This document shows positions 1-64,000 of a DNA stretch of 64,000 nt, one piece after another. Source of the DNA: Neelides folsomi. Taxonomy: Eukaryota; Arthropoda; Collembola; Neelipleona; Neelidae. The stretch lies in NCBI GenBank assembly GCA_034687125.1, contig JAQGBZ010000117.1:1-64000 (forward strand), in the 5' to 3' direction. The position numbers and the translations under genes are program-made. Each line of letters starts with the position of its first letter. Position 1 is the stretch's first letter. Below the pieces are notes generated by a model that was not told where the DNA came from, ran no database searches, and saw only the letters and a list, made by a program, of their open reading frames with translations.

Positions 1-18
1 ATATGTATCCAGTTTCTT

Positions 19-51
19 GGTACATGTACCCATCAAAGGGTATATGTACCC
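19..51. repeat. Pair of GTAC-centred palindromes
   Basis: GGTACATGTACC (19-30) is an exact 12-bp palindrome. GGGTATATGTACCC (38-51) is a near copy with 12 of 14 self-complementary bases. They sit in the dynein intron at the left edge. Confidence 0.6.
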
Positions 52-178
52 GATGTTCCCATTTTGTGGTACATTTTGGGTCCGTCATCGATACCCTGAC
101 CCATTAATTCATAGCTAGGACCCATTCAATATTAAGAATTTAAATTATTTATAAAAGTTAAAATTCATTTAATTATAC

Positions 179-3100
179 CAGCTCTTGAACGACGAATTCT
201 TCCAAATAAGTTCTACAAAGTCTTCGATCCCAATCGTCGGTGATGTGGCCTCCGTACATGATTTCTCCAAAGAGATACCGAAGATCTTCCCATGGAACTT
301 TATTATTCGCTTCCAAGTAGTTATTGAGAACGTTGACGCAAATGGTGAGATCTCCCGTGTTGAAGGGATAAACTCTGTTCCAACCCTGAGTTCCAAACTT
401 CATTCGCTCCGTAACACAAGCATGGAAATAACATAAGGAGAAAAGAACGGCTTTGAACTCCAATTCCTTTGAGCATTGGTCGAGAGTTTCTTGATTGAAG
501 TTGTCAATAGCTTTGTGAAGATTGGCCAACATTCCGGATGGAGGCTCATTTGTGATTTTAATTGATGACTCCAAAATTCCCTATTTAACAATCATAAAAG
601 GAAAATTGATTAGGTATATTTGAAATTACTTAGGTATGATACAGTCACTTTAATAAAAGAAACTATGTATAAAATGAACTTAATTAAGTAATTAAATTCA
701 ATTAATTAAAAATATATTGCGTGGTGTATCATTAAATATTATTTAAATATTAATTTCAATCTACTTGAGGAATGATGTGATAATTAGGATCAGTAGCGGG
801 TTCAGCTGAAAGGAAAACTCTGTATTTTTTATTCGATTTCTCCCAATTCTGTTCAAGTTTCTTCTCAAGTGCAGGGAGCCATTTAGCCACAAGATGAATA
901 TTTTGAAGAATGACCCAAAAGCCTTCTTTGGCTGCAACATCTAGAGCGTTCTCGGCCACGACTTCTTGTCCTTGACCAAGAGACACGCTGAGTAAATTGC
1001 CTTTAGCAATTGTAAATCCAAGTTTCTTTCCCAAAGCTTCAACATCCTATAAAGGAAAGACGAATGAAATGAAATGACATTAGGAAATGTTATTTAATTA
1101 TTTAGAATTTATTTAATAATTTTAATTCAAGCGTTGTACCTTCAACGGATCCACACCGGGAGAAAGGATGAAGAAAACAGGCGTAGTGTTGGACGTTTCT
1201 TCAAAGGATTTAGCAAAGTCGACTCTCCTCGACTTCACGAATTTGCTCCCAAGAGCTTCTTCAACAAAGAGAGAAACGGCGTAAGTCATTCGATCCGGAC
1301 GAAGAGCTCTCATGATACAAAGACGTTGAACTCCAACTTTGTTTTTCCATTCCAATGGGAGTTTCTCTCTTTCAGGATTTTCAGCCTCAACAATTTTCTT
1401 CCAACGCTTAGCAGAGCCTTCAATATCGCGATCCAAATTCCTAAAAGTAATTAATAAATTAAATAAATTAACTTTAAACTTTCTTATAATTAATTAATTG
1501 CCATTCTTATAATTTATAGTTAATGTATTTGTCATTTTTCATATAAGATTTAAAGGAATTTGACTAACTTGTAATCTTCCATATTGGAAAGACTGACAAC
1601 AGCTCCCCAATTAATATCCGTAAGGAAATCGACAGGTGTCTTCACTCCCGGAGTGATTGGAAACCTCAACAGAAAATCGAGATCTTTGGGATTCACAACC
1701 TCTTTCTGAACTTGAATTTGGAAAGCCATGAGAGCCGTAAAGATGAGTTTGTCGCATTCGAATAACCCCCGAGTTGTGTAAACCCAAACGAAGAAGGTAA
1801 TTGAGTCAATGAGATTTTGAATTCTCTGAGGAATTGATTGAGCTTGAGGAGCCGCTTTAATGGCGTTTTGAAACACAGTCGAGAAAGCTTTAAGACTGAA
1901 TTGATAAATCGGATTGATTTTGTTCAAGTCATTGAGAATGAAATAAATGGTCGAAGCTCTTGAAGCAGCAGGGCGATACAATTCTCGAGCAGCGTCAATC
2001 TTGGTTGAAGTCACAACAGCTTCTTTGCTTTTTTCTTCTACTTCTTGTGCAGTTCGTTTGGTCATTTCAAGATTCTCAACAAGTGTTGGATCATCGAGAA
2101 AATTCCCTTTAGCGGATTGAAGACGAGTCAAAAGTTCATCTTCAAGTCTTTTAATGAGGATTTTAAATTCGTTTTGCTGTTTGGTCAATTGGGACTTTTG
2201 TGCTTCAAGATCGGGACGTTCAACTTTGACAACTTCAGCCAGCAATTGATCCTCCAGACCTTCTCTTGTGACAGTGAAGTTAACAAGCGTCGTTTGAGCT
2301 TGCATTTCTGGCTTATAATGTGGATTAGCGAGTTTGGTTTGAAGAATCAAACGGAAATTTGGATTGTAGTCAATTTCCCGATCGCCCATTTTAATTGCAC
2401 TGATTATATTAATTATTTCAAAGTTATAAAAGAAACTTTAATAAATAATTGTTCCTTAAAATATTTGTAATTTCTACTTACGTTCCCTTTCTGATCAAAT
2501 TTCGAGCCAAAAGCGGTTCCAAAACAGGATCGATGTTTTCTTGAATGTTCTCAATGAGCACCGTATGACCTTTTGAAATGGCCTAAATACAATCCAAAAT
2601 TAATTATGTAAATCCAATAAAAAAATAACAGTGAAATTATTATAAAATGATTAGAAATGTTACATCTTCAATGACTCCGAGATAATCCTTCTGTCCAAGT
2701 CGTAAAACTTTCAATTTTGATCCATACATGTTTTTGATCCATTTAATTCCTTGAAGCTAAAACACAATGAACGATATTTCATATTAATAAGTGGCCTTTT
2801 CAATAGATTTCAATCTAAAGTTAACTTTATAAAATACCTGTGGGTCAATCATTAAAGGCCAACGTTGAGAGTTGACAAGAATTGTGGCATTTTCCGAAGA
2901 CATTCTGTCGCTCGGGAGTCCAAAATTGTTCCATTCAGCAATCTCGGCATCATCCGTTAGTTGAAACAAAGGATCAACGGCAGGAGACATTGGAATTGGT
3001 GGCTAATAAATTGAAACAATTAAAACACCAACACCAAACCCAGCATTTCGCAATTTTACCTGTATTTTTTGCAAATAAGGTGACCAATGTTTATCAAGGA

Positions 3101-3198
3101 GATCATTTCGATATTTCTTCGTAAAGCAACCAACATAAGAGACGAAAGCTGTGACAAGTAACATGTCTCCAGGAATTGTTTTTGTGCTTGCACGATAG
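179..3198 (-). other. Dynein AAA5-AAA6 and start of C-terminal domain, coding exons 37-44
   Basis: Exons: 3198-3060, 3002-2838, 2756-2664, 2582-2482, 2399-1569, 1440-1140, 1046-765, 580-179. AAA5 has [20 protein letters not shown] and [16 protein letters not shown]6 has [40 protein letters not shown] and [20 protein letters not shown]. Exon 44 carries [16 protein letters not shown] and ends EEFVVQEL at a donor, so the final C-terminal domain is outside the window. Positions 1-178 are the start of the next intron. Confidence 0.96.
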
Positions 3199-6100
3199 CT
3201 TTAAAAACACAAAGTTTTCCAATTTATGAATCTATTCATTAAAATTATAAATTAAAATTTTTAAATTAAATTAAAAATTACTTGATGACGTTTTGGATCC
3301 ATCGATTCTTTTCAGCTCCGAGTCCCCCAACAAGTCGATTGGCAAGATCAATAGTTTTCGCTGTTCGGTCAGCGTCTGCTTGACATTTTGCTTTAGCTGC
3401 CGTTGCTGCTTCAAACTCTTTGGTAAGGACAGTCAATTTCTCTTCGAGTTCCTAAATTCAAATTAGGAAATTTAGAAGTAGAGACAGAAGCTAATTATCT
3501 TTTAAGTTTTAAAAACAGTTAATCAAAAGTTCAATTAAATAAATATTTGTTAATCAACCTTAATGCGCTTTTTGAGGTAGGTAAGTTTGCTAAGTGCGTG
3601 ATTTAAAGTATCTGTGGCTTCTTGGAGTGCTTTACGCTTAGGAGCCACATCTTGGAAAACGTCGTTAAACTTTAAGACGTTAATGACATACGAGCAGAGA
3701 CCTATTAATAGCGAATAAATTAGTATCTGTATTTTACTCGTTGCAAAATTAAATATCATCTATAGAAATCTGAATAGTTTTTGATATTATTTTTTACCTG
3801 CAGCAGCTGAACTCTTTGACCTGATGAGTTCAGGAAGAAATCCAGGATAGTCAGTATAGGGCTTCATAGCTTCAGTCATTGCCGTTGTGATCTTCTCTTT
3901 ATCCAATTTTTGAAGACCGTCCAAAAACTTACTAATGTCAGACATCATCGACGCCTATGAAAAATTATTATTTAACAAAAAATATACAATGATGACAATA
4001 TTCAATATTTAGTTACGTGGTACTGCTTATTAACTGCTAATTAACTTAAAACATTCATTGACGTTAAATTAAAAATTTATTAAATTGACCTTAGCGGCTT
4101 TCCATGAAATATCTTTGGGGATTTTTCCAGTCCTCGTCCCTTCCCATAAGATATAAACGGCCGAAACGACTTTGATAACATCAGGTGGCGGTGTTGTGAA
4201 TGTTTTCATCTCGGTCAAATTGCTTTTATTCAATGTATTAAGAGCAGCGTAGGCGGCTTGAAGTGCGGGTTCTGCCTTTTCCAACTCAATTCGACAAACT
4301 TCCTTGATGACAGAAACGTCCTTTGCCACAACTGCGACTTTTTTCTCTTCCACTGCAGCAGATTCCTTTTCTCCGCTCACGGCCGTCGTTTCTTTTCCAA
4401 CAACTTTAATAAGATGTTCAGCTTTGTCATTCTTCTCTTTGAGCACAACTTCTTGTGTGGCCAATACTTTCTTAAGTCCTTCGACTTGCTGAGCACAAGA
4501 TTCAAGTTTCGTTAAACCAGATTCAAGTCGATCGGCTCTTGACAACGCTTGAGTGTGTTTCGCCGTTACAAGTTTCCCATACAAATCAATTTGTTCAAGG
4601 AAGGATTTGGGTGTTGTGTAGTTGTATCTTTTCTCGTTTTGCAAATATGTTTTACTCATGCTTTGTACGGCCGAATGGACAAAGGCCATGAACCGAGCAA
4701 TTGGATCATGAAGGGCAAGAGGTAAAACTTTGATTTCCTTCACGAACCTTTGACTTACACTCATGAGAGCTTCATGAGGCCAATCATAAAACCATATGAT
4801 TTGACTGCAATTGACAACAGCAGGGAATTTTCTTGAACGATCTCGCAGTGTTGAGCCAACAGGTGAGAAACAAAGGATGGTTTTTAAAGTCTTTCGTACA
4901 CGGTCAATGTAAAACTTCCAGCAATTCTCTCTTGTATCCTGAAGTCCCACGGATTTTACCTAAAGAAATTAAAAAAAAGAGTATTTAGATAAGATAATCA
5001 TTTATAAATTCATAACTCGTACTTAAAGTTAGTCGTAAAAGAGGAAAATAATTTTAGTATATTAATTAAATAACTTACTTCTCCTCGCATAGTTGTAATC
5101 ACGTTTTCAACTTCATCATCAGGAAGAAGATCTGTGATTTCACCAGATGCGAGCATGTCATTAATGAGAACAAGGAATTTCTCTTCAGCAACTTGGGCAT
5201 CAGTCATGAGGAAAACGCTTCCAATATTTTTCATTCCAGCTTTAAGGTAAAGAATCGCAAGATCCGACTTAAGCTCAGCCAATCCATAACCTTTTCGAAG
5301 AGCAATTTGAAAAACGTCAAGACTGGAAATAAACGAAGCCAAACGAGCCAAACTTTGTTTTCCACTTCCTCCGACTCCGACCAGCAGAGCATTTCCTCTT
5401 GGAGATTCAAGAATTCGACTGATTCGGCAAATGTAATTGATTGCGTCGTCGAACAAAACAAGATTCATTATGGAATTCAGTTCATTGTACGTATTCAAAG
5501 CATCTTTGATAAGATTTTGAAGATCCGGGAAACTCGTTACAGGCATGTACTTAGGATCTCCCATTCCTTGAGCGTAGTGAAAGTAAATGAGCGGCTTCGC
5601 CATCACAGCGGTTTGATCCAAATCCTGAAAACGTTAAATAATTTTAAGACTTTTGATCTTAATTAAATGTTAAGGCATAAGCCAAACAAGCTTAACTATC
5701 TGTACAACAGGCGATGACTATCCAACAGTAACCAAAAAAAATTATCAGAATTTCATAGGTACTAGTCACTACTATTCACCGGCATTTGCGAAAGCGATTA
5801 TAATGCTAATTACCTAATTTGGCAATATTGTAGTAGCTAACTACCAACTAACTAGATTAGATAGATAAGATTGATGAATGTTCTAAAATCTATTAAAAAG
5901 GGTCTAACTACAGGTACCCACAGACGTCGTGACTTCGGGGAAAATCTCGTAGTGAAGATTATTTTTGGAAGATTTCATCTGACATCGTCAAGTGATGCAG
6001 TTAAGGAAGAGGGGAAAAGAGAGGAATAAAATTAAATTAACTTATTTTGTCTCAATAAGTTAAGATAATTTTTACTTTACAAATTCTATTCTACTAATTA

Positions 6101-9100
6101 TTTTACTAATTCTACATTAATTTCAGTAAAAAATGGTAATGGTAAGAAGTAAGAGAGAAAGTGAAGTACTAAAAGTAGACAAAAAGGTAGAAGAAGAAAA
6201 GGGTTAGAACATTTAACATCTTGTAATAGTAAGAGTTAAAAGTAATCAGAGAAGAGACAGAATTAAGATTATATAAATGTTGATTGAAATTTGTACAAAA
6301 TGAAATATTACTTCAAATCCTTTTTTGAGACATTCTTGGAGAAGCTTATTATAAGAAGCAATATCTTTTTCATCCACAAGTTTGTCACCGTAAACTCTTG
6401 TTGCTTCGTGCATCCAAAGTCGAATCAAATCCATTGGCTGGGCCAAACAGTCTTGACTGCTAAAAAGCATTCCCTAAAGAAAAAAACCAATTACTTAAAA
6501 TATCTCTACTTGATTGCAATTTTAATAAAATATCTCATACAATACAAAATTAAATAAGTTTAATATTCACCTGAAAAATGTTTGATAAATCTCTCAAGTT
6601 AAAAAGATAGTGGAACTTGATTGCAGTTGGAAGAAAGTTAGAAGCGACTTTGGCATGAAGTGCAAGGGCAGCGTTAATTAAGGCAGAACAAGTTCGTTGA
6701 ACTGGTCCAGGGATTTTGTTCAAAGGAGATTCAAGATGCTGCTCAAGAATGGAATTATAAATTGTCGTAAGAGCTTCATTTCCAGGAAATCCAACTGAAA
6801 ATGTGGCAAAGTGACGCTGAAGTCTTGGATTAATTGTGAAACTTCCAGCAGTTGGATTCATGCAGGCGACGTATTGGACATTGTGAATCTCCTTCAACTG
6901 GATCTTAATTCTGTCATACCAATGGTGATAATCCATATGTTGACGAATGAGCGTATGAGGTTGAACAGTTCCATAAGAATCAACCTGAAATAAAAATTAT
7001 GCATAAGAAAAACCAAACTAAATTACTTAATTACCAAAACGTCAATAATATTTAAAAAATAAAATTTAACCATTGGCATATTCATGTCATCAATGAAGTA
7101 GATGAGCTTTTTGTTACCCGGTGGCCCATAATTTCTTCCGGCTTTCTTTTCAAGTGGTTTTTCCAACACTCTTTGCAACATTTCTGAAACAATTTAAAAG
7201 ATTTTAAATAATAGAATAACTATTTGAATAATTATTAACTTTATTAATATTAATTATTCAAATTTTGAATAGTAATGTAAGAAAAATAATATGTTGATTT
7301 TTTAATTATTAAGATAAACTTTAAAATTGATTGTGCCAATTATAAAAATAATTTATTATTAAGAAATTAAAAAAATGTTAAATATATATTACCAGATGTT
7401 GTGTAGAAATTAAATGGTACATTTGCAATCGCGTATGATTCCGGCAAATTTCCCAGTTTATCTCCCACAAGGACGGTTTTTCCTGATCCAGCATTTCCAA
7501 CAAGCATCACTGGATGACCCTTTTCCATGAGAGCATCAAGGAAAAACTTGACTCTAGTTGTTTCAGAAGTTGGAACGAGTGCAGCTTGCAACGGCATGTC
7601 GGTTTCGAGTTCAAACTTTTGCACCAACTCTGTCCAAGGATTCCATTTCTTTGTCTCTGGATCAATGTAATAGTCAAAGACAGTGCCGGCAGTAGGAAAT
7701 TTGATGTATTTGAATTCCGATTGCCACCATTTGGAAAAATCGGCTCGATGATCAACAAGCTATGTCACAATAAATTATTAGCATTTAATGAGAGAAATAT
7801 TTAACGTTTTTAAAAAGTAGAATTTACCTGATCTTGATAAGTTGCAGATCCAAAAGCCCAAACACAGCAAAAGACGAAGTAAATTTCAAACCATTCTTTT
7901 GGGCAATCCGATGGACAAGACTCGGGCGTGATGGAGATTTCAAGAAGATTACACAACAGCTCAATGTATGCAATTTCCGGAATTGGAGTGATCTTTGAAA
8001 ATCGGAATTTCACTACTTCAATGACGGTGGGAATGTATTTCTCAAAGAGAATTGTGAGATTAGCTTTCTCTGAAGAAGTTTCCCTTCTATCGATCCAACT
8101 CGTTACATAACTACACACAAAGATCTTTTAGCAACTTTGATTAATTTAGCACCAACTAGAGTATAAAATAGTAAAGAAATAAAATAACTTACGGATTCCA
8201 TCCCAGATCAGATGGATTTAAATACAAAATTCCTAAAAATCAAATAATGTTAGTATTTGCAAATAATACAAAATAGTGTTATATGAATAATTTTCATCAT
8301 TATCAAGCCTCTTCAATTTACCTGCTCGAGACACCTAAAAACCAAGAAAAATCATAAAATTAATTGTGATGTTACAAAATAAAAATGTTACTACCTAATT
8401 ATTTTTGCTATTGCTTACAGTGGCAGGCGTTGCAGTTTTGAGGGTCCAAATCTCAAAAATCAGTCTCATCATTTTTGTAAGAGCAATACGTTCATTACTG
8501 GCCAAAGTCAGAACTTTGTTATCGTCCATCACAGTGTTAAGTGACTCAATCCACATAGGATCAATATCACCATCCAAAATGATCCATTTCGGTCCGTCTC
8601 CAGTCAAATTGGCTTGATCTCTCATAAGCACCGATAACAGACCTGGAAAGTTTAGCGTTATTAATTAAAGACCATTTTCATTTACATAAATTAACGCAGT
8701 TTAGGTCAAATATTATAGTAGCTAAATCATTTAAGTTAAAACGAACCATCTTTCCATTCTCGAGTCGATTGATTAATAACTCCAAAAAGCTCGTCGTTCG
8801 TAACAGCTTTGGGATTGAGATCGTTGTAAATGGGCTTTCTCTTCAAATTGTGATGAGTTTTATAGAGAGCTTTCCAAACCTATATGAAACGTTCCCATTT
8901 AGTTATTAGCTTTACCAATTAATTTTTTTGTAAATCAAGATAATATTATTTCTTAAAACATTATTTAAGGTTTATATTTTCGCATAGTGCAGTTTATACC
9001 TGGGATTTTCCAGTTCCAGCATTTCCAATGATGAAAACAGAATGCCTAACATCAATAAGCTCTTGGAGCTGTACAACTTTCATTACGAAGTTATCCTCAG

Positions 9101-12100
9101 GTTGGAGCTTAAGCTGAAGAGAAGCAATTTTAATAGCTTTTTCAAACTCCAAATCTCTCTTTCTTGGAACATCAAGGGCAGGGAAAAGATCTCCAATCAA
9201 TCCCATGAAGACAGGCAAATCGTCAGACACAATTTTTGGAGTATTGAAATCACGAAGAGCTCTCATGAGAACTTGATCTTCAGGTCGATCTGGATCACTT
9301 CGCTAAAATACATAAGATAATTAAATAATTTAAAGGTAATATTACAAATCAACCCTTTACATGTAATATTAAACACTTGACAAATGTTTTACCTTCAAAG
9401 ATCCAGCAACGACAAGCACAGATTTGATAGCTCGGAGACCCCAATCGTAATGGTCTTGCTTAGAGAGGAGTTCCTTACACAGTGTGTAAAGCGTAATGAA
9501 TTTCCTCGCAAGAAGTCGAGCGTCTTGGAATCCTTCGGCCACCAACATGATTTCACAAATGAGTTCAAAATCAGGAACGACCATAGCACAAGGTCTAAAG
9601 AGTGCTTTTAAATTTTCAGGAAGCTCAGCACGTCCAGCATAACCAGGATTCATTGTAATGAAAAGACCTGAAAAGATTTAAAAAAATTTATAACATCTTG
9701 TTGCATTACGATTAATTCGTAATTAAACGTTTAAACTTTTTCAATTTAAACATAATATAATTTTCATAGAAAATTACCAACTGTAGGTACAAGGTTGATC
9801 TCTTCTCCCATAAAGTTAAATCTCTTCTTTTTATCGCGGATAGCATCTTGAACGCTTTTTACCTATGTATATTAATAGAAAATTTTTTAATTAACAAAAT
9901 ATTCTTGATCTTGATTAGATATTCTAATTGCATCTTATAACTTTAAATCAGTTTTTGTCTTACTTGAACTGCAACGACGGAGAGTACTTCAACGGAGATA
10001 CGATTGAATTCATCAAAACAACCCCAAGCTCCTGTTTGAGCCAACCCCTTCACGATGTTTCCAACCGATTTATAATCCATTTGCTCGGAACAATTGAAGA
10101 CGTAAACCATCATACCAAGAGCCTTGCCCAAATCTGTAAACATATTGTTTTGATTTTATTAGCGATTTATAAAATTTATTATGAATATTACTAAATTTTT
10201 TTAAATAAGCAATTAATAAATGTAGAATTTAATAACCTTTTGTTGTTTCAGTCTTTCCAGTACCAGCGGGACCTGCTGGAGCTCCACCCATGATAAGATG
10301 GAGTGATTGTGTGAGTGTAATATAACATCTAAAACAATTAAATTTTTAAAGTAATCTGAACTATTACAAGCACTATATTTTGTAAAATTTACCTGTCAGT
10401 AAGAGGAGTAATAACAAGACGCGGTGTATTGCCAAGATATTCGTACCAGTATCGGAATTGAGCTAATAAAAAATTAAGTATTAATGCCAATTTAAGTATT
10501 AATGTTATTATTAATTCTTAGGAGTTGGAACAAAACTACTAATTATTTGATATTAAAATTTATATTAACAAATAAAAATAAAAGTTTGAATGAATACCAT
10601 CACAGATATTTGCAAAGCAATCTGCTTCATTATCATCCCACCGGTGGCGAAGTTGCGATTGCCATTGGAAAGCATTTGCCGTCTCAATCTTAAACTGAAT
10701 CAATTTTATGATGACATCTCGAGAATGGACATCAATTGTACAAACAGTCATAATCTTCTGCCTCTCTTGAGCCGTCAAATTCCCAATGAGAAGTCCAATA
10801 AGAGTCGCGAGCTGTTGGACTTGTTTTCGATTGTAATCCTTTAAAGCGTTTTCGTATCCTTCTTCTATCTTTGACAAAGCCACGTTTACTTCTGTCGTCC
10901 ACCAGATTTGAGTCCCACAGAGAGCAACTTGGGCCGGATATTCTTGAATCCATTGCTCACGAGGTTTGTCCTCGTAACAATTCACAGCCTCGGCTAAATA
11001 ATATTTAACTGTGGACTTCATGCGGTCTTCAAGTCTGTTCAACCAAATTTCAACAGCTCCAACACAATCACAAGGGCTGTCAAGATCAACTTTCTCTCCA
11101 TCTTTCGCATGCATTCTTGTGGATGTTTTCGTCCCTGCGTTGAAGTCCAACTTGGCCATGGAGTCGAAGAGTTTGACCAAATGACGACAAACAACTTCGG
11201 GATTGTTTCCATTGGACAGAATATCAAGAAGATCCACAGAAGAAACAAAGTAGAATCGGGGAAAGGCCAATCGTTTCGTTTCGAGATATCCAGCTAAAGC
11301 CTTTTCGCAGATGGCAAGCTCTTTTTGAAGACGTTCAAGTTCGGGCAATAATCCTGGTTGGTTCGTTGATTCAACCACATTACGTGTTTTCAACATTTTT
11401 TGCAAAACTTTCTGCAATTGTAAAATAAATAAAATTACAGATAATTACATTGAAAAGCAGACAAAATTATATTGTAAAGCCGTATTATACAAAATAAATC
11501 CCAACCTTAAAATCTTTATCGATTTGATCGAATCGAGCAGCATCTTGAGGAAGATTCTTCCTGATGTCCTCGGTTGCAATAAAAATTGACTCTAAATGAG
11601 ACCAAGTTCGCTGAACTTCTCCGAGAGCTGAAAGTACTTGATCGGCCGTAAAAAGACGATTCTGCCAGTATTCAACTTGTGTAGCGAAAAACGATATGTA
11701 TTTTGAAAGAGCAATGTTCTGCAATTGAACTTGATTGTCTTCAAGGGTTTCAATCAATTCCTCGGAAGCTTTTATTAACTTTGTCCCAGTACGTGGATGA
11801 ATTTCTAAAAAATCAAAATACATTAGAAATGATTAATTAAAAAGTATAATACAATACAATAGAAATGCCAATATCAGTATCAGTGTCATTGCATTTTATA
11901 AGTACCAATCTCATATTCCATAGTTGACCAAGTTACGTCTAATTCTTTGAGTGTCTTTTCCATTGAACTTTCCTTCACAGCTTTGTCTACAATGTTTTTG
12001 ACTTCCTGTATAAATGAAAACATATTGGCATGTTAAAAACGACTAATACCTGTTTAATAATTTATTCAACTTACATCTTCATAATTGTGAAGATTCAGGC

Positions 12101-15100
12101 TCAGAAGATCTGCCAACGTCGTTTTATCATCCATGACGAATTTTTTCTATAAGTCATAAAATTCATTTAAAGCTTGTCGTTAAAATCAAATAAAGACTAA
12201 ATTATTAAGCGGCAATTTCTATCAAGGGTTTGGAATACCCAAATACATTTTGCATTAGATTAGGCCTTAAATTAATCATGCAATTTAACAGTGAACAGTG
12301 AACATGAAAAGAATTTCATATCAATAAAAATGCATGCTTATGATGAATAACGTTCATTAAAACTTACGATGAGTCGCGGCATATAAATGGGATCAATCTT
12401 GCGCAGCATTGAATAAATATTTAATAAAGTAAATCCTCAGAATTTGCATATCACTAATTAATACCTTCGTGGCAGCCATAAGCTCTTGCCAATGTCTCTC
12501 TCTAATTGAAGAATTTTGAAGTTCAGCAACTGATTTGAGCGAAGACGTCATGTTTCTTATGGTGGCGTCTAAAGCAGTGTAAAGTTCCCATCCTTTCACA
12601 TCTTTATCCATTGCTTTCACTTCCTTCGCCATCCGTTTACATTCCATGTCCATGTTGTCAACATTGATATTCTTCCAAGGACTCAACTTCCATTCGTCAA
12701 TTGTAGAATGAACTATGTACGTGTAATCCCACAATTGTTTCAAATATCTCAATTCCTTTCGACATTGTTTCAAAGCCTTTGGATCAGGAACATGAACTTC
12801 AAACAAAGCAGCCGCATCACAGATTTTCTTATATTCATCTTCAAGTTCTTTCATTGCATAATGAGCTTGATCAATTTCCTTGTATGGAAATGCACAGTTT
12901 GATCTATTCAGAAATATAAAATTGGTTAATTTTAAAAGACCATAAGTTTGATGATTTTTAAATATAAAATTTCCTAATAAGATTCATTTAGAATCAATGG
13001 GTAGTTTTCTTGTTGTTTTTATATGTTTAAAGTTAAGTGACTTAATATGTAATTATTTTAAAAATATTTTGTTTTTACTTAAATATTGGAAGTTGCTTGA
13101 ATTTTTCTCTGTATGCGTTCTGCTTGGTGTCGAAATCTGAAATTCGTTTTCTGATAGAAGACACTTCTTGAGCTTGAAGTGGAGCCACGGTGTGTTTCGT
13201 TTGAATAGCCGTCTTTTTAAGATTCGTCCATTTTTGAGGAAGTTCGTCAAGTTGAGAAAAGACGCTTTCCGGCATTTCATAGTCGTAAGTTTTGAGAAGC
13301 TCGATGTATTTCTTAATGGGTTCAAACATGTTGTCTGTTTCTTGTTCTCTGTCTTTGATCTTCTGAAGCCAACTCATAACTGCGATGAGATTCGCTGTGT
13401 CGCCTTCACGAAGGGGAAGACTCAAACCAGCCTCAGCTTCTTTGATAAACTTATCCAGATCTGACAAACTATAAAATAAAAACATTTTAATTTATAATTC
13501 ATTTAATTACAATTATAGTATAGTGTTATATTAGGTTCGAATAAATAATATTAAGGTAGTTTCTATTATTCAATATTAAATATACCCTCCAATAACAGAA
13601 TCAATCATGTATTGTTTGAACATGAGACTCCATTTCTTTGCATTGCTTAGCAGAGCTTGTCTGAAAGCTCTCATATCAAGACGGAACCATCGTTCGAAAA
13701 TCACTTCTTGTTGAAACTTTTCAACTTCCAAATACAAATTTTCATATTTGTCAATCTAAAGATGAAGTTTTAATCAATCATTTAGATCACTAATATTTTC
13801 AAACAATTATAAATATTTGTTCATGTAAAAATAATTCTTATAAACTTACAGCTTCCTTAAATTGAACAAGAGTGGCTGGTTGTTTCGGTGGTTCTTCCCC
13901 CATTGACTTGGCTTCAATTTCTTCGTTAGTGAGTTGATGACCATATTTAAGAAATTGGGCCAAGTAATCATTTCTGTCATCCTCCCAGAGAAATGAGTAC
14001 GGTTCGAATTTCTGGGTATAATCATAAGCTTGATTCATCACAAATTGAACTCGCTCTTCCACATCAGCTCTCATGTCGCTCAAATCATCATTTGATTCAG
14101 TGTCAGACTAGAAATTAAAATTGATTAAAAGTCAGTATTAACTATTAAATAATAGATTATTTAACTTAAGATACTATAAAATTCTTACAAGATAATTTTT
14201 AGATCCACCCATTTTAACTCTGTCCATGACTGTAGCTTGATGAAGAATGTCTTCTAAAATGTTCTCAACAAGTCCAATGAACGAGTTAGAAGCACCAGGA
14301 TCGAGATTCGGTTCAAATACAAGTTCATTTTCTCCCAGTTCCATTTTAATTTCCATAAATGCAGAAGGAGTCAAGCCAGAATCAGTGTGATCAACCATGT
14401 AGCCAAATCTTTTTCAAAATTACATTATTAACACAATATTTAAGTTTTACTTAATTCGAAGTTAGATCTGATTAAATCAAAATTCATATAAAAAAACTTA
14501 CGAAACTGCACATGTTTTAACGAGTCCACTGAGAACAATTTCATCGATATACATGAGATAATTGCTCCAAACTTGTGGACTTGTTCCGTCTTCATAGATT
14601 TGATCTTTGTTATGTTCCACAAGGTCTCTAATTTTATCTGAAGCCTCTTTGATTTCCACGTACCGTTTCTCTTTCTTCATATGAGCGTGATCGTCAAGAC
14701 AAAGGAGTTGATCCTTTCTTCCTTCTTTTCGTTCGAAGAGGGGAGTTTGCAACCATGAGTCCATCAATTTCTTGATAGCATTGATATTGTCTTGAGACTT
14801 TTGGAGTTTTGCTTCTAATTCGACAACTGGACCCTTTAATTTTTCGGTGTACTCCGCAATACCTGAATTATTGTAATACAAGTTTATGAAAAATAATGTG
14901 AGGAGACCAAAAGATATCGAAGATAAAATATATTCTAGAAATCTATAATAATAATTAATTTTAAAAATAAAAAAGGTGTTTTAATAATATACATTATACA
15001 TAATTTAATTAAACAAAATTGAATTTATTCAATGCGCACCTTCCGATTTCCATTTCAAGTTTTTCTCTCCTTCTTCAACAAGTTTATTGATGTCGTTAAT

Positions 15101-18100
15101 TCTTTTCTGAAGGAGTGCTCGCTCTTGAGGATTACTTCCACTATGGATTTTATTGTAAAGCCGAGCGACCAAATCCAAATGAACAAGATTCTTACGAAAA
15201 TCTTCTTTCTTAGCGTAAAGATCTTCAGCAGGACCAGGAATATTGTCAAAGCCAAGCAATTTCATATATTTAACTTCCTTCAATGCAGAAGTTAACTGAA
15301 ATAATTGAAAACAATTAAATTTTTTCTTTAGTAAATTAAAGATAAAACTGAAAACTGTATTAAACTGTCTGCCTTTGACTTGGTCGGGTCAAGTCAAGTT
15401 AACCCTGAATTTCTTGGCAAGAGAATATAAGACAAGACAAGAAACAATGAAAGTCCAATTTGAAAGTATGTGAAGTAATCCGTAGAAGTTTGATATTAAT
15501 TCTATTTTTTTCAATGTCTTTCTGTTCAATTCACCTTTTCAATTTCAAAACTTTTTCCGTTCCATTTTTAACGAAACTATCTTTGTAATTAGTAATTAAA
15601 GGTAATTAAAGGGAGACAGTTATATTAAATAGAAATAAAGTTGTTTTAAATATGAACCTCGGCATTAAAGTTGACAGAAATCGTATGAGCATCTTCTCTT
15701 GAAATTAAATTTTCTTCCAAATATCCTCCAGCTTCTTTGTTCATTTTGTTCACCCATTCTTGGTTGGTTTTCTTTTGGAACTCGGTGAGGATTCCATTGA
15801 GCTCTTCAGCCTTCTCCAACATCACTTTGGTCTCTTCTGCTTCTTCAATGGGAAGTTGGAGAATTTTGAAGTGTTCGATGGCTTCGTCAGCTTGCTCCTT
15901 CTTTCCTTTAGCCCAATAAATTGAAGAGGAATAGGGAGGAATTGTTTTATGGGTCATGGCCCGATCAACGGCTCTTGGATGAGAAACAATGTGTTCATCA
16001 TAAAGTTCCTAAATATTTATTAGATTAATTAGAAAGATTGAGATAAGATATAGGAAATAATTGTAGTTTAAATAATTTTAATTAACTTTTTATAAATAAA
16101 TAAATAAAAATTAAATAATGTACTTTGATATGATCCAAATCTTTTTCAATCATTTCGACATATTGAGGATATTTTGGCTCCACATCTGCCTTAATGATAG
16201 GCCTATCCAAGAGACTTCCAAGGACCGTGATGAGTTTAAATGTCGACTCGGGGGTATGACAATCATCGAAAGCATTTGTGATGATGGCTGAAAGACGTTG
16301 GTCAATGTCGGCTACTTTCTCTTGGAATTTTGCTTCATCGGCTTCAAATTCCAAATCTTCGGGATCACCACAATCATAATGAACTCCTCCGAACTTCGTG
16401 TAGTATTCAGCAAATTCAGTATAAAGCTCAGCCATTTTTGCACTCAAGACTTTCCCCTTTGTTCCGCCAAAATCAATCTTTTCCAACTTGTAGAACTCGA
16501 CCGACGTTTCAAAAAAGTCCTTAAGCTTCTTGAGTCTCTCAAGAAACTTGTCATATCTCTTGAAAACGAGATGGGGAAGAAAATCCCAATTCTTTGGATC
16601 CGCTTCATCATCAAAATAAACGGGAAGTTTGGCTTTGTGCTCATCATAAAGGTCACGAAAATATTTTAGCGTGTCATAAGCGACTGTGACTTTGTGAAGT
16701 GCATCTTCCGGCTCAGATGAGAAAATTCCCGAACCTCCCAAATATCCTCTGGCTAATTCAATCTTAAGATTGCAGATCTCCTGAAGGAGGACGATGATCC
16801 GAGCGGCTGAACAATAATATCTGGAATGTCCCCATACAAGACACACGCAATGCATCATGGGTCGGAGAAGAGGTTTAATCTCGTCAAATGGCTCATTTTG
16901 AATTTGCTCCAAATGCTTTCTCAGCGGTTTCAAATGGACGAGGATGTCTTGAGCTTCGGCTAAAGCTGCCACTACGTTTCGAAACATTGCTTTGAAACAT
17001 GGCCAATATGTTGAGCCAGTTTGTTCCAGGATTGTGGCGATTTTCCTCACACGGTCTTGATTCAATTGTTCGTAGATGCACTGGAGGTCTTGAACGCGTT
17101 CTTCCCAGAAACTCAACTCGGCCCATGGACTTGGATAATTGTTCCCTTGAAGGGCCTTCGATGAATCTTGTTTTAAAACTTCATTAATCTGCTGGCTCCA
17201 TTTGATAACCAATGACTCAATTTGGGTTTTGAGCTGAAGATCAACTTCCGCAGAACCTCTAAAATTGGTGTGTCCCATATATAAATTAATTTAAATTAAT
17301 GATATTGATAGAAATATTAATTATTTTAAAGTTTACTTTCTATAATTAATTTGCTAATGAGTTAAATAAAATATTTGTTTCGTAAAATAAAAAACTCAAC
17401 CCATCGAGAACTCTTTGTTCATTTGAGTCAATGACGTCCATATTCAAAGGCATTGGAAGAAGCGTCTTTCCTTTCATTTGGCCCTGCACCGAATAGAGAA
17501 CTCCGCAAATCTCTTGGGTATGCTGCTTGACGTCAGTTATCACTGTCTCTGGCCATTTATCTTGATTTACGTCAGCGGATACAATGGGAGTTATCACCTG
17601 AATTGAAATTACATTATTAATGAAAAATCAATGGTTAAATTTAAAAAAAACATATGGAGTAAATGAAAAAATTAATTAATTATTTGATTTTACATCTTCA
17701 ATGAATGTCACTAAATGATCAAGACTTTGATTCGCAAGATCACCGTAGATAATATATTCTTTTAAGGGCACTTCTTCCCTTGGAATCCTCATGGGATGTT
17801 TCTTGATGAAGTAACAAGCTTTTGTTTTAGGGTTAGCAGGAAATGTTTCCGACATGACCAACATTCCCCCAAGATTCAAATTAGCGATTAACATCTGGAA
17901 ATAAAATATATAAATTGAATTGCACATATTTATCATTTAAAGATGATTGTCCCATATATGTGACGACGCTTAATTAAATGTTTAATCTTTTAACCTATCT
18001 GACATTTAGTTATTTATATAAAATTGGTATAATATCAATTTAAAAGTTTTTATTAAACAGCGTATTCTGTTCACTTACAAGCATGTCTTCTTTGTCCAAG

Positions 18101-18252
18101 AAGTCGTTCACCACTTGCTTGTGCTCCTCCGTTTGAAGCATCTTGATCCACTTTTCTGGTTTAATTTTAAGAGATCTTGTAATATAATCGAAGAGAAAGT
18201 CCATCCGAAGATCGGCCCCTGGCTCATACCCAGAAGCATCTTTCGGACCCAT
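179..18252 (-). CDS. DNAH9/11/17: Axonemal outer-arm dynein heavy chain, beta class (C-terminus beyond left edge)
   Basis: This is the force-generating heavy chain of the ciliary outer dynein arm. It hydrolyses ATP to slide doublet microtubules. Forty-four coding exons, all GT-AG, join into 12381 nt (4127 codons) with every exon phase matching. Family length is about 4460, so roughly 330 C-terminal residues lie past the left edge; the last exon in view ends at 179 with donor GTATAA. Walker A motifs: GPAGTGKT (residues 1855-1862, AAA1), GNAGTGKS (2136-2143, AAA2), GNAGSGKT (2463-2470, AAA3), GVGGSGKQ (2810-2817, AAA4). AAA1 Walker B is CFDEFN at 1905-1910. The start at 18252 (AAAAATGG context) is preceded, across a probable 5' UTR intron, by an in-frame TAA. 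Phrases such as [15 protein letters not shown] and [17 protein letters not shown] match the beta class (Drosophila Dhc93AB, vertebrate DNAH9/11/17) rather than the gamma or inner-arm classes. The three vertebrate paralogues cannot be separated here. No frame damage is seen. Confidence 0.97.
3282..4959 (-). other. Dynein stalk and microtubule-binding domain, coding exons 33-36
   Basis: Exons: 4959-4090, 3954-3798, 3701-3559, 3451-3282. Exon 33 (residues 2910-3199) ends AAA4 with [20 protein letters not shown]. It then has the long, Lys/Glu-rich outgoing coiled coil (about [10 protein letters not shown] to ALQAAYAAL) and enters the microtubule-binding domain ([13 protein letters not shown]). 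Exons 34-35 finish that domain ([19 protein letters not shown]). Exons 35-36 form the returning coiled coil, ending [17 protein letters not shown]. This domain grips the B-tubule in an ATP-dependent way. Confidence 0.95.
5079..6473 (-). other. Dynein AAA3-AAA4, coding exons 31-32
   Basis: Exons: 6473-6312 and 5624-5079. Exon 31 encodes [20 protein letters not shown] through the end of AAA3. Exon 32 carries AAA4 with Walker [10 protein letters not shown] and Walker B-like [10 protein letters not shown]. The intron between them (5625-6311, 687 nt) is the longest in the coding part of the gene. It holds only AT-rich and purine-rich sequence, and I see no gene or structured element in it. Confidence 0.95.
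6571..8879 (-). other. Dynein AAA2 remainder and AAA3, coding exons 23-30
   Basis: Exons: 8879-8747, 8642-8419, 8334-8322, 8232-8193, 8110-7828, 7759-7393, 7183-7071, 6984-6571. AAA2 Walker B is [19 protein letters not shown] in exon 24. AAA3 Walker A GNAGSGKT is in exon 28 and its Walker [11 protein letters not shown] in exon 29. Exon 30 has [22 protein letters not shown]. Exons 25 and 26 are only 13 and 40 nt, yet together they encode a very conserved AAA2 segment ([18 protein letters not shown]). AAA3 nucleotide binding regulates the AAA1 motor in this family. Confidence 0.96.
8322..8334 (-). other. 13-nt coding microexon in dynein
   Basis: The minus-strand exon GTGTCTCGAGCAG encodes V-S-R-A plus the first base of Gly. 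It is flanked by a TTTTAG acceptor (AG at 8336-8335) and a GTAAAT donor (GT at 8321-8320). Splicing exon 24 (ending TATPAT) to this exon and then to the 40-nt exon 26 rebuilds TPATVSRAGILYLNP, which is near-identical to the same stretch in vertebrate beta dyneins. Skipping it would shift the frame (13 is not a multiple of 3). The reading is therefore forced by frame and by conservation. Confidence 0.93.
9000..10462 (-). other. Dynein AAA1 and start of AAA2, coding exons 17-22
   Basis: Exons: 10462-10393, 10328-10237, 10133-9964, 9862-9778, 9667-9393, 9302-9000. AAA1 is the main ATPase site. Its Walker [12 protein letters not shown] is in exon 18, and exon 19 carries [15 protein letters not shown] and Walker [28 protein letters not shown] in exon 21 is close to invariant across axonemal dyneins. 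Exon 22 ends just after the AAA2 Walker [10 protein letters not shown]. All catalytic residues visible are intact, so an active motor is expected. Confidence 0.96.
12147..12464. other. Dynein intron over 300 nt with a decoy exon-like stretch
   Basis: This 318-nt intron lies between coding exons 12 and 13. The flanking exons join in phase to give [18 protein letters not shown], exactly as in the family, so nothing coding is needed here. A stretch ending at 12368 (…MPRLI followed by a GTAAGT donor) looks exon-like, but no convincing acceptor or homology supports it. Confidence 0.75.
15296..15657. other. Dynein intron over 300 nt, no content recognised
   Basis: This 362-nt intron lies between coding exons 5 and 6. 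It is AT-rich with a few short GTCAAG-like direct repeats near 15380-15440. I see no open frame, RNA or mobile element. Confidence 0.8.
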
Positions 18253-18263
18253 TTTTAACACAC

Positions 18264-18453
18264 CTGAAATATGATATTATGCAAATATAATATTTAACAT
18301 CATTAACCTAATTACTGAATTCAGATTATTGAGAAGAGATTTCGTATGACTGTAATGAAGGGGGATGACGTTTTTACTTACTTTAATACACAGTACCAAG
18401 CTTAAAATTAACAAATTACTATTCACAATTAATTCACAAATGGAATTCTTCGT
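18264..18453 (-). other. Probable 5' UTR exon and intron of the dynein gene
   Basis: Upstream of the dynein ATG there is an acceptor (TATTTCAG ending at 18264) 11 nt before the start codon. A strong donor (GTAAGT, GT at 18381-18380) ends a short exon of about 18382-18453, which is itself preceded by a pyrimidine-rich CTTTTAG acceptor. Spliced, this gives TAA-AGT-GTG-TTA-AAA-ATG, with an in-frame stop four codons before the ATG. The leader would then be noncoding and the start at 18252 fixed. This is inferred from splice signals only. Confidence 0.55.
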
Positions 18454-19397
18454 CTAAAAGTAAAAAGAAAAATTTCGATACATGTGAATGAGTAAACGGA
18501 GTTGTTTGATCAAAGCATTTCATCTTAGTAACGAAGTATTGGAAATTCCTCAGATTCCTATAGGCAGTATGTCTATCGTTTCCAAATAAATATCATGGCA
18601 CATAGTATATCATGGAGTCATGATGGTGTTCACATGAAATGGATTTTACCTAAATGGTGAATGTACTTCTGCTAACAATAAATGATTCAAAACAATTCAA
18701 ATGATAAATAAGTTTATATGATTATTTTTGTTATTCATCAAATGCACGACCTATCAAGTGGATATTTTAATTATTTTTAATACTATAAATTAATATTTTT
18801 ATTATCTTAAATCATATTTAACTCAATGATAAATTCTTGTAATTTTAAAATGGGAAAATTGATTAATTCCGAATATCATGTCATAATGAAAAATATTGAA
18901 ATGTTTATTGTATTATTACAAATTTATTAAAACTTGAATCAAAATTACAGATTTTCTTACTAATAAACTAAATTATTTATGATACAAGTGTTATTTACAA
19001 CATTAAAATTTATTAAAAATGCTAAACAATTAAATTTAATTCTAACCAAAATTATTTATCAAAAAGAAAGCATATTTTATATTCGAGAATTAATAGGCAC
19101 TAAAAGTTAAATATTTAAGGAGTGTAAACTACTTTACAAAGTAAATAGAAGTGTTACATCTAATAATGATCATTAGAACATGAAAGAAACGCCTAAATCA
19201 ATTGAGGCCTAAAAATGGAACAAATCCAAAATGGAACAATTAGGGGTTTACAATCGGGCAATGAAAAATTATATGTGATTCTTTTTTAAAAAACTTCTGA
19301 TTTTACGCCATTTAGTTGTCGCATTTCATAGGCAGGAAATTCCCTAACATTAAATATATCATCGTAAGTAGTAGGCTCCCAATGATCCAACGTGAAC
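18454..19397. other. Intergenic region between DRAP1 and the dynein gene
   Basis: This very AT-rich stretch lies downstream of the DRAP1 stop and upstream of the dynein leader. Both genes are transcribed leftwards. It must contain the DRAP1 3' UTR and the dynein promoter. Minus-strand AATAAA hexamers at 18904-18909 and 18923-18928 could end DRAP1 transcripts. No coding signal was found. Confidence 0.6.
18904..18928 (-). terminator. Candidate DRAP1 poly(A) signals
   Basis: Two minus-strand AATAAA hexamers (plus-strand TTTATT at 18904-18909 and 18923-18928) lie about 470-490 nt past the DRAP1 stop. The hexamer is common by chance in AT-rich DNA, so this is only a candidate. Confidence 0.3.
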
Positions 19398-20473
19398 TTA
19401 TTCAGGCTCCTTTTTGAACTGTGCTCCCCTGTCATACACAATCACGCCAGTATGAGGAAGGTCAAGGTGAGGTTCAGCGAACCCGGCTCCGTTGTTCGCC
19501 CCATTGTTGTCAAAACCCTGTGGGGGAATGTATTGGGCATGTGGTGGGGAAACGATGACAGAGTCTGAAGATGGTCTTCGCCCGGTTGTGTATTCCTTGG
19601 GCAAATAGGCTGCTTCGTAGATTCCACTTCCGCCAATGGCTGCTACACTTGTGGATGACGACGGGGGAGGAAACGTGAAGCCGGTAGATGAAACCGATGC
19701 ACTTCGAGGAGTCTCGCTGCCTTCTTCGTCTCCTGCAACATCCGGAACGGTTTGGACAAGATGCTTCAAAAAGTCGAACCGCTCATCTCCCATTATACAT
19801 TGTTTCCTATAATTAATATTCAATTAATCATTTGAAAGAACAATAAAATACTAGGATGTATGTAGAGGATGAACGAGTTAACTAGAACAAATGAACTATT
19901 ATTTTAAAGAGTTAAAACATTTAATGAATTAAAAAATACTAACAAATGAGACGGCGTTAGAGTTTTAGCGTTCCTCGAATGTGTGACCGTCTCTGCTTTC
20001 TTCAGTAAGGACTCTACAAAGAGCTCAAGGGCTCGAGGTAATGAGGCGGTTAAGGAAAATTTTATAAGATGTTCATAAATTACGAAATTTTAATTTGAAG
20101 TCAAGCTCTGTATTAACTACACTAGCCTACTAATGCATAAATTGATCAATAGCTATTAGCTTATATTAATAATTATTAGCTTATAAATTAAAATCGTGTT
20201 TAAAAGGATATAGATTATGACAGGAACAGCTTGGGCCACTTTTCCGACTTCTTCATCACTCTGCATAATCTTCTTGATCCTTGCCTAAAACGAACCATAG
20301 TTGAATATTAAAACAATTCACGACATAAACAATAGTCATAATATAACTAAAAATATGAAATGAATTGTTATATTATATACTTTAATATATTAATCATGAA
20401 TGTAAATGAGGTAAAAGTTTCAAGGACTCACAGGAGGAAATCTTGCATTATACTTCTTCTTCTTACTCGGCAT
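19398..20473 (-). CDS. DRAP1: NC2-alpha / DR1-associated protein 1 (DRAP1)
   Basis: This is the alpha subunit of negative cofactor 2. It pairs with NC2-beta (DR1) through histone folds, clamps TBP on promoter DNA and blocks TFIIA/TFIIB. It acts in the nucleus. Coding exons: 20473-20432 ([14 protein letters not shown]), 20284-20212, 20037-19944 and 19806-19398 including the TAA, giving 205 residues. The histone fold covers about residues 8-85: [55 protein letters not shown], then [15 protein letters not shown]. These phrases align nearly residue for residue with human DRAP1. The rest of the tail is rich in Ser, Pro, Gly and Asn and ends QFKKEPE; it does not resemble the acidic, Pro-rich human tail. 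Introns 1 and 3 are GT-AG; intron 2 is AT-AC. The gene is divergent from POLR2H. Confidence 0.96.
20038..20211 (-). other. U12-type AT-AC intron in DRAP1
   Basis: On the minus strand the intron opens ATATCCTTTTA (from 20211), which is the full minor-spliceosome AT-AC donor consensus. It ends CATTAC (AC at 20039-20038). A perfect U12 branch-site match TTCCTTAAC lies at 20057-20049, putting the branch A about 12 nt from the 3' splice site, inside the usual 10-16 nt range. No GT-AG alternative keeps the frame. Using these sites restores PVII-S-RALELF across the junction (Ser codon T|CT), as in human NC2-alpha. Length is 174 nt, phase 1. Confidence 0.95.
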
Positions 20474-36381
<15,908 letters not shown>

Positions 36382-36383
<2 letters not shown>

Positions 36384-36710
36384 TAAATGTGAACCCATTT
36401 CCTCTTTGGTGTGTCTGTTGTGTGGTCTGTTCTGGAGTAAATTTTTCCCTTCTTTTTACCTCTCCCACAACTCGTCTTTCGAGTTCTCATGATTAATGAC
36501 CCTTCTGTCCTTACATCTTTACCTACGACCTGCTCCTTCCAAATCCTTTTCAATATTCTTTATTGACAACACACTGCCTTCAATGTTTGGATATATGAAA
36601 TATAATCTATTTGATTTTTTCCATTATTAAATTAACCTGAATGTTATAAATAATAATTTATAATTTCCTGTATTCAGACAATGTTTCTATTCTTTATATA
36701 AAAAAATAAA
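36382..36710 (+). terminator. Candidate POLR2H poly(A) signals
   Basis: One AATAAA (36382-36387) overlaps the TAA stop. A more ordinary one lies at 36705-36710 in an A-rich run, followed by a T-rich stretch. The second is the likelier end of the main transcript. The first would give almost no 3' UTR. Confidence 0.45.
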
Positions 36711-39605
36711 GACATCTTTCAGACCATTTTTGTTTCATTTCGCATATTGCGTTAATTGTGGTTAATTTAGGGCAAATGTTCGAACCAGTGCTGAACTCGA
36801 ACTTAAAGAAAGTGAAAAATCTCATCTAAATGTCTAGACAGTGACTACGTGATCAACTTTATAATCGAGTTAAAATAGGAGAGTTTAAAACCTTCAATTA
36901 ATTCTAATTGTCAATAAAGGCCAGAGTTTAATAGAAATATAACAGTTTGAAAGTGAGGTTGGGCAATTTCTCGCACTTTAACATTTCATCGCACAATCAT
37001 CGTTCCCTTATTAAAAATTTTCATAAATGTTGGGCATTGGGAAACCAAAAGGTATTAAGTGAACTTTGAATTCAGCAAACATTTTTTAAAGGGTTGTGAT
37101 GAAGTACATTAGACTTTTATAGAAAACATGTCCATGTGTACAGAGTCATAAAAGTCATAACTCATAAACGTTCCTGGTAACTTTGTTTCATCAGATTTTG
37201 GTCCGTTTATGAAGAACAACTTGTCTCCTTTGACGTACTTTCCCCCCAAAAGGTGTTAATTTAAGAGAATTCATACAGGTAATATCTAGACCTCAACTGT
37301 GGAAATGGTTTTGCCTAGTTAAGGTATGTTTGCAAATAATTTTCTCATCTTTTCACCAAGTGTCATTCAGGATCAATATGAAATTAAATTTGCATATTTT
37401 TGTTGGGTAAATGGAAAAAGGTTAAATGTGGTCATACATATTATACGAACCGTTTCGGATTTAACAAGGTTGCATCACTTGTAAGGCGTAATTTGAGAGA
37501 ATTGAATAATGAACCTTGGCAGTAAATGAATGATGGAGGCGTTTTTACTATAACTATAAGATTATGATTATGAGATTATTAGTCTCCGACTCCCTTCATT
37601 TACCTCCTTTAAAAGCCAATTTAAAATATTTTCGAAAGGGTCGCCATCAATTAGCGAATTTCTTTCAAACCCAACAGTTATTAACAATATTTTGAAAAAG
37701 AATCGCATGTTAATTACGGGTTTTTTTGCACTCATAGTATTACCCAAAATTTCACTCTAATTACACAGTGCATTCTCTTTTTACAAGAATTTCCGCTTCT
37801 GCACCCTCACTTTACGGTCAGTAATATTATGAATATTTACTGTGGACTTGTTTACAAACATTTTGCACAAAACAGGTGGTTAATGTATACAAGTTTTATG
37901 TAAAACTATACCATATACGCCCACCACTTGACTCGAAAACGATACCGTTTATTCAACCTATGCCTTGAGATGAGAGGTACTTTCAATATTTATCTATTAT
38001 ATAAATCCCCTTAAAATTTAATGCGAATTGTAGGTATATCCTGAATTAATGAACTTTTTGCAAATTCTTCCTTCCTTTGAAATCCAACATTGTTGTTGTT
38101 GAGTATTGAGATTAATTTCTTAATTCGACTGCAAAGGAGTCTTTACTGACCCAAGATTTCGCAAATTAACTCAAGGCGAGTATTTTGCTATAATTATAAG
38201 TTATAAAGTCGTAAATCTTTACGGTAGCCCCAAGTATCTTAAATGCATGCATAAATTTATTGGATCACAAATCAATATCAATTTAATCCACCCGCCATTT
38301 CGCACTTTAAATTACTAAACGCTCTGCGAAATTGTTGTTTGTGTAGTAAATACGAACACTTAGATGCATGCAAATGTTTTAAGTTGCAGATACTTGAACG
38401 AAATATTGTTTCTTACTTCCTTCTGTTAAGGGGAATCATTCGCAAGCTCTGCATGTTTTGTTCAAAAGTTGAAGGAACAGGGAACAGGACACATTCAATT
38501 GCATTATATAATTACAGTTTCTGCATTGGACTCATTCTATCGAATATGGATCAATCTTTTGAAATATTAATCGTTTGATGCATGGAATGCACATTATGAC
38601 ATTATCTTACATTTAATGACCAATCATTGCATATTTAAGCTAAAAGTTTAAGACAGATTTGAAACTCTGCATTAATATTAATAACAATCTTCTCTTAATT
38701 TCACAACTCGGTAGATTTGTAATGTATCAGCTCTACTTATATTTTTCTACAAGTGCTTGGTAATGAAGATGATTTAAAAATGTTAGTAAAGGTCAGCTAA
38801 AGATGTACCTAATACATTAAATGCAGATTATATGTATACTCTTACTATATTATTTCCCTAATTGTCACGTATTGTAATCAATGATTCGTTTCTTTTGATC
38901 TGTTACATATAAAGGGAAGATGGCCTTAGAATTAATATTCCCAGGTCAAAATCAATGTTTCTAATTAATCTCCCATTAGTGGAAACAACATTTAAGCCGA
39001 CTAAGTTGATTGCCTTACAAATCATCAATTAAGAGCATTTTTTAATTAATGATAATTCCTAACCTTGAATAGAATTAAATGCAATTTGGAGCATCAAAAG
39101 CAAATTATAGCCAGCATTAATTTCAATTCTATCAACGATTACAAAATACAATTTTGTAGTTCATGTAAAATTCACCACCCTATTTCCCGACTCAATGTGC
39201 AATATTGGCAAGCTCCATTTACAACAAAGAATGTCTAAGAAGGTGTTGACATTAATAAGACTAAATGAACTTTCTCAAGCTCAAATTCCGATTCGTGTAT
39301 ATGGAGTGATGGAGTGCGGCATTTGTGGGATCTGGGTGATCGTGTGATTCCCATAATAATATTTAAATAATCTTTCTATCCCTCCAAAGACTTACGGCCA
39401 ACTCGAGGGTCGTAAATGAGAGTAAATGAGTGAAAAGAATTGTGGGAGGAAATAAAGGAGATTTCTCGAGAGTCCACCTCATTAACAACCTGAGCCTTCT
39501 CCGTCAAAATCCTTCTTTGGTATCTCTTCATCGGAATTCTCCGAGATGTGTCTTTGATTAATAGAAGGGTTTTGATTTGGAAGAAGCGAAGCATATTTTA
39601 ATAAT

Positions 39606-39680
39606 ACAGATATTACAATAGCAGAGGAATTATAACTACAGATATTACAATAGCAGAGGAATTATAACTACAGATATTAC
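39606..39680. repeat. 32-bp tandem repeat, about 2.3 copies
   Basis: Two exact 32-bp units start with ACAGATATTACAATAGCAGA at 39606 and 39638. An 11-base third start lies at 39670. Confidence 0.95.
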
Positions 39681-42623
39681 ATTATTGTACGTGCATTTAT
39701 GTATTGTATGTACATATTTTATTGTACGTACATTTATTGTTGTACTAATACAATCACATAGTTGGGGAATTGTGCGTAAGATCTATTCTACTGATACACA
39801 AATGAGGGCCATTAGGAAAGACTTGATGTTCTCCTTTGGTTCAGTCGCCGACGATGAGAGAAAGAATGAATAGAAAGCCGAGTAAACCCAGAGTCACGAC
39901 ACGTGTAAACAGAGCCGATGGAAGTTAAGAAGAGATCAAATCCCACTTTAATGTCGTTTATTTAGAGAATGAGGATAAGAACAGATTTATTATCAGTTTC
40001 TCTTTTTAAGGTAAAATAAATGCCTCTGTCTGCACACTTATGAGTTTCATTTTTTAGAAAAAATATGAGAAGCCCTTTTAAATACAATTAGTTATACTTA
40101 CAATTAATTACACAATTACATAAAATTAATTCGACATGTCTACAAATAAAACTTTTTAAAGTTTATGTGTAAATTGCATGATATATTTTTTCGGGTTAAA
40201 AAGACTTCCATTACTTGACAATTAATTTTAAGCATTTTTTCTCTCAACATTGTGAAGTACTTGGAAATGTTTAAAATGCTGATACTAAATGATACGTATT
40301 TAATCTAATGGTCGGTATTATTTATTTTTCCTGGTTTATTGTTCATTTACGAGTTGCAAAAAGTGTTTAAGAGAGTTTAAGACCTGATTGACCAATAAAC
40401 AAAACATGTTTTTTAACTTTTATTTACTAGTTTATTATCTTTTTAAGCCCTTCTTTCCTTTTTATTCTATCTTTACAATTAAATGAAAAGGCTGTGAAAG
40501 GGTTAATCAAATAGTTAATTCTGCGTCCCTTTATGACGGTTTTGAAAAATGGTGAAAAAAGTTTACAAGGGATGTTCGACACTTGTAAGATGTACATTGG
40601 AAGTGCGAGCTCATTACGTGATCAGATGATAAAGAAGGATTGAAGTGAATGAGCAATCGGCGTTCTCTCTGACACTTCTCTTACGTATCTCTGCCAAAGG
40701 ACATGTTCAAAGGGCTTTCGTTCTGCAAGATCCCTTTGTCAAACGGAGAGATAAAGTGAGTGGAAGGAGATTAATGAGCAAGGCGAAGAGTTGACAAAGA
40801 TAGGCAAATCCTCTCGTGATGGATGGGAGATAATGAGCAGAGTCAATCGACATCTCACCGAGATTATAAATTACATCAAGAGGGCTTAAAGAAACACGCC
40901 GAGTCCACATTGCCTTTTTCGGACATCGAATGGAATGAATGAAGCGGAACGAAATTAGCCAACCCAGTTACATATACGCATTTTAAATTCTTTTTTTCAT
41001 CGATTGATTCAAAGGGAAAAAATCTTAAATTGTAAAAAAATAAAAAAGGTGTATAAAAGTTTTAAGAACTCTTTTAATATTGAATATTCTCATAATTCAT
41101 TAGAAATTGTAACGTCCTGCATGGTACCTATAGATGTTATATGTAGGTATCTAAATTTTAACTTATTGTTAGGTAAATTGAGCAATTAAGCAATTTCATT
41201 TTTTTGTTAAAAAATGTTTTTTCTACAATTGGCAGAATCGTGTTTGAGGTCATTTGTTTAATTTGACAACAATTATTTTTAAACCTTAAAAGGGTTCTTA
41301 AACCTTTCAAAAAGCCCTTTTGAACTGAGAAAATGAAGAGCTAATTGTTTAAGCTTCTCTTTATTTTCCCCATTCACTAGTTTTTATCAGCGGGAGACAT
41401 CGTCCATTTTTTCCTCAATTACGATGTCACTCCGCATTTGCATTGGGATTAGGGATCACACATCAAATAGCATGAGATTTAATGGCCATGACGGGAGTCG
41501 TAAAGCCGTTTAGATTGAATTAAGTACCCAGTTAATCATCCAAACTCCGTTTTTGCAAGAAAGTCATCGCTGAAATTGCAATTGTTTTTAACAAACCCTC
41601 GAAACAACATGAAATGAGGAAACTTGTCACACGTGGACTTCGGAGGACGGAATTCAGGGAGTGGGTGCTAATAAGAAGTTGAAGAAACTCGTCTCCCTCA
41701 CCCTCACCAAAATAGGAATCTTTTCCCAATTTCAATTTTGATATTCACGGAGACATATTCAATTTAACTTGTTCACACGTCTCTTCATTTTACTAACTGC
41801 TTTTAAAAAGATCTCTCCTTTCAACAACAAGAATGAATCAACAATTTATACAACAACTTATACTTAAAGATGTCGCAAGAATATTAAAATTTAAACTAAA
41901 TAACGCCACTTGTTATATAATGCTCGTATTGACGTTTACAATATGGACGTTTTTGATTCAATGGAAAAGGAAGGAGAATTGTAAGAGATGATTGAATGCC
42001 ATTTTCTAATTTTCTCCTCTTTCCCATTCAACCCTCCATGTGGAAAATGTGCATAGATTCCATGGAATGATTAGTGTAGTTACAACCTATGGTCTAAATT
42101 CCGAGTCCTTCCGAAGAGGAATTAACATTATTAGGCCATTTCGCCATGGTTCATTTATTCCACTTTCCTCCCATTCCCTCCGCCCATGTCATCATAATAC
42201 ACACACGAAAGAGTCATAACTTCACACTTCCTCATCCATCCAACATTAAATGGCAAACCATCCCAGGTCTTTATGTTCGGCCTCTTCCAACCCAAAGTGA
42301 AATCTTCACACTTACCCTTTTTATAATATAAGGACGGAGAGTCAAGTGCTCAGAGTGAAGAAAAACATTGTAAAGACATTGTATGCTATAAAAATTGCAT
42401 ATTTTTATTATTATGACTCCCAAGTATATTAAATTCATTACGGCATGTTTACAAGAAATTATTCTTTTACGATTTATGATTCTGCATGTGTTTAAATTCA
42501 CCAAACCGGATGAGACCTTATAAAGGTGCAAATCGAGATATGTCTGGGCTATGTGAGGAAATAGCACATAAAAAGGCCCTTGAATTTATTATATTATTTG
42601 TAGAGGTTACACCTGGTGTGTGT

Positions 42624-42932
42624 TTAATGGAAATGGATGTACAACAAGAAGGGAGACGGAGGTTTTGATTTATGAAATGAATCGAAGACTCCTTTAATTC
42701 CATAAATGATTATAATTACAGTCTCCCCAACTTTGCCCATGTAAATCATCCTAAGTGGGACTCTTATGTCAGTCAGCACATGCCCTTTTGATTTAATTAT
42801 GTAAATTCCTTCGTCGTTCCTCTCCAGGTAAACCTTTTTGAATTTATAGTGAGTCTGATTTCCCCGCCTCGCCTTCTTTTGTGGAAATGAGTCGGTGTTG
42901 GGTAAGATCTCATAATATACTTTTGCCTCCAT
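42624..42932 (-). other. Unassigned open frame of 102 codons
   Basis: This minus-strand frame begins MEAKVYYEILPNTDSF and continues with balanced charged and hydrophobic residues (KVYLERNDEGIYIIKSKG). Composition is more protein-like than neighbouring chance frames, and many codons in its middle end in G or C despite the AT-rich setting. I recognise no family, and no splice or promoter context supports it. It may well be chance. Confidence 0.15.
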
Positions 42933-45900
42933 TGGTACACCTTCTAAGTTCTTTAAATCGCTTTAATTTTAATGATCCTTTTAAATGCTAGAATTTGCTT
43001 CACTTCAATGGAGGAAATGAGAGGCAATTATTAATCAACGATCATCATGTAATAAGGAACAATCAGAAATGCAAGTTAAATATCATTTAACTTCCACAAA
43101 TAACCATAAGAAGTCACTTCCCGCATTCACTCACTCATGCATTTATTGCATAGGAAAGGTTTTGGAAATTTTGGGGTTGAATGACGAATGAGGGAATGAA
43201 GCAAACAGTTTCCCTATTAATTGCAAATTGAAAAATTAGCGATTGTGATTATGATCTTTTCTGATGATTTCCAAAGGTAGTTTGTGTATCGATCTTTGAT
43301 CTTTATTATGTTTGGGTTTTAGGTCCCTCTAATTACTCTCAATAAATGAAAGAATATACAGGGAGACATTAAGAAAGAGAGAGTAATGAAAAGGAACAAA
43401 CGAGATACTTTTATTGTGACTAATCGAGTAGAGAGGTGAACCATAGGAGATTTTTTGATTTTGATTAATTCCCTCCACTTCCTCGAAAAGAATCCTTTTA
43501 ATTTTTTCATTGTGAAGTGTGTGAAATTGGTGGGATTAAAGCGGAGAAAGCATAAGAAGAAATTGAGGCTTGGGAATCCGCAGGAACTGGGCGGGAGGAT
43601 CTAATGACACTGTAACAACTCTCATACAGAACAAGATCCATTCAATTTAATAACATTGAAAGTAAAAATTAAAGTAAAGTAAAACTTGCGGTTTAACAAA
43701 ATGTTTTCCACAAGAGTTCATCCCTTCTCTCTCGCACTTTGACCTTTATCATTTGGTAAATTATATACCTTGTTTCTTCCTCTGTCTCACTTTCATGGCG
43801 AAAGGGAAGAGATGAATAAGCATTTAAAAACTACAAGAAATTGCATTCATTGCAGTCTCCATTGTCTCTTGTGACAAGATGAGCGATGTGCAATTTGCAA
43901 TAACCAGACGTATATTACTTTATATGAATGAATAAATAATAAATGCATTTCTTCAGATTTCGGTCTCAGATTTCATTTAGTGGGTGAGGCGGAGTGAAAT
44001 AAATTGGCTGTGATTCATCTTCAAGGGATAAAAAACCTTAATGGATTTAAAAATCACAAACTCAATTCCGCATGTGTATATTTAAGAGAAAGAGAAATGG
44101 TAAAAAATGAAATAAAAAAATGATCAAACTTGATTGAGCCACTTTGTACTCAAATCCATACACTGTCGTTGGACTGAAAGAACTTGAGGTTTAAATTATA
44201 TTGAAACAAAAGAAGCGAAGGCAATCAAGGAAAAGAATGAAATAGAAATCGGCGGCGGCGAATCCTCAAAAGCTCATAGGTCACATCGAACATCATCCAA
44301 CATCGCCACTCGACTATAAATTACTATAAATTTTACTTATCAAAGAAGAAGCTAGGTCAAGCTAATATCAAAATATTTCATCTACGCACTCTGACTTTTA
44401 TTTCCTTCATTTCTCTCATTCTTCATGTGCATATTAGTAAGCTAGTTATATCCTCATATAACTAATATTCATTGGGTTGATTCGTTGAATATAATACAAA
44501 TATGATATATTAAAGTGTAGCACGCCGTTTCCGCATATTGGTTTTACTGAACGACTCATCTTCAATGTGTTCATAAATTAGAATTTTTAAACTCTGCACC
44601 CCGTCGAGGATACACCGCAAATTACGCTTCTCATCTTCACTCTCACTAACAGCGGAATGTTTCGTGAGTAGGAGCCTTTAATCAAATCAAATCTAGGGGG
44701 AAAAAGACAATGAGGAACCAAAATGAGTTTTCATTTTTATCTGCAATTTTTGCTCTTTAAGATCCAAATTGCCCTCCAATCTCCTTATATAGGATTTGAT
44801 GGGATATTTGATTGAGCAGAGGAAAGTAACGTGGAGTTTATGATAAAGGAACTTCTCCAACAAAACCATAATTTTCCTTTCCGAATTAAATCTTCAAGGA
44901 TTTTGTGAGAGTTAAGTGGTTTTAATTTAAAATCCCAGATATTCCTCATTTTTTCAGTTTTGTTAATTTTGTGGGATGAATTTCAGACAAGGTTGAGCGT
45001 GTTCTGGTCGTTTTGCACGATATGAAATTGTAATTTAAAACTTTAAACTTTAAGTTGCACTACAAGGTTTAAAATAAATTATTTTCCAGTGTAAGAGCAA
45101 CTTCCTCGATCATCAAACATTAATTAAATAATTGACAAAAGTTAATTAGTTTTTTCAGGTGTAAAAATAAATTACTTGTGTAGAAAAATTGTTCAGTCTA
45201 AAATTTTCTCGTTTTCACATTTTTATTCCCAATATCGCATTATCATTGAGAGAATGTCCGTAATAAATTAACAAGGCAGGGATCATGTAAGCTGTCTTCT
45301 TTCGGATTCGTAGGGAGAAGGAAATTAACAATTTTTTGTATCTAAATGTACAAGAATGTGGTTAATTAGCTTCTCGTTTTGGTCCAGAGAGAGAGATTGT
45401 ATAATCAATTAATAATGTGACGAGTTGTCTGAGGCCGCACCCACGTCTCCCCTTGTAGGAAAAAGAATATGAGGACGAGGTTTGCCATTCTAGTGGAGCA
45501 GGTAGACTCTACGGGTTTCATCATCCAAAAATCCATCGTTGCTTTCTTTTAGGAGCTGAACAGAATGTTAACGAGATCATAGTGAGGATATTATATTATA
45601 TCATAAGGGCACGTCTCTGAGCACATCTCTACTAAATGTAAGATGCATAGGGTTACATAGGGCAGAGGTTGGGAAGAAGGTGTAGGGAATGGAAATGCCT
45701 CCGGATGACATCTCTTCACCTCGGAACCAACACGGGTGATGAAAAGTGTTGACAATCGTTTGAAACGAGATGAGTGACAGATCCTCCTTCTCCTCTTCAA
45801 TCTCTCATCTACCCACACACATTGTCGAAAGAGTCGTCCACCGACCTGTCGACCAATTCCTACATTAAGATAACATTTAGACATTTACTTATAATACAGT

Positions 45901-48900
45901 TAGCGACCATTTCCCTCTTCCTCCCACTCTTTCTTGCTGCACTTGTTTAAATAATTGCTTACAGATTAGTTAATATGCCCCGATTAACGCTCTTTGTGAT
46001 CACCCCAACTTGATTATGGTTACCTTTGGAAGATACAAGCCGAGTTTCGAGATGTTCATTTGAGGCAATTGGAGAGTTGGGTAAGATGGAGAGAATTCCT
46101 TATAAGTGGAGGAAAATCAAACACCTTCATTTGGAGCTCCTATTCTCTCCAGGCACTTCAATGCAATAAATTAGAGCAAAAGAGGGAAATGATTTCAATC
46201 TATCACTACTTGTGACTCACAAGTGTGAATTTATTTCAATGACCATTATTACCATTTTTTCATACGAACATTTTTATCTAGAAATTTTACTAATGGGTAA
46301 GATGTTCAAAAAAGCATCCTGATAAATATTATGTATTAAACGGAGTTAATATCTTATCTGTAATATTTAAATTTAAATTTTTTTAAACTTTATTATTATT
46401 AAAATAATACAGTGGAATTTAACCTTAATTGTATAACCCGAATAATTAAGGTTTGAGATGCAACAAAAATAAATTGCTTAGAACGCAATGAAAAAATTTA
46501 ACTAAACTTTTTAGAAACCAAAAGTAGGAAGAATTTTCCTAATCTTTGATTTTTTGAAGTACAGTCAAAGTTGTTGATAGCCTACATTTACAAGAATGTA
46601 GCTCTGTCTTTGTTACCTAATTTATTAACGTGTTGTGCTTAATTAAGAACATCCATTGTTCATTGTGTGAGCGGATCTAGTTTCAATCATGATCTCTTTT
46701 GATAACAAGGCAATTTTACCTCATTTAACTCTCGGCATAATAATTTTAAGCTAATCAGCTTTAGAACAAATGTAAAATAAATACATAAATCGTTTCAGAA
46801 GTTCATGTTCAAAACTCCCATTATGCTGGTAATCGGTAAGAAATTGGCTGTAATCGAAATGAGCTTTGCCCATCTTTTATGAGTTGATGAGAAGCGTGTT
46901 AAAAGTATGAACTCGGTAAACAAGCATTTATGAACTTACTCATCCTATTTTCCATTAATATACAATTTTAGTATGTTGGGAATATTTCTTCATTTTGCTA
47001 TCTTTGATAAGCAAGTGGTTTATGTTTAGCAACTTTAATGGAAATATTTATAAACTACCTGTAAGTGACCGAAACCTTTATTTACTCGACTTTTCCCACA
47101 TTCTGCTTACAGGAGTCATTGAGAAATGTTTACTCATTTAATGAACTGTTAATTTTTTAACATAGCTAACTTTAACTCCAATGGATTAATCGTAAAGGCA
47201 ATCACAATGTTTTGCATTCATTATGATTTTAACTCATCAAATATTTGATTAAACATTACAATTTTCTTTCTTGTATGAATAACCCAATATAACTCTAACT
47301 ATGTACATTGCCATATTATTGCATGTGTATTATAAAATGCTTTTTAGCTTATAGATAATCTTCTAACATTAAGTATTTAACTATACATTAATTGACATAA
47401 TGTTTATAATGATAATTTCAGTATTTAAGTTTATCAAAAGTAGATTTTAGAAAGCTTATGAAAATATGGTTGATAATACATTTAAGAAATTGTCACAACA
47501 ATCACAAACCGACGACGAATGTCAATTAAGATGAATCTTCAACAATTGACTTGATAGTAAATAAAATGGGAAAACCTTTGTTGATAATTTTGTCTTCTGT
47601 TTGTAAATTACACAAGAATGAAGAACATTAAAATGAAAATACAGGACAGCGTTTCGTAATTAGACAGGAGGTAATGAGGAGATGATGATCTCATAATTCA
47701 ATTGGCCGTCATTAAGGATTGTGGATGAGAGTGTTGATAGCATGATGCCGAAGAGTTGGGTTCTTGAGAATCTTTCGTACTGTTGTTGTTGATAATAGAA
47801 AAAAGGGGTGGCCGACAACGAGGCTTCGAAGGTGTGGTTTTTGACCTCAAGGCCCTCCGCTTGAAACAAAAGAGTCTCGAAAGCCCCTTGATTGAGCTGA
47901 CGAATTTCAACTTCCCTCCGTAAATGGATTTAATTACTGATTACACGCAAATTAATATTTCTCTCACCGCCCGGACTTTTCCCTACGGACTCATAAATCA
48001 AATCACACGAGAGGGCCAGTTCGGTCATCAATAATTGCAGACCACGCAAGATTTTATTTTAAAATCCATCCATCTTAACTGCACACTTGGTCTTGAGTCC
48101 AATCCAAATAAAGTTATTATAATTTACCAATTTCGTAATATTTTACCTTTTTCTTAATCTCCGACCTGCGTGATTCATTGAACCTTATCTGATAAATGCT
48201 CAAAATCTTCATAATTCATTATATTTTGTATTATTCAGGTCCAAGTTCGTCGATGTAGTTAAAACAATTACAGGTTCTCCAATCTTACCAAACCAAATAT
48301 CCCAAAATCCCAAATATAGCCAAACAAGAGTGAGATGAATTGCCCTGTAGAAAAAGAATTGGTAAAAATTAAATTTGTAAAAATTAAATAAATGGTGAAA
48401 AAATTGTTCTTGTTCCGCCTCTCTTACATGATTCTGCTCCAAATTGAAGAAATTCATGGTTAGGTTGCAAATCCCATCCGCAATTTCCTTCACGGACGTT
48501 GTAATGATAATTCATTAATGAGTAGTTAAGAAGAATGACTTTATTTGTTCACCCCTTTCACTCTCCATTCAAACTCGAAAGAAATATTAATCCTATAATC
48601 CCCAGACATCATATTATAATTCGTTGAGGAGTTAACAGGGCAAACGACTATTTGTTCCGTATAGATAAATAAGAGAAGTTTGTCCACATTGTCTAATACA
48701 ATAAAGTAAAAGTAAAGCATGTTCCTTCAATTGAACAATTTGATTTGAATAAGTACGAATCGTAACAACTCTATAATATATCCGTGAAGTAAACTATGTA
48801 CTTACATATTATAATAAGTATTACAGTATATTACCATTATTCTTCGTTTACTTGGGCATATTATATAAAGAGTAAATTATATGAAAATTAGTGAGTCAGA

Positions 48901-51666
48901 AGCCGTTCTAAAGTGTTGTACCCAATCGAGGCAATTATGAATGGAATGAAATGAATGGAGTTGATCTTCGATCGAGTGTGGGTGCAAATTGGTAGTTCAA
49001 AAAAATTTGGAGGGTGCGGAAGATTTGTCATAATGGCAAGGGTTGCATTAGCACTCGCGAATTCTAACGCACCTGAGGAAACGGTCATCGACAAATCTGA
49101 TAGTTAAGTATTTCCCCTTAATTCCTCGTCGCCTCTCTTGTAAGTGGATTAATGAGTTGAGAAAACCGGAAAAGAAGGAGAATCCACCAAGGCACTCTCT
49201 CATCACTCATTCATCCCACTGACTGTGTTGGTGCAGTTGTGATCCAAATGGCTCGATTTACTTGTAGGGCGCCGGTTGGAAACACACAAAGGACTTCGTC
49301 AAATTCCAAACTCCAATTCTAATTTATGACCATTATTTGATGTAGTGAAAGAGAGTGAGCTGTAAAGAAGTAAAGATAAACTTTAATAGGAAGAGACAAA
49401 TTAGGAATTGCGGAGACGCCGACAGAAACATAAGAGAAATTTCCTTCTTGCTACTGTTGGAGAAAAAAAGAGACATATGAACTCTATGACCAATATACGC
49501 ACAAGTATGTATTTATATGAAGATTTTTAATAGTTATGTATCTGGTATATGCCCTAAGTCCATTATAAATATTTTGTGTTGAACTCATTAATAAACACGT
49601 TGACTGTTCATTATTATCATTATTTAAGTTTATTAGTCATATCGTAAGGGTGAATAGAATCCTTATGTTTGTTTGTATAATTTAACCGTCACCTCATTGT
49701 GTGTGTTTTTATTACACAAGATTATTTATCAGAGTTTCAAAAGGAAATATAAATGAAGTTTACACGAGATAAAAATTAGCTCATGTTTTTTTACATAGTA
49801 CAAACTCATATTTAATTTACTTTAAATTTTATAATTCTAGAGAGCATGTTTAATGCATTAATTGATGATTGTTACATTATATGAGTAAAACTGTTAATTT
49901 GATAGAAAAGTCGTTGTTCAATTATGAAAGAAAGCTGAACAGATGGTCATGATTTTAAAATTAAGATAAATCATGAAATCGACAGTGAGGAAAAACCAGT
50001 GATGATGGGAAGTTGCTAATGAGGTGTCAACTTGTGTGTTTGTTTTCACTTGGACCGACGACGAGAAAGTTCCGTTATTAACTATTGGAGGTGTTGAATT
50101 CAATATTTATTTCCTTCTCATATTAATAAATTAGACGGGCCTTTAGTTTTATTACTGATCAAATTAACTCCCAACTTGATTTTATCGCATAATGAGTTTA
50201 GACAAGCCAGGAGAAATTCTTTGTCCCTGGTGGCTATCTCAGCCCTTCATTAATTTTCATTTTTATTAATTTCAAATTTCTCAAATTGTTGTCAATCCAT
50301 TAAATATTTCCGCTCTATCTGTAACAGACAAAGAATCCTTTCTTTGGGCGATGAGCTCGTTGAATTCTTCTTTAGCTAAAGAGCTCATCAATGTAGAGTG
50401 TCCGGTAGGGACAAGAGTAACAGTTGTTTAATGCTTTTTAATAAAATCTGCTGAGATCTCTTGTACTTATATGAAAGTGATGAAGCATTCTTTTTAATTA
50501 TGCACCGGGGTAAAAGAACTTTAAGCTCCCTCAATTAAATTCAAACTTTTGTTTTAAAAGCCGACTATTTTGCCCATACCTTGATAGAGAAATGGAAAAG
50601 AGGATGAGTTTGCATATTTTTCAATCTGAGAGAGTTAATCGGGTGTTAACGAGGCTCTCGCCATGTTGATCATCTTTTCCCTCTTTTTTAATTAATGCAA
50701 TATTTTTCCTTCTTCATTTAACAGCCCCAGATGAAAGTTTTGGAGGAGGACCAGCGCCGTTTGCAATTTGGAAAAGGGAGAGTGTAATTGAAAATTACTG
50801 TGGCTTTATCTTTCAATTAACTTTAAATATTAAAACTTTTTTTCCTCACTTGATCAAAGCAACTGGAGCGTTTCACTCTGAGATTCATCGAGTCTGAATG
50901 TGAGTTTAAAGCCCAAAGAGCCAAAGACAACTCGACTCCTGCGGTGGTCATGTGAAAGGAAAAACCTTTAAAATGATTTAAAAAATATATGCCCAAGAAT
51001 GTAAAAGTTGATTCATTCCACAAGGTTTATTTAGCTTCTTGAATTTGGTCAGCCAAAAGGGTTTAGAATTTCAATGATTGTTTGCAACTTACCTTTAGCT
51101 TAAAGTATTTCCTATTCAATTATCGGAAACTGACTTTTTCCTTTTTGTATTATTTACATCTGTACATCTGTATTTACCAAAAGGATAGAAATTTTATTTA
51201 AAGGACAAGGGTTCTTTTGCGGTATTGACTGACCAGAATACACAAAATAAACTGAATATTTGGAACTCGTTTATTTGTTTATTCAATATTTATGGACACT
51301 GAAAAGGTCGATGTATGACATATTTAAATTTTCATTATATCCACGTATGAGCCGCCTGGGATCTTGTAAGAGCCGTCCTTGACCGTTCCCTACATATTCC
51401 CTTGCCCAGCAAAACTGAAAGGGAATGGACAAATGTGAAGAATCCGAAAATAACAACTTTCACAAGACGAATAGTAATTGCATCCACCTGCCTGGAGTCA
51501 GTTTCACTTTCAAAGATCCTCCACACACATAATTCACATAAAGGGCACAACTCCATTTTGTTTTGATGGAACTGTGGGGGTAACAAGTGGCGTATATGAG
51601 ATGAATATTTTATATTTTCCCACAGCATCTCTTCGCATATTACGATCAGTATCCTTAAGAATGGGC

Positions 51667-51746
51667 CTTAAACTACGGTCTTTAACCATACAGTTAGTGT
51701 TAAACCATAATATTAAACCATAGTATTAAACCATGGTCTTAAACCG
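51667..51746. repeat. Degenerate short tandem repeat (TTAAACCAT-like)
   Basis: Five to six imperfect copies of a 13-20 nt unit with core TTAAACCAT or close variants (TTAAACTAC, TTTAACCAT, TTAAACCAT three times, TTAAACCGG) lie in a row. Confidence 0.7.
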
Positions 51747-52754
51747 GGTTGGAAATTGAGCAAAAGGGCAAGGCGAAAGTTTCTACACCCCGTCTTGTAA
51801 ATATACCCTCCATGTGTCTTTGGTAAGTGTTTAGAAAATCCGGTCATCCTTTTAGCTTCCTATCTCAAAGGAAATCTTTTTACGACGTCCTTTGTTCTTC
51901 CTCAAATCACTCCACGTCCTCTCAGTTATTGATTATAATTTTAAGATAAGAACTGTCATAAACAATCTGTTTCCATTTATATACACATTCTCCAATGGGC
52001 AAGTCACCTCGAAAAAGGATCGTTCTTTGTAGAGTAATTGCCCATCATTGCCAATAAACAGAGGGAGATGATAAATGAAACGGTTTCCCAATTTCACTCA
52101 TTTCGGCCAAAATACTTTGACTGATTGTTCAGAAATGGGCCAAGAGTAATATCTAATAGACTATAATAGATAAGGGCGCCAGTGTGTGGATTTATCACCA
52201 AGGAGTCCCACGAGACTCGATAAGTGAGGAAGAGTCGTTAAGACTGAATGGTAATAATATTAGAGCCAATTTAACACCTAATGTTCTATGGGCAATTTCT
52301 CTCTCAATTCCTGATTTTCCGCTTCTCAAAGTTGACGAGGGACAGGTGACATCTCCACCTTCAATTTAATTTATCCCCATTCAATGGGGAGTTTGAAGGG
52401 AGTGAAGATGGGTATTTGGGGCCTTGCCAAGGAATTGTCCATTTTACCAAATCTCATAAGAAGATTATTGAACCGCAAGGGAGCTTCGACTACTTCTTAA
52501 TTAAGAACCTCTTTTGATGCCCAGTCCCACTGAGCCAATCATGTTGGAAGTCAAAAAGGAAACTTACGACTCATTGTCATACTCATACCAATTTATTTTA
52601 CTTGAACTTTGCGATCCAACGAGAGATCCCAAGGGAGGCGAAGCAGAAGAGAAATATTTTTTCTTACCTCAGATGAAATATATTTATTTTTCATTCTTCC
52701 TCCTTCTCACCTGCCTATTACTTACTTAACTCGCTCTTTAGACCTGAATAAATT

Positions 52755-52790
52755 CCCTATATTCCTACTCCTTGTAGTAGGGATATAGGG
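52755..52790. repeat. Stem-loop with 15-bp arms
   Basis: CCCTATATTCCTACT (52755-52769) pairs with AGTAGGGATATAGGG (52776-52790) at 14 of 15 positions; the odd one is a G-U wobble in RNA. The loop is 6 nt. The hairpin is isolated in the gene desert, with no adjacent gene end recognised. Confidence 0.8.
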
Positions 52791-55700
52791 ATATATTTCC
52801 TTGGAACATTTACATATAATTCCCAATGGCGGTAATTCACTCACTTTCACTACTGAATTCTCATCAAATTAAGGATCTTAAAATTCAAATGATATGATCA
52901 GCTCAAATCACCTTTTTACATTTATGATCATTCTTATGTAAACTTTTCTCTTTATGAGAAGGAATGTAATAATAATATTATTGTCCTTATTCATCTTCAA
53001 ATCCTTGTGAATAAAAAATTACTATTCTACGCAATATTCCTATTGTGCGAGTATAAATTCTCAAATTGCATATGAATTCCGCTCGTATGTATTTCGACCA
53101 TGAAGAGTCGATTTGTTATAATTTCAGCATCGTGTCATTTTTTTTAATTTCAATTGTTGCTTCATATTTACGCACGTTAATAAAAATACTCCTCTTTATT
53201 TTTCATCTTCCCTTCTTACTTTTATATTTCCGCACTAGTTGATGCAGGTAATAAAAAAACATTTTGTGAATGGTGCGAAACAATAAAAGATATGGCTTAA
53301 AGCCCATATTTAGTATACGGACAGTCGTTTTTCCTTTGACGAGCGGAATCAAAATAATAATGAGTACATATAAGCATACAAGTGAGAATGTTTAACAAGT
53401 GCAAATAAGGGGAATTAGAATGTTGCAAATTACTTAGAGGAATTGACTCCAATGCCTCAATAGGCAAATGAAGACGAGGTGTGTGGCGGCTGGACAATAA
53501 TAAATTCCACATTGAGCAACCGAGCGAATTGATGCGTGAAGGAGACGATGGGAAATTGTTCAGAATTGCGTTTGTATCCAACTCGCCGAGAATTGAAGTG
53601 GCAAATGAAGTTGGGAAGGGTTGAGTGGTATAGGTCGCGGAGACTTCGCCACAGAACTCAGAGACGTGGGCAAATTCTCAATCAAGCGTTTCTTACATTT
53701 AGTAAGTAGTTTCCAATTCACCTTTGTCTTAAAGGGCGGCGGCTCTTCAAAAGAAATCCGACCTCAAGTGAGAGGAACACCAGCACTTTGGGAATGGGAA
53801 CTTGAAGCCATTACTTACCTTATACAATTTTTCCATTTCCTATAACTTACACTCAATTGAAATAGACCAGTGGGACGATTAGCTCAATACACCCAATCAC
53901 CCAATGCGCAATGTGCGTATACATTATTTATTCCCTCTAGCTAATATATGTATTCGTATATGTCTAAAGGATCATACTTCACACCATTCTATTTGTTAAT
54001 AGTTCCTACAAAATATCATTTAAAACAAAAGAGGTTGGTGTTGAAGACTTACTTAATAAAATATGAATTCCTAATGGACTTTTATTATCTCATGTTTCTT
54101 TTTCTAGTAAATCGCAAAAATAATAAGGAAGGAATTTTAAAGTCAATGATGCATATTTGATCATTTGAGTCTTTGAACGAATCGTAAATCAAGTTTTGGA
54201 ATGACCAATTCAACACTTTCATGACTTGACTATGTTTAGGGAAAAGCATTGAAGTTCACTGCTCCTTCCTGTCCCATTGTCAAGTCGATGAAATTAATTA
54301 AAAGTGGCCAGGAACATCTTCATTGCAGCTGTTGCATCAAGAAGTCATCTTCAATGAAGAGATCATACATTTTAATGTTCTATCTCCGCTGCAACCTCTA
54401 CGAACAGCAACAGAAGCCAAAAGCTTTCTTGTACAATAAATAAAAATGATGTTAGGAAAAGTTATAATTCTGTTCATTGTTGCACAAACCGTTGTCAACA
54501 CAGTCCGACACATCATGTGCATATTATTACATCCTTGTGCCATTCATTCGCCTCAACGTAAATTAAGACACATTGGAGCTGAGGGAGAAGATGGAAGGAA
54601 AGTAAATTGCTGGTGGATGTAATCTGCAGCATATTTTTAATAGAATAATAAAATACGATAATAACAAGTTTCAATATACTACCACTTGAAAATGAAGATG
54701 TCCTTATTACCTGTCTGCATATCATATATGCGGAATTTACATATAAAATTAGAAATCCATAAATATAATGTTCATTTTACTTACATGTGTAATATGATGA
54801 AAATGATCTTATCGCTTTTGTACGAATGAGAGTTTTTATTACATAAAAAACCGTAGAATCTAGTAAATTTTGATGCAAAGAATTCTAACGACTACAATTC
54901 AATTCTACATTCAAATTCGCCAATTTAACTTCTTTTCAAAGGATGCGGAGTTGTGCAAGTAAAAATAATTTATAATGTCGAGGAGCAATTTTACGAGATT
55001 ATTTATAAAGTAATGGGTAGGAATGTTTGGAAGCGTATCAGAAGGTGAATTGAAATGTATAAGAAATACAATGATTGTAATGTGTTTATGTACGGTAAGT
55101 ATTTATTATAGGTATGAATAAATGAATTTCATCTCGTGTTTGTATGTAAGAACCTCCACTTACCCCACCGTGTCAAGAACGACACTTTTTGACGAAAGAG
55201 GCGACCGAGGTGAGTCGGGGGGAGAAAAATGGGTTTTCTCAACAACCGAAACTTGACGTAAATTAGGAGTCGAATGAGGGAGTCGGCAAATTGACTCCGA
55301 CCGCCTTCCCTTCTACAAGTCGCCAAAGAAAGTCCATTGTTGAGAAAAGAAGTCAAGTAAATATTTGCCTTTAGCCGATGACGATTACAACACGAGTTTG
55401 CAATAATAAAGGCCGGATCCCTCGCTAAGCCAAATGAGATGAGAGGGATGAAGGAGAAGTGTAAACCAAATGGGATCAAGATAGTCATTCATATTCATAT
55501 CACAGGTTGAATTGTAAATAAGTTCTTGTAGTACAAATTCACGTTCACTCTCCAAGAACTATGAAAAGGATAAAATATACGAGGTTCATTTTACCCAAAA
55601 AGGAATTCTCCTCCTTTCAAATTGGTCAAATAAATAATTTCTCACTCCACAATTCACTTTAATCTGAGAATATTCAACGAACATTAACTAATTTTTAGAA

Positions 55701-56887
55701 CTTATTTGATTTAATCTTTTTGAAAGATGGAAGCTATAAATTATCTTTGTTTTAATTTTAATTTTAATTAATATTAAAATAAATGATTGGACATAATCAA
55801 TAAAATTATAATTTAAATGATCATTATGTATACTCAATCATTGTATTTATTTGTATAAAGGCACATTTCGTTACAATTTACAAAATCCACACCCAAATTG
55901 ACTAAAAGAGAAGATTTTCCTTGGATTTAATATTTAAAACGGAAATTCAGTCAGTGGGTCATTGGAATTGAATGATTTGGCTGTGAATTTGTGAAGTAGA
56001 AGGATATGTGGATAAATCTGTGCTGACCATTTCCATTCAATTGCATCTAATCTCTAAATCTCCTCAATCGTCTCTGGTTCCATTAGGATGAGCAATGGGC
56101 TTTTTGGTCATGTTGGTTTTAAACTACAAGGTCTCATCTCGTTTCAATTTGCCCAGCCTCAATCTTTCAACTTTTTCTATTATTTCGGAGCAAGGTATTC
56201 ACTTTTATGGTCATTTACTAACATTCAAGTAATACTACTTATAAAGTAGCTTAATACTACATACTTTCTTTGTATATAGTTAATGTAGATAGTTCGAATA
56301 TAAGACTTTTAAGAAATAAATAGAATGTGTGTAAAGTAGGCGTAAAACTTAGGGTATAAAATATTTTTTAAAATACACACAATAGGGTTAATAATTTCTC
56401 ATTTATGAGCATTTTGAAATTTATCAATGATTTAAAAATGAATGTATTTATCTGTATTTGTAATTTAAGTGGAATGTAGGTAAAGTAAAAACAGCCTCCG
56501 ACGTCCCCGTTGTTTCTTCTTGAAATCCCCTTGAACTCCTCCACCACCGTTTGGCGTTGAGGGGATATGTGAAGAAAATGCAATGCTTGAGGCTGGGGTG
56601 GGTCGAGCTGGGAACGAAGAACTTCAGCAAACCGCTCTACCTTCAGTGGCTGAGTTGTTCTCGAGGAAGTTGGAACTCCTGCCGTTCACCGCTATTCTTT
56701 CCCATCACGACTTGTGTATTTGGACCTCATTACTCCTTTCCCTCTCATAGAACAATTTGGGCCATGGGAGACGAAACGTCCCCTGAGAAGTAAGAAATTA
56801 TCAGAGATTGATTAGGAAGAACATTACAAGTGGAATTGGACTGGTTAAAAAACGAGAAAACCCGGGACGTAAATCAAAATAGTCACC

Positions 56888-57147
56888 ATGGGTGTTGTGA
56901 GAGGTGTCTGTCTTTGCTTATTTGCAATTCTCTCTGCCCAAAGTGCCGTGCTGTGTTTGGACTTCTGGAGAGATGGAGGGAATAACGTGACAGGTGGACA
57001 AAATTCAACTTCGGTCGTGAGGTCGAGGATGGAAATTTCTTCCTCTACCGCGACGACCCCCCTTACATCAACATCAAATTCCCAGTCACATTCATCGTCT
57101 TCTTCTTCAAGAAGGGATGATAAAATTGCTGGACAATCGAGAAACAA
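56888..57147 (+). CDS. Probable first coding exon of a secreted or membrane protein (partial)
   Basis: The start codon has an ideal context (GTCACCATGG). The product opens with a classic signal peptide: MGVVR, then a hydrophobic core GVCLCLFAILSAQSAVLC, with cleavage likely near residues 20-23. Then come LDFWRDGGN, two N-glycosylation sequons (NVT at residue 33, NST at 39), and a long Ser/Thr-rich stretch (residues 50-74) typical of an O-glycosylated spacer. The exon ends at a strong donor, CAA|GTAAGAA (GT at 57148), after 86 codons plus 2 nt. Unspliced, it stops a codon later. No family is recognisable from this exon alone; the rest of the gene would lie beyond 64000. Confidence 0.5.
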
Positions 57148-60100
57148 GTAAGAATTTTTACATGTAATTGTCTGCTTTCTGCTTTAATTTAAAGGTAGAG
57201 AAATTATAAAATCTATGATTGAATAAATTAAAGAAGGAAGCCTTCTCGGTTCTTTTATAATATAAGACAATTTTTTCATGTTTTTGATATTTAATTAAAA
57301 ATAATAAGGCTTATTGGTTTACATTAGGAAATATTCATTACACAAATATTTTAGTCTATGATACATTTTAAAATATTTAATTTAATGCGATTCATAAAAT
57401 CATAAAACAATTGTTCATGTCTATAACTTTATCATTACAATGACATGTAGAACTTTAATTAATTGAAGAGTAAAATTCAATCATGGGCCAAAGGAATCAT
57501 GTTGAAACATTCGATTCATTACAACAACCATTTAATAATAAATGTGTAGAATTCACGTGAGCAAGAGAGAAGCTTCATAAGCTGAAGATTATACAGAGTG
57601 TTGTTAACTGCACTAGGATAGTTATAATATCTATGAGTGCGAAAGTGCATAATGTTGATAGAGTGCATAAGAGACGGTTAGTTAGCTGGGTATGTATAAT
57701 TGAGATCTTAATTTCTCCTTATCAATTGATACTTGAGATTACAACGTATCTTTTTTCCTCCATTTGAGAGTTTGTTGTATTGAAGAGATTTCACCATTCT
57801 TTTCATTCCTTCTCCAACACGTTGTTTCTTAAATCACTTCGTATTCGGAAGTAGCCAAACCGGAAACGAGGAACTCTCCCACCACCTCCAACAAGGATTT
57901 GAGTGAGAATTGAAAAAGCGGTGATCGTGGAATTCTCAGCCTTCTCTCTTCTTCACCTTTTGCCGACTCTCCGATCCAACCAACGGCAATGAAATTCTAT
58001 TCAATAACAAAGCATTAAATCCTCATGTGTTAAATTCTTGTTTACAAACATTTCGTCATTTTTAGTTCCGGTTAGAATTTTTCCGGAAATTAAAAATATA
58101 AAATATATGTAAAATTAAGAATATTAGTATTCTATCTATGAGAAATTCTATCAGTAGATTTAGAAGGAGGAATTTCTTTAGGATTTAGGATGAACGTTTT
58201 TTCAATATATTTATTATTGTTGCATGATGAATATGTGGATTTAGAGTCTTTACAGATGATCTGATCCTAATGGGGATGTTGCGGGTGGATGAATAAGATC
58301 GTGCGGAGTGAGAGCGCGGGTGATCGGTATCAAAGGGAAGTTTAAATGGATGAGATCCCATTCAAATGACTCAAATGAGGCTCATTAAAAAGCAATCGAA
58401 AATGAAAACTCATTCCTTTTGTCCTGGCCGTACCCAATGAAAACGAGAAGAGACAAATGGAAGTATTTTCATACATAAATCATCTCACAAATGGAAAATG
58501 AACACACAAGAGATATTACGAATGCCGCTTGGAAAGGTTGTAAAGATGATTGTAATTATCTTGTGAAGAAGCCAAATCAGTTTCGCAAAAATACTTTTCT
58601 TTTCATTGCCCAAACTATTCTAGCCCATTTTTGTGCAAAATTAAGAGCAAGATCCCAATATCCGATCATGAGTTTCCAATAAAGTATTTGTTGAAAAAAT
58701 CACAAAAACAAAAACAACTTTATACCTAATTTGTAGAAGATGAAATTTTGAACAATAAATAAGTAACCACAAAAGTTCTTGGACTTTTAGTTGATCTTGA
58801 AAAAAGAAAATTGATAATTTATTGTTTTTTACGGATGACAAACAAAGATTTCAATTTCATCCTTTGTTATAATAAAAATGATTTAGAGGAACTAAAGGAA
58901 GAAGGTGAGCTGAGGCAGGAAAAATGACACGAATACCCTTTGAATTGAAGCGAATAGTTCAGCCTTAATAATCCCCAATGGTCGTTGGGAATTGAAGTCC
59001 TTTTAATCTCCTTTATATTATTTATCAAATCTTTTTTATTAAAGTCATCTTAAAAGTGATTGATGTATTTGGCTCCGACGTCGTGCTTCATTCCCCTTCT
59101 TTTTAATGAGCGAGGGTGAAAAGGAAAACTTCACGATTCGGTCGAGATGAAAACAATTCTCCTTTGATTCTTCTTCTGTCCCAAATCCCCATTTTCACCG
59201 ATCTACTCAAATAGTGAACAAATAGGTGAAAAGCACAATGTCCACAGGTGGAATTCCTCGTCCTTTGATTTCCTTTTCTTCTTCCTCTTGACATTGGACG
59301 GGAGAGTGTTGATGTCGAATTCATGATGCGTAGAGGATAAGAGGAAGCTCAAGGTCTTTACAAATTGGACCCAAATGCGTTAAAGAAGAAGAACCACGCC
59401 AATACTATAAGACTTTTTGGCCCATTACACTCACGTCTTCCCTCTTAAATATCCTCAACTTTCAATTATACTCATACGTGTACGCTCAATTTATAAATTC
59501 CATGACCTTTTCAATCTCTCATTTCTCTCAATTTTGAAGTCACACAGGTGGTTGGAATTATTACCTTTATCTTTATCAATGCTACGGATTTATTTATTAT
59601 TGTATTTATTATTTATGCTCTGTGGAATTTTTGATACTTTTATTTATTGGTCCAATTATGATTCGTATTTGATTATCATCTCATTTTTATGACAGGTTTT
59701 TTCCCTCTGAATCATAGGGAAACTTTTTGTTTTTAACTTCTAACAAGGGAACTTGAAGAACGAGAAAGAAGTTGAAAACGAGAGTGGTTGATAAAGTATT
59801 GAGAGATCTAAATGAGGATTTCCTATCATATAAGATGTATAATGTTGATGTTCTCGATATATTGTCTCAGCCCAATCTTTAAGAGCTTAGAACAAAAGGA
59901 ATATGATCTTGTTAGAAGTTATAGGTATACTTGCACTTTTAATAAGGATAAACCAATTTAATACAACTATCGTATTGGTTGGTCATCCGCAACGAGAAAT
60001 TTTATTTCTTAATTTGAATCTAATAACAAGTTCAATTTCCCCAATGTCCAAAATGCGAAGCGGCTCACTTTAGAAGAAATGGCCAAGCCCTCGTGGAATC

Positions 60101-63100
60101 CAATTTATGGTAGCAGTGGGAATTCTATAAGAGTAGATCCGAAAAGGTGTAATAATGTGATAAATTATATTCGATCAAATTATTCACACAAACTCGTCCT
60201 TCTCTGTATCATTGAGAAGCCAGTTCTTGGGCATTGAAATATTAGTGCATGAATAAGTGCATCTTGTATTTTTAAGTGTCCATTAACTCGTAATAAGGGT
60301 CAAATGCAAAATTGCCAAAATTTTAATTAACATGGTTTTGAATTAAGATTTAGAGCAAATTTTATCCGAACTGTTAAACTTATTAAGAGTTCATTAAAGA
60401 CTTTAAAGATTATTAAACCATTATAAAAGTTCAAAATGCCCATTAAATGTATAAGGATTACAATAATAGATTATTAAGGTCGGAAACATCATAAAAAAAC
60501 TTGCTACCATTACATGTAATGCAACCTCCAATTAAAATTATTTAAAGAATGAGCGAGAACCAGTGTTGGGAAGAACTGTTAAAGGATAGTATTACTTTTG
60601 TTTAATTGTGTGGATTTGGATGAGCTGCGTCACTCGTGCAATTAAATGAACGAAAAAACCACAGAACTTAAGAGCGAGCCAGCATTTATTAGATTAGTAA
60701 ATTGACCGTTCTGGGAGAGGGCATTTGTAGATAAATAGAATTTAGATTTTATTGCAAATGCACCCCGTCCATTCACCCTTGTGATTCTCTCCTTGTGTGG
60801 CGAGAGAAGAATTGGCAAATATTTGCAAGGATGAGTGCAGAGATCTTCTCAGAGCTTTCGCACTTTGACATGGGTAATTAATCCCCATTAAATGATGAAG
60901 AGGCATTAGAAGAAATTTTGCCAGAGTCAAGAGCAATCTGCCCACGTGAATTTGATAATGAGCATTGCATAAATTACCATATGAGACTTGGTGGAAAAGT
61001 GAAGAGGTGAGGAAAGTGAATGCAATAATTTATTATTATGCGACCCACCGCACCATCGTTGTCTGAGAACACTGAGAAGAGGCGACGAGACAAAGCGTCA
61101 CCCTCAAACAGCCGACTCGTGAGTCAAATGTCCAAAAATTTCTCTCACTTTTCCACAATAAACGCATAAACATGACTGAGGCTGTTCGTAAACAGGAGAA
61201 TTTCTCTTAATAAAATACAAGATTTTGGGAGATAGTCAACGTGGATAATTTATAAAAATGTTTAATTTAATTTACAATACCACGAGAACTGCCAGAGTGA
61301 AAAACCATGATGGAATTCACCGTCGCAAAAGTCACCTTGCCACTTTTTGATTATTAAATTGTGTACATTTAAAAGTTTTTAATTTGATAAACTCATGAAC
61401 TTCAAGCGTGTTTTTTGAGTCAATAAAATAAAAGGCCAATTTACTTCTTTATAATACTTACGATTAAATGGTTTGCATGCGGGCCGTTGATGAGGGTGAA
61501 GTATTGAGAAAAAGACACCTTGAAAAAATATGTAAAGAGGAGAGTAATTATCATAAATAATAAGCGATGATTATTGGGCCTCTGAATCTGTCATGTTCCT
61601 CGCCTCTTGTACCATTCCCAAATTTCTTAATAAGCTCCCTTTACTCTTTGACTCGAATTCTCCTCTGGCCCTCCGGCCCCAATTCCACTCACTGTGCAAA
61701 CACAAACAATACGATGAAATTACAAGCAATTACTCTCGTTCGTATGTGACATAACAATTATTCTTCATCGCCATTAAAATCCTTAAAAACATTATGTAAA
61801 TAGAACAACCTAATAAAATATTCACAATTGCTTTTCTTACGTACAATTTAACTAATTTTTTCCACGTATTTAAAAAGTAAAATATTATATATAACGTACC
61901 TGTATTAGTATGCACACAGTAATTTAATATTTTTTAATAAACAGACGTAAAATTGGCATTTTGACAGACAGACAATTGTTCATTATGGTCCGAACAAGTT
62001 TATTGTAGTAAAAAGATTTTCTTATTTCAATTATAATATTGAGAATTCTTTTCCCACCTAAACTTATCAACAATAATATTTTTTTAAAAAGAATTGAATA
62101 AATAGTGAAAAATTATATGTCATTTGAGTATCAATTGAAATGGATTCTAAAAATTTCTAAAATGAACATTCAATTGAATGTCAATATGCCAATTGTAGTA
62201 ATTGCATTGTGGAAATTGGGTGCTCTATTATAAGAATTTACATTGTAAGTATCATAAGCAAAATAAATCTAGCCATAGTATATCCACTATTACCTATTAT
62301 AAATATTATAAGCAGAGTGCGTGCTATGTATTATGCTACTTTATTGATTGATTTTATTTGAGATAAACACGCATCCTTTCCAAATGTTTCTCGATACGTA
62401 GTTGTTATATATGTAACAAGTATATAAAAGGCATATCCATTTAGATCTTCATAAAAGGGATAATGGATTGAAAATTGTTATAAGATGTTTATTTTACTCC
62501 CCTTGTCATAAAGAAAGTTTGTAAAGATGAGGGAGCTGCATTCACTCAATTGCATGCAAACAATGTTAAGTGATCCGAACCCTCCGCCGACTTGTTCCAT
62601 ACAATGCCATTAACTTAAGGATCGGAAGACTGATTTGACAAAAGCTGTCAGAATGGGCAGTGAGAGAAATCTGAAGATACGACTTGGTTGTAAACCCACA
62701 GTAGGTGGAATGATGGGTGATGGGTGAATGGAAGCTTCCTGGGTTGACTTCAACAAGGAATAATATGGAGATCTATTCAATCATAAATTTATTCTCTGCT
62801 CCTTTTACTTTGATTGAAAAGCAATTGTTCCGGAAATTCTCTTTTATTTCCTTTAACTCCTTTAACCGAGATGAGTCTTTTCAATTCATTTATGAATGTT
62901 GAGTAAATGAACTTAATCAGATTTAAGAGCCGCCTAATGAAATTTTTTACGAATTTCAAATTAAATCTTTAGTTCATTTAAAATTATAGAAATGTCTAGA
63001 GATTGGTATTCAAACCTAACATAATTTGCAGTATATAGCAAATAGTAAGTATACCTAATATAAATATAGTATTAATACTGATATAATAAAATAAACAAAT

Positions 63101-64000
63101 CATATACAGATTTTCACTTGAATGGTCGAATGTTGAATCCTTAAATCTTACAATAAGTTAAGGAATAGGGAATAGATATTTATGAATGTAGACGCATATT
63201 TATAGTTAAATTCTACGCTTTTGTTATATCGGACTCACTAGGTCAGTGAAAACATCTGTTGAAAATATTTATGAGAAAAACTGTGTGACCCCAAGAAAAG
63301 GAGAAAAACAGTTTCCAACAATGAACAGAAACCTTCTCAGCCTCTTTTGATTCATGAAGAAAGATTTCTTTTTTATATTACGAATCAAATTAAGTTCTTC
63401 ATTATAAAAAGTTCTTAAGTATGAATCAATGTGTGTTGTTGTTCACATTATTGTTATGTTTTTCTTTTTCAAAAAAAAACGGTTCCTTCACATTCAAAAT
63501 CTCTCGAAACAGGGATGATGATGAATGTTCAACTCCGTGTTGAAAGAGAAATTTTGAATGAAACTCACTAAAATCCTCTTTTCTGCAAAAATAATTAACA
63601 CAGGAGGTATAAATCTTTACATTATTAGGAGTGAAAGCTTCATCATCTTCATCATTCTGTCAATCCTCACAAGTGACATTTATCCTATTGCTGTGAATCA
63701 AACAACTGAAGTTTTTTTCCAAATTACTATCATTATCATGTATGTAAGTATGTATGTACAGGTAGAATCAGAATAAACCTCATGTTACGCTTTATAACTT
63801 TATGAAATGAGGTAGAATCTCATCTCATAAATATGGGTATGATTTTGAAATCTTAGCCTTTAGTATGCGTAGCAGTGGAATACTAGTTAGCGAGGTTATT
63901 AGAGGAATTGAAGATTTAAAGTGGCAAGATGTTGAGATTTGGTATAGAAGGTGATTGGAGAGTGACGGGAGGATGAAAGGGAACATATTGCATTTGAGCT
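57148..64000 (+). other. Putative long first intron of the secreted-protein gene
   Basis: No acceptor-bounded continuation of the 56888 exon was recognised before the right edge. The stretch is AT-rich with only short chance frames on both strands. I see no RNA gene or mobile element. Confidence 0.4.

Follow-up and report, generated by a model that had tools for sequence, protein, structure and literature searches.

Gene content of the window and layout of the NC2-alpha gene

The window, i.e. the whole stretch of 64,000 nucleotides of Neelides folsomi DNA that was analyzed, carries on its minus strand a predicted four-exon gene, whose assignment to NC2-alpha (DRAP1), a general transcription repressor, is supported by the similarity of the deduced protein. 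The four joined exons encode 205 residues without an internal stop codon. Residues 1-75 match the entry 1jfi_A, "NC2 alpha chain" (E 1.1e-35), in line with the gene name given in the sequence-only reading that preceded this analysis; the chain in 1jfi is human. The Pfam family PF00808 (CBF/NF-Y histone-fold family) covers residues 10-74 (E 5.9e-21). The exons, introns, and splicing elements of the gene, in the direction of transcription, are:

20432-20473, minus strand: exon 1, encoding 14 residues
20285-20431, minus strand: intron 1, GTGAGT...TAG, ordinary GT-AG, 147 nt
20212-20284, minus strand: exon 2, terminating in ...VPVII and base 1 of the Ser39 codon
20038-20211, minus strand: intron 2, AT-AC, probably U12-type, phase 1, 174 nt
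20202-20211, minus strand: 5' splice site of intron 2, ATATCCTTTT
20049-20057, minus strand: putative branch-site element of intron 2, TTCCTTAAC, complementary to AAGGAA of the U12 snRNA match in the assembly
20038-20039, minus strand: terminal AC of intron 2 (3' splice site)
19944-20037, minus strand: exon 3, rest of the Ser39 codon, then 13 residues given
19807-19943, minus strand: intron 3, GTTAGT...TAG, ordinary GT-AG, 137 nt
19398-19806, minus strand: exon 4, through the stop codon, inclusive

A search of the assembly gave five matches to NC2-alpha, three of which are exons of the window gene itself. The other two are distant (36% and 41% identity, on contigs C55 and C21), and the frame on C55 resembles NF-YC when inspected by eye. 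A second copy of NC2-alpha was not found in the assembly.

The gene is flanked by a head-to-head neighbor on the plus strand, of which one exon (21127-21199, 24 residues, followed by a GT donor) was recognized; the start codons of the two genes are about 650 bp apart. We take this exon to resemble the RNA polymerase subunit RPB8/POLR2H; a Pfam search with its 24 residues gave no match. On the other side, a multi-exon gene encoding a dynein heavy chain occupies positions 173-18252 of the minus strand, with a probable start codon at 18252 and Pfam matches to DHC_N1 (16085-17290) and to dynein D4 (AAA_8; 5010-5630). Rfam gave a single match in the window, a mir-317 microRNA precursor (29772-29862, plus strand, 61.5 bits), located in the stretch from about 22 to 64 kb, in which two tested open frames had no Pfam match.

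Motifs and borders of intron 2

Intron 2 has a G+C content of 25% over its 174 nt. Its donor at position 20211, ATATCCTTTT, is an exact match to the U12-type consensus ATATCCTT, and the branch element is an exact TTCCTTAAC, the two As of which are 13 and 12 nt upstream of the intron end. The 3' end reads TTCCTTAACCGCCTCATTAC with the terminal AC. An AT-AC intron at 20038-20211 of NC2-alpha had been proposed from the sequence alone, and its coordinates, donor, branch site, and terminal AC proved correct to the base. The intron was also said to interrupt the histone fold. This is confirmed by its phase 1 position, which splits the Ser39 codon after the first base, within the PF00808 match.

The frequency of such motif combinations was determined by a search for an exact ATATCCTT or GTATCCTT, followed by TTCCTTAAC 40-1000 nt downstream and by a suitable intron end, AC or AG. 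If no mismatch in the branch element was permitted, the motif pair occurred once in the window (both strands), at 20211, compared to an expectation of 0.05 derived from 40 dinucleotide-Markov sequences. When one mismatch in the branch element was allowed, it was still observed once, with 0.6 expected per window. Taken alone, the pair of donor and branch motifs is moderately unusual, not overwhelming. It becomes compelling because it coincides exactly with the point at which the NC2-alpha reading breaks.

For the comparison with other borders, all splice pairs with donors from 20264 to 20085, introns of at least 30 nt, and any terminal dinucleotides were considered, as long as the reading frame was kept open. 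This applied to 4,889 pairs, including 20 GT-AG, 14 GC-AG, and 27 AT-AC pairs. The claim that only the AT-AC sites keep the NC2-alpha frame therefore fails as worded, but is valid for the conserved VPVIISRALELF, which is kept by a single one of the 4,889 pairs, namely the AT-AC pair 20211/20038. In ungapped identity to 1jfi_A, the same pair ranked first with 60 of 69 positions (products of fewer than 69 residues were left unscored in this ranking). Six pairs with different ends came next with 59 of 69; they shift the register and replace Ser39.

These data bear directly on the possibility that the true intron is of the GT-AG or GC-AG type with other borders and that the AT-AC match is due to chance. 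Although the 20 GT-AG and 14 GC-AG pairs leave the frame open, none of these 34 keeps VPVIISRALELF. Thirty of the 34 products fall short of the 69 residues that exons 1-3 encode, the other four are longer owing to inserted residues, and the longest GT-AG product (20221/20024) lacks VIISRALE. The GT-AG and GC-AG alternatives were rejected because none of them keeps the conserved helix, and an intron of this kind is considered highly improbable. It is likewise very hard to reconcile with the sequence that this AT-AC intron is removed by the major (U2) spliceosome. AT-AC ends alone do not fix the class of an intron, and at least one human AT-AC intron needs the major spliceosome, as stated in PMC2831892. 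However, in sodium-channel genes the AT-AC introns of the major class carry G at position +5 according to the same paper, whereas intron 2 has C at +5 and its donor and branch motifs are those of the minor class, for which reasons a major-class AT-AC intron was rejected.

The remaining explanation, a pseudogene or an assembly artefact with an intron that is not used, can be given hardly any credence, since the frame of 205 residues is intact once spliced, the NC2-alpha protein is highly conserved, and the window gene is the only NC2-alpha locus found in the assembly. Intron 2 of this arthropod NC2-alpha gene is almost certainly a U12-type AT-AC intron, a rare kind that is removed by the minor spliceosome. 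This class is well supported by both motifs, the conserved protein, and the match of the assembly to U12 snRNA. Intron 2 shares the donor, the branch element, the short distance from the branch site to the intron end, the AC end, and phase 1 with the U12-type AT-AC introns, and no tested sequence feature distinguishes it from this class. Of the four minor snRNAs, three had no match in the assembly in searches that scored few of the candidates.

Searches for minor-spliceosome components in the assembly

The search covered 75.1 million bases on 840 contigs. A single Rfam match to the U12 snRNA was obtained (G000:C105:6128-6270; L001 1501-1643, minus strand), which scored 53.3 bits with a cut-off of 53, a margin of 0.3 bits. 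So small a margin may be a sign that minor snRNAs have diverged in this lineage. Of all 12-nt stretches in the introns of the NC2-alpha gene, three in number, the branch element pairs best with the U12 segment GAGUAAGGAAAA. The duplex has a computed energy of about -8.7 kcal/mol, which was matched by 0.35% of 20,000 random 12-mers from the plus strand of the window. In the lowest-energy duplex, AAGGAA pairs with UUCCUU, as expected. The textbook geometry of the U12/branch interaction includes a bulged branch A; in the computed duplex, pairing continues 5' of the branch element and takes in the first of the two As, leaving no bulged branch A.

The prediction that this genome keeps U11, U12, U4atac, and U6atac was borne out for U12. 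No Rfam match to the other three was obtained in the assembly with about 1% of the first-look candidates scored (U6atac, 46 of 4,017; U4atac, 48 of 3,761; U11, 39 of 8,297). None of the 14 control genomes gave a match to these RNAs, so that there was no positive control for U6atac, U4atac, and U11. A U6atac core pattern with up to three mismatches matched 29 times, compared to 73 matches of the reversed control pattern, and an Rfam scan to E 0.1 of all 29 regions (8 + 20 + 1) revealed no U6atac. A human U6atac sequence used as a DNA query did not match the assembly either.

Among the proteins, CENATAC is required in human cells chiefly for minor introns of the A type. Its family (PF14968) had no match in the assembly, with one candidate scored. 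The zf-U11-48K family had two matches in the assembly and was also detected in one of the 14 control genomes, a prokaryote. This zinc finger is also present in GTSF1-type proteins, and at one of the two loci (C10) a second zf-U11-48K-like finger was recognized by eye in the adjoining open frame. For these reasons, neither match was counted as a minor-spliceosome protein. The prospero domain (HPD), which was sought for its known minor intron and which is generally expected in every arthropod, was missed too (no match and no candidates in the assembly), suggesting an incomplete assembly or a low sensitivity of the search.

In 75 Mb, 39 matches to Chitin_bind_4 were counted, which point to an arthropod, and only two weak ones to PBP_GOBP (odorant-binding protein), which would suggest an insect. 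Together with the missing prospero domain, the small number of odorant-binding-protein matches may mean that the assembly is incomplete or that the gene set is unusual.

Because few candidates were scored, none of the control genomes contains these RNAs, the U12 match is marginal, and prospero was missed, the negative results for U11, U4atac, and U6atac say little and are not to be read as loss. One reading of them would be that the minor spliceosome of this lineage is heavily reduced (CENATAC absent; U11, U4atac, and U6atac lost or strongly diverged) and nevertheless removes a minor intron of the A type from a gene for general transcription. We regard this as very unlikely; gaps in the assembly or a lack of search sensitivity account for the missing CENATAC, U11, U4atac, and U6atac more simply.

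Predicted splicing of intron 2 and comparison with other animals

Based on established knowledge of the minor spliceosome, the U11/U12 di-snRNP would recognize ATATCCTTTT and TTCCTTAAC together, U4atac/U6atac.U5 would join next, and intron 2 would be removed as in other animals. Retention of the intron leads to in-frame stop codons after residue 56, and formation of the full NC2-alpha protein should therefore require minor splicing. A dependence of the NC2-alpha output on the minor spliceosome is plausible from the gene structure, and it is a reasonable assumption because of these stop codons and because no second copy was found.

The gene itself is not new to the minor class. In mouse, Drap1 is one of five U12-intron genes that were chosen from a U12 database for a study of embryonic stem cells and the neural cells derived from them (PMC3695530). 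For four of the five genes, this study, which took its primers from an earlier paper, found that U12 splicing did not differ significantly from one cell type to the other. The likeness of the minor intron of mouse Drap1 to intron 2 consists in the gene being the same, as the two were compared at the gene level. The surprise that the sequence-only reading implied for an AT-AC intron in NC2-alpha is not warranted, and intron 2 appears to be an ordinary conserved example, because the gene was already listed with a minor-class intron in mouse. PMC3695530 was the only paper on DRAP1 and a U12 intron among the matches listed in our literature search. No paper pairing NC2alpha or CG10318 with U12 was found, and none of those listed for NC2 and Dr1 mentions "U12-type introns".

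For the fruit fly, the table of 19 U12 introns in PMC2831892 does not include NC2-alpha; nine of its 19 rows are AT-AC, where the running text says eight. Relative to this set of 19, Neelides folsomi appears to keep a U12 intron in NC2-alpha that the fly is without. Because NC2-alpha is absent from the 19 fly introns, the simplest reading would be that a minor intron of ancestral animals has persisted in Neelides folsomi, as in mammals, whereas fruit flies have lost it. The share of AT-AC among U12 introns is given as 8.6% for the honeybee, 8.3% for the malaria mosquito, and 47% for the fruit fly in PMC7367187. A complete or nearly complete loss of minor introns is reported for two copepods, two mites, and three midges in PMC10639083.

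Our knowledge of the U12-type class is not changed by intron 2 of NC2-alpha. The intron provides one clean data point on the retention of minor introns in an arthropod, in a gene that is absent from the fruit-fly list, and also a possible marker for the activity of the minor spliceosome in Neelides folsomi.
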